This document shows positions 1-64,000 of a stretch of 64,000 nucleotides of DNA, piece by piece. The number at the start of each line of letters is the position of its first letter. Position 1 is the first letter of the stretch. The stretch is from Catenuloplanes indicus (GTDB lineage Bacteria > Actinomycetota > Actinomycetes > Mycobacteriales > Micromonosporaceae): assembly GCF_030813715.1 (NCBI RefSeq), contig NZ_JAUSUZ010000001.1, positions 4,030,001 to 4,094,000 on the forward strand, written 5' to 3'. The notes under the pieces were generated by a model, which was not told the origin of the DNA, made no database searches, and saw nothing but the letters and a program-made list of their open reading frames with translations. The translations under genes were made by a program, and so were the position numbers.

Positions 1-69
1 GTGGGTCATCCGGGCCAGCTGGCCACCGCCCACCATGCCGACAACGGGCAGACCGGTTCGGGTATCCAT
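1..69 (-). CDS. purK: PurK N-terminus (partial): 5-(carboxyamino)imidazole ribonucleotide synthase
   Basis: Only the first 23 codons are inside the window; the gene continues past base 1. The reading is MDTRTGLPVVGMVGGGQLAR followed by MTH. The Gly-rich GMVGGGQLAR segment is the characteristic first strand and loop of PurK, the ATP-grasp enzyme that carboxylates aminoimidazole ribonucleotide in purine synthesis. It starts 8 bp after the stop of the upstream thioredoxin-domain gene, so the two are probably co-transcribed. The start is the ATG at 69; a purine-rich GGCGAG lies directly against it. Identity rests on a short stretch, but the motif is distinctive. Confidence 0.8.
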   Translation of the reverse strand, partial: MDTRTGLPVVGMVGGGQLARMTH

Positions 70-77
70 CTCGCCGA

Positions 78-2111
<2,034 letters not shown>

Positions 2112-2234
2112 ACCCTCACCCTTCCACACCGCCGGAGCATCAAACCCCACATCATCAGCGGGTACGCCGTGTGACGCGCTTCACCCGGGCGCGGATCTCT
2201 CGGACCGGCCCGGCCGCTGCCGATAACTGGGGAC

Positions 2235-3455
2235 ATGCACCTCTCGCCCCTGCTCGCGACGGACGGGCCGACTCCCGCGGCCGCCGTCACGGACGCGCTG
2301 CAGCAGGTGCTCCAGGTGGTCCGCCGGCGCCTCGGCATGGACGTCGCGTTCATCTCCGAGTTCGTCGGCGATCAGCGCGTCTTCCGCTGGGTGGACGCCG
2401 TGTCACCGATCTCGGGCCTGAGCCCCGGGCTGGGCGACCCGCTGGAGGAGACCTACTGCCAGCGGATCGTGGACGGCCGGCTGGACCCGATCGTGCCGGA
2501 CACCGCCGCGAACCCGGTGACGGGCGCGCTCGCGGTGACCGACGCGCTCGGCATCGGCAACTACCTGGGCACGCCACTGCGGCTGAGCAGCGGCGAGATC
2601 TACGGCACGCTGTGCTGCTTCTCCGCCACGCCGGACCGCACGCTGAACGCCCGCGACCTGGATTACCTCAACGACGTGGCGGAGATCGTCACGGTCACGC
2701 TGAGCGCGGCGGACGCGGCCCGCCGGGAGTACGCGCGGATCCGCGGGTGCCTGGCCGACCTGGAACGCGGCGGCGGGCCGGTCGTGGTGGTCCAGCCGAT
2801 CGTCGACCTGACCAGCGGCAAGATCGCGGGTTCGGAGGCGCTCAGCCGGTTCCCCACCGGGTCGCCGCTGACCTGGTTCGAGGAGGCCAGCCGGGTCGGC
2901 GAGGGCATCGCGCTGGAGCGATCCGCGATCCGCAACGCGCTGGCCGCGAGCCGGGACACACCGGGCTTCATGTCGCTGAACCTCTCCCCCACCACGATCG
3001 TGGCGCCGGGCACGCTGGAGCTCTTCGACGGCGCACCGCTGGACCGGCTCATCGTCGAACTGACCGAGCAGGAGAAGGTCGACGACCTGACCGACGTGCG
3101 GGACGCGCTGGCGCCGCTGCGGCAACAGGGCCTGCGGGTGGCGATCGACGACGTCGGCGCCGGCTACGCCGGGCTGAACCGCGTAGTGCAGTTGCGCCCC
3201 GACATCATCAAGCTGGACATCGGACTGGTCCGCGGCATCGAGGGCGACGAGATCCGGCAGGCGCTGAGCCGCGCGCTGATCTCCTTCGCCCAGGGCAGCG
3301 GCTCCAAGGTCATTGCCGAGGGCGTGGAGACGCCGGCCGAACTGCGCATCCTGCGCGCGCTCGGCGCGGATTACGGCCAGGGCTGGATCTTCTCCCGCCC
3401 GTGCCCACCGGCCCAGCTCACCGACTCGGTCGTCTTCGACCTGGACGCGCTCTAG
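2235..3455 (+). CDS. GAF-EAL protein, predicted c-di-GMP phosphodiesterase
   Basis: A 406-residue soluble protein. A GAF-type sensor domain (about 20-165) is followed by an EAL domain (about 175-400). Residues needed for c-di-GMP hydrolysis are present: EAL in SEALSRF near 201, NLSP, ELTEQE, IDDVGAGYAGL, KLDIGLV, VIAEGVET and GQGWIFSRP. It therefore looks catalytically competent and should linearise c-di-GMP to pGpG in the cytoplasm, with the GAF domain as input. There are no membrane segments. It is transcribed alone, divergent from the thioredoxin-domain gene, and ends at a strong hairpin. The ligand of the GAF domain cannot be read from sequence. Confidence 0.85.
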   Translation: MHLSPLLATDGPTPAAAVTDALQQVLQVVRRRLGMDVAFISEFVGDQRVFRWVDAVSPISGLSPGLGDPLEETYCQRIVDGRLDPIVPDTAANPVTGALAVTDALGIGNYLGTPLRLSSGEIYGTLCCFSATPDRTLNARDLDYLNDVAEIVTVTLSAADAARREYARIRGCLADLERGGGPVVVVQPIVDLTSGKIAGSEALSRFPTGSPLTWFEEASRVGEGIALERSAIRNALAASRDTPGFMSLNLSPTTIVAPGTLELFDGAPLDRLIVELTEQEKVDDLTDVRDALAPLRQQGLRVAIDDVGAGYAGLNRVVQLRPDIIKLDIGLVRGIEGDEIRQALSRALISFAQGSGSKVIAEGVETPAELRILRALGADYGQGWIFSRPCPPAQLTDSVVFDLDAL

Positions 3456-3459
3456 GCGG

Positions 3460-3492
3460 GGCGGCGGGGCACGGCCTCCATGCCCCGCCGCC
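3460..3492. terminator. Bidirectional terminator hairpin after the GAF-EAL gene
   Basis: A perfect 12-bp GC stem (3460-3471 with 3481-3492) around a 9-nt loop begins 4 bp past the EAL stop codon. There is no clear U-tract, as is usual in actinomycetes. It could also end leftward transcripts coming from the SOS-box unit at 3533-3612. Confidence 0.6.
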
Positions 3493-3519
3493 GGTTCACT
3501 CAGGGATTGCGGCCCCGTA

Positions 3520-3540
3520 GGTCGTGATCAGATCACGACC
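3520..3540. repeat. 21-bp perfect palindrome over the micro-ORF stop codon
   Basis: Ten-base arms GGTCGTGATC and GATCACGACC flank a single base. In the leftward orientation the TGA stop of the 15-codon ORF (3533-3535) lies inside it. It may form the 3' hairpin of a short transcript or be a protein-binding site; nothing in the sequence decides which. Confidence 0.6.
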
Positions 3541-3580
3541 ACTCGCTGCCGTTGTGCGTGGCGAGAACCTTGTGCACCAT
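3533..3580 (-). CDS. Candidate SOS-controlled 15-residue micro-ORF
   Basis: The reading is MVHKVLATHNGSEWS, starting at the ATG at 3580 with AAGGGG five bases upstream. It lies directly downstream of a LexA-type box (3597-3612) and a -10-like TAGACT (3617-3612, leftward). The stop codon is embedded in a perfect palindrome. I do not recognise the peptide. It is hydrophilic and too short for a TisB-like membrane toxin. The promoter, box, Shine-Dalgarno and ORF are correctly ordered within 85 bp, which is the main argument that something here is expressed. The real product could instead be a small RNA. Confidence 0.4.
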   Translation of the reverse strand: MVHKVLATHNGSEWS

Positions 3581-3596
3581 GACGGCCCCTTCTTTC

Positions 3597-3612
3597 TCGA
3601 ACGTTTGTTCTA
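3597..3612 (-). promoter_or_regulatory. LexA-type SOS box with overlapping -10 element
   Basis: On the + strand the site reads TCGAACGTTTGTTCTA. The actinobacterial LexA consensus is TCGAAC, four bases, GTTCGA; 11 of the 12 specified positions match. A leftward TAGACT hexamer at 3617-3612 abuts it, so LexA binding would cover the start of a leftward transcript. A separate 9-bp inverted repeat (CGGCGCCGG at 3618-3626, its complement at 3639-3647, 12-nt loop) lies just upstream. Confidence 0.6.
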
Positions 3613-3655
3613 GTCTACGGCGCCGGTATGACATTTTTCCGGCGCCGACGATCGA

Positions 3656-3969
3656 GAGACGGCACGCTTTCCCGGGTGCGCACCATCCCGTGACGACTAT
3701 GGACCGGACCGATCCCGACCTCTTCAGATGGTGACTCATCGCGGCAAGCCACCGAAGACGCCCGCGTGCCGCGATAGCCGGATAAATCCCGCCAACTCGC
3801 GAGGCCTGCCACAACTGTGCGCGATTGCGCCCAGCCCGGGCAACGCATTTACCATGGCCACCGCGTGCGCCAGATCCACCCAGTTCAGATCGCCGCGGAA
3901 TGGCACCAGAACCCGGCCGCGGCGTCGCATTCGGAGTCCCGCGGAAAACGCGGCGCCCGAATGCGAAAC
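3656..3969. other. Intergenic stretch without a convincing gene
   Basis: Several short open frames exist. The longest leftward one (3736-3930, 64 codons) has third-position GC near 76 percent by my count, clearly below the accepted genes here, and no Shine-Dalgarno. I see no RNA gene. The stretch lies between the SOS-box unit and the dispersed repeat. Confidence 0.5.
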
Positions 3970-4074
3970 CGGGTCCGCCGCGGCGGCCGGAGCAGAGCGG
4001 AGCCGGCGGAGTCGGAGGCCTCCGCGCGGTCGGCCCGCGTTGAGCGGGCGGATCGCACCACGCCGGACACGGGA
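3970..4074. repeat. Dispersed ~105-bp repeat, copy A
   Basis: Shares long identical runs, such as GGAGTCGGAGGCCTCCGCGC, with copies at 22565-22671 and (less closely) 48743-48849. It ends 29 bp from the stop codon of the leftward GGDEF-EAL gene. Within it CCCGC and GCGGG flank a 5-nt loop, where the other copies have the same stem with an 8-nt loop. Confidence 0.7.
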
Positions 4075-4102
4075 AGATTGGTCCGGGGTGTGAAATCGGC
4101 GG

Positions 4103-6691
4103 TCAGGAGGCGTCGTCGGCGGCGCGGAGCGGGACCACGGTGGCGCGCGTGGCGGAGTCGCGCAGCGTGCGGAGCAGCGGGACGATCTTGTCGCGGCGGA
4201 CCGGGCGGCAGAAGTGGTAGCCCTGGCCGGAGTCGCAGCCCAGGCTGACCAGCGCGGCGCGCTGGTCAGCGGTCTCGACGCCCTCGGCCACGACGCGCGC
4301 GTTGATCCGGCGGCCGAGTTCGACGGTGGCGCGGATGACGGCGGTGGCGCGGGTGGAGCCGGCCATGTCGCGGACGAACGAACGGTCCACCTTGAGCTCG
4401 TCGACCGGGATGCGGGTGATGAAGCTGAGCGACGAGAAGCCGGTGCCGAAGTCGTCCAGCGAGAGCTGCACGCCCAGCTCGCGCAGGCCGTCGATGACCT
4501 CGTCGACCGCGCCGGTGCGGCTCATCGCCACGGTCTCGGTGATCTCCAGGACCAGCAGGTGCGGCGGTACGTGATGGCGGCGCAGCAGCGCGCCGACCTC
4601 GCCCGGCAGGCGCGGATCGAGCAGGTTGCGCGCGGACAGGTTCACCGAGATCGGCACGTCCAGCCCTTGCGCACGCCACTCGCCCGCGGTGGCGAGCGCC
4701 TGGTCCAGCACGTAGCCGGTGAACCGGGCCAGCAGCTCGCTCTCCTCCACCGCGCGGACGAAGTCGCCGGGCGTGAGCAGGCCGCGGCGCGGGTGCTCCC
4801 AGCGGATCAGCGCCTCGACGCCGGTCGGCACGCCGGTCGCCAGGTCGACCGCGGGCTGCATGTCGAGGACCAGCTGGTCGTCCGCGGCGAGCGCGGCGCG
4901 CATCTCGGCCAGCAGCGACAGATGGTCGACCGTGGCCGAGTCGGCGGCGCTGTCGTACGCCGCGATCCGCGCGTTCGCCGCCTTGGCCCGGTACATCGCG
5001 TGCTCGGCCTGCCGGACCCGTTCGGCCATGTCCGCCGCACCGGCCGGGCTGACCGCGACGCCGACCGTGACCTCGACGGACATCGGCACGTCGCACACCT
5101 CGATCGGCTCGGACAACCGCTCCGCGATCTGCCGGGCGCGGCGCAGCAGTGGCGGCTCGGCCGGCGGCGGCGGTGCCTCGTGCGGCGTCTCCGGCGCGAC
5201 CGCGATCATCGGTCGCGGCGGCGGGACCGCACCGTACGCCCGGGGCCCGTCCGCCGCGGTCAGCAGCAGTGCGAACTCGTCGCCGTCCAGCCGGGCCAGC
5301 AGCTCGCCGGGCCGGGCCAGCGAGGTCAGCCGGTCGGACAGCGCGCGGAGCAGCGCGTCACCGGCCGCATGACCCATCGCCTCGTTGACGCGCTTGAGCC
5401 GGTCCACGTCGAACAGCAGCAGCGCGGCCGGCGCGTCCCGGTCCAGTTCGCCCAGTGCGGCGTCGCCCTCGACCAGCAGCGCGACCCGGTTGGTCAGCTC
5501 CGTCAGCGGGTCGTGCGCGGCCTGGTAGACGGCCTGTTCGGTGAGTTCGTGAACCTGGGCGCTGATCGCCGCGTTCCCCAGAGCGAGAGCGAGCGCGTCA
5601 CCGTACGCGGCGAGCACCGCCTCGTTCGCGGACGCCGCTTGGGTCGACGCCGGGAAGTGCACGCGGATCTCGCCGAGCAGGTGCTCGGCCGCGACCAGCG
5701 AGCGGGCGACGAGCGTGTCGGGATCGGAGGGTTCGTTGGCCGGAGGAGCGGCGACCACCAGGCCGTCGTGGTCGGCGGTGTACCGGTTGACGCCGGTCGG
5801 CGTCACCACGTCGACCTCGACCCGCTCCGCCCCGAACAGGTCCAGCGCACCCTCCGCGCCCGCGGTCGCGACCGCGCGCTGGTCCGGGCCGGCGAGCGCG
5901 CCGGTCGCCGAGGCGAATGTGATCCAGGTGCGCCGGTCCGCCTCGTGGCGCAGCCGCGCCCCGTACGACCGGTGGATGAACCACAACGCGGGCACCAGGA
6001 AGAACAGCCAGCGCGGGTCCACCTCGATCACCGCGACGGCACCGATCCCGACCAGCACGTTGCCGGCGAAGAGCGGCAGCTTGGCGCGGAGCGCGGGCCA
6101 GGCCGGCACCGTCACCGGCAGGCCCTGGCGGACCGCGAGCGTGAGCACGGCCAGACCCACGGAGACCACCAGGTACGCGGTCGCGGCCGCGGTCAGCTGC
6201 AGCGCTCCGGCGAAGGTGAGCGCGGTGCCGGGCGCCGGGCCGATCGCGAGCGCCAGCGCGGCGGCCACCGCCGTGCCGGCCACCAGGGACGCTCCGGCGT
6301 GCACGGTGTCCGCGGTCGCGCGGTGCGGGCGGCCGGCGGAGAGCACGGTCCAGGCCAGCACGGCACCGGCCGCGGTGGCCGCGGGCAGCCACTGCGCGGG
6401 CAGCAGGTGCAGGCCGACGATGAGCGCGGCCTCGCCCCAGGTGACACTGACCGCGCCGGTGGCGACCTGGACCCGGACGCGAGCGAGTTGCCCGCACGCG
6501 ACGAGACCGGCCACGACGGCCCAGCGGATCGGTGCGGGCAGCTCGCCGGCGAGCGCGCCGGAGGCCGGCAGCAACAGGCCCAGCAACGCCGCCGCGAGCG
6601 CGACCGCGAGGACGGAGGCGTGCACCGCGCGGACCGCACCACCCACTGTGGAGTGGCTGGCGGTGCGTCGGCGATCACTTGTCGTAGACAT
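4103..6691 (-). CDS. Membrane GGDEF-EAL c-di-GMP protein
   Basis: An 862-residue protein. Residues about 25-215 form several membrane segments resembling a MASE-type sensor. A GAF-like stretch follows (about 230-360), then GGDEF (about 385-575) and EAL (about 600-845). The cyclase signature is RLDGDEF (near residue 468), so the first Gly of GGDEF is Asp; DVDRLKRVNEAMGH is intact. A Pro-rich insert of about 35 residues follows the signature strand, an unusual place. The EAL residues are complete (EALIRW, NLSARN, LEITET, LDDFGTGFSSL, AEGVET, GQGYHF). Phosphodiesterase activity is likely; cyclase activity is uncertain. The start is at 6691 with AAAGGGGG upstream. Confidence 0.85.
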   Translation of the reverse strand: MSTTSDRRRTASHSTVGGAVRAVHASVLAVALAAALLGLLLPASGALAGELPAPIRWAVVAGLVACGQLARVRVQVATGAVSVTWGEAALIVGLHLLPAQWLPAATAAGAVLAWTVLSAGRPHRATADTVHAGASLVAGTAVAAALALAIGPAPGTALTFAGALQLTAAATAYLVVSVGLAVLTLAVRQGLPVTVPAWPALRAKLPLFAGNVLVGIGAVAVIEVDPRWLFFLVPALWFIHRSYGARLRHEADRRTWITFASATGALAGPDQRAVATAGAEGALDLFGAERVEVDVVTPTGVNRYTADHDGLVVAAPPANEPSDPDTLVARSLVAAEHLLGEIRVHFPASTQAASANEAVLAAYGDALALALGNAAISAQVHELTEQAVYQAAHDPLTELTNRVALLVEGDAALGELDRDAPAALLLFDVDRLKRVNEAMGHAAGDALLRALSDRLTSLARPGELLARLDGDEFALLLTAADGPRAYGAVPPPRPMIAVAPETPHEAPPPPAEPPLLRRARQIAERLSEPIEVCDVPMSVEVTVGVAVSPAGAADMAERVRQAEHAMYRAKAANARIAAYDSAADSATVDHLSLLAEMRAALAADDQLVLDMQPAVDLATGVPTGVEALIRWEHPRRGLLTPGDFVRAVEESELLARFTGYVLDQALATAGEWRAQGLDVPISVNLSARNLLDPRLPGEVGALLRRHHVPPHLLVLEITETVAMSRTGAVDEVIDGLRELGVQLSLDDFGTGFSSLSFITRIPVDELKVDRSFVRDMAGSTRATAVIRATVELGRRINARVVAEGVETADQRAALVSLGCDSGQGYHFCRPVRRDKIVPLLRTLRDSATRATVVPLRAADDAS

Positions 6692-6835
6692 CGGCGACCG
6701 CCCCCTTTCCGCGCAGGGTCCGGGGATGATTACACCCCCCGGCGGAAGGCTAAGCCAATCGCGGACCGCGCAACAGGGGTTGACGCCCCGGCCACAGTGC
6801 TGATCCGGCCACAGAGGCTGGTCAGCGTCGCGTGC

Positions 6836-7129
6836 TCAATTCTTGGGAGTGCTTCCGCTCTCTTCCCGCGCCTCGGCCTCGGCCGCCGGGTCTGTCGGAT
6901 CGAGGACTTTCTCCTCGCCGCCCTTCTCCGGCTTCGCCGGGCCGGCCGCGGGCGGCGGGAACGAGTCGGGCAGCCGGCGCAGCCGCTTGTTCATGCTCCG
7001 GATCAGGAACACGGTCGCGATCGCCAGCAGCACGATGATGAGCAGGCCCAGCGGCCCGGTCAGACCACCCGTGCGCGTGTCACCGAAGTTGTTCTGCGCG
7101 AGCAGGTCCAGCCCAGTCGGGGTCACCAT
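6836..7129 (-). CDS. Small single-pass membrane protein next to mca
   Basis: A 97-residue protein with one membrane segment (about 24-45, GLLIIVLLAIATVFLIRSM), then a basic stretch (NKRLRRL) and an acidic, Pro-rich tail, predicted to be cytoplasmic. No catalytic motif is visible. It lies 44 bp downstream of mca in the same direction, where mycobacteria also keep a small membrane protein (Rv1083, from memory). Function unknown. The start MVTPTGLD is the only good candidate. Confidence 0.75.
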   Translation of the reverse strand: MVTPTGLDLLAQNNFGDTRTGGLTGPLGLLIIVLLAIATVFLIRSMNKRLRRLPDSFPPPAAGPAKPEKGGEEKVLDPTDPAAEAEAREESGSTPKN

Positions 7130-7173
7130 CCCGCCACCTCCACGTTCTCACCGCCCACGGTACGCCGGTCGGT

Positions 7174-8055
7174 TCAGCGCACGGTCACCGAGTCTCGGAT
7201 CCCGGCGAACAGGTCCGTCTCCGGCGCGGTGCTGTCGACCAGCGACCGGGCCAGCTCGAAGTCCTCGGTCGGCCACACCTTGAGCTGGAGTTCGAGCGGC
7301 ACCTGGAACCAGAAGCCGTCCGGGTCGACCTGGGTGGCGTGTGCCCGGAGCGCGTCGTCCCGGACGTGGAAGTACTCGCCGCACGGCACCCGCGTGGTGA
7401 TCTTGGCGCCGCGGTCACGGCTCTCGTCCCACTTCTCGATCCACTCGGTGTACGGCGAGGTCAGGCCCGCGGCCAACATCGCCTCGTGCAGCGCGAGCAC
7501 GCGGTCCTTGGAGAAGCCGGAGTTGTAGTACAGCTTCAGCGGCTGCCACGGCTCACCGGCGGTCGGGAACCGGTCCGGGTCGCCGGCCGCCTCGAACGCG
7601 GCCACCGACACCTTGTGCGTCATGATGTGGTCCGGGTGCGGGTAACCGCCGTTCTCGTCGTACGTGGTGATCACATGCGGGCGGAACTCGCGGATCAGCT
7701 TGACCAGCGGCTCCGCGGCCACCTCCGGGTCCATCAGGCCGAAGCAGCCGTCCGGCAGCGGCGGCAGTGGGTCACCCTCGGGCAGACCGGAGTCGACGTA
7801 GCCCAGCCAGGCCTGCCGCACGCCGAGGATCTCGCGCGCCGCGTCCATCTCCCGGCGCCGGATGTTCGCGATGTCCGCCCACACCTCCGGCCGGTCCAGC
7901 TTGGGGTTCAGCACGCTGCCGCGCTCCCCGCCGGTACAGGTGACCACCAGCACGGAGACGCCTTCCGCGACGTACTTCGCACTCGACGCGGCGCCCTTGC
8001 TTGACTCGTCGTCGGGGTGTGCGTGCACCGCCATCAGACGCAACTGCTCAGCCAA
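7174..8055 (-). CDS. mca: Mycothiol S-conjugate amidase
   Basis: A 293-residue member of the LmbE/PIG-L zinc deacetylase family, closest to Mca, which cleaves mycothiol S-conjugates during detoxification in the cytoplasm. The zinc motif AHPDDE lies at 12-17 (H13, D15, D16), and HPDH in [12 protein letters not shown] supplies the second histidine. [11 protein letters not shown] is also typical. I place the start at a TTG at 8055, giving (M)[16 protein letters not shown]: this matches the family N-terminus and has GGGAGA upstream. An ATG twelve codons earlier would add an atypical extension. The head-to-head neighbour encodes a DUF4307 protein, an arrangement also known in mycobacteria. Confidence 0.92.
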
Positions 8056-8170
8056 CGCTGACTCTCCCTCGTGACCTGCCGGTACGTTCATCCCCGCGTG
8101 CTGCGAGAATGGACCGGACACATTCTGGCCGACCGGCCCCGACGTACCCAACCGCAGGAGTGTGGCACCG

Positions 8171-8605
8171 GTGACCGAGACGCCCGCGACAACACCTGCG
8201 GCGGCCCCGGTGTTCCCCCCGGGCCGCTACGGCCGGCGGCGCGAGCAGCGCCGGCGCCGTCCGTTGCTGGTCGTGGCCGCGTTGACGGTGGTGCTGGTGA
8301 TCGGCGTCATGATCGCGTACAGCGAGTACCAGAAGTACGGCGATCCGGCCTACGACGCCGAGGTGATCAGCTACACGGACATCACGGACACCGGCCTGGT
8401 GGTGCACTTCCGGGTGAACGTGCCGGCGGACGGTTCCGCCACGTGCGGCGTCCGCGCGCGCAACCGCGCCGGCGCCACCGTGGGTGCGGAGGAGGTCCGG
8501 GTGAACGGCACTGCCGGTGGCGAACCGGTCACCGTCGATCATCGGCTGACCACCACCGAACGGCCGTTCATCGGCGAGGTGCTCCGCTGCCGCGCTAACT
8601 CGTAA
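8171..8605 (+). CDS. DUF4307 single-pass membrane protein
   Basis: A 144-residue protein with a basic N-terminal region (RRREQRRRR), one membrane anchor ([20 protein letters not shown]) and an extracytoplasmic beta-rich domain of about 90 residues, matching DUF4307. Function unknown. Two GTG codons are possible at 8162 and 8171; AGGAG at 8156-8160 is too close to the first, so I choose the second. It lies upstream of greA and divergent from mca, with 115 bp between the two starts. Confidence 0.8.
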
Positions 8606-8714
8606 GCGGCCTCGCGATCACTGCCGGTGAAACTCGGTAGTGAAATGGGTTGTCTCCCACTGGTAAGTTGGTAGTTCGACCCTGTTCGCCGCAAGCCATA
8701 TGAGGAGATCGTCT

Positions 8715-9194
8715 GTGTCCACGACCTGGCTTTCCCAGGACGCGTACGACCGGCTGCAGGCCGAGCTCGACGAGCTGATCGCGGCGCGCCCCGTCATCGC
8801 AGCGGAGATCAACGAGCGGCGCGAGGAAGGTGACCTGCGGGAGAACGGCGGTTACCACGCCGCCCGCGAGGAGCAGGCCAAGCAGGAGCACCGCATCTCG
8901 TACCTCAAGGAGCTGCTCCGCGACGCGCAGGTGGGCGAGGCCCCCTCCGCGGACAAGGTCTCGCCCGGCATGGTCGTCACCATCTACTTCGACGACGACA
9001 AGGACGACACCGAGACGTTCCTGCTCGGCTCCCGCGAGATCTCCGCGACGACGGATTACACCGTCTACAGTCCGGAGTCCGCGCTCGGCAAGTCGATCCT
9101 CGGCGCGTCCGGCGGCCAGACCTGCACCTACACGGCTCCCAGCGGCGCCGACATAAAGGTCACGGTCGTCGCGTTCGAGCCCTTCGCCGGCTAG
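8715..9194 (+). CDS. greA: Transcription elongation factor GreA
   Basis: A 159-residue GreA of normal length. The N-terminal coiled coil (about 1-75) contains GDLRENGGYHAAREEQ, the conserved tip that enters the RNA polymerase secondary channel and stimulates cleavage of backtracked RNA. The C-terminal FKBP-like domain follows (about 80-159, SPESALGKSILG). The start is GTG at 8715, set by AGGAG at 8703-8707. The stop codon TAG (9192-9194) lies inside the left arm of a 97-bp palindrome. Confidence 0.93.
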   Translation: MSTTWLSQDAYDRLQAELDELIAARPVIAAEINERREEGDLRENGGYHAAREEQAKQEHRISYLKELLRDAQVGEAPSADKVSPGMVVTIYFDDDKDDTETFLLGSREISATTDYTVYSPESALGKSILGASGGQTCTYTAPSGADIKVTVVAFEPFAG

Positions 9195-9287
9195 AGCCTG
9201 TATCGACGTGGGGGGCGGAGCGAGGCACGGCCAGGCGGCGCCTGGGCCTCGCCGTAGCCCGGCATCCCACGTCGATACAGGCTCTAG
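9191..9287. repeat. 97-bp palindromic element joining greA and ilvA
   Basis: Two perfect 22-bp arms (9191-9212 and 9266-9287), beginning CTAGAGCCTGTATCGACG, enclose a 53-bp centre that also folds (GCGAGGC with GCCTCGC; CCAGGC with GCCTGG). The greA stop TAG (9192-9194) and the ilvA stop (9284-9286) are each supplied by one arm. It could be a bidirectional terminator or a MITE-like insertion with terminal repeats framed by CTAG. No second copy was seen in the window. Confidence 0.8.
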
Positions 9288-10513
9288 GACTCGATGCCCG
9301 GTGTGAGGCGGAGGGAGTAACCCGCCTCACGCAGGGCACTGAGCACCTCCTTGCTGTGCCCGGTGCCGCGCGTCTCGACGGAGAGCGCCACCTCGACCTC
9401 GCCGATCCGCAGCATCGGGCTGTGCCGCAGGTGCTCGACGTCCACGATGTTCGCCTGCAGCTCGGCCAGCCGGGACAACAGCACGGCGAGCTGACCCGGC
9501 CGGTCGCTGCACCGGACCGCGAACCGCAGGTACCGCCCGGCCGCGGACAGGCCGTGCTCGATCATCCGCAGCAGCAGCAGCGGGTCGATGTTCCCGCCGG
9601 ACAGCACCGCCACCACCGGGCCGTCGCCGACCTCGATCCGGCCGGCCAGCAGCGCGGCGACGCCGACCGCACCGGCCGGCTCCACCACCATCTTGCCGCG
9701 CTCCAGCAGCATCACCAGCGCCCGCGAGATGTCCTCGTCGGACACCGTGACCACGTCGTCGGCCAGCTTGGACACGTGCCGGAACGTCACGTCGCCGGGG
9801 CAGCCGACCGCGATGCCGTCCGCGATCGTGCTGATGCCGGGCAACCGCACCGGCGAGCCCGCGGCCAGTGACGGCGGGAACGCGGCGGCACCGGCGGCCT
9901 GCACGCCGATCACCCGCACGTCCGGCCGGAGCGCCTTCGCCGCGACCGCCAGCCCGGAGATCAGGCCGCCGCCGCCCACGCCGGTGACGATCGTGCCGAC
10001 GTCCGGGCACTGCTCCAGGATCTCCAGCGCCACCGTGCCCTGCCCGGCGATCACGTGCCGGTGGTCGAACGGGTGGATGAACACCGCGCCGGTCCGGTCC
10101 GCGAACTCCCGAGCCGCGACCAGCGCCTCATCCACGGTCGCGCCGCGGAACTCGACCGCCGCGCCGTAGTTGCGGGTCGCCGCGACCTTCGGCAGCGGCG
10201 CACCGACCGGCATGAACACGGTCGCCGAGATGCCCAGCAGGCCGGCCGCGAGCGCCACGCCCTGCGCGTGGTTGCCGGCGCTGGCCGCGACCACGCCGCG
10301 GGCGCGCTCCGCCGCGGACAGCCGGGAGAGGCGCACGTACGCGCCGCGCACCTTGTACGACCCGGCGCGCTGCAGGTTCTCGCACTTCAGCCACGTCGGT
10401 ACGCCGAGCAGCGCGGAGAGCGGCCGGGACGGCTCCAGCGGCGTGGTCCGCACCACGCCGCTGATCAGCTCTCGGGCCGCCTCGACGTCCGGCAGCGAAA
10501 CGAGATCATCCAT
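9284..10513 (-). CDS. ilvA: Threonine ammonia-lyase with C-terminal ACT-like domain
   Basis: A 409-residue fold-type II PLP enzyme converting threonine to 2-oxobutanoate and ammonia, the first step of isoleucine synthesis. The PLP lysine is K54 in GSYKVRGAY; the glycine-rich phosphate loop is seen as GVGGGGLISGL, and SGGNIDP follows. Residues about 330-405 look like a single ACT-type regulatory domain (FAVRCSDRPGQLAVLLSRL), as in short TdcB/IlvA forms, rather than the two-domain biosynthetic type. It converges on greA through the shared palindrome. The start is ATG at 10513 with a weak GGTGGGA upstream. The amidase gene lies upstream in the same direction. Confidence 0.9.
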   Translation of the reverse strand: MDDLVSLPDVEAARELISGVVRTTPLEPSRPLSALLGVPTWLKCENLQRAGSYKVRGAYVRLSRLSAAERARGVVAASAGNHAQGVALAAGLLGISATVFMPVGAPLPKVAATRNYGAAVEFRGATVDEALVAAREFADRTGAVFIHPFDHRHVIAGQGTVALEILEQCPDVGTIVTGVGGGGLISGLAVAAKALRPDVRVIGVQAAGAAAFPPSLAAGSPVRLPGISTIADGIAVGCPGDVTFRHVSKLADDVVTVSDEDISRALVMLLERGKMVVEPAGAVGVAALLAGRIEVGDGPVVAVLSGGNIDPLLLLRMIEHGLSAAGRYLRFAVRCSDRPGQLAVLLSRLAELQANIVDVEHLRHSPMLRIGEVEVALSVETRGTGHSKEVLSALREAGYSLRLTPGIES

Positions 10514-10564
10514 GCTCGCATGGTCCCACCCGCGGGGACCCGGACGCCGGACCGGGAGATGCGG

Positions 10565-11950
10565 CTACCGCACCGCGGGAAAAACCGACGGCGCGTGCCG
10601 CTGCCAGGGCGCGGCCAGCTCGAACTGCCCGGCGACCGCCAGCAGCGTCATCTCCGAGCCGGGCGGGCCGACGAGCTGCACCGCCAGCGGCAGCCCGTCC
10701 GGGCGTACACCGACCGGCACCACCAGCGCGGGCAGCGCGGCCAGGTTCCACGGCGCGGCGAACGGGGCGTACCGCATGCTGGCCAGCATGTTCGCCGACC
10801 ACGACCGGCCGGACCAGCCGTCGGCCGCGGGCGGCGTGGCGGCCAGCGCCGGGGTGAGCAGCAGGTCGACGCCGTTGTCCGCGAAGAACGCGATCGAGCG
10901 GTCGCGCCAGGCCTCGCGGTCGGCCTCCCGTGCGTACCCACGCCGGGTTGCGATCTTCCCGAGCCGGATGTGCCGGCGGTTGCGCCGCTGCAGCGCCCCG
11001 ATCTCGAGCCCGCGGTTGCTCACCTCGGTCCAGCTCGCGCCGAACCAGGTGGCCAGCCCACGCAGGCCGAGCGAGACCGGGTAGACCGGGTCCTTGGCGA
11101 CCGCGGTGTGCCCACCGGCGATCAGCAACCGGGAGGCGGCGGTGACCGCGTCCCGGTTCGGCGCGTCGGCCGCGATGCCGGACACCGGCGAACGGGTGGA
11201 CACCGCGACGCGCAGCCCGCTGGGCTCGGTCAGCTTCGCCGAGTCGCGGCCGGCCAGCACCGCGAACCCGATCGCCGCGTCCGCCACCGTGGTGGACAGC
11301 AGGCCGTGCTCGGCCATGCCGAACCAGCCGTCGCTCTCCGGTGGCGGCGGCACCACGCCCCGGCCCGGCTTGAGCCCGACCAGGCCGCAGCACGCGGCCG
11401 GGATGCGCAGCGAGCCGAACCCGTCGTTGCCGTGCGCGAGCGGCACCAGACCGGCCGACACCGCGGCCGCGGCGCCACCGGACGAGCCGCCGGGCGTACG
11501 GGTGAGGTCCCACGGGTTGCGCGTCGGGCCGTCCTCGTCGTCGGTGACCGCCCAGAGTCCCAGCTCCGGCATCCGCGAGGTGGCGACCACGACCGCGCCC
11601 GCGCCGCGCAGCCGGCGGACCACCTCGTGGTCGGCCTCCGCGATCGGGCCGCGTGCCGCCGCCGATCCGTTCCAGGTGGGCAGGCCCGCGATCGCGGTGT
11701 TCTCCTTCACCGCGACCGGCACGCCGGCCAGCGGGAGCCGGGTGAGGTCGTGCTGCTCGTCGACCTTCTCCGCCTCGGTCGCGGCCTCGCCGCCGCGCAC
11801 GACGCGGAACGCGCCGATCAGCGGGTCCCGGCTGCCGATGTGTTCGAGGTGGTCGGCGACGACCTGGGTGGCGGACGTGTCCCCGCGGCGGACGCCGCGG
11901 GCGATCTGCTTCGCCGTGGCACCCACCCAGTTGGGCACCGGCTCCGTCAT
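10565..11950 (-). CDS. Amidase signature family protein
   Basis: A 461-residue protein with the Ser-cisSer-Lys triad: K82 (PVAVKENT), S156 (TPGGSSGGAAA) and S180 (DGFGSLRIPA). The nucleophile loop reads GFGSLR where GGSIR is commoner. The family hydrolyses carboxamides; the substrate cannot be read. There are no GatB or GatC genes beside it, so it is more likely a catabolic or acylamide amidase than GatA. It lies between the CGS-type gene and ilvA on the same strand. Confidence 0.85.
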   Translation of the reverse strand: MTEPVPNWVGATAKQIARGVRRGDTSATQVVADHLEHIGSRDPLIGAFRVVRGGEAATEAEKVDEQHDLTRLPLAGVPVAVKENTAIAGLPTWNGSAAARGPIAEADHEVVRRLRGAGAVVVATSRMPELGLWAVTDDEDGPTRNPWDLTRTPGGSSGGAAAAVSAGLVPLAHGNDGFGSLRIPAACCGLVGLKPGRGVVPPPPESDGWFGMAEHGLLSTTVADAAIGFAVLAGRDSAKLTEPSGLRVAVSTRSPVSGIAADAPNRDAVTAASRLLIAGGHTAVAKDPVYPVSLGLRGLATWFGASWTEVSNRGLEIGALQRRNRRHIRLGKIATRRGYAREADREAWRDRSIAFFADNGVDLLLTPALAATPPAADGWSGRSWSANMLASMRYAPFAAPWNLAALPALVVPVGVRPDGLPLAVQLVGPPGSEMTLLAVAGQFELAAPWQRHAPSVFPAVR

Positions 11951-12000
11951 GACCCCTCCCGGAGTGTGTGGGGCCCTGTGCGCCAGGGCCCCGGTGTCGA

Positions 12001-13140
12001 TCAGCGCAGTGCCGCCTCGAGATCCGCGAGAAGATCGTCGACGGTTTCGATGCCGACCGACAGTCGCACGAGATCGGCGGGAACTTCAAGCGGGGATCCG
12101 GCCGTGCTCGCGTGGGTCATCCGGCCGGGGTGCTCGATCAGCGACTCCACGCCGCCCAGCGACTCGGCGAGCACGAACAGCTTGGTGCTGTTGCAGATCC
12201 GCTCCGCCGCCTCCGGGCCGCCGGCCGCGCGGAACGAGATCATCCCGCCGTACCGGCGCATCTGCTTCGCGGCCACGTCGTGACCGGGGTGCGACTCCAG
12301 ACCGGGGTAGATGACCTGGGACACCGCCGACTGCCGGGTGAGGTACTCGGCGATCTTCTCCGCGTTGTCGCAGTGCCGGTCCATCCGGACGCCGAGCGTC
12401 TTGACGCCGCGCAGCGTCAGCCACGCGTCGAACGGGCCGTTGATCGCGCCCATCGCGTTCTGGTGGAAGCCGATCTGCTCGATCAGCTCCGCGTCGCTGG
12501 CGATCAGCGCGCCGCCGACCACGTCGGAGTGTCCGCCGAGGTACTTGGTGGTGGAGTGGACCACCACGTCCGCGCCGAGCGCGAGCGGCTGCTGCAGGTA
12601 CGGCGAGGCGAACGTGTTGTCCACGACCAGCAGCGCCTCCCGCTCGTGCGCGACGGCCGCGAGCACCGCGATGTCCGCGATCGACAGCAGCGGGTTCGTC
12701 GGCGTCTCCACCCAGATCATCCGGGTGTGCGGCGTCATCGCGGTGCGGACCATGTCCACGTCCGTGAGGTCGACCGCGGACCAGCTCAGGCCCCACCGCT
12801 CCGCCACCTTCGCGAAGAGCCGGAACGTGCCGCCGTACGCGTCGTCCGGGATGATCACGTGGTCGCCGGGCCGGAGCACGGCGCGGAGCAGCGTGTCCTC
12901 GGCCGCGAGGCCGCTGGCGAACGCGAACGCCCGGCGCCCGCCCTCGATTGCGGCCAGGCACTCCTGCAGCGCGTCCCGCGTCGGGTTGCCGGACCGCGAG
13001 TATTCGTAGCCGAGCCGGGGTGAGCCGACGGCGTCCTGTGCATACGTGCTGGTCTGGAAGATCGGGGGCACCACCGCACCGGTGCGTGCCTCCGGGTCCT
13101 GGCCCGCGTGGATCGCGAGCGTTTCGAAGCCGTGCGTCAT
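12001..13140 (-). CDS. metB: Cystathionine gamma-synthase/lyase, Cys/Met metabolism PLP family
   Basis: A 379-residue fold-type I PLP enzyme. The PLP lysine is K199 in HSTTKYLGGHSD, and YSRSGNPTR and VETPTNP are family motifs. Members make cystathionine from O-acyl-homoserine and cysteine or cleave it; sequence alone does not separate MetB from gamma-lyase. The start at 13140 (MTHGFETLAIHAGQ) follows the family. No Shine-Dalgarno is visible; a -10-like TAGCGT (13153-13148) ends 7 nt before the ATG, so the mRNA is probably leaderless. Its promoter overlaps that of the divergent HIT gene. Confidence 0.88.
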   Translation of the reverse strand: MTHGFETLAIHAGQDPEARTGAVVPPIFQTSTYAQDAVGSPRLGYEYSRSGNPTRDALQECLAAIEGGRRAFAFASGLAAEDTLLRAVLRPGDHVIIPDDAYGGTFRLFAKVAERWGLSWSAVDLTDVDMVRTAMTPHTRMIWVETPTNPLLSIADIAVLAAVAHEREALLVVDNTFASPYLQQPLALGADVVVHSTTKYLGGHSDVVGGALIASDAELIEQIGFHQNAMGAINGPFDAWLTLRGVKTLGVRMDRHCDNAEKIAEYLTRQSAVSQVIYPGLESHPGHDVAAKQMRRYGGMISFRAAGGPEAAERICNSTKLFVLAESLGGVESLIEHPGRMTHASTAGSPLEVPADLVRLSVGIETVDDLLADLEAALR

Positions 13141-13147
13141 TTCGCTA

Positions 13148-13157
13148 ACGCTAGTCT
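13148..13157. promoter_or_regulatory. Overlapping divergent -10 elements
   Basis: Only 23 bp separate the ATG of the leftward CGS-type gene (13140) from that of the rightward HIT gene (13164). TAGTCT (13152-13157) points right with 6 nt to the HIT start; TAGCGT (13153-13148) points left with 7 nt to the other start. The two hexamers share a central CTAG, so both promoters appear to use one symmetric site and both messages would be leaderless. Confidence 0.6.
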
Positions 13158-13163
13158 GCCCGG

Positions 13164-13574
13164 ATGGCGGAGTGCGTGTTCTGTGCGATCGTGGCGGGCA
13201 GCACGCCCGCGACCGTGGTGGCGGACACACCGGACGGGCTGGCGTTCCTGGACACCCGCCCGGTCTTCAAGGGGCACGTGCTGGTGGTGCCGCGCCCGCA
13301 CGTACCGGCGCTGCCTGATCTTGATCTTTCGCTGCTCGGCCCGTTCTTCGCGCTCGTGCAGCGGCTGTCCGTGGCCGTCGAGGCGGGACTGGGCGCGGGC
13401 GGCACGTTCGTGGCGATGAACAACCGGGTCTCACAGTCGGTACCGCACCTGCACGCGCACGTGGTGCCGCGCACCAAGGGCGACGGCCTGCGCGGCTTCT
13501 TCTGGCCCCGGACCCGCTACACCTCACCCGACGAGGCCGCGGCTTACGCCGACAAGATCAGAAACGCTCTGTGA
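13164..13574 (+). CDS. HIT-family nucleotide hydrolase
   Basis: A 136-residue protein with the histidine triad HLHAHVVPR (H95, H97, H99) and an N-terminal CVFC (C4, C7) as in zinc-binding HIT proteins. Such proteins hydrolyse AMP-lysine, AMP-amide or dinucleoside polyphosphates; the substrate here is not known. The start is ATG at 13164, with no Shine-Dalgarno and a -10 hexamer 6 nt upstream. It is followed by msrA after 73 bp. Confidence 0.88.
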   Translation: MAECVFCAIVAGSTPATVVADTPDGLAFLDTRPVFKGHVLVVPRPHVPALPDLDLSLLGPFFALVQRLSVAVEAGLGAGGTFVAMNNRVSQSVPHLHAHVVPRTKGDGLRGFFWPRTRYTSPDEAAAYADKIRNAL

Positions 13575-13647
13575 CGGTACGTCCCGCGGGTAAGGATCGT
13601 GCAAGCCCCGGTGTTGGATGCTGGTGGAAGCATGAGAGGAGCTCACC

Positions 13648-14340
13648 GTGTTCTTGCGGTTCAAGAAGCTTGACCTGGTCACCGAGGAGCAGGCGATCCC
13701 CGGTCGCTCGGTGTCGATGCCGGTGGCCGACCGCCACACCGTCCTGGGCACCTCGCTGACCGGCCCCTGGCCGTCCGGCGCGGAGGTCGCGGTGTTCGGC
13801 ATGGGCTGTTTCTGGGGTGCCGAGCGCATCTTCTGGCGGCTCCCCGGCGTGATCTCGACGTCCGCCGGCTACGCCGGAGGCTTCACCGAGAACCCCACCT
13901 ACGAGGAGGTGTGCTCGGGCCTGACCGGTCACACCGAGGTCGTCCAGGTGGTCTACGACCCCGCCAAGATCTCCTTCGAGGCGATCCTGAAGGCCTTCTG
14001 GGAGAACCACGACCCGACCCAGGGCATGCGCCAGGGCAACGACGTCGGCACCCAGTACCGCTCCGCCATCTACACCACCACCGACGCCCAGCTGAAGACC
14101 GCCCTCGCGTCCCGCGACGTCTTCGCCCCGGTCGTCGCCAAGGCCGGCCTCGGCGACATCACCACCGAGATCGCGCCGCTGAAGCACTACTACTTCGCCG
14201 AGGACTACCACCAGCAGTACCTGTCCGACGCCAAGAACCCCAACGGTTACTGCAACCACGGCCCCAACGGCCTGAGCTGCCCCATCGGCATCGGCAACAT
14301 GCCCGCCCAGACCTCCATCGAGGCCCCGGGCACCCGCTGA
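13648..14340 (+). CDS. msrA: Peptide methionine sulfoxide reductase MsrA
   Basis: A 230-residue MsrA that reduces methionine-S-sulfoxide in oxidised proteins. The catalytic cysteine is C54 in GMGCFWGAE, and the C-terminal [14 protein letters not shown] segment supplies the resolving cysteines. About 45 extra N-terminal residues precede the core, as in several actinobacterial forms. The start is GTG at 13648 with GAGAGGAG upstream. The last 26 codons, the stop and some flanking bases recur almost 1 kb downstream (15257-15338). Confidence 0.93.
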
Positions 14341-14345
14341 CCGGT
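14264..14345 (+). repeat. 82-bp direct repeat, left copy (3' end of msrA)
   Basis: Identical to 15257-15338, offset 993 bp. With two mismatches the match extends to 14361/15354, and beyond that both copies have related hairpins. The left copy is the functional msrA end. The pair frames the TacA/TacT-type genes, as attachment-site duplications frame inserted elements. Confidence 0.85.
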
Positions 14346-14399
14346 TGTCGCGGCCACCGCCGACTCGGCGGTTGCGCCACCCAATTCGTTGCCGACGAA

Positions 14400-14435
14400 C
14401 CTCCTGTGTACGTACACTCGTCCGTACACAGGAGG
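14400..14435 (+). promoter_or_regulatory. Inverted-repeat operator or RBS hairpin of the toxin-antitoxin operon
   Basis: CCTCCTGTGTACG (14400-14412) and its exact complement (14423-14435) flank 10 nt. The right arm contains the AGGAGG Shine-Dalgarno of the antitoxin gene, and GTACAC half-sites occur three times. It can act as a DNA operator for the ribbon-helix-helix antitoxin or, in RNA, hide the ribosome-binding site. Confidence 0.65.
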
Positions 14436-14439
14436 GAAC

Positions 14440-14727
14440 ATGACGATGACCATCGCCGCGTCCGCCCGCTTCGAGTTTCGCCTTCGGCCCGAAGCGAAGA
14501 AACGCATCGAACAGGCGGCCGAACTAGTACACGAGAGCACGTCCGACTTCGCGCGAACCGCCGCAGAGGAACGCGCCGACCAGATTCTGCACGAGCACTC
14601 AGCCGGCACCATCGTGCCGGCCGACTTCTTCGAGGAACTTCTGCGAGCGCTCGACGCTCCGGCACGACCGAACGCCGCGCTGCAGAAGGCCGCGGAACGC
14701 GCTCGCGGCATTGTGGAACGGCGCTGA
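14440..14727 (+). CDS. TacA-type (DUF1778) antitoxin
   Basis: A 95-residue protein. Residues about 8-50 fit a ribbon-helix-helix DNA-binding region (ARFEFRLRPEAKKRIEQAAE), and the C-terminal part (EHSAGTIVPADFFEELLRAL) fits the toxin-binding tail of DUF1778 antitoxins. In known systems the antitoxin neutralises a GNAT toxin and represses the operon. The start is ATG at 14440 just after AGGAGG (4 nt); ATG at 14446 (10 nt) is also possible. Five bases separate its stop from the toxin start. Confidence 0.82.
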   Translation: MTMTIAASARFEFRLRPEAKKRIEQAAELVHESTSDFARTAAEERADQILHEHSAGTIVPADFFEELLRALDAPARPNAALQKAAERARGIVERR

Positions 14728-14732
14728 CGCTC

Positions 14733-15224
14733 GTGGCCTTCATCAGCGAAGCACTGAACGAACGCCACGAGACCGAAGACTTTGACAGCGGCAAGACCGA
14801 CCTCGACATCTGGTTGCGCGAGCACGCTCTGACCACCGAGGCTCGCCGCACCGGCCGGACCTTCGTCTGGCAGGACGAAGGTCGGGTTGCCGCCTACTAC
14901 ACGATCGCCGCCCATCTGATCACGCGTGAAGACCTCCCGCGATCCCTAGGGCGAGGAAACCCTGGCCAGATCCCAGCCGTGCTGCTGGCCCGACTGGCCC
15001 TCGACAAGACCCTGCACGGCCAAGGGCTCGGCGGAGCCCTCCTCGCGGACGCCCTACAGCGCATCGTGGTCGCCACCGAGGTGGTCGCCGCCCGCTTCGT
15101 GGTCGTCGACGCGATCGACCAGGGTGCGCACGGCTTCTATCTTCACCACGGCTTCCGCGAGATCCCCGGCTTCATGCGCCTGGTGCAGAAGATCAGCGAC
15201 ATCGCCGCAGCAGTCCGCCAGTGA
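14733..15224 (+). CDS. TacT-type GNAT toxin
   Basis: A 163-residue GNAT acetyltransferase. The acetyl-CoA loop is in LARLALDKTLHGQGLGGAL, and the pattern FDSGKTDLDIWLREHA plus GFYLHHGFREIP is typical of toxins paired with DUF1778 antitoxins. Known members acetylate the amino group of aminoacyl-tRNAs and stop translation. The start is GTG at 14733, 5 bp after the antitoxin stop, with no separate Shine-Dalgarno, which suggests translational coupling. Confidence 0.82.
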   Translation: MAFISEALNERHETEDFDSGKTDLDIWLREHALTTEARRTGRTFVWQDEGRVAAYYTIAAHLITREDLPRSLGRGNPGQIPAVLLARLALDKTLHGQGLGGALLADALQRIVVATEVVAARFVVVDAIDQGAHGFYLHHGFREIPGFMRLVQKISDIAAAVRQ

Positions 15225-15256
15225 ACCAGCGAGGGGCACATATCGTCAGCCTCGTT

Positions 15257-15338
15257 CCAACGGCCTGAGCTGCCCCATCGGCATCGGCAACATGCCCGCC
15301 CAGACCTCCATCGAGGCCCCGGGCACCCGCTGACCGGT
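15257..15338 (+). pseudogene. Duplicated 3' fragment of msrA (right repeat copy)
   Basis: Repeats the last 26 codons and stop of msrA ([20 protein letters not shown] and on) without a start or the rest of the gene. It is followed by a much better terminator than the left copy has. This suggests the right copy is the original msrA end and the 993-bp unit was inserted or duplicated in front of it. Confidence 0.8.
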
Positions 15339-15342
15339 CGTC

Positions 15343-15370
15343 ACGGCCACCGCCCTCCGGCGGTGGCCGT
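15343..15370 (+). terminator. Ancestral msrA terminator
   Basis: A perfect 12-bp stem, ACGGCCACCGCC with its complement and a CTCC loop, is followed by ATTCTTG. The matching place after the left msrA copy has only a broken version. A -10-like TATTCT (15370-15375) lies at its end and may be the promoter of the next gene. Confidence 0.65.
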
Positions 15371-15393
15371 ATTCTTGCCTGGGAGGTGAGTGC

Positions 15394-15717
15394 ATGCGCC
15401 GCTACGCCAAGCCGATCGTGACTGCCGACAGTTTGGCCGACCTGCACGGTCCCGCAGCCGGGGCGATCATGCTCCCGCCGCACCTCGACTGGTCCGGTGC
15501 ACCGGAATACGACCTCGATGATCCCGCGCGACTGGTCGACTATTACCGCACCGTGTTGATCGAGGCGACCAAGCCGGCCGATCTGCATGACTACCTCGAT
15601 CGAGCGACTTTATTTCGCCTTTGGCCCACTCTGTGGCTGTCACCGGAAATCCGCAGCACGTGGGAGCAGCGCTTTCCCGAGTTGCCCCGGCCGGAGGACA
15701 CACGCTCCGCCGCGTAG
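15394..15717 (+). CDS. Small protein paired with an AbiEii-like nucleotidyltransferase, putative antitoxin
   Basis: A 107-residue protein beginning MRRYAKPIVTADSLADLHGP, with acidic and Trp-rich segments (LPPHLDWSG; LWPTLWLSPEI) and no recognised domain. The start is ATG at 15394 behind GGGAGGTG. It is followed 10 bp later by a nucleotidyltransferase of the AbiEii/AbiGii type, so an antitoxin or partner role is inferred from position only; I see no helix-turn-helix as in classical AbiEi. Codon 73 is TTA (15610-15612), which is very rare in this window and would need the UAA-reading tRNA-Leu at 29.8 kb. Confidence 0.7.
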   Translation: MRRYAKPIVTADSLADLHGPAAGAIMLPPHLDWSGAPEYDLDDPARLVDYYRTVLIEATKPADLHDYLDRATLFRLWPTLWLSPEIRSTWEQRFPELPRPEDTRSAA

Positions 15718-15720
15718 CCT
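15715..15720 (+). promoter_or_regulatory. Possible internal leaderless promoter of the nucleotidyltransferase gene
   Basis: TAGCCT begins with the TAG stop of the upstream gene (15715-15717) and stands 7 nt before the next ATG, the spacing seen at many apparently leaderless genes here. There is no Shine-Dalgarno, so the toxin-like gene may be transcribed separately. Confidence 0.35.
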
Positions 15721-15727
15721 CCGCCGC

Positions 15728-16384
15728 ATGGATCAGCGGCACCGGCACCTCACTGAAATCGCACTGGCCGCCGCAGGCGAGCAGTACGGACTCGCGTTGG
15801 CCGGCGGCTATGCCGTGCGTGTACACGGCATAGGCGAACGACCGAGCAGCGATATCGACCTTTTCACGGACTGGCAACGCCGTGCCGATTTCCCTGCCGT
15901 AGTCGATCTCGTCGCCGCAGCACTTGAACGAGCGGGATTCACCGTCACCACCGATGCCCGGGCAGAGACGTTCGCGCGCCTGCTCGTCAACCGCACCGAT
16001 GATCCCGGCGGACGAACGGACAAGATCGAGATGGCAGCGGACTGGCGATCACACCCACCTGTACAGCTGGATATCGGCCCGGTTCTACACCCCGACGACG
16101 CGGTCGCGAACAAGATGGCCGCGCTCTACGCACGTGCCGTGGCACGTGATTTCCTCGACGTCCATGCCATTCTCGACAGCGGCCGCTACAGCCGTGAGCA
16201 ACTTCTCCACCTCGCGGTGAGCGCCGATCCCGGCTTTGACCGGACCATGTTCGCGCGGGCGCTCGGTATGGCGAATGAGATCAGCGAAAAGACGTTCGCC
16301 GCCTATGGCACCGATGGGAAGACGATCGCCTCGTTACGGCAGGCATTCGCCGAATGGCGGCGGGAGTTGGTGGGGGACGGGTGA
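15728..16384 (+). CDS. AbiEii/AbiGii-type nucleotidyltransferase, putative toxin
   Basis: A 218-residue protein of the minimal nucleotidyltransferase type. The motif LAGGYAVRVHGIGERPSSD runs into DIDLF, giving GG (26-27) and the metal-binding D42 and D44. Downstream RLLVNR, KIEMAADWR and KMAALYARAVARDFLDVHAI match AbiEii-like proteins, which transfer nucleotides and act as toxins or abortive-infection effectors. The start is ATG at 15728. Codon 203 is TTA (16334-16336). Its TGA directly abuts the stop of the convergent TIR-like gene (TGATCA shared). Confidence 0.78.
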   Translation: MDQRHRHLTEIALAAAGEQYGLALAGGYAVRVHGIGERPSSDIDLFTDWQRRADFPAVVDLVAAALERAGFTVTTDARAETFARLLVNRTDDPGGRTDKIEMAADWRSHPPVQLDIGPVLHPDDAVANKMAALYARAVARDFLDVHAILDSGRYSREQLLHLAVSADPGFDRTMFARALGMANEISEKTFAAYGTDGKTIASLRQAFAEWRRELVGDG

Positions 16385-17332
16385 TCAGGCGGCTGGGGAG
16401 TCGGGGCTCTGGCCGCCGAGGAAGCGGACGCGGAGGCCCATGCGGTGGCCGAGGTTGATGATGTCCTCGCGGCGGGACAGGCCGAGGACGTAGACGCCCA
16501 GGTCGAGGACGACCTCGTCGTCCTTGATCTCGGCGGGGAGGACGCGAGCGTTGACCTCGCCCGCGATCCGGGTGGCCTCGCGGAGCAGGTCGCGGACGTG
16601 CGAGGGGGCGTTGGCGATCGCGGCCTCGTCCTGGGCGGCCTGTTCGGCGACGACGGCGGGGTCGGCGACCGGCCGGGAGGCGCCGGGGGCGGTGCCGTCG
16701 TGCTGCTGCTTGACCAGGGAGTCGACCTGGCTGGCGAGCAGTTCGAACTTGGCCTGCCAAGGGTCCTTCTCCTCGACCTGCTCGACCGGGGACTCGGCGC
16801 GGAGCGTGAGGCCGAAGTAGCGCCAGAGCGGGTTGATGTTCTCCGGGTTGCTGTTGCGGGTGGCCTGGATGTGCGCGGACAGCGCCTCCACCTCGCCGCG
16901 CAGCGACCACGGGTTGAGGCTGCTGGAGTACTCGTACGTATTGATGATCGACATGTCGAACGGCAGCTGGGTGGTCAGATTGTCGCGGATCAGGCAGATC
17001 GACCGGTTCAGCGCGATGCGGATGCCGAGCTCGAGCATGACGTTCGCGTTGAGCGTGGAGACGTCACAGAGCACCAGGTCGGACTGTACCAGATTCTTCA
17101 CGATCTCCGCCTGGATCACCGTGGAGCCGCTCGCGGCCGGTGGGATCACCTGGTAGCCGACCTCGCGCAGTGCGGGCGAGATGAGGTACTCAAGGACGTG
17201 TCCGAAGTGGTCGGCGTCACCCTCGTAGTCGGCGACGCGGTCGGCCGGCGTGCTGATGGGCATCGCGACGAAGCACTTCCGGGTGGTCGTCGACAAACCG
17301 GCCTCCAGGGCGGAAACGGTACGGAAGACCAT
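16385..17332 (-). CDS. TIR/deoxyribosyltransferase-like nucleotide-binding protein
   Basis: A 315-residue protein. Residues about 18-150 carry the KCFVAMPIS start, SDLVLCDVS and NANVMLELGIR, the pattern of the nucleoside 2-deoxyribosyltransferase/TIR-like superfamily; E101 is in the position of the catalytic glutamate. A charged, probably helical region follows (about 175-245), then a small C-terminal domain (about 250-305). Family members hydrolyse NAD or nucleotide glycosidic bonds, often as immune effectors; activity here is inferred. Start uncertain: ATG at 17332 lacks a Shine-Dalgarno, while TTG at 17296 has GGAGG 5 nt before it and gives STTTRKCFVAMP. It lies tail to tail with the nucleotidyltransferase module. 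Confidence 0.7.
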   Translation of the reverse strand: MVFRTVSALEAGLSTTTRKCFVAMPISTPADRVADYEGDADHFGHVLEYLISPALREVGYQVIPPAASGSTVIQAEIVKNLVQSDLVLCDVSTLNANVMLELGIRIALNRSICLIRDNLTTQLPFDMSIINTYEYSSSLNPWSLRGEVEALSAHIQATRNSNPENINPLWRYFGLTLRAESPVEQVEEKDPWQAKFELLASQVDSLVKQQHDGTAPGASRPVADPAVVAEQAAQDEAAIANAPSHVRDLLREATRIAGEVNARVLPAEIKDDEVVLDLGVYVLGLSRREDIINLGHRMGLRVRFLGGQSPDSPAA

Positions 17333-17508
17333 GTCACGGTAGCGGCCGGGCGCCACCCGGGCATCCCTCGCGCGGCCGACGCGTTCCGGCTCCCGGCCGT
17401 ACCCGGGAATATTGATCTTGATTTGCGGGCAACCGGCCATGAGCACGGTCGGCGGGCGTGTACTACGGTAGGCGCGATCAGCTCGGTTACGGCAAGGACG
17501 GTGTGGCG

Positions 17509-17694
17509 ATGTCGGACTTATCCCCCGTCCTGCGCACCTGCCTGTCATGTCACGGCTCCGGTGCCCGCAACCGCCTCCCCTGCATGGCGTGCAAGGGTTC
17601 CGGCCTGGTCTGGTGCGAGCCCGCGGAGGACGACCTCGTCGACGGCGAACACCACGCGGGGCCGGACGAGCGGCGGCTCGACCCACCCCGCTGA
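17509..17694 (+). CDS. Small DnaJ-type zinc-ribbon protein
   Basis: A 61-residue protein with two CxxCxGSG repeats (C11/C14 and C25/C28: CLSCHGSG, CMACKGSG), as in the cysteine-rich zinc domain of DnaJ, plus C36, then an acidic tail. One zinc site is likely. The start is ATG at 17509 with AAGGA upstream. The fourth codon is TTA (17518-17520). Small proteins like this occur alone in actinomycetes; partner and role are unknown. It is divergent from the TIR-like gene. Confidence 0.65.
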   Translation: MSDLSPVLRTCLSCHGSGARNRLPCMACKGSGLVWCEPAEDDLVDGEHHAGPDERRLDPPR

Positions 17695-17772
17695 GCGACC
17701 GCGTCGTACCAGAAGAGTGAAAGTTCGCCGCCCGTTCACATGGGCGGCGCCATGCGGGGGTAGCACTGAGAG

Positions 17773-18750
17773 ATGGTCACCGCGACGCGCTTCCGGCGTA
17801 AGTTCGAGGTCATCGACACTGCGGCCGTGGCCGGGTCTCCCTTGCCGGCGCCTCCGGCCACCCCGAGCGAGGATGACCGGATGCCCACCAACCTGGTGCT
17901 GCAGTACCTGCGCGCCCAGCGGGACACGATCCGATGGACCGAGGCCGGCGCCCGGCGCGGCGACGCCGAGGCCGTGCACGACATGCGCGTGGCGATCCGC
18001 CGGCTGCGCAGCACGCTCCGCACGTTCCGCGGCCTGTGGGACGCCGAGCGCGCCGAGTGGCTGCGCACCGAACTGAAGTGGCTGGCCGACCAGCTCGGCC
18101 CGGTGCGGGACGGGCAGGTCATGTCCGAGCGGCTGGCCGCCGCGGTCGAGGCCGAGCCGGACCGGCTGGTCCACGGCCCGGTCGCGGACCGGCTGCGTGA
18201 GGGCCTCGGCGACCGCATCGCGGAGGGCCGCTCCGGGCTGCGCGGCGCGCTGGACGGCGAGCGCTACCGGGTGCTGCTCGGCCGGCTGAACGCACTGGTC
18301 GTGAGCACCGACGGCGGCTCCTCGTCGTGGCTGCGCAAGCGCACCCGCAAGGCCGTGCGCCGCGCCGACCGCATGCTGGCCGACGCGGTCCGCGACCGGC
18401 GGTCCGCGCCCGGCCCGGAGGCTGACGCGCACCTGCACGACGCGCGGAAGGCCTACAAGCGCGCACGGTACGCGGTGGAGGTCACCCGCCCCGCCGCCGG
18501 CCGCCCGGCCCGGCGGCTGGCCAAGCGGCTCACCGCGCTGCAGGACGTGCTCGGCGCCCACCAGGACTCGGTGATCACCGGGTCGGTGCTGCTGGAAGCG
18601 GCCGGTGCGGCCGCGGCCCGGGGCGAGGAGACGTTCACCTACGGCCTGCTGCACGCGCGTCAGGCCGACGCGGGCGAGCGCGCGCTGGACGCGCTGCCGG
18701 CCGCCCGCCGGAAGGCAGGCAAGTCCGCCGCCCGTGCCTGGCTGAAGTAG
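17773..18750 (+). CDS. CHAD-domain protein
   Basis: A 325-residue protein that is almost entirely a CHAD domain (about 40-320): paired helical halves rich in Arg, Lys and His (AVHDMRVAIRRLRSTLRTFR; HLHDARKAYKRARYAVE). CHAD domains bind polyphosphate through these basic residues. No CYTH triphosphatase domain is fused and none lies nearby, so it is a stand-alone CHAD protein. The first 35 residues are an unrelated linker. ATG 17773 is taken as start; the upstream context GTAGCACTGAGAG offers no strong Shine-Dalgarno. Confidence 0.85.
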   Translation: MVTATRFRRKFEVIDTAAVAGSPLPAPPATPSEDDRMPTNLVLQYLRAQRDTIRWTEAGARRGDAEAVHDMRVAIRRLRSTLRTFRGLWDAERAEWLRTELKWLADQLGPVRDGQVMSERLAAAVEAEPDRLVHGPVADRLREGLGDRIAEGRSGLRGALDGERYRVLLGRLNALVVSTDGGSSSWLRKRTRKAVRRADRMLADAVRDRRSAPGPEADAHLHDARKAYKRARYAVEVTRPAAGRPARRLAKRLTALQDVLGAHQDSVITGSVLLEAAGAAAARGEETFTYGLLHARQADAGERALDALPAARRKAGKSAARAWLK

Positions 18751-18794
18751 GTATCCGCTGGTCAGAGGGCGTGATTCAGGTCGCCGGAAAACCG

Positions 18795-18824
18795 TTGCCG
18801 ATCACCCCCGGAAGTGGATAACGT
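18795..18824 (+). promoter_or_regulatory. Promoter of the structured leader RNA
   Basis: TTGCCG (18795-18800) and TAACGT (18819-18824) are 18 bp apart, a good match to vegetative actinomycete promoters. The expected start is near 18831, directly before an AGGAGGTG Shine-Dalgarno. Confidence 0.5.
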
Positions 18825-18856
18825 TGCCGTACACGTGAGAGGAGGTGGTCCTAGCT

Positions 18857-18895
18857 TTGTGTAGCAATCGGACTCGTGAGGTGGCTGTCCGCTAG
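18857..18895 (+). CDS. 12-residue leader peptide candidate
   Basis: TTG start followed by codons for CSNRTREVAVR and TAG, with AGGAGGTG 9 nt upstream. The last codons form the 5' arm of the main RNA stem, so ribosome position would control folding. Too short for the usual ORF threshold. I do not recognise a characterised peptide. Confidence 0.4.
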   Translation: MCSNRTREVAVR

Positions 18896-18965
18896 CCGCT
18901 GTCCTTGACAGTCGTATGACGTCGAGACCGTGTGGCAGCGGTGCGGCGAATACCAGACAGCCACC

Positions 18966-19030
18966 CAGCCCCCGGGGTTCCGGCCGAGTCCAGCCGGTTC
19001 GCGTTCGCGCGAGTGCCCCGGGGGCTGTTT
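18966..19030 (+). terminator. Terminator of the structured RNA
   Basis: CAGCCCCCGGGG and its exact complement (19016-19027) close a 38-nt loop with small internal stems, followed by TTT. The next promoter element, TACTAT, starts inside the T-run (19030-19035). Confidence 0.55.
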
Positions 19031-19040
19031 ACTATCTCGG

Positions 19041-19982
19041 GTGAGCGCACGCGAGCTGGTCATCCTCGGTACGGCCAGTCAGGTCCCGACCCGGCACCGC
19101 AACCACAATGGTTACCTGCTCCGCTGGGACGAGCACGGGATCCTCTTCGACCCGGGTGAGGGCACCCAGCGGCAGATGCAGGGCGCCGGCGTCGCGGCCA
19201 GCGCGATCACCGGGGTCTGCGTCACCCACTTCCACGGCGACCACTGCCTCGGCCTGCCCGGCGTGATCCAGCGGCTCTCGCTCGACCGGGTGCCGCATCC
19301 GGTGCCGGTGCACTTCCCGGCCGGGGGTGCCGAATACTTCGACCGCCTGCGGTACGCCAGCTCGTTCTACGAGACCGCGACCGTGGTGCCGGCGCCGGTG
19401 ACCGACGGCTGGACCGCGGATCTCGGCGCGTTCACGCTGACCGCGCGCCGCCTCGTGCACTCCGTGGAGACCTGCGGCTACCGGCTCACCGAGCCGGACT
19501 CGCGGCGGATCGTCCCGGAGCTGCTGGCCGCGCACGGCGTCACCGGCCCGGCCGTCGGGGTGCTGCAGCGGACCGGCCGCCTCACGCTCGACGGCGGCCG
19601 CGTGCTCACGCTCGACGAGGTCAGCGCGCCGCGCCCGGGTCAGCGGTTCGCGTTCGTGATGGACACCGGGCTCTGCGACGCGGTGTTCGCGCTGGCCGAC
19701 CGCGCGGATCTGCTGGTCATCGAGGCCACGTTCCTGAACGAGGACGCCGCGCTCGCCGCCGAGGTCGGGCACCTGACGGCCGCGCAGGCCGCGCGCGTGG
19801 CCCGGGAGAGCGGCGTGCGCCGGCTGGTGCTCACCCACTTCTCCCAGCGGTACGGCCAGGACGAGTACGAGCCGGGCGGCCGCTTCCTGACCGAGGCGCG
19901 GGCCGAGTTCGACGGCGAGATCGTGCTGGCCCGGGACCTCATGCGGGTGGACGTGCCGTCGCGGGTGCGAGTGAACGCATGA
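19041..19982 (+). CDS. rnz: Ribonuclease Z
   Basis: A 313-residue metallo-beta-lactamase-fold RNase Z, which trims the 3' trailer of tRNA precursors. The zinc motif is [13 protein letters not shown] (H63, H65, D67, H68); [10 protein letters not shown] and VLTHFSQRY supply the remaining ligands. The start is GTG at 19041, giving [20 protein letters not shown] as in the family. There is no Shine-Dalgarno; TACTAT lies 5 nt upstream, so a leaderless message is likely. It overlaps the following GNAT gene by 4 bp. Confidence 0.9.
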
Positions 19983-20509
19983 GCGTGCTGCTGCGGGCGG
20001 TCACGGACGCGGACCTCGCGGCGGTCGGCGCGCTGCACCTCGCGTCCCGGACGACCGCCTACGCCGGGATCATCTCCGCCGAGGCGCTGGCCGACATCAC
20101 GCCGGACGCGATGGCCGAGTGGTGGCGGGAACGGTTCCGGTGGGAGCGGGACACGCATCGTTTCACGGTCGCGGAGGACGGCGGCACGATCGCCGGCTTC
20201 ACCTACGCCGGGCCGGACGAGGCGCCGGACGCCGCGATCCTGCACGCGATCCACGTGGCGCCGGACCGGGTCGGGTCCGGGCTCGGCCGGCTGCTTCTGA
20301 CCGACGTGCAGGACTGGTTCGCCGCCCAGCCGGGCTGGACCAGCGCGTCGCTGTGGGTGCTGGAGGGCAACGCGCGGGCCCGTGGCTTCTACGAGCATCA
20401 CGGCTGGCGGTCCGACGGGACCACCACGCTCGACGCGATCGGCGCCGCGATGGTGCCGATGGTCCGCTACCGTCGATCATGGAGCCCTCCCCCGGTAACG
20501 GCCGGTTAG
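19979..20509 (+). CDS. GNAT-family N-acetyltransferase
   Basis: A 176-residue GNAT protein. Motif A reads [20 protein letters not shown] (acetyl-CoA pyrophosphate loop), and the end [19 protein letters not shown] is typical of small-molecule or protein acetyltransferases. The substrate is unknown. Its ATG overlaps the RNase Z stop (ATGA), so the two are translationally coupled, although a functional link is not obvious. Confidence 0.85.
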
Positions 20510-21000
20510 CGGGAGACGACTCCATCATCGGCGGTGCGCGGAGTGTGGCAGGCGAGGGCACGTGACCGTTCGTTGCGGGGGAACCGGTTTCCCACGCACC
20601 CTCGCCCGCCGTCCCCATCTCGCCCGGACCGAACGCCTGGCCGGAGGCGTTCGACGATCGGCGGAGGCCTGCCGGTCGCCGGGCCCGATGGGTTCTGTGC
20701 GGGACGCCTCGAAGCTGGCGGGGCGACAAGACGTCAACCGCGGAAGGATGCCACTGGCTTTGCTCGCCGGGGGACGGTCAAGCTCTGGAGCGTGGCATCC
20801 AGAAAAGTCGCTATGCAGCTGGGTCCTCGGTGGATCGTCGCCGGGGGCGGGCTCGGCGACGGTCATTTCCTTCTCTCAGTCTTGCCCTCCTGAGCCGGAG
20901 GTAATCCATATCGAATGCTCGGCCCTTCCGTACGACGAAGTCAACCGTCACGACGAGTCCCAGCGCCGCACACGGTGTGCGATTGCGTTATGTGGACGGC
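20510..21000 (+). other. Gene-poor stretch of atypical composition
   Basis: About 490 bp with no frame that looks like a real protein. Base composition falls below the neighbours towards its right end (around 20880-21000), and codon structure is lost. I see no tRNA, terminator or repeat shared with other parts. It may be decayed foreign DNA. Confidence 0.45.
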
Positions 21001-21159
21001 TTACTTGCGCTTAGCGGATAACGTGCACTTAACCTGCATCGATGACACATCAACGTCGTGCCGATCCGCGCCCGTCCACACGATCGGGAAGCCCTTCTCC
21101 CGGACATCGAACATCGTGTGAATGCCCTTGTTCGCGCCCGGCGAAACGGCCAAAGGCAT
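21001..21159 (-). CDS. Possible small ORF or gene remnant
   Basis: The frame reads MPLAVSPGANKGIHTMFDVR and on to CTLSAKRK and stop, 52 residues. The amino-acid pattern looks protein-like, but third-position GC is only about 70 percent by my count, one codon is TTA and no Shine-Dalgarno is present. The frame stays open further upstream, under the start of the protease gene. It may be the tail of a decayed gene. I recognise no family. Confidence 0.3.
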   Translation of the reverse strand: MPLAVSPGANKGIHTMFDVREKGFPIVWTGADRHDVDVSSMQVKCTLSAKRK

Positions 21160-21189
21160 TAGACGGTACGCCTCGACGTTGCCGCTGTC

Positions 21190-22131
21190 ATGGACGCCGA
21201 CCGGATCGACGCAGATGATGAAGCTCTCGACGCGTACAGCCGGGTGGTCACGCGCGTGGCCGCCGACATCCTGCCCAGCGTGGCCGCGCTCGCGGTCCGG
21301 ACCGGCCGGGGCGCCGGGGCCGGCTCCGCCGTCGCGTTCGCGGCCGACGGCTTCCTGCTCACCAGCGCGCACGTGGTCGCCGGGGCACGCTCCGGCACCG
21401 CCACGTTCGCCGACGGTGCGCAGTCCCGCTTCGACGTGGTCGGCGCCGACCCGCTTTCCGACCTGGCCGTGCTGCGCGCCGGCGGCGCGGTCCCACCGGC
21501 CACGCTCGGCGACGCGGACCGGCTGCGCGTCGGTCAGCTGGTCGTCGCGGTGGGCAACCCGATGGGCCTGGCCGGCTCCGTCACCGCCGGCGTCGTCTCC
21601 GGCCTCGGCCGGTCCATCCCGGCCCGGGACGGCCGCCGGGTCCGCCCGATCGACGACGTGATCCAGACCGACGCCGCACTCAATCCCGGCAACTCCGGTG
21701 GCGCGCTCGCCGCGTCCGACGGCACCGTGGTCGGCATCAACACCGCGGTGGCCGGTTACGGCCTCGGCCTGGCCGTGCCGATCAACGCGACCACCCGGCA
21801 GATCATCGGCGAGCTCGTCTCCACCGGCCGGGTGCGACGCGCCTGGCTCGGCGTCGCCAGCGTCCCGGTCCCGCTCCCACCGCCGCTCGCCGCGCGCCTC
21901 GGCCAGCGCAACGGGCTGCGCGTCGTCGAGGTCGTCCCCGGCTCACCCGCCGGCGTCGCCGGCATCTTCCTCGACGACATCATCGTCTCCGCCGGCACCG
22001 AGCCCACCGAGACCGTCCAGACGCTGCTCAAGCTGATGCTCGGCCCGGCGATCGGCTCCCGTCTGCCGCTCACGCTCTACCGCCGCGAGGCCATGGTCGA
22101 CGTCGTGACGATACCGGCGGAATTGACCTGA
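21190..22131 (+). CDS. HtrA/DegP-like S1C serine protease with PDZ domain, no export signal
   Basis: A 313-residue trypsin-fold protease (about 25-215) with a complete triad: H61 (TSAHVV), D91 (SDLAVL) and S169 (GNSGGAL). A PDZ domain follows (about 220-310; LRVVEVVPGSPAGVAGIFLD). No signal peptide or membrane anchor precedes it, and the N-terminus is acidic (MDADRIDADDEALDAY). This differs from the usual envelope HtrA proteins and suggests cytoplasmic action. The start at ATG 21190 lacks a clear Shine-Dalgarno. Confidence 0.85.
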   Translation: MDADRIDADDEALDAYSRVVTRVAADILPSVAALAVRTGRGAGAGSAVAFAADGFLLTSAHVVAGARSGTATFADGAQSRFDVVGADPLSDLAVLRAGGAVPPATLGDADRLRVGQLVVAVGNPMGLAGSVTAGVVSGLGRSIPARDGRRVRPIDDVIQTDAALNPGNSGGALAASDGTVVGINTAVAGYGLGLAVPINATTRQIIGELVSTGRVRRAWLGVASVPVPLPPPLAARLGQRNGLRVVEVVPGSPAGVAGIFLDDIIVSAGTEPTETVQTLLKLMLGPAIGSRLPLTLYRREAMVDVVTIPAELT

Positions 22132-22564
22132 CAACCGCCGTCACGACGGCCGGCTCCGTCCTCACCGGGCGAAGCCGGAACCGTTCGTGAAATTGCTCGC
22201 GCGCCGATTCGGCTGCTTGAAACATTTCAGGTCGGTAGCTCGCCGGAGAATCGCGTCGGACACGAATCGCGGCCGGCACGGGAATTGCCGATCACGCCAA
22301 TATCGCCGTTGCGCAATCAGCACTGGCGAAGGCACGCCGGCAGCCGAGGCGATCCCCGCTTCGCGTGCTGGGTGAGCCCGGCGGAAATCGGCTACACGCG
22401 GCTGTCGGTTTCGTTTGCCGGCCGTATCGCGTCGTCGTGTCGATCACCGCAGAACCGGCTCCGGGAGCCGGACCACATCACGCACCGCGGCAGGCACCGC
22501 GAAACCGGCTCCGCGGCCGGTGGCCGGGCCACCGGCCGCGGCGCGTGGGTTGTGGTGAGTGTCG
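22132..22564. other. Intergenic stretch leading into repeat copy B
   Basis: About 430 bp without a convincing gene. The first part (22180-22460) is less GC-rich than the surroundings. The segment at 22470-22560 (GAAACCGGCTCCGCGGCCGG and neighbours) resembles bases just before repeat copy A, so the repeated element may be longer than its 105-bp core. Confidence 0.45.
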
Positions 22565-22671
22565 CGGGACCGGCTCCGGCGCGGCGGCCGGAGCGGAGCG
22601 CCAGCGGAGTCGGAGGCCTCCGCGCGGTTGGCCCGCGGGAGCATGCGGGCCGCACCGCGCCGGAAGCGGGA
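22565..22671. repeat. Dispersed ~105-bp repeat, copy B
   Basis: Same family as 3970-4074 and 48743-48849. It holds a 7-bp stem, GGCCCGC with GCGGGCC, around an 8-nt loop, and ends 11 bp from the stop of the leftward cystathionine beta-synthase gene. Confidence 0.7.
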
Positions 22672-22681
22672 ATATCCGCTT

Positions 22682-24058
22682 TTATGGGTTTGTCGGCGCC
22701 AGGTGGGCGAGAAGGTCCTGGCGGGTGAGCACGCCGGCCGGCTTGCCGTCGATCAGGACCATTGCGGCGTCGGACTGTTCGAGCAGCTTGACGGCCTCGC
22801 TGACCGGCTGGCCGCCGCCGATCATGGGCAGCGGGTCGGCCATGTGGCGCTCGATGGTGTCGTGCAGGTGGGCCTTGCCGGAGAAGAGCGCGTCGAGCAG
22901 CTCGCGCTCGGCGACCGAGCCGGCCACCTCGCCGGTGACCACCGGGGGCTCGGCCTTGAGCACCGGGAGCTGACTGACGCCGTACTCGCGCATGTAGTCG
23001 ATGGCGTCGCGCACGGTCTCGGTGGGGTGCAGGTGGACCATGGGCGGGATCTGGCCGCCCTTGCTCTCCAGCGCCTCGGCGACGGTCGACTCGGTGCCGG
23101 ACGTCTCCAGGAAGCCGTACCGGGCCATCCAGTCGTCGTTGAAGATCTTGGAGAGGTAGCCGCGGCCACCGTCCGGCAGCAGCACCACGATGACGTCGTC
23201 CGGCTGGGCGCGGCGGGCGACGTCGAGCGCGGCCACCACGGCCATCCCGCAGGAGCCGCCGACCAGCAGGCCCTCCTCGCGGGCCAGGCGGCGGGTCATC
23301 GCGAACGACGCCTTGTCGGAGACCTCGACGATCTCGTCCGCGACGGTACGGTCGTAGCAGTCCGGCCAGAAGTCCTCGCCGACGCCCTCGACGAGGTACG
23401 GCCGGCCGGTGCCGCCGGAGTAGACCGAGCCCTCCGGGTCCGCGCCGATTATCCGGACCCGGCCCGCGGACGCGTCCTTCAGGTAGCGGCCGGTGCCGGA
23501 GATCGTGCCGCCGGTGCCGACGCCGGTCACGAAGTGCGTGATCCGCCCGTCGGTCTGCTCCCACAGCTCCGGGCCGGTGGTCTCGTAGTGCGAGCGCGGG
23601 TTGGCCTTGTTGGAGTACTGGTCCGGCTTCCATGCGCCGGGGATCTCCGCGGCCAGCCGGTTGGAGACGTTGTAGTAGGAGCGCGGGTCCTCGGGCGCGA
23701 CCGCGGTCGGGCAGACCACGACCTCGGCGCCGTACGCCCGGAGCACGTTGCGCTTGTCCTCGGAGACCTTGTCCGGGCAGACGAAGACGCACCGGTAGCC
23801 GCGCTGCTGCGCCACCAGGGCCAGGCCCACTCCGGTGTTTCCGCTGGTCGGTTCCACGATGGTGCCGCCCGGCTTCAGCAGCCCGGCGGCCTCCGCATCG
23901 TCGACCATCCGAATGGCGATCCGGTCCTTCACCGAGCCGCCGGGGTTCATGTATTCCACCTTGGCGAGCACGGTGGCCTCGATGCCCTCGGTGACCCGGT
24001 TCAGGCGGACCAGGGGCGTGTTGCCGATCAGGTCGACGACGGTGTCGTAGTAGCGCAC
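22682..24058 (-). CDS. cbs: Cystathionine beta-synthase
   Basis: A 458-residue fold-type II PLP enzyme that condenses serine and homocysteine in transsulfuration. The PLP lysine is K44 in NPGGSVKDR, and TSGNTGVGLA and GTGGTISGTGRYLK are the usual binding loops. A pair of CBS domains follows (about 335-455), a possible adenosyl-ligand module. I start it at the second GTG (24058, MRYYDTVVDLIGNTPLVRL) because TAGTCT (24070-24065) lies 6 nt upstream, fitting a leaderless mRNA; a GTG two codons earlier is the alternative. With the CGS-type gene it covers both directions of Cys/Met exchange. Confidence 0.92.
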   Translation of the reverse strand: MRYYDTVVDLIGNTPLVRLNRVTEGIEATVLAKVEYMNPGGSVKDRIAIRMVDDAEAAGLLKPGGTIVEPTSGNTGVGLALVAQQRGYRCVFVCPDKVSEDKRNVLRAYGAEVVVCPTAVAPEDPRSYYNVSNRLAAEIPGAWKPDQYSNKANPRSHYETTGPELWEQTDGRITHFVTGVGTGGTISGTGRYLKDASAGRVRIIGADPEGSVYSGGTGRPYLVEGVGEDFWPDCYDRTVADEIVEVSDKASFAMTRRLAREEGLLVGGSCGMAVVAALDVARRAQPDDVIVVLLPDGGRGYLSKIFNDDWMARYGFLETSGTESTVAEALESKGGQIPPMVHLHPTETVRDAIDYMREYGVSQLPVLKAEPPVVTGEVAGSVAERELLDALFSGKAHLHDTIERHMADPLPMIGGGQPVSEAVKLLEQSDAAMVLIDGKPAGVLTRQDLLAHLAPTNP

Positions 24059-24089
24059 GCCCACAGACTACGTCCCGCACTTCGGGAAG

Positions 24090-24443
24090 TTAGTGCGCCT
24101 TCCCGATGAGAATGCGATCACGGTCCTTCTCCCACTCGATGAACCGCTGCGTCTCGGAGAGCACCGAGCCGGCCAGCCAGGTGATGACCACGGCGTCGTC
24201 GGCCAGGCCGACCAGCAGCAGCATCGCCTCCGGCACCAGGTCGATCGGGGAGACGAGGTAGGCCAGCGCACCGGCCATCAGCAGCAGTGACTTGCCGCCG
24301 TCGTACTCACCTTTGACGATCGCCTTGATCATTCGCGGGACGGCCGCGATCCGTTGCCCGATCGACGGGCCGCCCTTCCGGCTCGCCGTCAGCGCCTGCC
24401 ACAGAGCCTTGAACGCCGCCACACGCCGCAGATTGTTCGCCAT
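24090..24443 (-). CDS. DUF1232 (YkvA-like) small membrane protein
   Basis: A 117-residue protein of the DUF1232 family. The hallmark is ALAYLVSPIDLVPE followed by GLADDAVVITWL, forming one or two membrane segments (about 52-95). Function unknown; the family is widespread. The start is ATG at 24443 with GGGGAG upstream. It lies 31 bp upstream of the cystathionine beta-synthase start and points the same way. Confidence 0.8.
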   Translation of the reverse strand: MANNLRRVAAFKALWQALTASRKGGPSIGQRIAAVPRMIKAIVKGEYDGGKSLLLMAGALAYLVSPIDLVPEAMLLLVGLADDAVVITWLAGSVLSETQRFIEWEKDRDRILIGKAH

Positions 24444-24658
24444 CTCTCCCCAGCTCCTCGATCCCGCATCCCAATGGTGACCGTTCTCGGCAACCCGTAT
24501 GTACCCAGCCCGGTGATCCACACCACCTGCCCCCGGGCACCGGGTTGAACTCCGTGCGAACTCACCGGAAAGCACCCAGGGCGCACCGGGAGACCGTCGC
24601 GGAGAAGCGTTAATCTCGAAATCCGTCGCTCGCGTGAAAGAGGAAGGCGGGGGCGCTG

Positions 24659-25735
24659 ATGAACGGGCGGACAGCACAACGCATCGCCAGGACCGCGGTG
24701 TTCACGGCCGGCGCACTGACCGGCATGACACTCGCGTCCGCGGGTCTGCTGGCCTCACAGGCCGAGGCGGCCCGCCGGACCATTCCGCTGGCCGAGGGGC
24801 CACCGCCGCGCGCGGACGGCGTGTTCGGCGCGAAGTTCGGCGGCAGGCCACTGGTTCTCGCCGTGCTCGGGGATTCCACCGCGGCCGGGTACGGCGTGCT
24901 GCGCACCCGGGAGACGCCGGGCGCGCTGCTGGCCACCGGCCTGTCCCGCCGGTTGCGCCGTCCGGTCCGGCTGCACCGGTTCGCGGTGGTCGGCGCGATC
25001 ACCGACGGCCTGCGCCACCAGGTGCAGGACGCGCTGGAGGTCCGGCCCGACCTGGCCGTGATTCTGATCGGCGCGAACGATGTGACCAAACGCACGCCGG
25101 TGACGGTCGCGGCGCGGCAGCTCGCCGACACGGTGGGCGCGCTGCGCGGCGTCGGCGCCGAGGTGGTCGTCGGCACCTGCCCCGACCTGGGCACGATCCG
25201 GCCGATCAAGCCGCCGCTGCGCTGGCTCGCCCGGCGGTGGAGCCGGCAGCTGGCCGAGGCGCAGACGATCGCGGTGGTCGAGGCCGGCGGGCGCACGGTG
25301 TCGCTCGGCGACCTGCTCGGGCCCCGCTTCTTCGCGGAGCCGACCCGGATGTTCGCGTGGGACCACTTTCACCCCTCCGCCGACGGGTACGCGGTGGCAG
25401 CGGCCGCGATGCTGCCGACCGCGGTCGCGGCGCTCGGCGTGCCGTCCGCGCAGGCGTCGACGCTGAGCCTGGACCAGGGCGTGCGCTCGCTCTCCGACGC
25501 AGCGCAGGAGGCGGTCAAGCACGCGGGCACCGAGGTGTCGGCCGAGCGGGTGGCCGGGCGCGACCGCGGGCCGCTGGGCCGCTGGGTGCGGCTGCGACGA
25601 CTGGCCGTGATGCCGCGTCAGCAGACTCCCGATCAGGACACGGCGGCCGTACCCTTGGATAAGGCTTTGTCGGGAAAAGGGGATATGACCCCGCAGGAGT
25701 CGACGGACGGCCGCGGCCACGACGGCATGATGTGA
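24659..25735 (+). CDS. SGNH/GDSL hydrolase, first of a tandem pair
   Basis: A 358-residue protein with an N-terminal hydrophobic segment (about 10-37, signal peptide or anchor). It has the SGNH blocks: GDS (S73 in VLGDSTAAG), GAND (VILIGANDV) and DHFH (WDHFHPSADGY). It is predicted to be an exported esterase or lipase-like hydrolase. The C-terminal 90 residues after the domain are polar and have no recognisable fold. AGGAAGG precedes the ATG. A paralogue follows after 28 bp. Confidence 0.85.
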   Translation: MNGRTAQRIARTAVFTAGALTGMTLASAGLLASQAEAARRTIPLAEGPPPRADGVFGAKFGGRPLVLAVLGDSTAAGYGVLRTRETPGALLATGLSRRLRRPVRLHRFAVVGAITDGLRHQVQDALEVRPDLAVILIGANDVTKRTPVTVAARQLADTVGALRGVGAEVVVGTCPDLGTIRPIKPPLRWLARRWSRQLAEAQTIAVVEAGGRTVSLGDLLGPRFFAEPTRMFAWDHFHPSADGYAVAAAAMLPTAVAALGVPSAQASTLSLDQGVRSLSDAAQEAVKHAGTEVSAERVAGRDRGPLGRWVRLRRLAVMPRQQTPDQDTAAVPLDKALSGKGDMTPQESTDGRGHDGMM

Positions 25736-25763
25736 TGTCAACCATGCACGGAGGAGGACGGTG

Positions 25764-26570
25764 ATGGGCATGACTCCGGAGGCTCGCCAGATCGGCCGGA
25801 CCGCGGCCATGACGCTGCTCGCCGGCACGGTGAGCGGCGCCGCGCTGCTCGCCGGCGAGATCGTCGCCGCGCGCAGCCGCCGCTACGCCAAGCCGTCCAT
25901 GGGCCTCGGCCTGCGCACCTCGATGGGCCCGGCCGGTGCCCCGTCGCTGCGCCTGGTACTGCTCGGCGACTCCAGCGCGCTCGGCGTGGGCGTCGAGTTC
26001 CTGGCCGACACGGTCGGTGGCCACCTGGCCCGGCTGCTCTCCGAGGGCGCGGCCGGGCACGGCGAGCGGCACGTGCACCTGTCCAGCGTCGGCGTGGCCG
26101 GCTCCCGCTCGACCGACCTGGCCACTCAGGTCGCCCGCGCGCTGCTCGGCGAGCGTCCGGACGTGGCCGTCATCCTGATCGGCGCGAACGACGCCACCTC
26201 GCTGCGCCGCCCGGCCGAGGCTGCCGCGCACCTGAGCGCGGCCGTCCGCCGGCTGCGCGGCGCGGGCGTCGAGGTCGTCGTCGGCACCTGCCCTGACCTG
26301 GGCGCGGCGCGCGCACTGGCGCAGCCGCTACGGCAGATCGTCGGGCTGCTCGGCCGTCAGATGGCGCACGCGCAGGCCAAGGCGGTGCGCGACGCCGGCG
26401 GCACGGTCGTCGACCTGGCCGTCGAGACCGGCGCGGTGTTCCGGGCCGACTCCGGCACGCTTTGCTACGACGGCTACCACCCGTCCGCGGACGGCTATCG
26501 GGTGTGGGCGCACGCGCTGCTGCCCGCGGTCTCGCACGCGGCGACGATGCCGAACCCGCGTACCCAGTGA
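25764..26570 (+). CDS. SGNH/GDSL hydrolase, second of a tandem pair
   Basis: A 268-residue paralogue of the preceding gene, with an N-terminal membrane segment (about 14-35) and blocks LGDSSALG (S70), VILIGANDA and YDGYHPSADGY. Shared stretches such as VEVVVGTCPDLG point to a tandem duplication. The start is ATG at 25764, 6 nt after GGAGGAGG; a GTG directly before it and a later ATG are alternatives. A terminator hairpin follows. Confidence 0.85.
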   Translation: MGMTPEARQIGRTAAMTLLAGTVSGAALLAGEIVAARSRRYAKPSMGLGLRTSMGPAGAPSLRLVLLGDSSALGVGVEFLADTVGGHLARLLSEGAAGHGERHVHLSSVGVAGSRSTDLATQVARALLGERPDVAVILIGANDATSLRRPAEAAAHLSAAVRRLRGAGVEVVVGTCPDLGAARALAQPLRQIVGLLGRQMAHAQAKAVRDAGGTVVDLAVETGAVFRADSGTLCYDGYHPSADGYRVWAHALLPAVSHAATMPNPRTQ

Positions 26571-26614
26571 GCGTGTGTGCGGCGCGGCAATCTCTGCCGC
26601 GCCACACGTTTCTC
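26571..26614 (+). terminator. Terminator of the SGNH hydrolase pair
   Basis: GGCGCGGCA (26581-26589) and TGCCGCGCC (26595-26603) form a perfect 9-bp stem with a 5-nt loop, extendable by flanking GTG/CAC pairs, followed by a T-rich GTTTCTC. Confidence 0.6.
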
Positions 26615-26625
26615 ATCGACATGAT

Positions 26626-26644
26626 GTTACCGGTGGGTTAACGT
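26626..26644 (+). promoter_or_regulatory. Leaderless promoter and imperfect operator of the thiolase gene
   Basis: TAACGT (26639-26644) stands 6 nt before the ATG at 26651 and there is no Shine-Dalgarno. An imperfect palindrome, GTTACCGGTGGGTTAAC (26626-26642), overlaps it and could be a repressor site of the kind used by TetR-type fatty-acid regulators. That regulator class is a guess. Confidence 0.4.
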
Positions 26645-26650
26645 TCGTTC

Positions 26651-27898
26651 ATGCCGGAAGCTGTCATCGTCGCCACTGCCCGCTCCCCCATCGGACGGGC
26701 CGTCAAGGGCTCGCTGCGCGAACTGCGCCCCGATGATCTGGCCGCCACGATCATTCAGGCGGCGCTCGACAAGGTCCCCCAGCTCGACCCGGCCACGGTC
26801 GAGGACCTCTACCTCGGGTGCGGTCTGCCCGGCGGCGAGCAGGGCTTCAACATGGCCCGTGTGGTCGCCACGCTGCTCGGGCAGGACGGCCTGCCCGGTG
26901 CCACCCTCACCCGCTACTGCGCGTCCTCGCTGCAGACCACCCGGATGGCGCTGCACGCGATCCGGGCCGGCGAGGGCGACGTGTTCATCTCGGCCGGCGT
27001 CGAGATGGTCTCCCGCTACGCCCGCGGCAACTCCGACGGCCTGCCGCCCGAGGCGCAGGCGCTGGTCGGCGGCGGCTGGGAGAACCCGCGCTTCGCCGCC
27101 GCGCGGGAGCGCAACGCGGCTCGCGCCCAGGGCGGCGCCCCGGTCTGGCACGACCCGCGCACCGACGGCGAGCTACCGGACATCTACCTCACGATGGGCC
27201 AGACCGCCGAAAATCTGGCCCAGGTGTACGACGTGTCCCGCGAGGAGATGGACGAGTTCGGCGTCCGCAGTCAGAACCTCGCGGAGAAGGCCATCGCGAA
27301 CGGCTTCTGGTCCCGCGAGATCACCCCGGTCACCACGCCGGACGGCACCGTCGTCACGGCCGACGACGGCCCGCGCGCCGGCGTCACCATGGAGGGCGTG
27401 GCCGGCCTCAAGCCCGTCTTCCGCCCCGACGGCCGGATCACCGCGGGCAACTGCTGCCCGCTCAACGACGGCGCGGCCGCGGTCATCGTGATGAGCGACG
27501 TACGGGCGCGCGAGCTGGGCATCACGCCGCTGGCCCGGATCGTCTCGACCGGGGTCACGGCGCTGTCACCGGAGATCATGGGGCTCGGGCCGGTGGAGGC
27601 GTCCCGGCAGGCGCTGGCGCGCGCCGGGATGACCATCGACGACGTGGATCTCGTGGAGATCAACGAGGCGTTCGCGGCACAGGTCATTCCGTCGTACCAG
27701 CAGCTGGGCATTCCGATCGACAAGCTGAACGTGAACGGCGGGGCGATCGCGGTGGGGCATCCCTTCGGGATGACCGGCGCCCGGATCACGGGGACGCTGC
27801 TGAACTCGCTGTCCTGGCACGACAAGTCCGTGGGGCTGGAGACCATGTGCGTCGGCGGTGGCCAGGGGATGGCCATGATCGTTGAGCGGCTGAGCTGA
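26651..27898 (+). CDS. Acetyl-CoA acetyltransferase (thiolase)
   Basis: A 415-residue thiolase. The nucleophile is C90 in TLTRYCASSLQT; the acid/base residues lie in NGGAIAVGHPFGMTGAR and CVGGGQGMAMI. It condenses two acetyl-CoA or cleaves 3-oxoacyl-CoA; biosynthetic and degradative roles cannot be separated. It stands alone between a terminator upstream and one downstream. The start at 26651 fits a leaderless message. Confidence 0.9.
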   Translation: MPEAVIVATARSPIGRAVKGSLRELRPDDLAATIIQAALDKVPQLDPATVEDLYLGCGLPGGEQGFNMARVVATLLGQDGLPGATLTRYCASSLQTTRMALHAIRAGEGDVFISAGVEMVSRYARGNSDGLPPEAQALVGGGWENPRFAAARERNAARAQGGAPVWHDPRTDGELPDIYLTMGQTAENLAQVYDVSREEMDEFGVRSQNLAEKAIANGFWSREITPVTTPDGTVVTADDGPRAGVTMEGVAGLKPVFRPDGRITAGNCCPLNDGAAAVIVMSDVRARELGITPLARIVSTGVTALSPEIMGLGPVEASRQALARAGMTIDDVDLVEINEAFAAQVIPSYQQLGIPIDKLNVNGGAIAVGHPFGMTGARITGTLLNSLSWHDKSVGLETMCVGGGQGMAMIVERLS

Positions 27899-27935
27899 TT
27901 CTCGCTCTCCCGCGGGGAGGTCGTTGTGTCGCTGG

Positions 27936-27963
27936 GGCTGCTTCGGGGTGGGGTGAAGCAGCC
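27936..27963 (+). terminator. Thiolase terminator
   Basis: GGCTGCTTC (27936-27944) and GAAGCAGCC (27955-27963) form a 9-bp stem with a 10-nt loop, followed by TTAGTGAC. An outer CGTTG/CAACG pairing extends the structure. Confidence 0.6.
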
Positions 27964-28236
27964 TTAGTGACTCAACGATCCTTACTCTCCAGGCTCATCG
28001 CCCGAGGCGCCCTCGCCGCCCCGCGGCGGCGGTGGCACGCGACTACCCATGTGACCGAAGCCGGCGGCCCTGCCGATGATCTGCTCGGCTCGCCTGGGCG
28101 GCAGCAGGCGAGGCGGGCAGGCACACGAGACAAAACCGGGAACCCAGGCCCGCTGGAACTCTTGGCCTTCCCCGGAGCCGAGACGCCTTTGGTGCAACCA
28201 CAGGGTCAGGAGCCGGGCGGCCCGCACGGCAACGTG
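27964..28236. other. Intergenic stretch, nothing recognised
   Basis: About 270 bp between the thiolase terminator and the end of the leftward small gene. Open frames here lack initiation signals and sensible composition. I see no RNA gene or repeat. Confidence 0.45.
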
Positions 28237-28557
28237 TCAGAACACCTGGCGCAAGGTGCTGAGACGGTCTGCGGCCTCGGCGAGCACGGCTTCCGCCGGA
28301 TTCGCGGCCCGCAGGTCGGCGATGACGACGCGGAGCTGGTCGACCAGCGCGGGATCGTGGGGCAGGCGCGGAACCGCCCGGTGCGGCTCGCCCTCCGCAT
28401 CAGCGGCGGCATCCGCGATCCAGGCGACGAGAGCGTGCAGGGCGTCGCCACGGCTGCCGTCGGTACCGTCGAGGTGCGCGGCCCAGCGCGGCGCCTCCCA
28501 GTGGCCCACCTGACGGATGAATCGCTCCAGAGCCTGGTCGAGGGTCGCGGTACGCAC
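28237..28557 (-). CDS. Hypothetical 106-residue protein
   Basis: The sequence begins (M)RTATLDQALERFIRQVGHW and is mainly predicted helix, acidic and soluble (HALVAWIADAAADAEGEPHR; ALVDQLRVVIADLRAANP). No family motif is visible. The GTG start at 28557 is supported by TAGCCT (28569-28564) placed 6 nt upstream, the leaderless pattern common in this window. Codon composition is that of a real gene. Function unknown. Confidence 0.65.
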   Translation of the reverse strand: MRTATLDQALERFIRQVGHWEAPRWAAHLDGTDGSRGDALHALVAWIADAAADAEGEPHRAVPRLPHDPALVDQLRVVIADLRAANPAEAVLAEAADRLSTLRQVF

Positions 28558-28669
28558 ATCGCGAGGCTACCCGGGCACGCCGGCCACCCCCGCGAGGCCG
28601 TGCGGCAGGCCGGTACGAGCCGGCGACGCGATCGGTTCTCCGGACAGGCCTGAGCGCGGCTTCCGGCCG

Positions 28670-28850
28670 CACGAGGGCCGGCGGGAAGGGCACGGCCGGC
28701 CCCGGCCGGGAAGAGGCGAGATCCGCTCCGGGCGGGGAGAACGAAGCGCCCGCCCCGGGCCGGGGAACACCGTGCGTGCCCTCAGGCCGGGAAAGGCGAA
28801 ACCCGCCCGGGCCGGGGAGGGCTCGGGCGGGCTTCGGCGGAAGGGGTGGG
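28670..28850. repeat. GC-rich array of imperfect ~27-bp repeats
   Basis: A motif like CCCGGGCCGGGGA recurs at about 28701, 28726, 28754, 28782 and 28806. The last unit forms CCCGCCC/GGGCGGG, a plausible terminator for the leftward BI-1 gene ending at 28877. The array lies between that stop and the promoter of the 28237-28557 gene. Confidence 0.5.
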
Positions 28851-28876
28851 GTGCGCGGCGGCGGGCGCCGCGCGGG

Positions 28877-29701
28877 TCAGTCGTCTTGGAGGAAGCTCAA
28901 CAGGCGCAGGATCTCCAGGTAGAGCCAGATCAGGCCGACCAGGATGCCGAACGCGGCGGTCCAGGCGTACTTCTGGGGAAGGCCCATGCGCACGCCCTCC
29001 TCGATCTCGCCGAAGTTGAGCACGAAGCTCAGCGAGGCGACGACGATGCAGACCAGGCTGAAGCCGATGGCCAGCGGGCTGCCGTCGCGGAGGCCGGTGT
29101 TGACGCCGAACAGGGCGAACACCAGGTTGATCATCATGACCGCGAACAGGCCGACCATGATCGAGATCATGATGCGGGCGAACTTCGGGGTCGCGCGGAT
29201 CACGCGGGCGCGGTAGAGGATCGCCATCAGGAAGAACACGCCGAACGTGGCGGTGGTGGCCTGCAGGACGATGCCGTCGTAGAAACCCTCGAACACGCGG
29301 CTGACCAGGCCGAGGAGCACGCCCTGGACGACCGCGTAGACGCCGGTCAGGACCGGGTTGGCCATCCGCATGAAGGAGAGGACCAGGCCGAGCACGAGGC
29401 CGACGACGGCGGCCGCGACCAGCACCGGCATCGCGACCGGGGCGGGGACCAGGATCCACGCGGCGGCGGCGGAGAGGGCGGTGATCGCAAGCAGCGCGAC
29501 CGTACGGACGACGACGTCGTCGATGGTCATCGGGCGGACGGCCGGCGGAGCCGCCGGGTACGCCTGGGACGGGTAGGGCTGGTCGTAACCCGCCGGACCG
29601 TAACCGGGCGCGCCACCGGGACCGTAGGCGCCGTACGCGCCGGCCCGCTCGCGCTCGGCAGCCCGGCCGAGCTGGCTCAGCACCGGGTTGCTTGTCTTCA
29701 C
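28877..29701 (-). CDS. Bax inhibitor-1/YccA family membrane protein
   Basis: A 274-residue protein. An N-terminal Gly/Tyr/Pro-rich cytoplasmic region (about 1-60, PGYGPAGYDQPYPSQAYP) precedes about seven membrane segments (about 70-270). The family is linked to calcium leak and stress responses in other organisms; the bacterial role is unclear. The start is GTG at 29701 (KTSNPVLSQLGRAAERERAG), set by AGGAGG 8 nt upstream. Conserved aspartates of the family are less obvious; the C-terminus ends FLQDD. Confidence 0.85.
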   Translation of the reverse strand: MKTSNPVLSQLGRAAERERAGAYGAYGPGGAPGYGPAGYDQPYPSQAYPAAPPAVRPMTIDDVVVRTVALLAITALSAAAAWILVPAPVAMPVLVAAAVVGLVLGLVLSFMRMANPVLTGVYAVVQGVLLGLVSRVFEGFYDGIVLQATTATFGVFFLMAILYRARVIRATPKFARIMISIMVGLFAVMMINLVFALFGVNTGLRDGSPLAIGFSLVCIVVASLSFVLNFGEIEEGVRMGLPQKYAWTAAFGILVGLIWLYLEILRLLSFLQDD

Positions 29702-29840
29702 GTCTATGGCCTCCTGCCGGTAATGACACTCCTGCCAAGAGTAAGGGGTGGCCACCAGGCTGGGCGACCCGCTGGCCTGTGAACTTCCTGAACAGAAAGT
29801 CCTACACCTTGTGGGAGAGGACGGGAAGGTAGTAAAGGGG

Positions 29841-29921
29841 TGCCCGGGGCGGGGGTCGAACCCGCATGCCTCTCGGCAGCCGCTTTTAAGGCGGCCGTGT
29901 ATGCCATTCCACCACCCGGGC
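29841..29921 (-). tRNA. bldA: tRNA-Leu (UAA), bldA type
   Basis: On the minus strand the acceptor arms GCCCGGG and CCCGGGC pair, the anticodon stem CCGC/GCGG holds the loop CTTAAAA with anticodon TAA, the long variable arm is TGCCGAGAGGCA, and the T-arm contains GTTCGACC. The CCA end is not encoded. It reads UUA, the rarest leucine codon in high-GC actinomycetes; in Streptomyces this tRNA (bldA) controls development and accessory genes. It is upstream of the BI-1 gene. Confidence 0.93.
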
Positions 29922-30005
29922 GAGTGCGTGCGTGCAGATGTCACGGTAATGGGTAGGGGCGCACCGAGCGCGCCGACAACCCTGCGGCGCACTACTGTCG
30001 TTGCC

Positions 30006-31760
30006 GTGACGAGCCCCACACCCACCGAAGTGGACCGGGAGACGAACGTCAGCGAGAAGCGTCTGGACGTCGCTGACCTGGCATTTTGCGTCTTCTACCT
30101 ATTCCTGGCGGCCTGGTTGACGGCCTACCTGTGGCCGGACCCGGGCGCCAAGGTGATGGCGCTGAACGCGGCCGATCAGGCGCTGTACGAGTGGTTCTTG
30201 GCCTACGACACCCGGATAGCCACCGGCGATGTCGGTTTGATCACCGACCGGCTGAACGTGCCGGACGGCGTGAACCTGCTCGCCAACACGTCCGTGATCG
30301 CGCTCGGCGTACTGATGACGCCGGTGACCCTGATCTTCGGGGTGCCGGTGACGTTCGCGCTGCTGGTGGCGCTGAACCTGGCCGGCACCGCGATCGCCTG
30401 GCACGTGCTGCTGCGCCGGGTGCTGCGCGTGGAGCCGGTCGCGGCCGGGCTCGGCGCGGTGTTCGCCGGGTTCGCGCCCGGCATGGTGTCGCAGTCGGTC
30501 AGCCACCTGCACATGACCGCGCAGTGGCTGGTACCGGTGATGGTCTGGCTGGTGATCCGGATGTACCGGACCCGGAACCCGAGAACGATCGTCATCTCCG
30601 CGCTGGGCCTGGCCGCGGCCGTGACCGTGCAGGTCTTCATCGGCGAGGAGGTGCTCTTCCTCACCGCGTTCACGCTGCTGCTGTTCACGCTCGGATTCGC
30701 GGCGCTGCGCCCGCGGGCGGCGCTGCGCGCGGCCGGTCCGTTCCTCGGGGGGATGCTGCTCACCGCGGTCGTGGCCGGTGCGCTGCTGGCGTACCCGCTG
30801 TGGGTGCAGTTCGGTGGGCCACAGTCGGTGAACGGGACGCTGTTCCTGCCCGGTTACTTCGTGACCGACCTGGCCAGCTTCACCGCCTTCTCGCCGCTGT
30901 CGGTGGCCGGGGAGCCGGAGGCGGCGGAGCTGAGCACCGGTGCCAGCGAGTACAACACGTTCCTCGGCTGGCCGTTGCTGCTGCTCGCGGCAGGGTTCGT
31001 GGGGTGGCTGCGGCGGGACCGCGCGGTGCTGGCCGCCGCGTTCGCCGGTCTGACGATGGCGGTGCTGTCCCTCGGTCCGTCGCTCGTCCACAACCGGGAG
31101 CAGCTGGAGATCTGGGGGCCGTTCGCGCTGCTGGAGAGCGTGCCGGTGATCGACGCGGCGCTGCCGATGCGGTTCTCGCTGGCGCTGATCCCGGTGATCG
31201 CGGTGATCCTGGCACGCGGCGTCCAGGCCGGTCTGGCTCGGCCGGACCTCACCCGGTACGTGGCACCGGCGCTGGTGGTCGTCGCTCTGGCCCCGCTCAC
31301 CCCGGCGCCGCTGCCGGCCGCGGCGCGCGAGCCGCTGCCGGAGTTCATCGCGGGCGGGCACTGGCGGGAGTGCGTACCGGAGGGCGGCGTGCTGGTGCCG
31401 GTGCCGCTGCCCACGCCGCAGGACCCGTGGCCGATGCGCTGGGCGGCGGCGACGAACGCCGCGTTCGGCATCCCGGAGGGATTCTTCATCGCGTCGTACG
31501 GCGCGGACGGCGCGCCGTCGATGGGCACCTACCAGCGGACGCTGTCGAGCGTGACGGCCGAGGTGGCGAAGACCGGCGTGGTGCCGGAGATCGACGAGCA
31601 GAAGCGCCGGGACGCGCGGGCCGACCTTGTGCACTGGGGCGCGTCGTGCGTGGCGGTGGCGGACTCGGCGCCGAACGCGGTGGCGCTGCGCGTCACGCTG
31701 GAGCGCCTGCTCGGCACGACCGGCACCCGCTCGGCCGACGTCTGGTACTGGCGGGCATGA
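30006..31760 (+). CDS. Large integral membrane protein, GT-C glycosyltransferase-like
   Basis: A 584-residue protein with about 11-12 membrane segments spanning residues 30-450, then a soluble C-terminal domain of about 130 residues. After the first segment the loop NAADQALYEWFLAY has the Asp-Gln...Trp pattern seen in polyprenyl-phosphate-dependent GT-C enzymes. The acceptor is unknown; cell-wall or glycan modification is inference. The start is GTG at 30006 without a Shine-Dalgarno; TACTGT (29993-29998) lies 7 nt upstream. A 17-bp terminator follows the stop. Confidence 0.7.
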   Translation: MTSPTPTEVDRETNVSEKRLDVADLAFCVFYLFLAAWLTAYLWPDPGAKVMALNAADQALYEWFLAYDTRIATGDVGLITDRLNVPDGVNLLANTSVIALGVLMTPVTLIFGVPVTFALLVALNLAGTAIAWHVLLRRVLRVEPVAAGLGAVFAGFAPGMVSQSVSHLHMTAQWLVPVMVWLVIRMYRTRNPRTIVISALGLAAAVTVQVFIGEEVLFLTAFTLLLFTLGFAALRPRAALRAAGPFLGGMLLTAVVAGALLAYPLWVQFGGPQSVNGTLFLPGYFVTDLASFTAFSPLSVAGEPEAAELSTGASEYNTFLGWPLLLLAAGFVGWLRRDRAVLAAAFAGLTMAVLSLGPSLVHNREQLEIWGPFALLESVPVIDAALPMRFSLALIPVIAVILARGVQAGLARPDLTRYVAPALVVVALAPLTPAPLPAAAREPLPEFIAGGHWRECVPEGGVLVPVPLPTPQDPWPMRWAAATNAAFGIPEGFFIASYGADGAPSMGTYQRTLSSVTAEVAKTGVVPEIDEQKRRDARADLVHWGASCVAVADSAPNAVALRVTLERLLGTTGTRSADVWYWRA

Positions 31761-31762
31761 CG

Positions 31763-31800
31763 TGAGGCAGGGGCGAGCCGTTCGGCTCGCCCCTGCCTCA
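31763..31800. terminator. Strong bidirectional terminator
   Basis: A perfect 17-bp stem (31763-31779 with 31784-31800) with a GTTC loop lies between the convergent membrane-protein gene and the NDH-2 gene. Confidence 0.8.
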
Positions 31801-31811
31801 GAAAGAAACGA

Positions 31812-33176
31812 TCAGGCCTTACCGGCGGCCACCGGCTCGGCGGGAGCGGCCGGCTTCGGCTCCAGCGGCGGCGTGACCTCGGTGAACTCCTCGCGCGGCG
31901 CGTGCAGCTGACCGAGCGCGACCACCTCACGCTTGAGGAAGAACGCCAGCGTCCAGTCCGCCACGACCCGCACCTTGCGGTTGAACGACGGGATCTGGCT
32001 GACGTGGTAGAAGCGGTGCATCAGCCATGCCGTGACGCCCGGCACCTTGACGCCGTAGACCTTCGCGGCGCCCTTGTAGAGGCCGAGGCCGGCGACCGAG
32101 CCCAGGTACTTGTGCCGGTACACCTTCGGCTCGCGCCCGTGGATGACGCGCGCGATGTTGTCGGCCACCACGACCGCCTGCCGGACCGCGTGCTGTGCGC
32201 TCGGCGAGCACCACGCGCCGACGCCGCCGGTCAGGTCCGGGACCTGCGAGCAGTCGCCCGCGGCCCAGGCGCCCTCGACGACCGTCTCCCCGTCCGCCAC
32301 CTGCAGCGTGGGCAGGCAGTTGACGTGGCCGCGCGGGCCGAGCGGGAGGTCGGTGTTGGCCAGCATCGGGGACGGCTTCACACCGGCGGTCCAGACGACC
32401 GTGTCGGTGGTGAACTGCTCACCGTCGGAGAGCTTGACGTTGCCGTCGACGCACGACTCCAGGAACGTGCCGAGCCGCATGTCGATGCCGCGCTTGCGCA
32501 GCTGACGGGCGGCGTAGGCACCCATGTCCGGCCCGATCTCGGGCAGGATCCGCTGGGTCGCCTCGACCAGCACGAACCGGACCTCGTCCTGCTTGAGCTC
32601 CGGGTAGTACTTGAGCGCGGAGCGGACCATGTCCTCCATCTCGGCCAGCGCCTCGATGCCCGCGTAGCCACCGCCGACGAAGCAGAACGTGAGTGCCCGC
32701 TTCTTGGTCTCGGCGTCGGTGGTGGTGGCGGCGACGTCCAGCCGGTCGAGGAAGTGGTTCCTCAGGTAGATGGCCTCGCCGATGGTCTTGAAGCCGATGC
32801 CCTGCTCGCGTAGGCCCGGGATGGGCAGCGTGCGGGACACGGAGCCGGGCGCGACCACGATGTGGTCGTACTCGACCTCGCGGGCCGGCCCGGAGATGGT
32901 CTCGACCAGGACCTTCTTGTTCGCGTGGTCGATGCGAGTGACCTCACCGGAGATGATCGTGCAGCGGCGCAGCTCCCGGCGCAGCGGCACAACGGCGTGC
33001 CGCGGGGAGATGTTGCCGGCCGACGCCTCGGGGAGGAACGGCTGATAGGTCATGTGCGGCTGAGGATCGACGACGATTACCTCTGCCTCGCGCGCGCTGA
33101 GCTTCTTGGAGAGGCGCAGCGCGGCGAAAAGGCCGACGTGCCCAGCTCCAACCACAAGGATCCGCTGAGGACTCAC
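31812..33176 (-). CDS. ndh: Type II NADH dehydrogenase-like flavoprotein
   Basis: A 454-residue FAD-dependent NAD(P)H dehydrogenase of the NDH-2 type, passing electrons from NADH to quinone without pumping protons. The FAD motif is RILVVGAGHVGL at the N-terminus, the NAD(P)H motif FCFVGGGYAGIEA lies near 170, and AWAAGDCSQVPDL is the second FAD contact. The C-terminal part (about 380-420) is basic and amphipathic, suited to membrane attachment. The start at GTG 33176 is preferred; AGGAGA lies 12 nt upstream, a long spacing. It could be a related ferredoxin-type reductase, but NDH-2 fits best. Confidence 0.85.
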   Translation of the reverse strand: MSPQRILVVGAGHVGLFAALRLSKKLSAREAEVIVVDPQPHMTYQPFLPEASAGNISPRHAVVPLRRELRRCTIISGEVTRIDHANKKVLVETISGPAREVEYDHIVVAPGSVSRTLPIPGLREQGIGFKTIGEAIYLRNHFLDRLDVAATTTDAETKKRALTFCFVGGGYAGIEALAEMEDMVRSALKYYPELKQDEVRFVLVEATQRILPEIGPDMGAYAARQLRKRGIDMRLGTFLESCVDGNVKLSDGEQFTTDTVVWTAGVKPSPMLANTDLPLGPRGHVNCLPTLQVADGETVVEGAWAAGDCSQVPDLTGGVGAWCSPSAQHAVRQAVVVADNIARVIHGREPKVYRHKYLGSVAGLGLYKGAAKVYGVKVPGVTAWLMHRFYHVSQIPSFNRKVRVVADWTLAFFLKREVVALGQLHAPREEFTEVTPPLEPKPAAPAEPVAAGKA

Positions 33177-33298
33177 GAGGGTTATCTTTCTCCTAACCTC
33201 TTGACCTTGCGCGGGGGATGACGACTTATGTGATCCACGACGCGTTCCCGACCAGGTAAAAAGCATGTTACGTCAGCAAAAGCGCTGGTCAGCAGCGT

Positions 33299-33844
33299 TT
33301 ATCGGGAGAGCCTGGCGAGGAGGCCGGCAGCCGTGATTGCTGCCACTAAGCCACCGATCGCAAACGCTACGTGACTGCCGAGCGTCAGGCGGCCGACCGC
33401 GGCGAGCGCCATGACGAGCACGACCGCCGATCCGATCACCACCGCGACCAGCCGAATCACCCATCCGGTGACAGCCTCGGAGCGGATCGCGCCGTCGAAC
33501 GGCAGGCAGGCCGCCAGCGCGGCCAGGCCGTGGCCCGCGTAGAGCAGGCTGCCGAGCGCGAGCACCCGCCAGATCGAGACCGACTCACCATACGCGGCGG
33601 TGCCGATCAGCCAGAGCGCGATGACCGCGAGCGCCAGGATCACCGGCATGGTGCCGCGCGGCCGCAGCGCCGGGAGGATCGCCAGCACGATCATCGCGCC
33701 GGCCACGCGCAGATCGAGGAAATCGGCCGGCAGTGCCACCAGCAGCGCGGCCAGGCCGGCGGCGGCCACCGCAAGACGGACCAGGATCGGCGTGGGTCCG
33801 GCACGCCGGACCGCGTTGCGCAGCGCGAGGTAGCGGGCCCTCAC
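33299..33844 (-). CDS. Membrane protein at the end of the MoxR-DUF58 operon
   Basis: A 181-residue protein with about six membrane segments and no soluble domain (PILVRLAVAAAGLAALLVAL; VSIWRVLALGSLLYAGHGLA). No family is recognised. Its GTG start (33844) overlaps the DUF58 stop as GTGA, so it is translationally coupled and probably belongs to the same membrane complex. Confidence 0.75.
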   Translation of the reverse strand: MRARYLALRNAVRRAGPTPILVRLAVAAAGLAALLVALPADFLDLRVAGAMIVLAILPALRPRGTMPVILALAVIALWLIGTAAYGESVSIWRVLALGSLLYAGHGLAALAACLPFDGAIRSEAVTGWVIRLVAVVIGSAVVLVMALAAVGRLTLGSHVAFAIGGLVAAITAAGLLARLSR

Positions 33845-35211
33845 CGCAGGCCCGCCCGGGGGGCGCCGGCGAACCGGGCGATGTCCCGCAGCACCAGGTC
33901 CAGGCTGCCGGCGCCGGCCCAGCTCACCACCGGCACACCGTGCTCTCGCAGTCGGCCCAGCGTGTTCTCCCGCTCCAGCCGCCACAGGCGCAGCGCCTGC
34001 TCGACCCACGGGCTGCCGCCGGGCAGCGACAGTCCGGCGCTCGGCAGCGTGTCGACCGCGACCACGTACCGGCCGGAGCGGGCCAGCCGGGCCAGCATCT
34101 CGGCCGCGCCCGGTTCCAGCAGCGGCGTCAGCACCACGACCAGCGCGTTCGACGAGACCAGGTGTGCGGCGACCGGGTCGGCGCCGTTACCGGCGCTGCC
34201 CTGCTGCCGCACCTCCAGCAGCCACTCCAGCACGGTCAGGTACTGCCGGCGGCCCGCCGCGGCGCGGGGTCGGCGGGCGGCCGGGCCGTACTCCAGCAGC
34301 GAGACCCGGTCGCCGCGGTGCAAGTAGTGCTCCGCGATCGCGGCTGCGGCCCGGACCGTGGTGTCGAGTACGGAGGCACCGCCGTCCACGCCGCCGGAGT
34401 TGCCGGTCTCGGCCGTCACGTCGAGCAGCAGCGCCACCTCGGCGTCCCGGTCGGAGAGCGTGGCGGCCACGTGCAGCTCACCGGCGCGCAGCGACACCCG
34501 CCAGTCGATGCGCCGCAGCCGGTCGCCGGGCCCGAACTTGCGGACACCGGCCAGCTCGCCGCTCTGGCCGGGGCGCCGGGAACGGTGGCCGCCGACCAGG
34601 CCGGCCGCGTTCGGCATCGCGTCGACCGCCTGGAACGGCTCGGTACGCGGGTAGACCGCGATCCGGGCCGGGCGCAGCACCACCGGCGCGGACGTGAACA
34701 GCCCGTCGCAGGCGGCCGCGGCGGCCGCGATCGGGCCGAGGTCGTGGCGGCCCCAGCGCAACCCGCGGCCCTCCAGCGCGATCAGGCCGGTCCGGCCCGC
34801 GTCCACGGCCAGGCCCTGCGGCCGGTCCGCCGCGTCCAGGCGCAGCCACCGCGACCGGCGCACCCGGACCAGCACCAGGTCGTAGCGGACGTGATCCCGG
34901 TTGATCACTTCGAGCTCGGCGAGGACGTCGCCGCCCTCCACCCGGTTGACCGCCTCCAGCGTGAGCGCCAGGTCCGGCGCCGCGGCCGGGCGGCGGCGCA
35001 GCGAGACCGCGGTCCCGATCACGAACGGCGTGGCCAGCAACACCACATCGGTACGGCCGAGCACCACGCCGATCACCAGCAGCAGACCGGCCAGCGTGAT
35101 CGCGCGGCTGAGCGCCCGGGTCGGCACCCACACCGGCGGGGCCTCCGCCTCGGGAAGCACCGGTTCCGCGACCGCCGCCAGCGGCGGCACCGCGGGACGC
35201 AGAGAGCTCAT
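33841..35211 (-). CDS. DUF58 family protein, MoxR-associated
   Basis: A 456-residue protein: two membrane segments near the N-terminus (about 30-75), then a long soluble part with the DUF58 core (PGDRLRRIDWRVSLRAGELH near 235) and a von Willebrand A-like fold with a metal-site pattern (VALLLDVTAETGNSGG). DUF58 proteins are usual partners of MoxR AAA ATPases. The start is ATG at 35211 behind GGAGGAGG. The Shine-Dalgarno and the upstream overlap are both provided by a 77-bp repeat unit. Confidence 0.82.
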   Translation of the reverse strand: MSSLRPAVPPLAAVAEPVLPEAEAPPVWVPTRALSRAITLAGLLLVIGVVLGRTDVVLLATPFVIGTAVSLRRRPAAAPDLALTLEAVNRVEGGDVLAELEVINRDHVRYDLVLVRVRRSRWLRLDAADRPQGLAVDAGRTGLIALEGRGLRWGRHDLGPIAAAAAACDGLFTSAPVVLRPARIAVYPRTEPFQAVDAMPNAAGLVGGHRSRRPGQSGELAGVRKFGPGDRLRRIDWRVSLRAGELHVAATLSDRDAEVALLLDVTAETGNSGGVDGGASVLDTTVRAAAAIAEHYLHRGDRVSLLEYGPAARRPRAAAGRRQYLTVLEWLLEVRQQGSAGNGADPVAAHLVSSNALVVVLTPLLEPGAAEMLARLARSGRYVVAVDTLPSAGLSLPGGSPWVEQALRLWRLERENTLGRLREHGVPVVSWAGAGSLDLVLRDIARFAGAPRAGLR

Positions 35212-35288
35212 GCCGCCTCCTCCGCTTCGCTCCCCCGGCGACATTCGTCGAGCACTGAGCCAGCAGATTCGCTCGCAAGCTCGCTCAT
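35208..35288 (-). CDS. Repeat-encoded micro-ORF, second copy
   Basis: A 26-residue ORF, MSELASESAGSVLDECRRGS followed by EAEEAA. It starts at 35288, overlapping the stop of the identical upstream copy by ATGA; its own TGA overlaps the ATG of the DUF58 gene. GGAGGAGG precedes the next start. It may only relay ribosomes, or may be a real peptide with one cysteine. Confidence 0.45.
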   Translation of the reverse strand: MSELASESAGSVLDECRRGSEAEEAA

Positions 35289-35364
35289 GCCGCCTCCTCC
35301 GCTTCGCTCCCCCGGCGACATTCGTCGAGCACTGAGCCAGCAGATTCGCTCGCAAGCTCGCTCA
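35209..35364 (-). repeat. Two tandem 77-bp repeats between moxR and the DUF58 gene
   Basis: Copies begin with cat at 35209, 35286 and (partial, after the second full unit) 35363, giving a strict 77-bp period. The two full units are identical over their whole length. Because 77 is not a multiple of three, each unit ends with TGA overlapping the next ATG, so the chain of coupled starts survives any number of units. Confidence 0.9.
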
Positions 35365-35365
35365 T
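35285..35365 (-). CDS. Repeat-encoded micro-ORF, first copy
   Basis: Identical in sequence to the copy at 35208-35288. Its ATG (35365) overlaps the MoxR stop codon, and its stop overlaps the ATG of the second copy. The MoxR stop and the DUF58 start are thus linked through two translated repeats. Confidence 0.45.
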   Translation of the reverse strand: MSELASESAGSVLDECRRGSEAEEAA

Positions 35366-36354
35366 GCCGCGTACGTCGGCAGCGCGCCGCTGGCCGGGGC
35401 CGGGACCGCGTCGAGCACCTCGGAGACCACGAACGCCGGGTCGACCCGGCGCAGCCACATCTCCGGCCGCAGCGTGATCCGGTGGGTCAGCGCCGGTGCC
35501 GCGACCTCCTTGACGTCCTCCGGGACCACGAAGTCGCGGCCGGCCAGCGCGGCCCGCGCGCGGGACAGCAGCAGCAGCGCCAGCGAGCCGCGCGGGGACG
35601 CACCGACCAGCACGGACGGGTGCTCCCGGGTGGCCGCGGCGAGCGCCACGATGTACCGGCCGATCGAGTCCTCGACCGTGACCTGCTCCAGGCCGGCCTG
35701 CATGCGCAGCAGCGTCTCCGCGTTCACCACCGGGGCGATCTCGGCCTCCTCACGGCGGCGGTGGATGCGGCGGCGCAGCACCTCCCACTCCTCCTCGTGG
35801 CTGGGGTAGCCGAACGAGACGCGCAGCAGGAACCGGTCCAGCTGCGCCTCGGGGAGCGGGTACGTGCCCTCGTACTCGATCGGGTTCGCGGTGGCGAGCA
35901 CGTGGAACGGCGCGTCCAGCCGGTACGTGACGCCCTCCACCGACACCTGCTTCTCCTGCATCGCCTCCAGCAGTGCGGCCTGCGTCTTCGGTGGCGTCCG
36001 GTTGATCTCGTCGGCGAGCAGCAGGTTCGTGAAGATCGGGCCGGACCGGAAGGTGAAGTCGTGCCGGCTCTGGTCGTAGAGGAACGAGCCGGTCACGTCC
36101 GCGGGCAGCAGGTCCGGCGTGAACTGGAGGCGGCGGAAGTCCAGCCCGAGCGCCTGCGCGAAGCTGCGCGCGGTCAGCGTCTTGCCCAACCCGGGCAGGT
36201 CCTCCAGCAGCACGTGCCCACCGGCCAGAATGCCGGCCAGCACCAGCTCCAGCGGCTCCCGCTTGCCGACCACCACCGTGCCGACCGCGTCCAGCACGGT
36301 CCGCGCGAGCGCACCCACCTCGTACGGCGGGAGGGGCTCCGGCATGTCAGTCAT
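35362..36354 (-). CDS. MoxR-type AAA+ ATPase
   Basis: A 330-residue MoxR ATPase: Walker A in LLEDLPGLGKT, Walker B in LLLADEINRTPPKTQAALLE, sensor 1 in VLATANPIEYEGTYPLPEAQ and a C-terminal lid with GASPRGSLALLLLSRA. MoxR proteins act with DUF58/VWA partners in assembling or activating other proteins, often at the envelope. The start ATG (36354) overlaps the stop of the upstream membrane-protein gene (ATGA). Confidence 0.9.
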   Translation of the reverse strand: MTDMPEPLPPYEVGALARTVLDAVGTVVVGKREPLELVLAGILAGGHVLLEDLPGLGKTLTARSFAQALGLDFRRLQFTPDLLPADVTGSFLYDQSRHDFTFRSGPIFTNLLLADEINRTPPKTQAALLEAMQEKQVSVEGVTYRLDAPFHVLATANPIEYEGTYPLPEAQLDRFLLRVSFGYPSHEEEWEVLRRRIHRRREEAEIAPVVNAETLLRMQAGLEQVTVEDSIGRYIVALAAATREHPSVLVGASPRGSLALLLLSRARAALAGRDFVVPEDVKEVAAPALTHRITLRPEMWLRRVDPAFVVSEVLDAVPAPASGALPTYAA

Positions 36355-36911
36355 AGTTCCTCCAGGCGGGTGACCAGCGACGCGAACTGTCGTGGTTTCG
36401 GTGCGCGCTTCGGCGGCGCGGTCAGCAGCGTCCACAGCGGGTCGCCGAGCAGCTCGCGCGCCCGCCGCTGATCAGACGCGATGGTGACGCCGTGGCGTTG
36501 CCGCAGCCGCTCGTCGGCCAGCTCGCGCAGCGCCGGCACGGTCAGCCGGTGGAACCGGGCCGCGTCCTCGGTGCTCCAGTTGAGCACGCGTTCCCAGCGC
36601 CCGACCGCATGGCGCAGCCCGTCACCGCCGGTGAAGTTGTAGGTGCCGGGCTCCTCGCCGCGGACCACGTGCCGGGCCGGGCGCTCGCCGCGGCCGGGCA
36701 CGCCGACGGACGCGATCACGCGCCGCAGCGTCACCAGGGCCAGGAACGACAGGAAAAGCACCGGTACGGAGACGGTCAGCTCCTCGACGCGCAGCAGCAC
36801 GTAGACGATGCCGGTGCCCAGCCCGGCCAGCAGCGCACCGGTCACCCAGCGCCACCGGCTCTTCCGGGCCGGCCGCTCCTCGGCACCGGCGAACAGGTCG
36901 TCGATGCTCAC
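36351..36911 (-). CDS. Two-pass membrane protein in the MoxR operon
   Basis: A 186-residue protein with two close membrane segments (about 22-62) and a cytoplasmic C-terminal domain (about 75-186) rich in Arg and Glu. No named family is recognised. The GTG start at 36911 overlaps the DUF4129 stop (GTGA), and its own stop overlaps moxR. Confidence 0.75.
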   Translation of the reverse strand: MSIDDLFAGAEERPARKSRWRWVTGALLAGLGTGIVYVLLRVEELTVSVPVLFLSFLALVTLRRVIASVGVPGRGERPARHVVRGEEPGTYNFTGGDGLRHAVGRWERVLNWSTEDAARFHRLTVPALRELADERLRQRHGVTIASDQRRARELLGDPLWTLLTAPPKRAPKPRQFASLVTRLEEL

Positions 36912-37612
36912 GGCGCACCCCCGGCCGGCGTGGTCAGGTCGTCGCGCACCCGGTGCAGCGCGGCCACGGCGTCGGCGCGCATGCGCTCGTCGACCGTGTG
37001 CGTGGCGTACCGCGCGGTGCGGTAGACCTCGGCGAACCCGGCCAGCACGGCGCGGTCCACCCGGTGCTCGCGCAGCAGACGGGTGACCAGCTCGGACGGG
37101 GTGTCACCGGGGCGGCGCGGCGTGCCGGCGTCCGCCGCGGCCTGCTCCAGCCGCACCCAGCAGGTGATCACGGCGCCACGCGGATCGCCGTCGCCGGCCA
37201 GCTCGTGCAGGCCGGCGTCGAGCGCGGCCACCATCTCCTCGGTGGCGGCGGCGCGGCGGCGCGGCGCGGCGTACCCGGCGGTCCGTTTTCGCAGCTGGTC
37301 GCGGACCGCGATCACCACCACGGTGCCGAGCACACCGGCCACCACCAGCACGGCCAGCACGATCAGCGCGGTGATCAGCCACGGCGGCAGCGCGAAGCCG
37401 GAGTCCTCGATCTCGATCAGCTCATTACCGCCGCCGGCCGGCGGTGGCGGATTCTCCAGCGTCGGCGGTGGTTCGCTCGGCAGGTCGAAGCGCGCGAGCG
37501 GCGGCGCCTGGCGCAGGCCGATCGAGGAGTTCTGTGCCGCGACCGCGATCAGGCCGATGAGCAGCACCGCGGCGGCGACCGGCCACCACACGCGCAACGA
37601 CTTCAGCGTCAT
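36908..37612 (-). CDS. DUF4129 family membrane protein
   Basis: A 234-residue protein: an N-terminal membrane segment (about 8-27), a Pro-rich outside stretch ([17 protein letters not shown]), a second segment (about 73-98) and a cytoplasmic DUF4129 domain (about 115-225; [30 protein letters not shown]). DUF4129 proteins accompany MoxR/DUF58, sometimes with transglutaminase domains, which are absent here. The start ATG (37612) overlaps the glycosylase stop. Confidence 0.82.
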
Positions 37613-38301
37613 GCGGCGGCCAGCGCGCGGGCTCGGGCGAACACGTCGTCCAGCATCGCGGGTGTGAGCCGCCCGGTAAAGGTGTTCTGCTGGCTCACGT
37701 GATAACAACCCAGCAGCGCCGGTACGCCGTCCCCGGTCCACAGTGCACCATGGCCGAACGCCGGGCGGGGACTCGGCGGGCGCACGCCCCACACCTCGCG
37801 CATCGCGGGCCACCACGCGGCCCAGGCGAACGCACCGAGCGCGATCACCACCCGCAGCGTGGGCCGGATCAGCGCGAGTTCGCGGTGCAGGAACGGCGCA
37901 CAGCGATCCCGCTCGTCCGGCGCCGGCTTGTTGTCCGGCGGCGCGCAGCGTACCGCCGCGAAGATCCTGGTGTCCTTGATCTGCAGACCGTCGTCGGCGG
38001 AGACGCTGGTCGGCTGGTTGGCCAGGCCGGCCCGGTGCATGGCCGCGAACAGCACGTCGCCGGAGCGGTCGCCGGTGAAGATCCGGCCGGTGCGGTTGCC
38101 GCCGTGCGCGGCCGGTGCCAGGCCGAGGATGCCGATCCGGGCGTCGGCCACGCCGAAGCCGGGCACCGGGCGACCCCAGTAGGTCTGGTCCCGGAACGCC
38201 GCGCGCTTCACGGCGGCGACCTCCTCCCGCCACGCGACCAGGCGCGGGCAGGCGAAGCAGTCGCTGATCTCGGCGTCGAGGTGCTGCAGCGCGTCCCCCA
38301 T
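37609..38301 (-). CDS. Uracil-DNA glycosylase, family 5 (UDGb) type
   Basis: A 230-residue glycosylase. [19 protein letters not shown] is the active-site motif of family 5 enzymes, which remove uracil and other deaminated bases. [11 protein letters not shown] is motif 2. Four cysteines fit an iron-sulfur cluster (C15 and C18 in DCFACPRL, then RCAPP and RCAPFL). Unexpectedly it heads the MoxR-DUF58 operon, overlapping DUF4129 by ATGA. The start ATG (38301) lies in a hairpin, with AAGGA in its loop. Confidence 0.85.
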
Positions 38302-38327
38302 GATCCTTAGAGAATCACGGGGGACGC
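38291..38327 (-). promoter_or_regulatory. Hairpin enclosing the start codon of the glycosylase gene
   Basis: GCGTCCCCC (38291-38299) pairs with GGGGGACGC (38319-38327); after one mismatch TGAT pairs with ATCA, leaving a 9-nt loop. In the leftward mRNA the Shine-Dalgarno sits in the loop and the ATG in the stem. It may be a terminator of the upstream hydrolase gene or a translational gate. Confidence 0.55.
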
Positions 38328-38334
38328 GCCTCGG

Positions 38335-39015
38335 CTACAGCCGGGTCCGGAACAACTCGAGCGTGCGCGCCCACGCGGTGGCGGCGGCGGCCGGGTCGTA
38401 GGTCTTCGGGTGGTCGTCGTTGAAGAACGCGTGCGACGTGCCCGGGTAGTCGTACAGCGTGACCTCGCCACCGGCCAGCTCGATGCCGGCCCGGGCGCGC
38501 TGCGGCCCCTCCGCGGCGGACAGCCCGTCCTCCTCCGCGCAGTGCACGATCGCGGTCTTCCCGGCGTAGTTGTCCCACTTCGGCGCCATCCGCTCCCACG
38601 GGACCGCCGGGTAGAAGCCGGCCGTGGCGACGATCCGGTCGGAGAGCGTAGCGGACCAGAGCGCCAGGCTGCCGCCCATGCAGAAGCCGACCGCGCCGAT
38701 CTTCCCGCTGGTCTCCGGCAGCTCCGCGAGGTAGTCGGCCGCGCCCGCGATGTCCTTGCCGGCCTGGTCGATCGCCAGGCCCATGAGCAGTTTGACGGCC
38801 TCGTTCGGGTACGTGGTCTGCTTGCCGTGGTAGAGATCCGGCGCCAGTGCGACGAAGCCGGCCTCGGCGAAGCGGTCGGTGAGCGCGGTGATGTGCTCGA
38901 CCAGGCCCCACCACTCCTGGATGACGATCACGCCCGGTCCGGTCCCCGACGCGGGTCTCGCGAGGTAGCCCTCGCTCGTACCCCCGTTGCTGCGATAGCT
39001 CACCATCGAGCCCAT
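38335..39015 (-). CDS. Dienelactone hydrolase family protein
   Basis: A 226-residue alpha/beta hydrolase. The triad is the cysteine of GFCMGGSLALW, an acidic residue in HCAEEDGLSA and the histidine of PGTSHAFFND, the Cys-Asp-His type of dienelactone hydrolases. VIVIQEWWGL and ALAPDLYHGK are family motifs. No aromatic degradation genes lie nearby, so the substrate is unknown. The start is at 39015, 6 nt after GGAGG. It is 33 bp upstream of the glycosylase gene. Confidence 0.87.
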   Translation of the reverse strand: MGSMVSYRSNGGTSEGYLARPASGTGPGVIVIQEWWGLVEHITALTDRFAEAGFVALAPDLYHGKQTTYPNEAVKLLMGLAIDQAGKDIAGAADYLAELPETSGKIGAVGFCMGGSLALWSATLSDRIVATAGFYPAVPWERMAPKWDNYAGKTAIVHCAEEDGLSAAEGPQRARAGIELAGGEVTLYDYPGTSHAFFNDDHPKTYDPAAAATAWARTLELFRTRL

Positions 39016-39176
39016 TGGCCGCCTCCAGTCACCGTTGGCTGGTCACACAGAGTCACTACTCAAGTCAGCTGAGTAGTGCTGGCCAGCCTGCCATGACGAC
39101 CGCGTCGACGGGAAGAGTGGAGAACAGCACACGGCGCCGCCCCGCGCGATGCGGGACGGCGCCGTGGTGGCGGGTG

Positions 39177-39821
39177 CTACTTGTCGGTCAGGCAGAGAAC
39201 GTAGTACTCGTTCTCCGGGGCTTCCATCGGCCAGATCATCGAGCCGGACTGGCCCTCCTGGATGAAGTCCATGCAGCGCTCCTCCTCCTGGGCCTGGAGC
39301 AGCGTCAGGTTGTCCACCCGGCCGACGATCAGCGACTGCGCGTCGGCGCTGTTGCAGTCCACGATGCCGACGTCGACCTGACGGTCCGTCTCGCCCTCGG
39401 CCAGCTCCGGGAGCTTGCCGACGCACTCGCCGACCTTCGCGTCCTTGGTCGGGTCGGTCGCCAGCGCGTTCGCCGCCGCACCCACGCCCAGGCCGAGCAC
39501 AACCTTGATCAGGATGCCGACCGCGACCACGCCGACCACGCCGAGGATGCCGGCGAGCTTGCCCTTGCCGCCGCTCTTCTGCGGCTCCTGCGGCGGCGGG
39601 GCGTAGCCCGGCGCGCCGAACGCCGGCGGCTGGCCGGGAGCGCCGAACGCCGGCGGCTGGCCCGGGGCGGCACCGAAGCCGGCCTGGCCGTCCGAAGCGG
39701 CACCGAAGCCCTGCTGCGGCTGGCCCTGCGGCACGCCGGGCGCGGCCGGGGCGCCGAACGCGGGCGCGCCCGGAGTGGAGGGCTGCTGCGGCGGCGGGAA
39801 GCCGGCAGGCTGATCAGTCAC
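39177..39821 (-). CDS. Pro/Gly-rich single-pass membrane protein
   Basis: A 214-residue protein. Residues 1-95 are low complexity (Pro, Gly, Ala, Gln) with a tandem 9-residue repeat, PGQPPAFGA twice. One membrane segment follows (about 100-130, LAGILGVVGVVAVGILIKVV), then an outside domain of about 85 residues containing three cysteines (KVGECVGKL, VDCNSAD, EERCMDF) and one near the C-terminus. It resembles septum-associated or LppU-like actinobacterial proteins. The start is GTG at 39821. Confidence 0.7.
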   Translation of the reverse strand: MTDQPAGFPPPQQPSTPGAPAFGAPAAPGVPQGQPQQGFGAASDGQAGFGAAPGQPPAFGAPGQPPAFGAPGYAPPPQEPQKSGGKGKLAGILGVVGVVAVGILIKVVLGLGVGAAANALATDPTKDAKVGECVGKLPELAEGETDRQVDVGIVDCNSADAQSLIVGRVDNLTLLQAQEEERCMDFIQEGQSGSMIWPMEAPENEYYVLCLTDK

Positions 39822-39994
39822 GATTCCGATCCCCGTTTCGATCTGGCATGCCGGCCGGAACCGGCACGAATGCAAGTGCATCGACACGGTACGGGTCCGG
39901 AGTCCGCCGTCCCGCCCCTCGACCGGATGATCGTCGCGGCCGAAGGGGCAGGATCGGGTGACTGAAAGTCGTACAGCCAACGATCAGATCACTT

Positions 39995-40975
39995 TCAGGA
40001 GGCGGACGGTGACGGCTCCCCGGACAGGCTCGCCGACGGCGCCGCATCCGGCTCGGCCGGCACCGCGCCGGGCACGGCCGGGACCACCGCGGCCGGCTCC
40101 GAGGACGCCGAGGGCGTCGGGAAGGCCGGGACCTGGAACGGCGCCTGCCCTGGGCAGTGCGGGTAGAGCGTCTGGCCGGTGAACGCCCGCTCCGGGCCGC
40201 ACCGATTCCAGCCCAGCTCGATCGGCCGGCCGTTCTGGTCGAACAGGCGCACGTCGGTGAGCAGCCGACCGTTCCGGTCGTAGACGTAGACGTCCTCGAC
40301 CTCCGCGCCCGCCGGTGCGTAGCTGGTGCCGTACGAGTCGATCATCTGCTCCGTCGTGGACCGGCTGTCCACCTGCCAGAGCAGCACGAACGCCCAGACC
40401 GCCAGCATGCCGCTAGCGGCCCGCAGCAACCGCCGCGGGTTGCGGGGCAGCCCGGCCGACTCGCGCCGGCCCACCCAGACCGAGCCGAGCACGAACGCGA
40501 ACAGCAGGAACACCGCCATCGGGAAGCTGCCGTTGACCCGCGGCAGCACGCCGGGCGGGTCGTTGCTGACCAGCACGGCGACGAACATCGCGATCAGGTA
40601 GCCACGCAGCAACCACCACGCCGGGCGCAGCAGCCGCAGGAAGTCGCTGCCCTGCTCGTACCCGAGGAGCGTGCCGGCCCGCCGGTTCACGTCCGCGCCG
40701 CGGTCGCGCAACCGGTGCGCCACCGTGTCCAGCCGCGCCCGCAGCGGCACCCGGCCGCCGTTGACCATGCCCATCGCCACCCGCAGCTCGGCCGCGTAGA
40801 CCTCCGGTGGCCCGAGCCGCCGCACCAGCGGCTCGCCGCTCTCCGCGCGCACCTCCGCCAGGTGGCTCGGCAGGTCCTCCAGCAGGTCGTCACGCTGCCG
40901 CGACGGCAGGTCGGAGAGCGCGGCGCGGACCGCCTCCACGTAGTGCCTGATCTCCAGGTCCTCGGTGACGCTCAT
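39995..40975 (-). CDS. HAAS-domain membrane protein, PadR partner
   Basis: A 326-residue protein. The N-terminus (about 1-65, HYVEAVRAALSDLPSRQRDD) is the helical HAAS/DUF1700-type domain that accompanies PadR regulators. About four membrane segments follow (about 115-210), then an outside region and a Pro/Ser/Ala-rich tail. Its ATG (40975) overlaps the PadR stop (ATGA). A role in relaying a signal to PadR is inferred from family context. Confidence 0.75.
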   Translation of the reverse strand: MSVTEDLEIRHYVEAVRAALSDLPSRQRDDLLEDLPSHLAEVRAESGEPLVRRLGPPEVYAAELRVAMGMVNGGRVPLRARLDTVAHRLRDRGADVNRRAGTLLGYEQGSDFLRLLRPAWWLLRGYLIAMFVAVLVSNDPPGVLPRVNGSFPMAVFLLFAFVLGSVWVGRRESAGLPRNPRRLLRAASGMLAVWAFVLLWQVDSRSTTEQMIDSYGTSYAPAGAEVEDVYVYDRNGRLLTDVRLFDQNGRPIELGWNRCGPERAFTGQTLYPHCPGQAPFQVPAFPTPSASSEPAAVVPAVPGAVPAEPDAAPSASLSGEPSPSAS

Positions 40976-41304
40976 CGGTGCGCCAAACCCCCGCTCAGCA
41001 GATCGTCCATGGTGGAGGCGAAACCTTCCCATACCTTCGCCGAGCGGGCCAGCTGGTCGCGCCCGGCCTCGTTGAGGGCGTAGTACTTGCGGTGCGGCCC
41101 CTCCTCGCTCGGCACCACATAGGCCGTGAGGAGCCCGGCCTGGAAGAGGCGCCGGAGCGTCCCGTAGACGGACGCGTCACCGACCTCCTCCAGCCCGGCC
41201 GCCCGCAGGCGGCGGAGGATGTCGTAGCCGTAGCCGTCCCCGTCCCGCAGCACTGCCAGCACGGCCAGCTCCAGCACTCCCTTGAGCAACTGGGTCGTTT
41301 CCAT
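40972..41304 (-). CDS. PadR family transcriptional regulator
   Basis: A 110-residue winged-helix regulator: TTQLLKGVLELAVLAVLRDG, GYGYDILRRL and SVYGTLRRLFQAGLL are the PadR pattern. It probably represses its own operon with the HAAS partner. The ATG at 41304 has no Shine-Dalgarno; TACTCT (41317-41312) lies 7 nt upstream, so a leaderless mRNA is likely. The candidate operator overlaps that hexamer. Confidence 0.88.
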   Translation of the reverse strand: METTQLLKGVLELAVLAVLRDGDGYGYDILRRLRAAGLEEVGDASVYGTLRRLFQAGLLTAYVVPSEEGPHRKYYALNEAGRDQLARSAKVWEGFASTMDDLLSGGLAHR

Positions 41305-41315
41305 GCACCGCAGAG

Positions 41316-41334
41316 TATTCCGCAATGCGTAATA
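41316..41334. promoter_or_regulatory. Candidate operator between padR and the LysR gene
   Basis: TATTCCGCA and TGCGTAATA flank one base; eight of nine pairs are complementary. It overlaps the leftward -10 hexamer of padR and lies 28 bp from the GTG of the divergent LysR gene, so one site could control both. Confidence 0.5.
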
Positions 41335-41361
41335 GATGAAGCGCCGTGGCATCCTCGGTGT

Positions 41362-42231
41362 GTGGCCGACCTTGATCTGCGACACCTCAGGTACCTCATC
41401 GCCGTGGCGGAGACCGGAAGCATCACCCGCGCCGCGCAGCGGCTGATGCTGACGCAGCCGGCGCTGTCCCGCGCGCTGCGCGCGCTGGAGCGGATGGTCG
41501 GCACGCCGCTGCTGGTGCGCGGCTCGCACGCCACCACGCTCACCGCGGCCGGGTCGGAGCTGCTGATGGACGCGTACGACCTGGTGGAACGCTCCCGGGT
41601 CGCGCTCGCGCGAGCTCGCGGGACGGAGACGCTGACCGTCACCGCGCCCGCCTGCGACGTGCTGGACGTGGCCGCGGCGAGCCGGGCCTTCGAGGAGAAG
41701 CACCCGGACATCCAGGTGCACATCGAGCCGCGCGACTGGCTCGCGCCGGAGGTGCTGCGCGCCGGGGCTACGGACGTCTCGATCCTGCGCGACTCCTTCG
41801 ACCGGCACGGGCTGGACGTCGAGCCGCTCGCGGCCGAACCGCGGATGGTCATCCTGAACGCGGGCCATCCGCTCGGCGGCCGCGACCGGCTCACGCTCGC
41901 CGACCTGCGCGACGAGACGTTCACCTACTGGCCCGGTATGTCCGATGCGGAGGCGGCGCACTGGACCGGCGCCGACGTCGACGGGCACCCACGCCGGCAG
42001 AGTCTCCGGATCGGTTCCGTGACCGACGTGCTCGCCGCGGTCGCGCTCGGCCGCGCCGTGGTCTACGCGCACGGCTCGACGCTGTCGGAGCGGCTGCCGG
42101 GCATGCGGGCACTGCCGGTCGAGGATCTGTCCCCGAGCCGCCTGGAGATCGGCACGCCGGCCCGGCACGCCGGGCCGGCCGGCAAGCTGTTCGTGGAGCA
42201 CATGCTGGAGTGGGCTGCCCGGCCGGCATGA
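41362..42231 (+). CDS. LysR family transcriptional regulator
   Basis: A 289-residue LysR protein. The helix-turn-helix (about 1-60; DLRHLRYLIAVAETGSITRA, LTQPALSRALRALE) is followed by a substrate-binding domain (about 85-285). The effector is unknown. The start is GTG at 41362; the frame has no better candidate. It faces padR and reads towards the SDR gene 57 bp downstream, which may be its target. Confidence 0.88.
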   Translation: MADLDLRHLRYLIAVAETGSITRAAQRLMLTQPALSRALRALERMVGTPLLVRGSHATTLTAAGSELLMDAYDLVERSRVALARARGTETLTVTAPACDVLDVAAASRAFEEKHPDIQVHIEPRDWLAPEVLRAGATDVSILRDSFDRHGLDVEPLAAEPRMVILNAGHPLGGRDRLTLADLRDETFTYWPGMSDAEAAHWTGADVDGHPRRQSLRIGSVTDVLAAVALGRAVVYAHGSTLSERLPGMRALPVEDLSPSRLEIGTPARHAGPAGKLFVEHMLEWAARPA

Positions 42232-42287
42232 TCGGCCCTGCCCGATCGGCATTACCGGCCACGCCGCGCCGCTGCTGGAATGAGTAC

Positions 42288-43112
42288 ATGCAAGATCATG
42301 AAGTAGTAGTCGTCACCGGCGCCAGCTCCGGTATCGGGCTCGCCGCGGCCGAGCAGGCGGCGGTGCGCGGGTCCCGGGTGGTGCTGATCGGCCGCACCGA
42401 GCGGCGGCTGGCGGCGGCGGTGGACCGGGTACGGGCGGCCGGGCACGGGCGTGAGCCGGGACGGTTCCTGGCCGACTTCGAGCGGCTCACCGAGGTGCGG
42501 AACCTGGCGGCACACCTGCTGGACACGTACCCGAGGATCGATGTGCTGGTCAACAACGCGGGCATGCACGTGCCGTCGCACCGGCTCACCGAGGACGGGA
42601 ACGAGGCGACGGTCCAGGCGAACCACCTGGCGCACTTCCTGCTCAGCAACCTGCTGCGGGAGCGGCTGCGCGGTGGCCGGATCATCAACACCTCGGTACG
42701 GCCGGCGCTCAACGCCCGGATCGACCCGGACGACCTGAACACGCCGGCCGCGCGCTACCACGGCGTGCCGGTATACCAGATGACGAAGGCCGCGAACATC
42801 CTGTTCGCCATGGAGGCGGCGCGGCGCTGGCCGGACATTCTCAGCGTGAGCTTCCACCCCGGCCTGGTCCGCACGAACGTAGGCGAGGGCACGCCGTTCG
42901 CGTACGTCTTCCGGTACGCGCCGTTCCTGATCAGCCCGGAGCGGTCCGCCGCCGGCATGGCTCCGCTGATCACCACTCCGGTGGCCGATCTGCGCAACGG
43001 CAGCCTCTATGCCGGCGGGAAACCGCAGCGGCTGCGCGGCACGACGTTCAACCCGGACATCGCCGCACGGCTCTGGACCACCTCGGAGAACGCGGTCCGA
43101 CGGCTCAGTTGA
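42288..43112 (+). CDS. Short-chain dehydrogenase/reductase
   Basis: A 274-residue SDR with TGASSGIG (cofactor loop), NNAG and the catalytic YQMTK, plus R at the end of VVLIGRTER, favouring NADP. The substrate is unknown; the sequence is close to retinol dehydrogenase-like SDRs. The start is ATG at 42288. Its 3' end overlaps the convergent ppx gene by 8 bp. Confidence 0.87.
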   Translation: MQDHEVVVVTGASSGIGLAAAEQAAVRGSRVVLIGRTERRLAAAVDRVRAAGHGREPGRFLADFERLTEVRNLAAHLLDTYPRIDVLVNNAGMHVPSHRLTEDGNEATVQANHLAHFLLSNLLRERLRGGRIINTSVRPALNARIDPDDLNTPAARYHGVPVYQMTKAANILFAMEAARRWPDILSVSFHPGLVRTNVGEGTPFAYVFRYAPFLISPERSAAGMAPLITTPVADLRNGSLYAGGKPQRLRGTTFNPDIAARLWTTSENAVRRLS

Positions 43113-44037
43113 GACTCCACGCGATGCCGTCGAGAATGTCGTGCTCGCTGGCGACGACGGAGGAGATCTCGGCGCGTTCCATGATGGTGCGGAGCACCAT
43201 GGCACCGGCGCCGATCACGTCCGCGCGGCCCGGGTGCATGACCGGAATCGCCAGGCGCTCCGCGCGGGTGGCGGCGAGCATGTCCGCGGTGACCTTGGCG
43301 ACCTCGTCGTAGGTGAGGCGCGCGTGGTGGATCCGGGCCGGGTCGTACTCGGTGAGACCGCGCGCGATCGCGACCACGGTGGTGACCGAACCGGCCAGGC
43401 CGACCAGCGTCTTCGCGTCCCGGCCGGGCACGGCGGCGAGCGCGCGGTCGACCTGGGCCGTGATGTCCGCCTGGGCCGCCTCGATCTCCGCGGCCGTGGG
43501 CGGGTCGCCGTGCAGGTGGCGCTCGGTCATCCGGACGCAGCCGATGTCCACCGAGATGGCCGCGTCCACCTGGCGGCCGCCGACCACGAACTCGGTGGAG
43601 CCGCCGCCGATGTCCACCACCAGGTACGGTGCGTGCGCGCCGGGCGGCAGGCCGTGCACCGCGCCGGTGAAGGAGAGGTGCGCCTCCTCGTCTCCGGTGA
43701 CCACCTCGGGCGGCGTGCCGAGCGTCTCGGTGACCATGGCGCGGAACTCGTCCGCGTTCTCCGCGTCGCGGCTGGCGGACGTGGCGACCATCCGCACCCG
43801 GTCCGCGCCGAACTCCGCGATCGCGGCCGCGTAACCGGCCAGCGCGACCCGGGTGCGCTCGATCGCGGCGGGCGAGAGGCGGCCGGTCCGGTCGACGCCC
43901 TCGCCGAGCCGGACGATCTCCATCCGCCGGGTGACGTCGAGCAGCTGGGCGCCGGGGCCCGCGTACGACGCCGGAAGGTCGGCGATCAGGAGACGGATGC
44001 TGTTGGTACCGCAGTCGATCGCGGCTACGCGTGCCAT
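43105..44037 (-). CDS. ppx: Ppx/GppA family exopolyphosphatase
   Basis: A 310-residue single-module Ppx/GppA phosphatase of the actinobacterial type. The ASKHA motifs are VAAIDCGTNSIRLLIAD, VVDIGGGSTEFVVG and LVGLAGSVTTVVA, with TSASRDAEN as the usual contact. It degrades polyphosphate or pppGpp. The start ATG (44037) has TAGGCT (44049-44044) 6 nt upstream, placed over the end of the preceding gene, so a separate leaderless transcript is likely. It matches Rv1026 in mycobacterial order. Confidence 0.9.
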   Translation of the reverse strand: MARVAAIDCGTNSIRLLIADLPASYAGPGAQLLDVTRRMEIVRLGEGVDRTGRLSPAAIERTRVALAGYAAAIAEFGADRVRMVATSASRDAENADEFRAMVTETLGTPPEVVTGDEEAHLSFTGAVHGLPPGAHAPYLVVDIGGGSTEFVVGGRQVDAAISVDIGCVRMTERHLHGDPPTAAEIEAAQADITAQVDRALAAVPGRDAKTLVGLAGSVTTVVAIARGLTEYDPARIHHARLTYDEVAKVTADMLAATRAERLAIPVMHPGRADVIGAGAMVLRTIMERAEISSVVASEHDILDGIAWSLN

Positions 44038-44041
44038 GGGC

Positions 44042-44557
44042 TCAGCCTACGTCGGACAGGTGCACCAGCATCCGGGTGTTGCCCAGGGTGTTCGGCTTGA
44101 CCCGCTCCAGGCCGAGGAACTCCGCGACACCCTCGTCGTAGGAGCTCAGCAGCTGCTCGTAGACCGGGGACGGCACCGGCGCGCCGTCGATCGCCCGGAA
44201 CCCGAACGAGGCGAAGAACCCGGTCTCGAACGTCAGGCAGAAGACCCGGGAGACGCCCAGGTCGCGCGCGGTGTTGAGCAGCTCGGTGACGATCCGGTGG
44301 CCGATCTTCTGGCCGCGGCACGCCGGGTCGACCGCGAGCGTGCGGATCTCGGCCAGGTCCTCCCACATCACGTGCAGCGCACCGCAGCCGACGATCGCGC
44401 CGTCGGCCAGCCGCTCCGCGACCCAGAACTCCTGTACGTCCTCGTACAGCGTGACCGTGGGCTTGCTGAGGAGGCGCCGCTCGCCGCTGTACGTGTCGAT
44501 CAAGGCCCGGATGCGGCGTACGTCGGCGGTCCGGGCGCGGCGTACCGCAACATCCAT
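44042..44557 (-). CDS. GNAT amino-acid N-acetyltransferase, N-acetylglutamate synthase-like
   Basis: A 171-residue GNAT protein. The pattern VRRARTADVRRIRALIDTYS, WEDLAEIRTLAVDPACRGQK and ELLNTARDLGVSRVFCLTFE matches short actinobacterial N-acetylglutamate synthases (ArgA-like), the first step of arginine synthesis. The assignment to glutamate is by resemblance. The start at 44557 has TAGGGT 7 nt upstream, again a leaderless layout. It stands 4 bp from the ppx start. Confidence 0.78.
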   Translation of the reverse strand: MDVAVRRARTADVRRIRALIDTYSGERRLLSKPTVTLYEDVQEFWVAERLADGAIVGCGALHVMWEDLAEIRTLAVDPACRGQKIGHRIVTELLNTARDLGVSRVFCLTFETGFFASFGFRAIDGAPVPSPVYEQLLSSYDEGVAEFLGLERVKPNTLGNTRMLVHLSDVG

Positions 44558-44624
44558 ACGGCCAACCCTACTGGCTCCGTCCGACCGACCCGGCGACCGG
44601 CACCGATACCGCATCCTCGTAGAC

Positions 44625-45185
44625 ATGACCCGCGCCCCGGCCGTCGCCGCCGTCGCCGTGCTGGCACTGACCGGCTGCGCCGCGCAGGCCACCGGCGCCG
44701 GTGGCCGCGGACTGACCGAGGTGCTCGACCGGCTCGGTCAGGCGTCCGCGGAGACGTACACCGCGGTCTACGCGCTCGGCACCGGTGAGATGGCCACCGT
44801 GGTGAGCGCGCCGCCGCGGACGGCCACGATCAGTGGCGACGACCGCCTGGTGGTCGGGCCGGACGGCGTGACGCTGTGCGAGGACGGCACCTGCTCGCGG
44901 CCGCCGGGCGCGGCGGACGCACCCGGCGGCACCGGGATAGTGACGACGGAGCAGGTGCGCGCGATGGTCTCCGCGGCGGCCCACCTGCCGGGCGTGGACG
45001 TGGCCGTCTCGACCGCGACGTTCGCCGGGCGGGAGACGCTCTGCGCGGACGTGCACGGCATGTCGGACTTCACCGTCTGCGTCACCGAGGACGGCATACT
45101 GGCGTCGTTCCGCGGCGACGGTGAGATCACTCTGGAGCTGACCCGGCTGGCCGAGTCGGCGGACGCGTCACTCGTCGCTCTGTGA
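44625..45185 (+). CDS. Small secreted lipoprotein
   Basis: A 186-residue protein with a signal peptide and lipobox LTGC (cysteine about residue 18, VAVLALTGCAAQ). The mature part has four cysteines (LCEDGTC, ETLCADVHG, FTVCVTE) and no recognised domain. The start is ATG at 44625. Its last 18 bp overlap the end of the convergent DUF501 gene. Confidence 0.75.
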   Translation: MTRAPAVAAVAVLALTGCAAQATGAGGRGLTEVLDRLGQASAETYTAVYALGTGEMATVVSAPPRTATISGDDRLVVGPDGVTLCEDGTCSRPPGAADAPGGTGIVTTEQVRAMVSAAAHLPGVDVAVSTATFAGRETLCADVHGMSDFTVCVTEDGILASFRGDGEITLELTRLAESADASLVAL

Positions 45186-45701
45186 CGGCGCCACGCACGG
45201 CCCGTCGGTCCACCACGGGCCGATCATCTCGGCGGCCTCGTCGCCGAACGGGTTGACGCCCGGGCCGGCACCGAGCGCGTGGCCGAGGTGCACGTGCAGG
45301 CACTTGACCCGGCCGGGCATGCCACCGGCCGAGACACCGGCGATCTCCGGCACGTCGCCGATCGCCTCGCGCCGCTTCAGGTAGTCCTCGTGCGCGGCCC
45401 GGTAGCGCGCGGCCAGGTCCTCGTCCTCGGCCAGGCGCGCGGACATCTCCTTCATCACGCCGGCCGACTCCAGCCGGCTGATCGCGCTGGTCGCGCGCGG
45501 GCAGGTCAGGTAGAAGAGCGTCGGGAACGGCGTGCCGTCCGCGAGCCGGGGCGTGGTCTCCACGACGTCCGGGTTGCCGCACGGGCAGCGGTGCGCGACC
45601 GCGCGGGTGCCGCGGGGCGTGCGGCCGAGCTGGGCGGCGACGGCCGCGAGATCCGCCTCGGTGGCTTCTTCCCGATGAGGCGGGTGGATTTCCTGCGTCA
45701 C
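45168..45701 (-). CDS. DUF501 family protein
   Basis: A 177-residue protein with the DUF501 pattern: LGRTPRGTRAVAHRCPCGNP, TPFPTLFYLTCPR and KCLHVHLGHALGAGPGVNP. Conserved Cys and His suggest a metal site, but the function is unknown. It follows ftsB directly (TAA then GTG) and precedes ppx in the usual actinobacterial order eno-ftsB-DUF501-ppx, here interrupted by the lipoprotein and acetyltransferase genes. Confidence 0.88.
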   Translation of the reverse strand: MTQEIHPPHREEATEADLAAVAAQLGRTPRGTRAVAHRCPCGNPDVVETTPRLADGTPFPTLFYLTCPRATSAISRLESAGVMKEMSARLAEDEDLAARYRAAHEDYLKRREAIGDVPEIAGVSAGGMPGRVKCLHVHLGHALGAGPGVNPFGDEAAEMIGPWWTDGPCVAPSQSDE

Positions 45702-46313
45702 TTATTTATTGGCTTCCTGGATGCTGGACCACAACGTGTCGTACCACTTGTCGGGCGTCTCGGACGGCGCGGACGGGATCCCGCCCCCACCCGGGGCGGC
45801 ACCGGCATCCTGGTTCATCACGATCAGCAGCGTCTCGTCGGGGTGGGCGTAGTAGAAACGATTCCGGACCTGGGTCCGCACGTACTCGTCGTCCTGCCAC
45901 TTGTCCACCAGCTCGCTGAGTTCCCGGATCCGTTCGCGCTGCTCGGCCTGGGACGCCTCCATCGCGGCGATGTCCGCCTCCTGCGACAGATAGAGCCGCA
46001 CCGGGTACGTGTACGCCAGCGCGAGCGCGATCAGCACCACGATCAGCACCGCGGCCCGGCCGGTGTAGCGCCGGGGCTGGGTGGCGGTGGTGCGCTTCGC
46101 GGCACCGGCCGCCGCCGCGCGCCGGGCGGCCGCGGGACGGCTGGCGGAACGCCCGGTCTCGGTCGGCCGGGGCTCGCGGACGATGCTGGCGTCGCGGATC
46201 GCGGTGCGGGCGCCACGCGCGCTCCGGGCGGGCGAACCGGCCCGGCGCGTCGGCCGCGTGCCGTGCCCGCCGCGGGCAGGCCCCTGACCGCCCGGCGATC
46301 GCCGTTGCGTCAC
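45702..46313 (-). CDS. FtsB/DivIC-type septum formation initiator
   Basis: A 203-residue bitopic protein: a basic, Ala-rich cytoplasmic N-terminus (1-85), one membrane segment (about 88-108, AAVLIVVLIALALAYTYPV), then a coiled coil (YLSQEADIAAMEASQAEQRE and on) and the family motif DDEYVRTQVRNRFYYAHPDE. It belongs to the FtsB-FtsL-FtsQ divisome complex. The start is GTG at 46313. Confidence 0.87.
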   Translation of the reverse strand: MTQRRSPGGQGPARGGHGTRPTRRAGSPARSARGARTAIRDASIVREPRPTETGRSASRPAAARRAAAAGAAKRTTATQPRRYTGRAAVLIVVLIALALAYTYPVRLYLSQEADIAAMEASQAEQRERIRELSELVDKWQDDEYVRTQVRNRFYYAHPDETLLIVMNQDAGAAPGGGGIPSAPSETPDKWYDTLWSSIQEANK

Positions 46314-46496
46314 GACACCCGCTCCATCGCTACATCAGCTCCCACTGCCCCCGCCGTACCCATTCTCACGCTAAGCAACCATGACGGGCGCGAGGGCCGG
46401 AGGCAAATCCACGGGATTTTTGATCAGATACTGCAAACCCCTGGCGGAAAGTGCCCCCGGCCCTTGCGACCTACGTGGGTACCGCGTGACTCTGAG
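46314..46496. other. Spacer between eno and ftsB
   Basis: The 183 bp hold a short palindrome, AAATCCACGGGATTT (46405-46419), followed by T residues in the rightward sense. It is a weak terminator or binding site. No gene is seen. Confidence 0.35.
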
Positions 46497-48622
<2,126 letters not shown>

Positions 48623-48742
48623 CCCCTTCGTCCGATATGCCGCGCCGCGGGTGTGGAGCGCGGTGGTGGACTGGTGAAGGGGTGTTGCGTCGCGTCGGGA
48701 TGGGGAGCGCGGCGACGGTTGCATGGTTTGTCCGGTGTTGTG

Positions 48743-48849
48743 CGGGACCGGCTCCGGGGCGGGCGGGAAGCGGAGTGCCAGCGGAGTCTTCGCGCCCGGC
48801 GGGGTTTGCCCGCGGGAGCATGCGGGCCGCACCACGCCGGGAGCGGGAA
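48743..48849. repeat. Dispersed ~105-bp repeat, copy C
   Basis: Related to copies A and B (shared CGCGGGAGCATGCGGGCCGC and flanks), but more diverged in the middle. It lies downstream of the leftward DUF885 gene. Confidence 0.65.
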
Positions 48850-48871
48850 ACCGGAATGGGATGACTCAGCG

Positions 48872-48910
48872 CCGTGGGAGCAGGCGGGCCGCACGGTGCC
48901 GGGAGTGCGG
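48872..48910. repeat. Partial repeat copy C', abutting the DUF885 stop
   Basis: A second, shorter match to the end of the repeat (GGGAGCAGGCGGGCCGCACG and following) stops one base before the stop codon of the DUF885 gene. The element's end next to genes is therefore duplicated here. Confidence 0.55.
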
Positions 48911-48911
48911 C

Positions 48912-50519
48912 TCAGACGCCCAGCAGCGTACGGAGGTGGCGCGGGGACGGTGAGCCGTGCGCGAGCATGGCGTCGTGCCAGGTGCCGAGCGGGACGGACG
49001 GTGGGCGGGCGGCGGCGATCGCGGAGACCTCGGTGTAGCCGACGAAGTAGGTGGAGAGCTGGGTCGAGGTGAGCAGCAGGCGGCGCCACTTGCCGGCGGC
49101 CTCGCCCTCCTCCTGGAACGCGCGGCCGGTCATCATCCGCATCGCGTCCGTCTCGGACAGGTCCTCGCAGTGGACGAGCTGGTCGAGCACCGCGTTCATG
49201 GTCATTCGGAGTTGCATCTTGAGCTGCTGCATGCGGACCGGCAGGCCGCCGAAGCCGTGGTCGGCCAGGGACTCCTCCGCGTGCACGGCCCAGCCCTCGA
49301 CGAACGGGTCGGACCAGCCGAGCGAGCGAACCCGGGTGTTGCCGCGGTAGCGGCGGGCGTGCGCGAGCTGGACGAAGTGGCCGGGCATCGCCTCGTGCAC
49401 GGTCAGGTTGCGGACCATGTGGTGGTTGTACTCGCGGTAGAGCGACTCGACCCGCTCCGGCGACCAGTCCGCGGGCGCCGGTGCGATGCAGTAGAACGTG
49501 GGCACGTCCGCGGTCTCCATCGGGCCGGGCGGGTCGCAGTAGGCGACGCTGACGCCGCGCGCGAACTCCGGCATCGCCTCGATCACGCACTCGTCGTCCG
49601 GGATGGTGACGATCCCGTGCGTGCGGACGAAGTCCGTGGTCTCGGCCATGGTGACCCGGGCGAAGTCCACTATCGTGTCGTTGTCCGGCCGTTCCTCGGC
49701 CAGCTGGGCCAGCGCGCGGCGCACGGTCTCGTCGGTGGCCGGCCCGCCGGTCAGCTCCGCCGCGGTCTCGCGGATCCGCTCGCCGATCCGCTCCAGGTTG
49801 TCCTCGGCGCGGCGTAGCACCTCGGACGCGGACAGCTCGGTGTCCAGCGTGTGCCAGAGCCGCGCCTCCCACTGCCGCCGGCCGAGCCGCGGCGAGCGGC
49901 CGTCCGCGTCCAGGCCGCGCAGGTGGGCGGCGAACCCGTCCAGTTCCTCGGCCGCACGGGCGGCCAGCGGCGTGATCCGGCCGGCCAGCGACGGTTCCTC
50001 GGCCAGCAGCGTGGGCAGCTCGTCGCGGATCAGGCCGGCCGCACCGGCGAACTGCCCGGCCGCGGTCTCGACGTGCACCCGCGGGCAGTCGTGCAGCACC
50101 GCACGCGCGGTGGCGACCGCGTCCGGCACCGCGGCGAGCCGGCCGGCCAGCGACTCCAGCCGCGCCGCGACCGGCGCGAACCGGCGGGCCATCAGGCCGT
50201 GCAGCAACGGGCCGGGGTTGTGCAGCAGCGGGTTCCACTCGTGCTCGCGGATCTCGGTCAGTTCCAGCAGCCGCCGCTCGACCATGGTGGTCAGGATCGC
50301 GTGGTCGACCTGGTCCTCCGGGTCGAGCCCGTCCACGTCCAGCTGGGCCAGCGCGTTGCCCGCGTCGATCAGCATCGCGGTGCGTTCGGTGACCGCACCG
50401 GCCGAATGGTCCGGCAGGCGGTCGTCGTGGGTGTGGTCCCCGGCGTAGAAGGCGGTGACCGGCTCACTCGCGAGGATCGCGTCGACGATGCGCTCGGCCA
50501 CGGGCACGAAATCCGACAT
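48912..50519 (-). CDS. DUF885 family protein, putative metallopeptidase-like
   Basis: A 535-residue protein of the DUF885 family. HEAMPGHFVQL (a HExxxGH arrangement) with EGWAVHAEE downstream resembles the zinc site of gluzincin-type carboxypeptidases, so peptidase activity is plausible but unproven for this protein. It is soluble, without a signal peptide. The start ATG (50519) has TAGATT (50532-50527) 7 nt upstream and no Shine-Dalgarno, so it is probably leaderless. A repeat copy follows its stop at once. Confidence 0.82.
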   Translation of the reverse strand: MSDFVPVAERIVDAILASEPVTAFYAGDHTHDDRLPDHSAGAVTERTAMLIDAGNALAQLDVDGLDPEDQVDHAILTTMVERRLLELTEIREHEWNPLLHNPGPLLHGLMARRFAPVAARLESLAGRLAAVPDAVATARAVLHDCPRVHVETAAGQFAGAAGLIRDELPTLLAEEPSLAGRITPLAARAAEELDGFAAHLRGLDADGRSPRLGRRQWEARLWHTLDTELSASEVLRRAEDNLERIGERIRETAAELTGGPATDETVRRALAQLAEERPDNDTIVDFARVTMAETTDFVRTHGIVTIPDDECVIEAMPEFARGVSVAYCDPPGPMETADVPTFYCIAPAPADWSPERVESLYREYNHHMVRNLTVHEAMPGHFVQLAHARRYRGNTRVRSLGWSDPFVEGWAVHAEESLADHGFGGLPVRMQQLKMQLRMTMNAVLDQLVHCEDLSETDAMRMMTGRAFQEEGEAAGKWRRLLLTSTQLSTYFVGYTEVSAIAAARPPSVPLGTWHDAMLAHGSPSPRHLRTLLGV

Positions 50520-50571
50520 GACGATCAATCTAACCGCCGGACCCCGGCTCATGCGGTATCCCGGGCAGAGG

Positions 50572-50614
50572 GGCAGGCCTCGTGCGACGCACCACCCGTC
50601 GCACGAGGCCTGCC
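50572..50614. terminator. 17-bp terminator hairpin after the HoxX-like gene
   Basis: GGCAGGCCTCGTGCGAC (50572-50588) and its exact complement (50598-50614) flank 9 nt, downstream of the leftward gene ending at 50660. Confidence 0.7.
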
Positions 50615-50659
50615 GGAGAGGCCGGCCTGACCGGTACCGGCCGGCCTCGGGTCTTCGGG

Positions 50660-52561
50660 TCAGCCGGCCTGCGCGGGCACGGCCGGGCGCACCGACTGCG
50701 GCGTGTCCGGGGCGGACGAGCGCGGCCGTACGTGCGAGCGGTTCTTCCCCTGGTTCTGGGTGCCCGGTGGCGGCGGCGGGACCGGCCGTTTCGCGTTACC
50801 GGCCGAGCCGTTCGAGCCGGCCGGGAGGGCCTCGGTGAGCGTTCCGGGCAGCAGCCGGGCCGGCGTGCCGGTCGGACGGACCTTGTGGACGAACGCGTGC
50901 CGCGCCGCCGCGAACCCGGACCGGTCGTCGAAGATGTCGTGGCTCATCTCGGCCAGCTCGCGCACCTCGTGCACGCCGAGCGGCCGGCCGGACGTGAGCG
51001 CCCGCGCCTTCCGGTGGCGCATCCGGCGGTTGAGCTGCGGTTCGGCGTATCGGGCGGCGAGCTCGGCGAGCCAGTCCGCGAACGCGTCCGGGTGCCGCGG
51101 CCCGACCTCGTCCAGCAGGCCGATCGCGCGTGCCTGGCCGGCGTTGACCGGTAGCTTCTCGGTGAGCAGCCGTTCCGCGCGGACCACTCCGACCCGGCGC
51201 GGCAGCGTCCAGGTGTGCAGCTCCGATCCGTACAGGCCGATGTCGTAATAGGGGTTGAGCACGATGTCCTCGCGCCCGGCGACGACGTCCGCGCCCAGGC
51301 CGAGCATCACGCCGCCGGCGCCCGCGTTGCCGGGGTAGGCCGCGATCACCACCTGCCGGGTGCACTCGATGATCTCCGTACAGACCGCGTTGATCGCCTT
51401 GATATTGGCCCAGGCGGCACCGGCCGGGTCGGTCGCGGCCGTGATCTGGTTCAGGTGGATGCCGTTGCTGAACGCCTCCGTGCTGCCGCGCAGCACCAGC
51501 ACCCGGGTGTCCTGGCCGGCCGCGTGCCGGAACGCGCCGAGCAGCCGGCGGCACTGCCCGGTGGACATCGCACCGTTGTAGAAGTCGAACGTGAGCCAGC
51601 CGACGTCCGCGGTCCGCCGATATTTGATCTGCCGGTAGGCACCGGGCACCTCCGCCTCCGAACCCAACGGCAACGGCGCGTGCGGTACGCCGTGCAGCCG
51701 CCGGCCGAGGACCACCGCGGCCGGCAGCTTGATGCCCCGGGGCCAGGTGCCGGCCGGGCCCGCCGCGTCCGTGCGCGGCTCCGGGTCGGCCTGGCGCAGG
51801 TGGCCGAGCCACACGCTGCCGTCGCCGGTCGCCACCATGACCGCGCCCTGCCGGCGGCACAGCACGGTGCCCGGCGGCGCACCGGCCGCGGTGCCCGGAT
51901 GCACGTCGTACGCGAAGACCGGCAGGCCCAGCACCTCGGTGCGTACGCCCGGTGCGCCGTCCGCGGCCCGGATCCGCCGGATGATGCGCTCGCTGCCCTC
52001 GTCCCATCCGAACGCGCGGTCGGACTGGCGCATCAGCGGACGCGGACGCGCGTTCGGCACCTCGTGCGGCATCCGCTCGGCCGGTACCGGCCGGAACGCC
52101 GGGTCGGCGGCCTTCGCCATCACCTCCTGCACGCAGGCGACGGCCGCGTCCGCGACCGGGCCGTTGTACAGCGCGGACTTGCGCGGCGCGGCGCTGGCCA
52201 GCCGGAAGATCCGGGTGGCCCAGATCGGCCCGGCGTCCATCTCGGCCACCGCCTGCAGCGCGGTGACGCCCCAGTACGGCTCCGCCTCGGTGATCGCCCA
52301 GTCGAGCGAGGACGGTCCACGGTCGCCGACCGGGCCGGGGTGAATGATGATCGTGCGCCACTCGGACCAGATCTCGGCCGGCACCCGGTGCGTCAGGAAC
52401 GGGCAGAGGATCACGTCCGGGCGCGCGCCGCGGACGCCCTCGATCATGTCCCGTTCGCCGGTCGCGAGCAGCACACCGACCTCGTGTCCCGCCTCCCGGA
52501 GCGTGCACCAGACGCGCTGGCTGAGTCCGTTGAAGGCGGAGACGAGCAGCAGTACCCGCAC
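50660..52561 (-). CDS. HoxX-like formyltransferase/enoyl-CoA hydratase fusion
   Basis: A 633-residue two-domain protein. The N-terminal formyltransferase part (about 1-260; IIIHPGPVGDRGPSSLDWAI) is followed by a crotonase-fold part (about 275-545; FSNGIHLNQI, NAGAGGVMLGLGADVVAGRE) and a Pro-rich disordered tail. HoxX makes CO from formyl-tetrahydrofolate through formyl-CoA for NiFe-hydrogenase cofactor assembly. No hydrogenase or hyp gene is in the window, so its role here is open. The start is GTG at 52561, 8 nt after AAGGAGG. Confidence 0.82.
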   Translation of the reverse strand: MRVLLLVSAFNGLSQRVWCTLREAGHEVGVLLATGERDMIEGVRGARPDVILCPFLTHRVPAEIWSEWRTIIIHPGPVGDRGPSSLDWAITEAEPYWGVTALQAVAEMDAGPIWATRIFRLASAAPRKSALYNGPVADAAVACVQEVMAKAADPAFRPVPAERMPHEVPNARPRPLMRQSDRAFGWDEGSERIIRRIRAADGAPGVRTEVLGLPVFAYDVHPGTAAGAPPGTVLCRRQGAVMVATGDGSVWLGHLRQADPEPRTDAAGPAGTWPRGIKLPAAVVLGRRLHGVPHAPLPLGSEAEVPGAYRQIKYRRTADVGWLTFDFYNGAMSTGQCRRLLGAFRHAAGQDTRVLVLRGSTEAFSNGIHLNQITAATDPAGAAWANIKAINAVCTEIIECTRQVVIAAYPGNAGAGGVMLGLGADVVAGREDIVLNPYYDIGLYGSELHTWTLPRRVGVVRAERLLTEKLPVNAGQARAIGLLDEVGPRHPDAFADWLAELAARYAEPQLNRRMRHRKARALTSGRPLGVHEVRELAEMSHDIFDDRSGFAAARHAFVHKVRPTGTPARLLPGTLTEALPAGSNGSAGNAKRPVPPPPPGTQNQGKNRSHVRPRSSAPDTPQSVRPAVPAQAG

Positions 52562-52869
52562 CGTGTGGTCCTCCTTGCGTGGTGGGGTGGGTTGTGCAGC
52601 CGGTGATCCCCCTCGAGACGAAGTCTCCCGGGTGATCGGGGCCCGGCCCGAGAGACCTTGCAAGGGCTCCGAGCTGCCGGGCCGCACACCCGGTGCGACG
52701 GGTGGGACACCGCCACCAACGGATTCAGCCGAACTCCGGACCCGCGCTCGGACGCCCGTCCCACCGCTGATCCACGGGACGGGCCGGGGATCGGCGTAGT
52801 CTGGATGTCGTACCCCCCGTCCAGACTGGGCGCGGGGTAAACGCCGTGCTGTCTTACGGGGGATGTGCA
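52562..52869. other. Divergent control region of the HoxX-like gene and mfd
   Basis: 308 bp without a gene. Near the HoxX-like start, a small hairpin (GAGAC, 3-nt loop, GTCTC) is flanked by GGTGATC direct repeats. On the mfd side a -10-like TAGTCT lies about 70 bp before the ATG. I compared it with ZTP, c-di-AMP and cobalamin riboswitch signatures from memory and found no match. Confidence 0.4.
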
Positions 52870-56478
<3,609 letters not shown>

Positions 56479-56512
56479 AGTGATCGGCTCGTCACATGAT
56501 AGAGTGATCTCT

Positions 56513-57253
56513 ATGCGACCTGCCCGTTATGTGGCTTTCGTCGGAGCGGTGGCGCTCGCCCTCACCGGCTGCGCCCAGCAGAGCCCGGCCGTGGCCGCCT
56601 ACGTCGGCGACACGACGTTCACCCAGCGCACCGTGGACGCGATCTTCGAGGACGCGCGCGCCGCGTTCGACGCCGACCAGGCCACGCTGGTCGCGGGCGC
56701 GTCCGTCGCGCCCGGCGAACCCGGCGAGCAGCTGGAACGGCCCAGCCTGCCGATCACCCGGCGGCACGTGGTCGACCTGCTGCTCACGCTCGACCTCGGC
56801 CGCCGCGCCGCGGAGGCACGCGACCTGACCCCCACCGGCCCCGAGGTGCCGGCCGAGCTGGTCGAGTCCGTGCTCGGCGTGCCGGCCGAGACGCGCTACG
56901 TCACGCTCTACAGCGAGTGGTACCAGCTCTACGGCGCGCTCCAGGACGACGTCACGCCCGCCGAGGTCACCGACGAGCGGATGATGACCGTGTACGACGC
57001 GCTGGTCGACGCGCACGCGATCGACCCCGGGCTGTCCGTGCCGGTGGTCCGTGAGCAGTTCGGCGGCGGCGAGTTCGCCAGCCTCCCGCTGTCCGTCGCG
57101 GACCTGCTGCGCGACGAGGCGGAGAAGGCCGGCGCGGTGGTCAACCCTAAGTACCTGCCGGTCGGCGTGCCCATGATCGCGTCGGCCAACAACCAGTCGT
57201 TCCCGTACCGGATGCCGTACCTGTCCGGCCGGACCGTCGTCACGACCGGCTGA
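56513..57253 (+). CDS. Lipoprotein with SurA/PpiC-like N-terminal chaperone region
   Basis: A 246-residue protein with a lipobox (ALTGCAQQ, cysteine about 20), then VAAYVGDTTFTQRTVDAIFE, the start typical of SurA-N-type extracytoplasmic folding factors. A parvulin isomerase domain is not evident. The start ATG (56513) follows TAGAGT (56500-56505) by 7 nt, so it is probably leaderless. It lies between mfd and mazG. Confidence 0.75.
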   Translation: MRPARYVAFVGAVALALTGCAQQSPAVAAYVGDTTFTQRTVDAIFEDARAAFDADQATLVAGASVAPGEPGEQLERPSLPITRRHVVDLLLTLDLGRRAAEARDLTPTGPEVPAELVESVLGVPAETRYVTLYSEWYQLYGALQDDVTPAEVTDERMMTVYDALVDAHAIDPGLSVPVVREQFGGGEFASLPLSVADLLRDEAEKAGAVVNPKYLPVGVPMIASANNQSFPYRMPYLSGRTVVTTG

Positions 57254-57276
57254 TCCCCTGCGGCATGCTGGTCGGC

Positions 57277-58446
57277 ATGCCGCAGATCGTCCTGCTCGTC
57301 ACCTCACCGCGCCTGCCCGCGGGCCTGCTGACCGCCGACGCCTGGGACCTCGTCCGCAACCACCCGGTGCTCGCCTCCGAGGAGAACGCCCAGGTCCACG
57401 CACTGCGCACGGCCGGCGCGAACGTCACCGTGCTGGCACCGGACGCCGCCGTCACGCCGGAACCGGCCAGCACGCCGGGGCCCACCGGCGCACTGGAGGC
57501 CGGCACCACGCCCGGAGCCGCTGACCCGCCGGGGGCAGCTGGTGCCGCGGCGGTCACCGCCGGACGGGACTTCGCCGCCACGCCGGGACCAGCCGGGACG
57601 CCGGTGTCCGCCGCCGCGCCGGAACTCTCGGCCGCGCCCGGCCGTCATGCCGTGCCGGTCGCGGAGGCCGTGCTGGCCGCCGCGGTCGAGCACGGCACCG
57701 TGGTGTGGCTGGCCGGGCCGGCCGGTGACCAGGACATGGCACGCACGCTGGGACTGCGGCTGGCGCGCGAGCCCGGCCTGGCCGAGCTGGAGCTGCGCTA
57801 CGGCTCGTGGGACCCACCGGGCGCGCGGCTGCTGGACGCGGTGACCGTGATCGACCGGCTGGTCTCCCCCGGCGGCGACCCGTGGAAGCGCCAGCAGACG
57901 CACGCCACGCTCGCGCAGTACCTGCTGGAGGAAGCCTACGAGGCCTACGACGCGATCGAGACCGGTGACCTGGAGACGCTGCGCGAGGAACTCGGCGACG
58001 TGCTGCTCCAGGTGGTGCTGCACGCACGCCTGGCCGAGGAGCTGCCCGACGACGCACGCTGGACCGTCGACGACGTGGCCGGCACGCTGGTCGAGAAGAT
58101 GATCCGCCGCAACCCGCACGTGTTCGCGGACACCGAGGTCAGCGGCGTCGACGAGATCATCGAGAACTGGGAGCAGATCAAGCGCGCGGAGAAGTCCCGC
58201 GACTCCGCGATGGACGGCATCGCACTCTCCCAGCCCGCGCTCTCGCTCGCCGCCAAGATCCTCCAGCGGGCCGAGCGCGCGGGCGTCGCCGTACCGGTGC
58301 CGGACGCCTCTGATGATCTTGGTGTTGAGCTGCTGCGGCGGGTCGCCGCGGCCCGCGCGGACGGTCTCGACGCCGAGGCCGCGCTGCGCCGCGCCGCCCT
58401 GACCCACGCCGAGGCCATCCGCGCCGCAGAGCAAGAACGGAGATGA
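57277..58446 (+). CDS. mazG: MazG family nucleotide pyrophosphohydrolase
   Basis: A 389-residue protein. The C-terminal MazG domain (about 190-330) has the metal site in LLEEAYEAYDAI and EELGDVLLQVV. It hydrolyses NTPs to NMPs and clears damaged or excess nucleotides. The N-terminal half holds the usual short domain (IVLLVTSPRLPAGLLTADAW) interrupted by a long Ala/Pro/Gly-rich stretch (about 62-125). ATG 57277 is preferred; ATG 57265 is possible. Confidence 0.9.
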   Translation: MPQIVLLVTSPRLPAGLLTADAWDLVRNHPVLASEENAQVHALRTAGANVTVLAPDAAVTPEPASTPGPTGALEAGTTPGAADPPGAAGAAAVTAGRDFAATPGPAGTPVSAAAPELSAAPGRHAVPVAEAVLAAAVEHGTVVWLAGPAGDQDMARTLGLRLAREPGLAELELRYGSWDPPGARLLDAVTVIDRLVSPGGDPWKRQQTHATLAQYLLEEAYEAYDAIETGDLETLREELGDVLLQVVLHARLAEELPDDARWTVDDVAGTLVEKMIRRNPHVFADTEVSGVDEIIENWEQIKRAEKSRDSAMDGIALSQPALSLAAKILQRAERAGVAVPVPDASDDLGVELLRRVAAARADGLDAEAALRRAALTHAEAIRAAEQERR

Positions 58447-59041
58447 ACCGATATTTCCGCTTCCGGCCACAATGCCGCTCGGACTAAGTCGATCATGCGC
58501 TCCGGCCCGGGCCCGCAGGAACGTCCGCCCGCGCCCTACCCGCCCGAGCCAGTCAGGAAGGCATCCGTGCCGGCCAGCGGGCGCGCGAGCCGGCCGGGTT
58601 CAGTTCCCCGGCCGAGTGGCCCAGGGCACCGGTCGCCGCCGGCGCTCCTCCGCGCCTGATCCGGGGCCCGCTCGACACCCCGCCCAGTGACGGGCAGAGC
58701 TCCCCACGCGGCGCACCGCCGACGCCCGCCGCGACAGCGCAGCCGGGCGCGGTGAGCTGCACGCCGCAGTGGAGAGAATCTCGGGCGTGGAACGCCCGGA
58801 GCGGGCACCCACGCACTGAGCGGGAGCGCACGTCGAGGCCCTCGACGAGGGACGATGCCGATATAGGAAAACTAGTCTTGATATGCGCGACACGGGCGGC
58901 CGAGCGGCGATCGCGAGCGAGGTGACGCTGATCGAGGGGCAGGAACGCCACGACGCCGCCACGGCCTCGCATAGGGTGGTCGTCGGGACCACAGCTTGAG
59001 ACAAGGCTCACCACGGTGACCACAGCGCTACGCGTCGCCGA
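58447..59041 (+). other. Long intergenic stretch before ppc
   Basis: About 595 bp with no convincing gene on either strand; the open frames have poor composition and no initiation sites. Around 58860-58885 it is less GC-rich (GATATAGGAAAACTAGTC), possibly a promoter. I see no repeat shared with other parts of the window. A long ppc leader or an unrecognised small RNA is possible. Confidence 0.4.
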
Positions 59042-59073
59042 TACGATCGCGCACAAGTCGGACAGCGCTGTCC
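59042..59073 (+). promoter_or_regulatory. ppc promoter element and 14-bp palindrome
   Basis: TACGAT (59042-59047) is a -10-like hexamer. GGACAGCGCTGTCC (59060-59073) is a perfect palindrome placed just after the expected transcription start and 28 bp before the GTG. It could be a repressor site or a 5' hairpin. Confidence 0.45.
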
Positions 59074-59100
59074 TTCGTTCGCAGGGAAGGAGCGCTTTCT

Positions 59101-61893
59101 GTGACCGAACAGCTTTCCGGTGCAGGGCACAGCGACCACGACGGTCCGGACGCCGCACTCCGCGCCGATATCCGCCGGCTCGGCATGCTGCTGGGGCAGA
59201 CCCTGGCGCGGCAGGAGGGCAAGCCGCTGCTCGACCTGGTCGAGGAGATCCGCGCGCAGGTGCGCACGGACGCGGACGCGGCGGCCGCCCGGCTGGCCGC
59301 CATGGAGGTCACCACCGGCACCCAGCTGGCCCGCGCGTTCTCCACCTACTTCCACCTGGCGAACATCACCGAGCAGGTGCACCGCTCGCGTGACCTGCGC
59401 CGCCAGCGCGCCACCCAGGGCGGCTGGCTGGACCAGGCGGCGAAGCTGATCGCGGAGGCCGGTGTCCCAGCGGACGAGATCGCCACCGCGGCCCGCCGGC
59501 TCGCGATCCGGCCGGTGTTCACCGCACACCCGACCGAGGCGTCCCGCCGGTCCGTGCTGACCAAGCTGCGCGCGCTCGCCGACCAGCTGGACGCGGAGCA
59601 GGCCGCCGCGGTGCTCTACGGCGCGACGGACAACGGTCCCGCGTCCCGCCGGCTGGCCGAGCTGATCGACCTGATCTGGCAGACCGACGAGCTGCGCCTG
59701 GACCGGCCGGACCCGACGGACGAGGCGCGCAACGCGGTCTTCTACCTGAAGGACCTCTACGCGGACGCGGCGCCGCAGGTGCTCGACGACCTGGCCGAGA
59801 CGCTGCGCTCACTGGGCGTGGAGACGTCGCCGACCGCACGGCCGATCACGTTCGGCACCTGGATCGGCGGCGACCGGGACGGCAACCCGTTCGTCACGCC
59901 CGCCGTCACCCGGGACGTGCTGATCATCCAGCACGAGCACGGCATCCAGGCCACCGAGGCCGCGATGGACAAGCTGATCACCGAGATCTCGGTCTCCCGC
60001 CGGCTGCGCGGCGTCTCGCTCGACCTCTCCGCCAGCCTGGCCAAGGACCTGGACGCGCTGCCCGAGGTGGCGCCGCGGTTCCGCCGGGTGAACGCGGAGG
60101 AGCCGTACCGGCTGAAGATCCGCTGCATCAAGGCGAAGCTGGCGAACACCCGGAAGCGCCTGTCGCAGAGCACGCCGCACGTGCCGGGCCGCGACTACCT
60201 CGGCACCGAGGAGCTGATCGCCGACCTGGAGCTGATCCGCGCGTCGCTGGCCCGCAACTCCGGCCAGCTCACCGCGGTCGGCCGGCTGTCCTCCACGATC
60301 CGCAGCGTGTCCGCGTTCGGCATGCACCTGGCCACGATGGACGTGCGCGAGCACGCGGAGGCGCACCACGCGGTGCTGGCCCAGATGTACGGGCAGGTCG
60401 GCGAGGTCGGCGACTACACCACGCTGACCCGCGCGCAGCGCACCGAGCTGTTGGCCCAGGAGCTGACCGGGCGGCGGCCGCTGTCCAGCGCGGACACGCC
60501 GCTGACCGACGCGGCACGCAAGACGTTCGACGTGTTCGGCACGATCCGGGCCGCGCAGGAGCGGTTCGGCGACGACGTGGTCGAGACGTACATCATCTCG
60601 ATGACGCTCGGGCCGGACGACGTGCTCGCAGCCGCGGTTCTGGCCCGCGAGGCCGGCCTGATCGACGTGCACTCCAAGCGCGCCCGGATCAACATCGTGC
60701 CGCTGCTGGAGACGCCCGCCGAGCTGAGCTCCGGCGGCCGGATGCTGGACGAGCTGCTGTCGCTGCCGGCCTACCGGGCGATCGTGAAGGCGCGCGGCGA
60801 CGTGCAGGAGATCATGCTCGGCTACTCGGACTCCAACAAGGAGGGCGGGATCACCACCTCGCAGTGGGAGATCCACAAGGCGCAGCGCGCGCTGCGCGAC
60901 GTGGCCGCGCGGCACGGTGTCCGGCTGCGGCTCTTCCACGGCCGCGGCGGCACGGTCGGCCGCGGCGGCGGCCCCACGCACGAGGCGATCCTGGCCCAGC
61001 CGTACGGCACGCTGGACGGCGCGATCAAGGTGACCGAGCAGGGCGAGGTCATCTCCGACAAGTACACGCTGCCCGCGCTGGCCCGGGAGAACCTGGAGCT
61101 GACCGTGGCCGCGGTGCTCCAGGCCACGCTGCTGCACACCAAGCCGCGGGTGCCGGACGAGAGCCTGGAGCGCTGGGACGGCGCGATGGACACCGCCTCG
61201 GCCGCCGCGTTCGCCGCGTACCGGCGGCTGGTGGAGAACCCGGACCTGCCCGCGTACTTCTGGGCGTCCACGCCGACCGAGCTGCTCGGCGCGCTGAACA
61301 TCGGCTCCCGCCCGGCCAAGCGGCCGAACGCGGACGCCGGCCTCGGCGGGCTGCGGGCGATCCCGTGGGTCTTCGGCTGGACGCAGAGCCGGCAGATCGT
61401 CCCCGGCTGGTTCGGCGTCGGCACCGGTCTGGCCGCGGCGCGCGAGGCCGGGCTCGGCGACGTGCTCGACGAGATGTGGTCGGACTGGCAGTTCTTCCGG
61501 ACGTTCCTGTCCAACGTCGAGATGATGTTGACCAAGACCGACCTGAAGATCGCCCGGCGGTACGTGGAGACGCTGGTCCCGGAGGAGCTGCAGCCGATAT
61601 TCGCCACGATCGAGGAGGAGTACGCGCGGACCGTGCGCGAGGTCCTCGCGATCACCGGCGAGACCGGGCTGCTGGAGGGCAACCCGGTGCTGGCCCGCAC
61701 GCTCGGGGTGCGCGACACCTACCTTGAGCCGCTGCACCACCTCCAGGTCGCGCTGCTCCGGCAGTACCGTGACGCCGGCTCGGGTCAGGCCGTGCCCGGT
61801 GCGCGCCGCGGCTACAGCGACGCCACCACGCTGGAGCGCGCGCTGCTGACCACGGTCAACGGCATCGCGGCCGGCATGCGCAACACCGGCTGA
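59101..61893 (+). CDS. ppc: Phosphoenolpyruvate carboxylase
   Basis: A 930-residue PEP carboxylase making oxaloacetate from PEP and bicarbonate. Active-site blocks: [15 protein letters not shown] (catalytic His), [37 protein letters not shown] and [18 protein letters not shown]. It ends in the conserved NTG. Full length. The start is GTG at 59101 after AAGGAG. Enolase, which makes its substrate, is encoded at 46.5-47.8 kb. Confidence 0.96.
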
Positions 61894-61905
61894 CAAGATC
61901 AGGAT

Positions 61906-61944
61906 CATCCGGGGGTACGGGGCCGAGCCTCGTACCCCCGGATG
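61906..61944 (+). terminator. ppc terminator
   Basis: CATCCGGGGGTACG (61906-61919) and its exact complement (61931-61944) form a 14-bp stem; an outer CAAGATCA/TGATCTTG pair (61894-61901, 61958-61965) extends it. Confidence 0.75.
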
Positions 61945-62032
61945 CTTCTCAGGGTATTGATCTTGCTTTTGCGGGTGGGTCCAGGGTTGATACCTGATCC
62001 CGGGGGTGCGCGGCGGGCCTAGGCTCATCACC

Positions 62033-62947
62033 GTGACATTGATCGCGACCCAATCCCTGACGAAGGTCTACGGCGGACGCGTCACCGCGCTGTCGGACCT
62101 GACGCTGAGCGTGGGGCCGGGCGTCGTAGGCCTGGTCGGTGCGAACGGGGCCGGCAAGTCCACCCTGATCAAGCTGCTGCTCGGACTGCTGGCACCGACC
62201 AGCGGATCCCTGCGCGTGCTCGGGCTGGACCCGACGACCCAGGCTGCTGACGTGCGTCGACGCGTCGGATACATGCCGGAGAACGACTGCCTGCCGCCGG
62301 AGCTGTCCGCGGCCGAGTTCGTGACCCACCTCGGCCGGATAAGCGGGCTGCCGCGCACGGCCGCACGCGAGCGGGCCTCCGAGGCGCTGCGCCACGTCGG
62401 GCTGTACGAGGAGCGCTACCGGCAGATCGGCGGCTACTCGACCGGCATGAAGCAGCGGGTGAAGCTGGCCCAGGCGCTGGTGCACGACCCCGACCTGCTG
62501 CTGCTGGACGAGCCGACGAACGGCCTGGACCCGGCCGGCCGCGACGCGATGCTGAACCTGATCGCCCGGATCGGCTCCGAGTTCGGCATCTCCGTGGTGG
62601 TCTGCTCGCACCTGCTCGGCGAGGTCGAGCGGATCTGCGACTCGCTGATCGCCATCGACGGCGGCAAGCTGCTCCGCTCGGCGGAGATCTCCACCATGAC
62701 CACCAGCACGGACGTGCTCGCGGTCGAGGTCAGCGAGGGCACCGACGAGCTGGGCCACCGGCTGGCCGCGGCCGGACTGCCGCCGACCCGCGAGGGCCGG
62801 CTGCTGCTGGTGCCGCTCGGCGCGGAGCCGGACTCCGCCTACGACACGATCCTGGCCGCGGTCGCCGACCTGGACCTGCCGCTGCACCGTCTGGAGCAGC
62901 GCCGCCACCGGGTGGCCGAGCTGTTCGCCGCGAGGGAGGACGCCTGA
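62033..62947 (+). CDS. ABC transporter ATP-binding protein
   Basis: A 304-residue ATPase. Walker A is GANGAGKSTL, the signature is YSTGMKQRVKLAQALV, Walker B is LLLLDEPTNGLDP, and the H-loop is VVVCSHLL. The C-terminal 85 residues are an accessory domain typical of two-gene export systems. The start is GTG at 62033; TAGGCT (62020-62025) lies 7 nt upstream, so it is probably leaderless. It is the first gene of an operon with a permease and a second ATPase. Confidence 0.9.
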   Translation: MTLIATQSLTKVYGGRVTALSDLTLSVGPGVVGLVGANGAGKSTLIKLLLGLLAPTSGSLRVLGLDPTTQAADVRRRVGYMPENDCLPPELSAAEFVTHLGRISGLPRTAARERASEALRHVGLYEERYRQIGGYSTGMKQRVKLAQALVHDPDLLLLDEPTNGLDPAGRDAMLNLIARIGSEFGISVVVCSHLLGEVERICDSLIAIDGGKLLRSAEISTMTTSTDVLAVEVSEGTDELGHRLAAAGLPPTREGRLLLVPLGAEPDSAYDTILAAVADLDLPLHRLEQRRHRVAELFAAREDA

Positions 62948-63804
62948 TGTCCGTCATCCACGACATCGGTTATCGCCGCTACCAGGGCCCGCGGCTGGGC
63001 CGGGGTGCGGTGTTCGCCGCGCTCTACGTGCACGGCATGCGGGCCGCGTTCGGGCTGGGCCGCACGTTCAAGGCGAAGATCTTCCCGTGGTCGGTGGCCG
63101 GCATCATGCTGGTCGTCGGCGTGGTCGCGGCCGCGGTCAAGTCGCAGACCGGCATGGAGCTGCTCACCTACGAGACGTTCCCGGACCAGATGAGCATGCT
63201 GCTCATCCTGTTCTGCGCGGTGGTCGCGCCGGAGCTGGTCTCCCGGGACCTGCGCAGCGGCGTGCTGCCGCTCTACTTCTCCCGGCCGCTGAGCCGCGCC
63301 GACTACCCACTGGCCAAGCTGGGCGCGATGATCAGCTCGGCGTTCGCGGTACTCGCCGTCCCGATGCTGATCATGTTTCTGACCGCGGCGTTCAGCGGCG
63401 ACGGGATGGGCGCGGTCTGGGACGAGACCGTGGCGTTCGCGCCGGGCCTGGCGTACGCGCTGCTGTTCGCCCTGGTCTACAGCTCGATCGCACTGCTCGT
63501 CTCATCGTTCGTCAGCCGGCGCGCGGTGGCGGCCGGTGCAACGGTCGCGGTGTTCCTGGTGACCGCGCCGGTCGTCGGCGTGCTCGCGTTCTCCACCACG
63601 CAGACCGGCCAGCAGCTCTCGCAGCTGGCCAGCCCGTCCACGCTGGTCGGCGGCGTCGGCCAGTGGTTCTTCGGCCGCCCGGAGGGCATGCCGGAGGAGT
63701 TCGGCATCGGGTCGTTCGGCCCGCTCTACGGCGCGGTCACGCTGGCCCTGCTCGCGCTCTGTGTCTCGCTTCTGCTGGTCCGATACCGGAAGGTGGCCTC
63801 GTGA
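62947..63804 (+). CDS. ABC transporter permease
   Basis: A 285-residue membrane protein with about six membrane segments, of the ABC-2 type (VAPELVSRDLRSGVLPLYFS; SRPLSRADYPLAKL). The substrate is unknown. Its ATG shares one base with the stop of the upstream ATPase gene (TGATG), and its TGA overlaps the next GTG. Confidence 0.87.
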   Translation: MSVIHDIGYRRYQGPRLGRGAVFAALYVHGMRAAFGLGRTFKAKIFPWSVAGIMLVVGVVAAAVKSQTGMELLTYETFPDQMSMLLILFCAVVAPELVSRDLRSGVLPLYFSRPLSRADYPLAKLGAMISSAFAVLAVPMLIMFLTAAFSGDGMGAVWDETVAFAPGLAYALLFALVYSSIALLVSSFVSRRAVAAGATVAVFLVTAPVVGVLAFSTTQTGQQLSQLASPSTLVGGVGQWFFGRPEGMPEEFGIGSFGPLYGAVTLALLALCVSLLLVRYRKVAS

Positions 63805-64000
63805 CCACGGTGACCATGGACGGCGTGTCCCGCTGGTTCGGGAACGTGGTGGCCGTCAACGACGTGACGATGACGCTCGAACCGGGCGTGACCGGCCTGC
63901 TCGGCCCGAACGGCGCCGGCAAGACCACGCTGCTGCACATGATGGCCGGGTTCCTCGCGCCGTCCCGGGGCACGGTCACGGTCGGCGACCAGCCCGCGTG
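63801..64000 (+). CDS. Second ABC transporter ATP-binding protein (partial)
   Basis: The N-terminal 66 residues are inside the window: (M)TTVTMDGVSRWFGNVVAVND with Walker A LLGPNGAGKTTLL. The GTG start at 63801 overlaps the permease stop (GTGA). Two different ATPases flanking one permease suggest a heteromeric exporter whose second permease lies outside the window. Confidence 0.88.
   Translation, partial: MTTVTMDGVSRWFGNVVAVNDVTMTLEPGVTGLLGPNGAGKTTLLHMMAGFLAPSRGTVTVGDQPA

Follow-up and report, generated by a model that had tools for sequence, protein, structure and literature searches.

The 64,000-nucleotide stretch of Catenuloplanes indicus DNA analysed here, referred to as the window, carries on its minus strand an operon transcribed in the order DUF4129-domain gene, a 186-aa gene for which no Pfam match was obtained, moxR and a DUF58 gene (Table 1). 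The 186-aa gene and moxR meet in an ATGA overlap, and between moxR and the DUF58 gene lie two 77-bp units in tandem, each holding a micro-ORF of 26 codons and a stop; the stop of micro-ORF 2 overlaps in turn the DUF58 start (ATGA, 35211-35208). At its 3′ end each unit reads GGAGGAGGCGGC-ATGA, i.e. GGAGGAGG-CGGC-ATGA. Direct reading of the sequence agreed exactly, coordinates included, with the first-pass annotation, which had described two identical 26-codon units chained by ATGA. The pair obtained the highest score (330) among the 17 rows returned by Tandem Repeats Finder for the window, and the first 23 bases of the unit matched twice in the window when up to 3 mismatches were allowed, compared with no match in 100 shuffles. 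The window also holds, at 39606-39669, a 27-bp tandem repeat of 2.4 copies (89% matches) that lies within predicted ORFs.

Table 1. Features of the moxR operon in the window and of the repeat pair between moxR and the DUF58 gene.
Feature	Position	Strand	Remarks
moxR	35362..36354	-	330 aa, MoxR-type AAA_3, E 2.7e-63
DUF58 gene	33841..35211	-	456 aa, DUF58 domain, E 4.6e-17
Repeat unit 1, upstream copy	35285..35361	-	77 bp; 100% identical to unit 2; dispersed-family member
Repeat unit 2, downstream copy	35208..35284	-	77 bp; 100% identical to unit 1
Micro-ORF 1, MSELASESAGSVLDECRRGSEAEEAA and stop	35285..35365	-	Start inside moxR stop, ATGA 35365-35362
Micro-ORF 2, same peptide as micro-ORF 1	35208..35288	-	Start overlaps micro-ORF 1 stop
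Shine-Dalgarno-like GGAGGAGG in unit 1, ahead of micro-ORF 2 start	35293..35300	-	From sequence
Shine-Dalgarno-like GGAGGAGG in unit 2, ahead of DUF58 start	35216..35223	-	From sequence
GTGA overlap, DUF4129-domain gene / next operon gene	36908..36911	-	Empty in the window; three units in Catenuloplanes japonicus (G002)

The unit belongs to a dispersed family. A search of the window genome with the unit retrieved a third full-length copy (91% identity), which makes three in all, together with partial relatives. With up to 2 mismatches, the 23-base start was found 15 times in this genome and 122, 30, 16 and 9 times in four other Catenuloplanes genomes; Actinoplanes regularis yielded 130 matches; 31 of 150 genomes of the taxonomic family carried it, and the reversed pattern, used as a control, gave no match in any of these 150. 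In a sample of the phylum searched with at most 1 mismatch, 2 of 396 genomes matched, the window's own being one of them, and the distribution of the family is thus patchy. The matches listed come from at least about 18 named genera, as counted from record titles, among which are Actinoplanes, Pseudonocardia, Kutzneria, Kibdelosporangium, Amycolatopsis, Saccharothrix, Rhodococcus, Nocardia and Mycobacterium, and from a few records that name no genus. It had been proposed to search the genome for the unit at other operon junctions, and many other junctions were indeed found occupied. Further tandem arrays of related units, spaced at 74-75 bases, were seen in the window genome at 5501990-5502086, 79589-79699 and 6297320-6297490 of its contig C1. 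Spread of the family by phage or plasmid was rejected, as none of the phage and plasmid records matched the unit at E 0.01.

The architecture of the element was compared across 145 copies in at least 120 loci of named genomes (an earlier pass had covered 80 of the 120 loci and 99 copies); the copies were chosen by their exact 5′ start, so that conservation of the 23-base start cannot be inferred from this set. In 119 of them the element ORF ends in the overlapping start codon of a further ORF, counted from 18 codons upward, which has 60 codons or more in 93 cases and 18-59 codons in the other 26, where it may be another unit. The remaining 26 copies comprise 20 whose frame continues into a longer ORF, 4 that run off the locus and 2 that do neither. 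As a control, the frame at offset +2 led in the same way to an ORF of 60 or more codons in 18 of the 145 copies, compared with 93 in the true frame; offset +2 was the sole usable downstream control, since the frame at offset +1 begins with the element's own TGA and is void. The usual length of the element ORF is 26 codons (66 copies) or 25 codons (29 copies). On the upstream side, the element TGA is also the stop of an ORF of 60 codons or more in 115 of the 145 copies. The two other frames give 36 and 85, so that the upstream count is weak evidence taken alone, long open frames being common in this GC-rich DNA. At the 3′ end, a GAGG/GGAG ribosome-binding-like motif is present, spaced as in the window units, in 110 of the 119 coupled copies and in 588 of 5328 control RTGA sites, taken from the plus strand of the loci that hold the copies.

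A length rule emerges from the tandem arrays. Among 42 distinct spacings between neighbouring starts (up to 3 mismatches; loci L031-L053 and L084-L203, with the window pair excluded), which are not independent since most share a 77-bp or a 74-bp unit, 32 measure 3n+2, and all 32 restart through an overlapping ATGA. Another 8 measure 3n, with no stop before the next start in any of them, and such units can thus be read as one protein; the last 2 measure 3n+1, against the rule. Seven different lengths are represented. It had been claimed that the unit length preserves coupling at any copy number, and 40 of the 42 tandem pairs bear this out. Both ways of preserving translation appear to stand together in one array (L037, at 1796209 to about 1796530 of contig C1 in genome G001), where, as read from the sequence, three 75-bp units are fused in frame and a fourth then restarts through ATGA and leads to the ORF behind it. 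The same tendency is met with between orthologous loci: L003 of the window genome (G000) and L038 of G004 are 93.7% identical over 3069 bases, while their element copies are 75% identical outside a gap, with flanks of 300 bases at 98% and 93%. The L038 copy is 12 bases, a multiple of three, shorter than its L003 counterpart, and at a length of 65 (3n+2) it is open and coupled at both ends. The rule would be a mark of selection that favours uninterrupted translation, not a peptide.

At the moxR-DUF58 junction itself, the five Catenuloplanes genomes hold 2, 1, 0, 0 and 0 units, and the change of state that the first-pass annotation had surmised is thereby supported between species. The closest relative by DUF58 identity, G004 (DUF58 94% and moxR 98% identical to the window), shows a bare GCGGC-ATGA-G where the window reads GCGGC-ATGA followed by the two units; G002 and G001 have a bare GTGA; a single unit of the window's repeat family, 65 bp long, is present in G003. 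The empty site of G004 and the filled site of the window genome, as sequences, would fit a precise loss in G004 and a gain in the window genome alike, and the identity of the two window units points to a recent duplication or conversion. In Catenuloplanes japonicus NRRL B-16061 (G002), three units are found at the junction of the DUF4129-domain gene in the same operon. Across the taxonomic family, the junction was read in 90 of the 142 genomes with DUF58: 28 show a direct coupled overlap, 1 (the window) two units, 4 a single chained ORF and 57 no complete chain. Three of the single chained ORFs measure 65, 74 and 80 nt and the fourth is a trivial 14-nt overlap, so that an element-sized unit or array framed by ATGA occurs in only 4 of the 90 junctions read.

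Two of these single units deserve mention. The 74-bp unit of G073, a genome of another genus, is of a subfamily with a peptide starting MSERSER, which has at least 23 matches in that genome among the 40 of 82 candidates that were scored and which, by eye, looks related to the window family; all 8 copies sampled from two genomes, among them the one at the junction, begin at RTGA, and of these 7 have a coupled ORF of 25-26 codons and 1 is fused. The 80-bp unit of G027 (L234) is open and has ATGA at both ends. It is a different, GC-rich dispersed repeat, with at least 42 matches in G027 and at least 30 in G057, and it was rejected as an element of the window's type since the 7 other copies sampled, of 8 with the junction copy, lacked a start codon where the starts align. 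Besides these, at the moxR-DUF58 junction of G125 (L081) a CTGA is followed by roughly 83 inserted bases.

These junctions bear directly on the proposal of the first-pass annotation that repeat expansion could tune the MoxR:DUF58 ratio, considered here as a rheostat whose copy number is selected to set that ratio. Such tuning would be in keeping with identical tandem copies, with a copy number that varies among sister genomes and with a unit length that permits any number of copies. Yet the closest relative has no units at the junction, 85 of the 90 junctions read lack a chained unit (the others being the four of element size and the trivial overlap), the C. japonicus array occupies a different junction of this operon and the family occupies many other gene junctions. 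The unit is a copy of a dispersed family, and the tuning proposal finds no support in these data; we consider it improbable.

Mycobacterial interspersed repetitive units (MIRUs), repeats that are used for typing tuberculosis bacteria and whose original description is reportedly that of Supply and colleagues in 1997, offer the closest parallel. Like them, the window family is a short dispersed repeat in many copies (tens to about 100 bp), it is placed at stop/start overlaps of co-directional genes, it contains a small ORF of the same direction that is, going by sequence, coupled at both ends, and it lies in an overlap that stands empty in relatives (ATGA in G004, GTGA in G002 and G001). According to a 2025 review, MIRUs are apparently mobile and insert at start codons with a coupled ORF at a spacing of -4 nt (PMC12548453). 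At the senX3-regX3 locus (MIRU04/ETR-D), 1 to 7 tandem 77-bp units and, in most species, a 53-bp one are described (PMC2453075); the locus resembles the window in having a 77-bp unit, in tandem and in variable number, between the genes of an operon (PMC2453075, PMC4213456). By our own arithmetic, both reported lengths, 53 and 77, are 3n+2, as in the window family. According to a 2014 paper, the senX3-regX3 MIRUs are confined to M. leprae and the M. tuberculosis complex (PMC4213456), whereas the window family is found in Catenuloplanes and other non-mycobacterial genera; it differs further in that read-through (3n) arrays are also seen. A published MIRU04 flanking primer matched none of 297 genomes from the genus of Mycolicibacterium septicum (L118). 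In our best reading the window family is of the MIRU type, an assignment made by anatomy and unit length and not by sequence comparison. The kind is already known; for the window family no description was found in the literature searched, which for MIRU-like repeats beyond mycobacteria, for the start of the peptide and for the unit DNA gave no match and from which subscription papers were mostly outside the scope.

Two other known arrangements are less close. REP elements, which go with RAYT transposases, are short dispersed repeats without a movement gene of their own. The window family shares these traits but has an open frame and lies within stop/start overlaps, and the conserved palindromic hairpin of REP/RAYT systems has no strong counterpart in it, where covariation is small and stability shows no excess. 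Mobilisation of the REP/RAYT kind was rejected, as the Y1 transposase (PF01797) was matched in none of the five Catenuloplanes genomes at E 1e-5. Ordinary 4-nt ATGA coupling, for its part, is exactly what the unoccupied G004 junction shows, whereas in the window the overlap recurs, with a micro-ORF that carries its own ribosome-binding end set between one copy and the next.

A second alternative is that the unit works at the DNA or RNA level, through an internal promoter or a structured RNA, and not through its ORF. In the 2014 paper, the intergenic MIRUs of senX3-regX3 in M. tuberculosis are said to drive senX3-independent expression of regX3 (PMC4213456), and in the present family conserved DNA blocks are also found at the 3′ end of the element and 3 of the 11 predicted pairs of one alignment show a two-sided change. 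Against this, the window unit folds no better than its shuffles (z -0.23), the covariation terms are small (-0.47 and -0.26) and Rfam gave no match at the gathering score, which together leave a structured RNA with little support; moreover, the length rule and the retention of the frame would go unexplained. We therefore regard a role of this kind as quite unlikely.

Very unlikely, in our opinion, is the alternative that the 26-residue peptide is functional in itself and is kept for that reason. Almost every copy keeps the frame open, as such a function would lead one to expect, yet the pN/pS ratio is about 1 in both families for which it was computed, these tests covering the part beyond MSELASES since all copies were chosen by the conserved start. 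In A. regularis (21 distinct copies) the coding frame gives 1.01, which is lower than one of the other frames (1.20) and not lower than the other (0.85), and in Pseudonocardia (20 copies) it gives 1.13 against 0.88 and 0.74. Neither is the third codon position the most variable one beyond the first eight codons: the values for positions 1, 2 and 3, in bits, are 0.467, 0.392 and 0.416 for the 24 copies of A. regularis, 0.693, 0.709 and 0.471 for the 20 of Pseudonocardia and 0.524, 0.684 and 0.541 for Kutzneria, where only 7 copies were available. The literature search also had no match for the start of the peptide or its DNA. A functional peptide was rejected on the codon-position entropy and the pN/pS ratios, and the variable part of the peptide shows no sign of constraint. 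Judged from their sequences, the copies appear to preserve the end, the ribosome-binding motif and an open frame of suitable length, with no visible conservation of the peptide. That the pair is merely a local duplication of operon sequence, rather than a dispersed or mobile element, would suit two identical tandem units at one place in the window but is refuted by the full and partial copies elsewhere in the genome, in the four sister genomes and in the named genera counted above.

In our view it is highly probable that the unit pair is a member of a dispersed MIRU-type family lodged in an ATGA junction, a tolerated and nearly neutral piece of mobile DNA whose ORF conducts ribosomes onward and in which selection acts on the open frame, on the ends and on the ribosome-binding end, not on the peptide. 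The element consists of an RTGA whose start lies in the upstream stop, a shared 5′ core of 19 bases and a variable middle, followed by a 3′ end that resembles a Shine-Dalgarno site and by a second RTGA. It would enter the 4-base stop/start overlap of an operon with an RTGA remaining at each end, and the downstream gene would still be supplied with ribosomes. Ribosomes that end moxR may restart on micro-ORF 1, then on micro-ORF 2 and finally on the DUF58 gene; we infer from the anatomy that the operon keeps its translational coupling because ribosomes restart along the chain of micro-ORFs. Since the unit length is 3n+2, each tandem copy would add one coupled step, and a stop-free unit of 3n could serve as well through read-through. 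Copies that break the frame would harm the operon and then be lost, which would explain the length rule without any function of the peptide.

Perhaps MIRUs are one branch of a wider class of actinobacterial micro-mobile elements that reside in ATGA overlaps, are rendered harmless by a frame of 3n+2 (restart) or of 3n (read-through), are selected as a conduit for ribosomes and never for their peptide, and are moved by an enzyme that recognises the RTGA and the 19-base core. We put this forward tentatively, as a possibility that we would stop short of calling probable. It would place a clinically familiar typing repeat in a wider setting. In free-living actinomycetes the number of MIRU-type copies can reach a hundred or more, as judged by the 122 starts in one Catenuloplanes genome and the 130 in Actinoplanes regularis, and such harmless hosts would allow the movement of these elements, the passage of ribosomes through them and the effect of copy number on the downstream gene to be studied.

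Finally, two records stand somewhat apart. In Mycobacterium sp. AZCC_0083 (L133, about 7817-7843) the 23-base start is followed directly by ATGA, a minimal form whose ORF has 8 codons (MSELASES and a stop). The 23-base start is also present in a metagenome-assembled genome labelled Phycisphaerales (L181).
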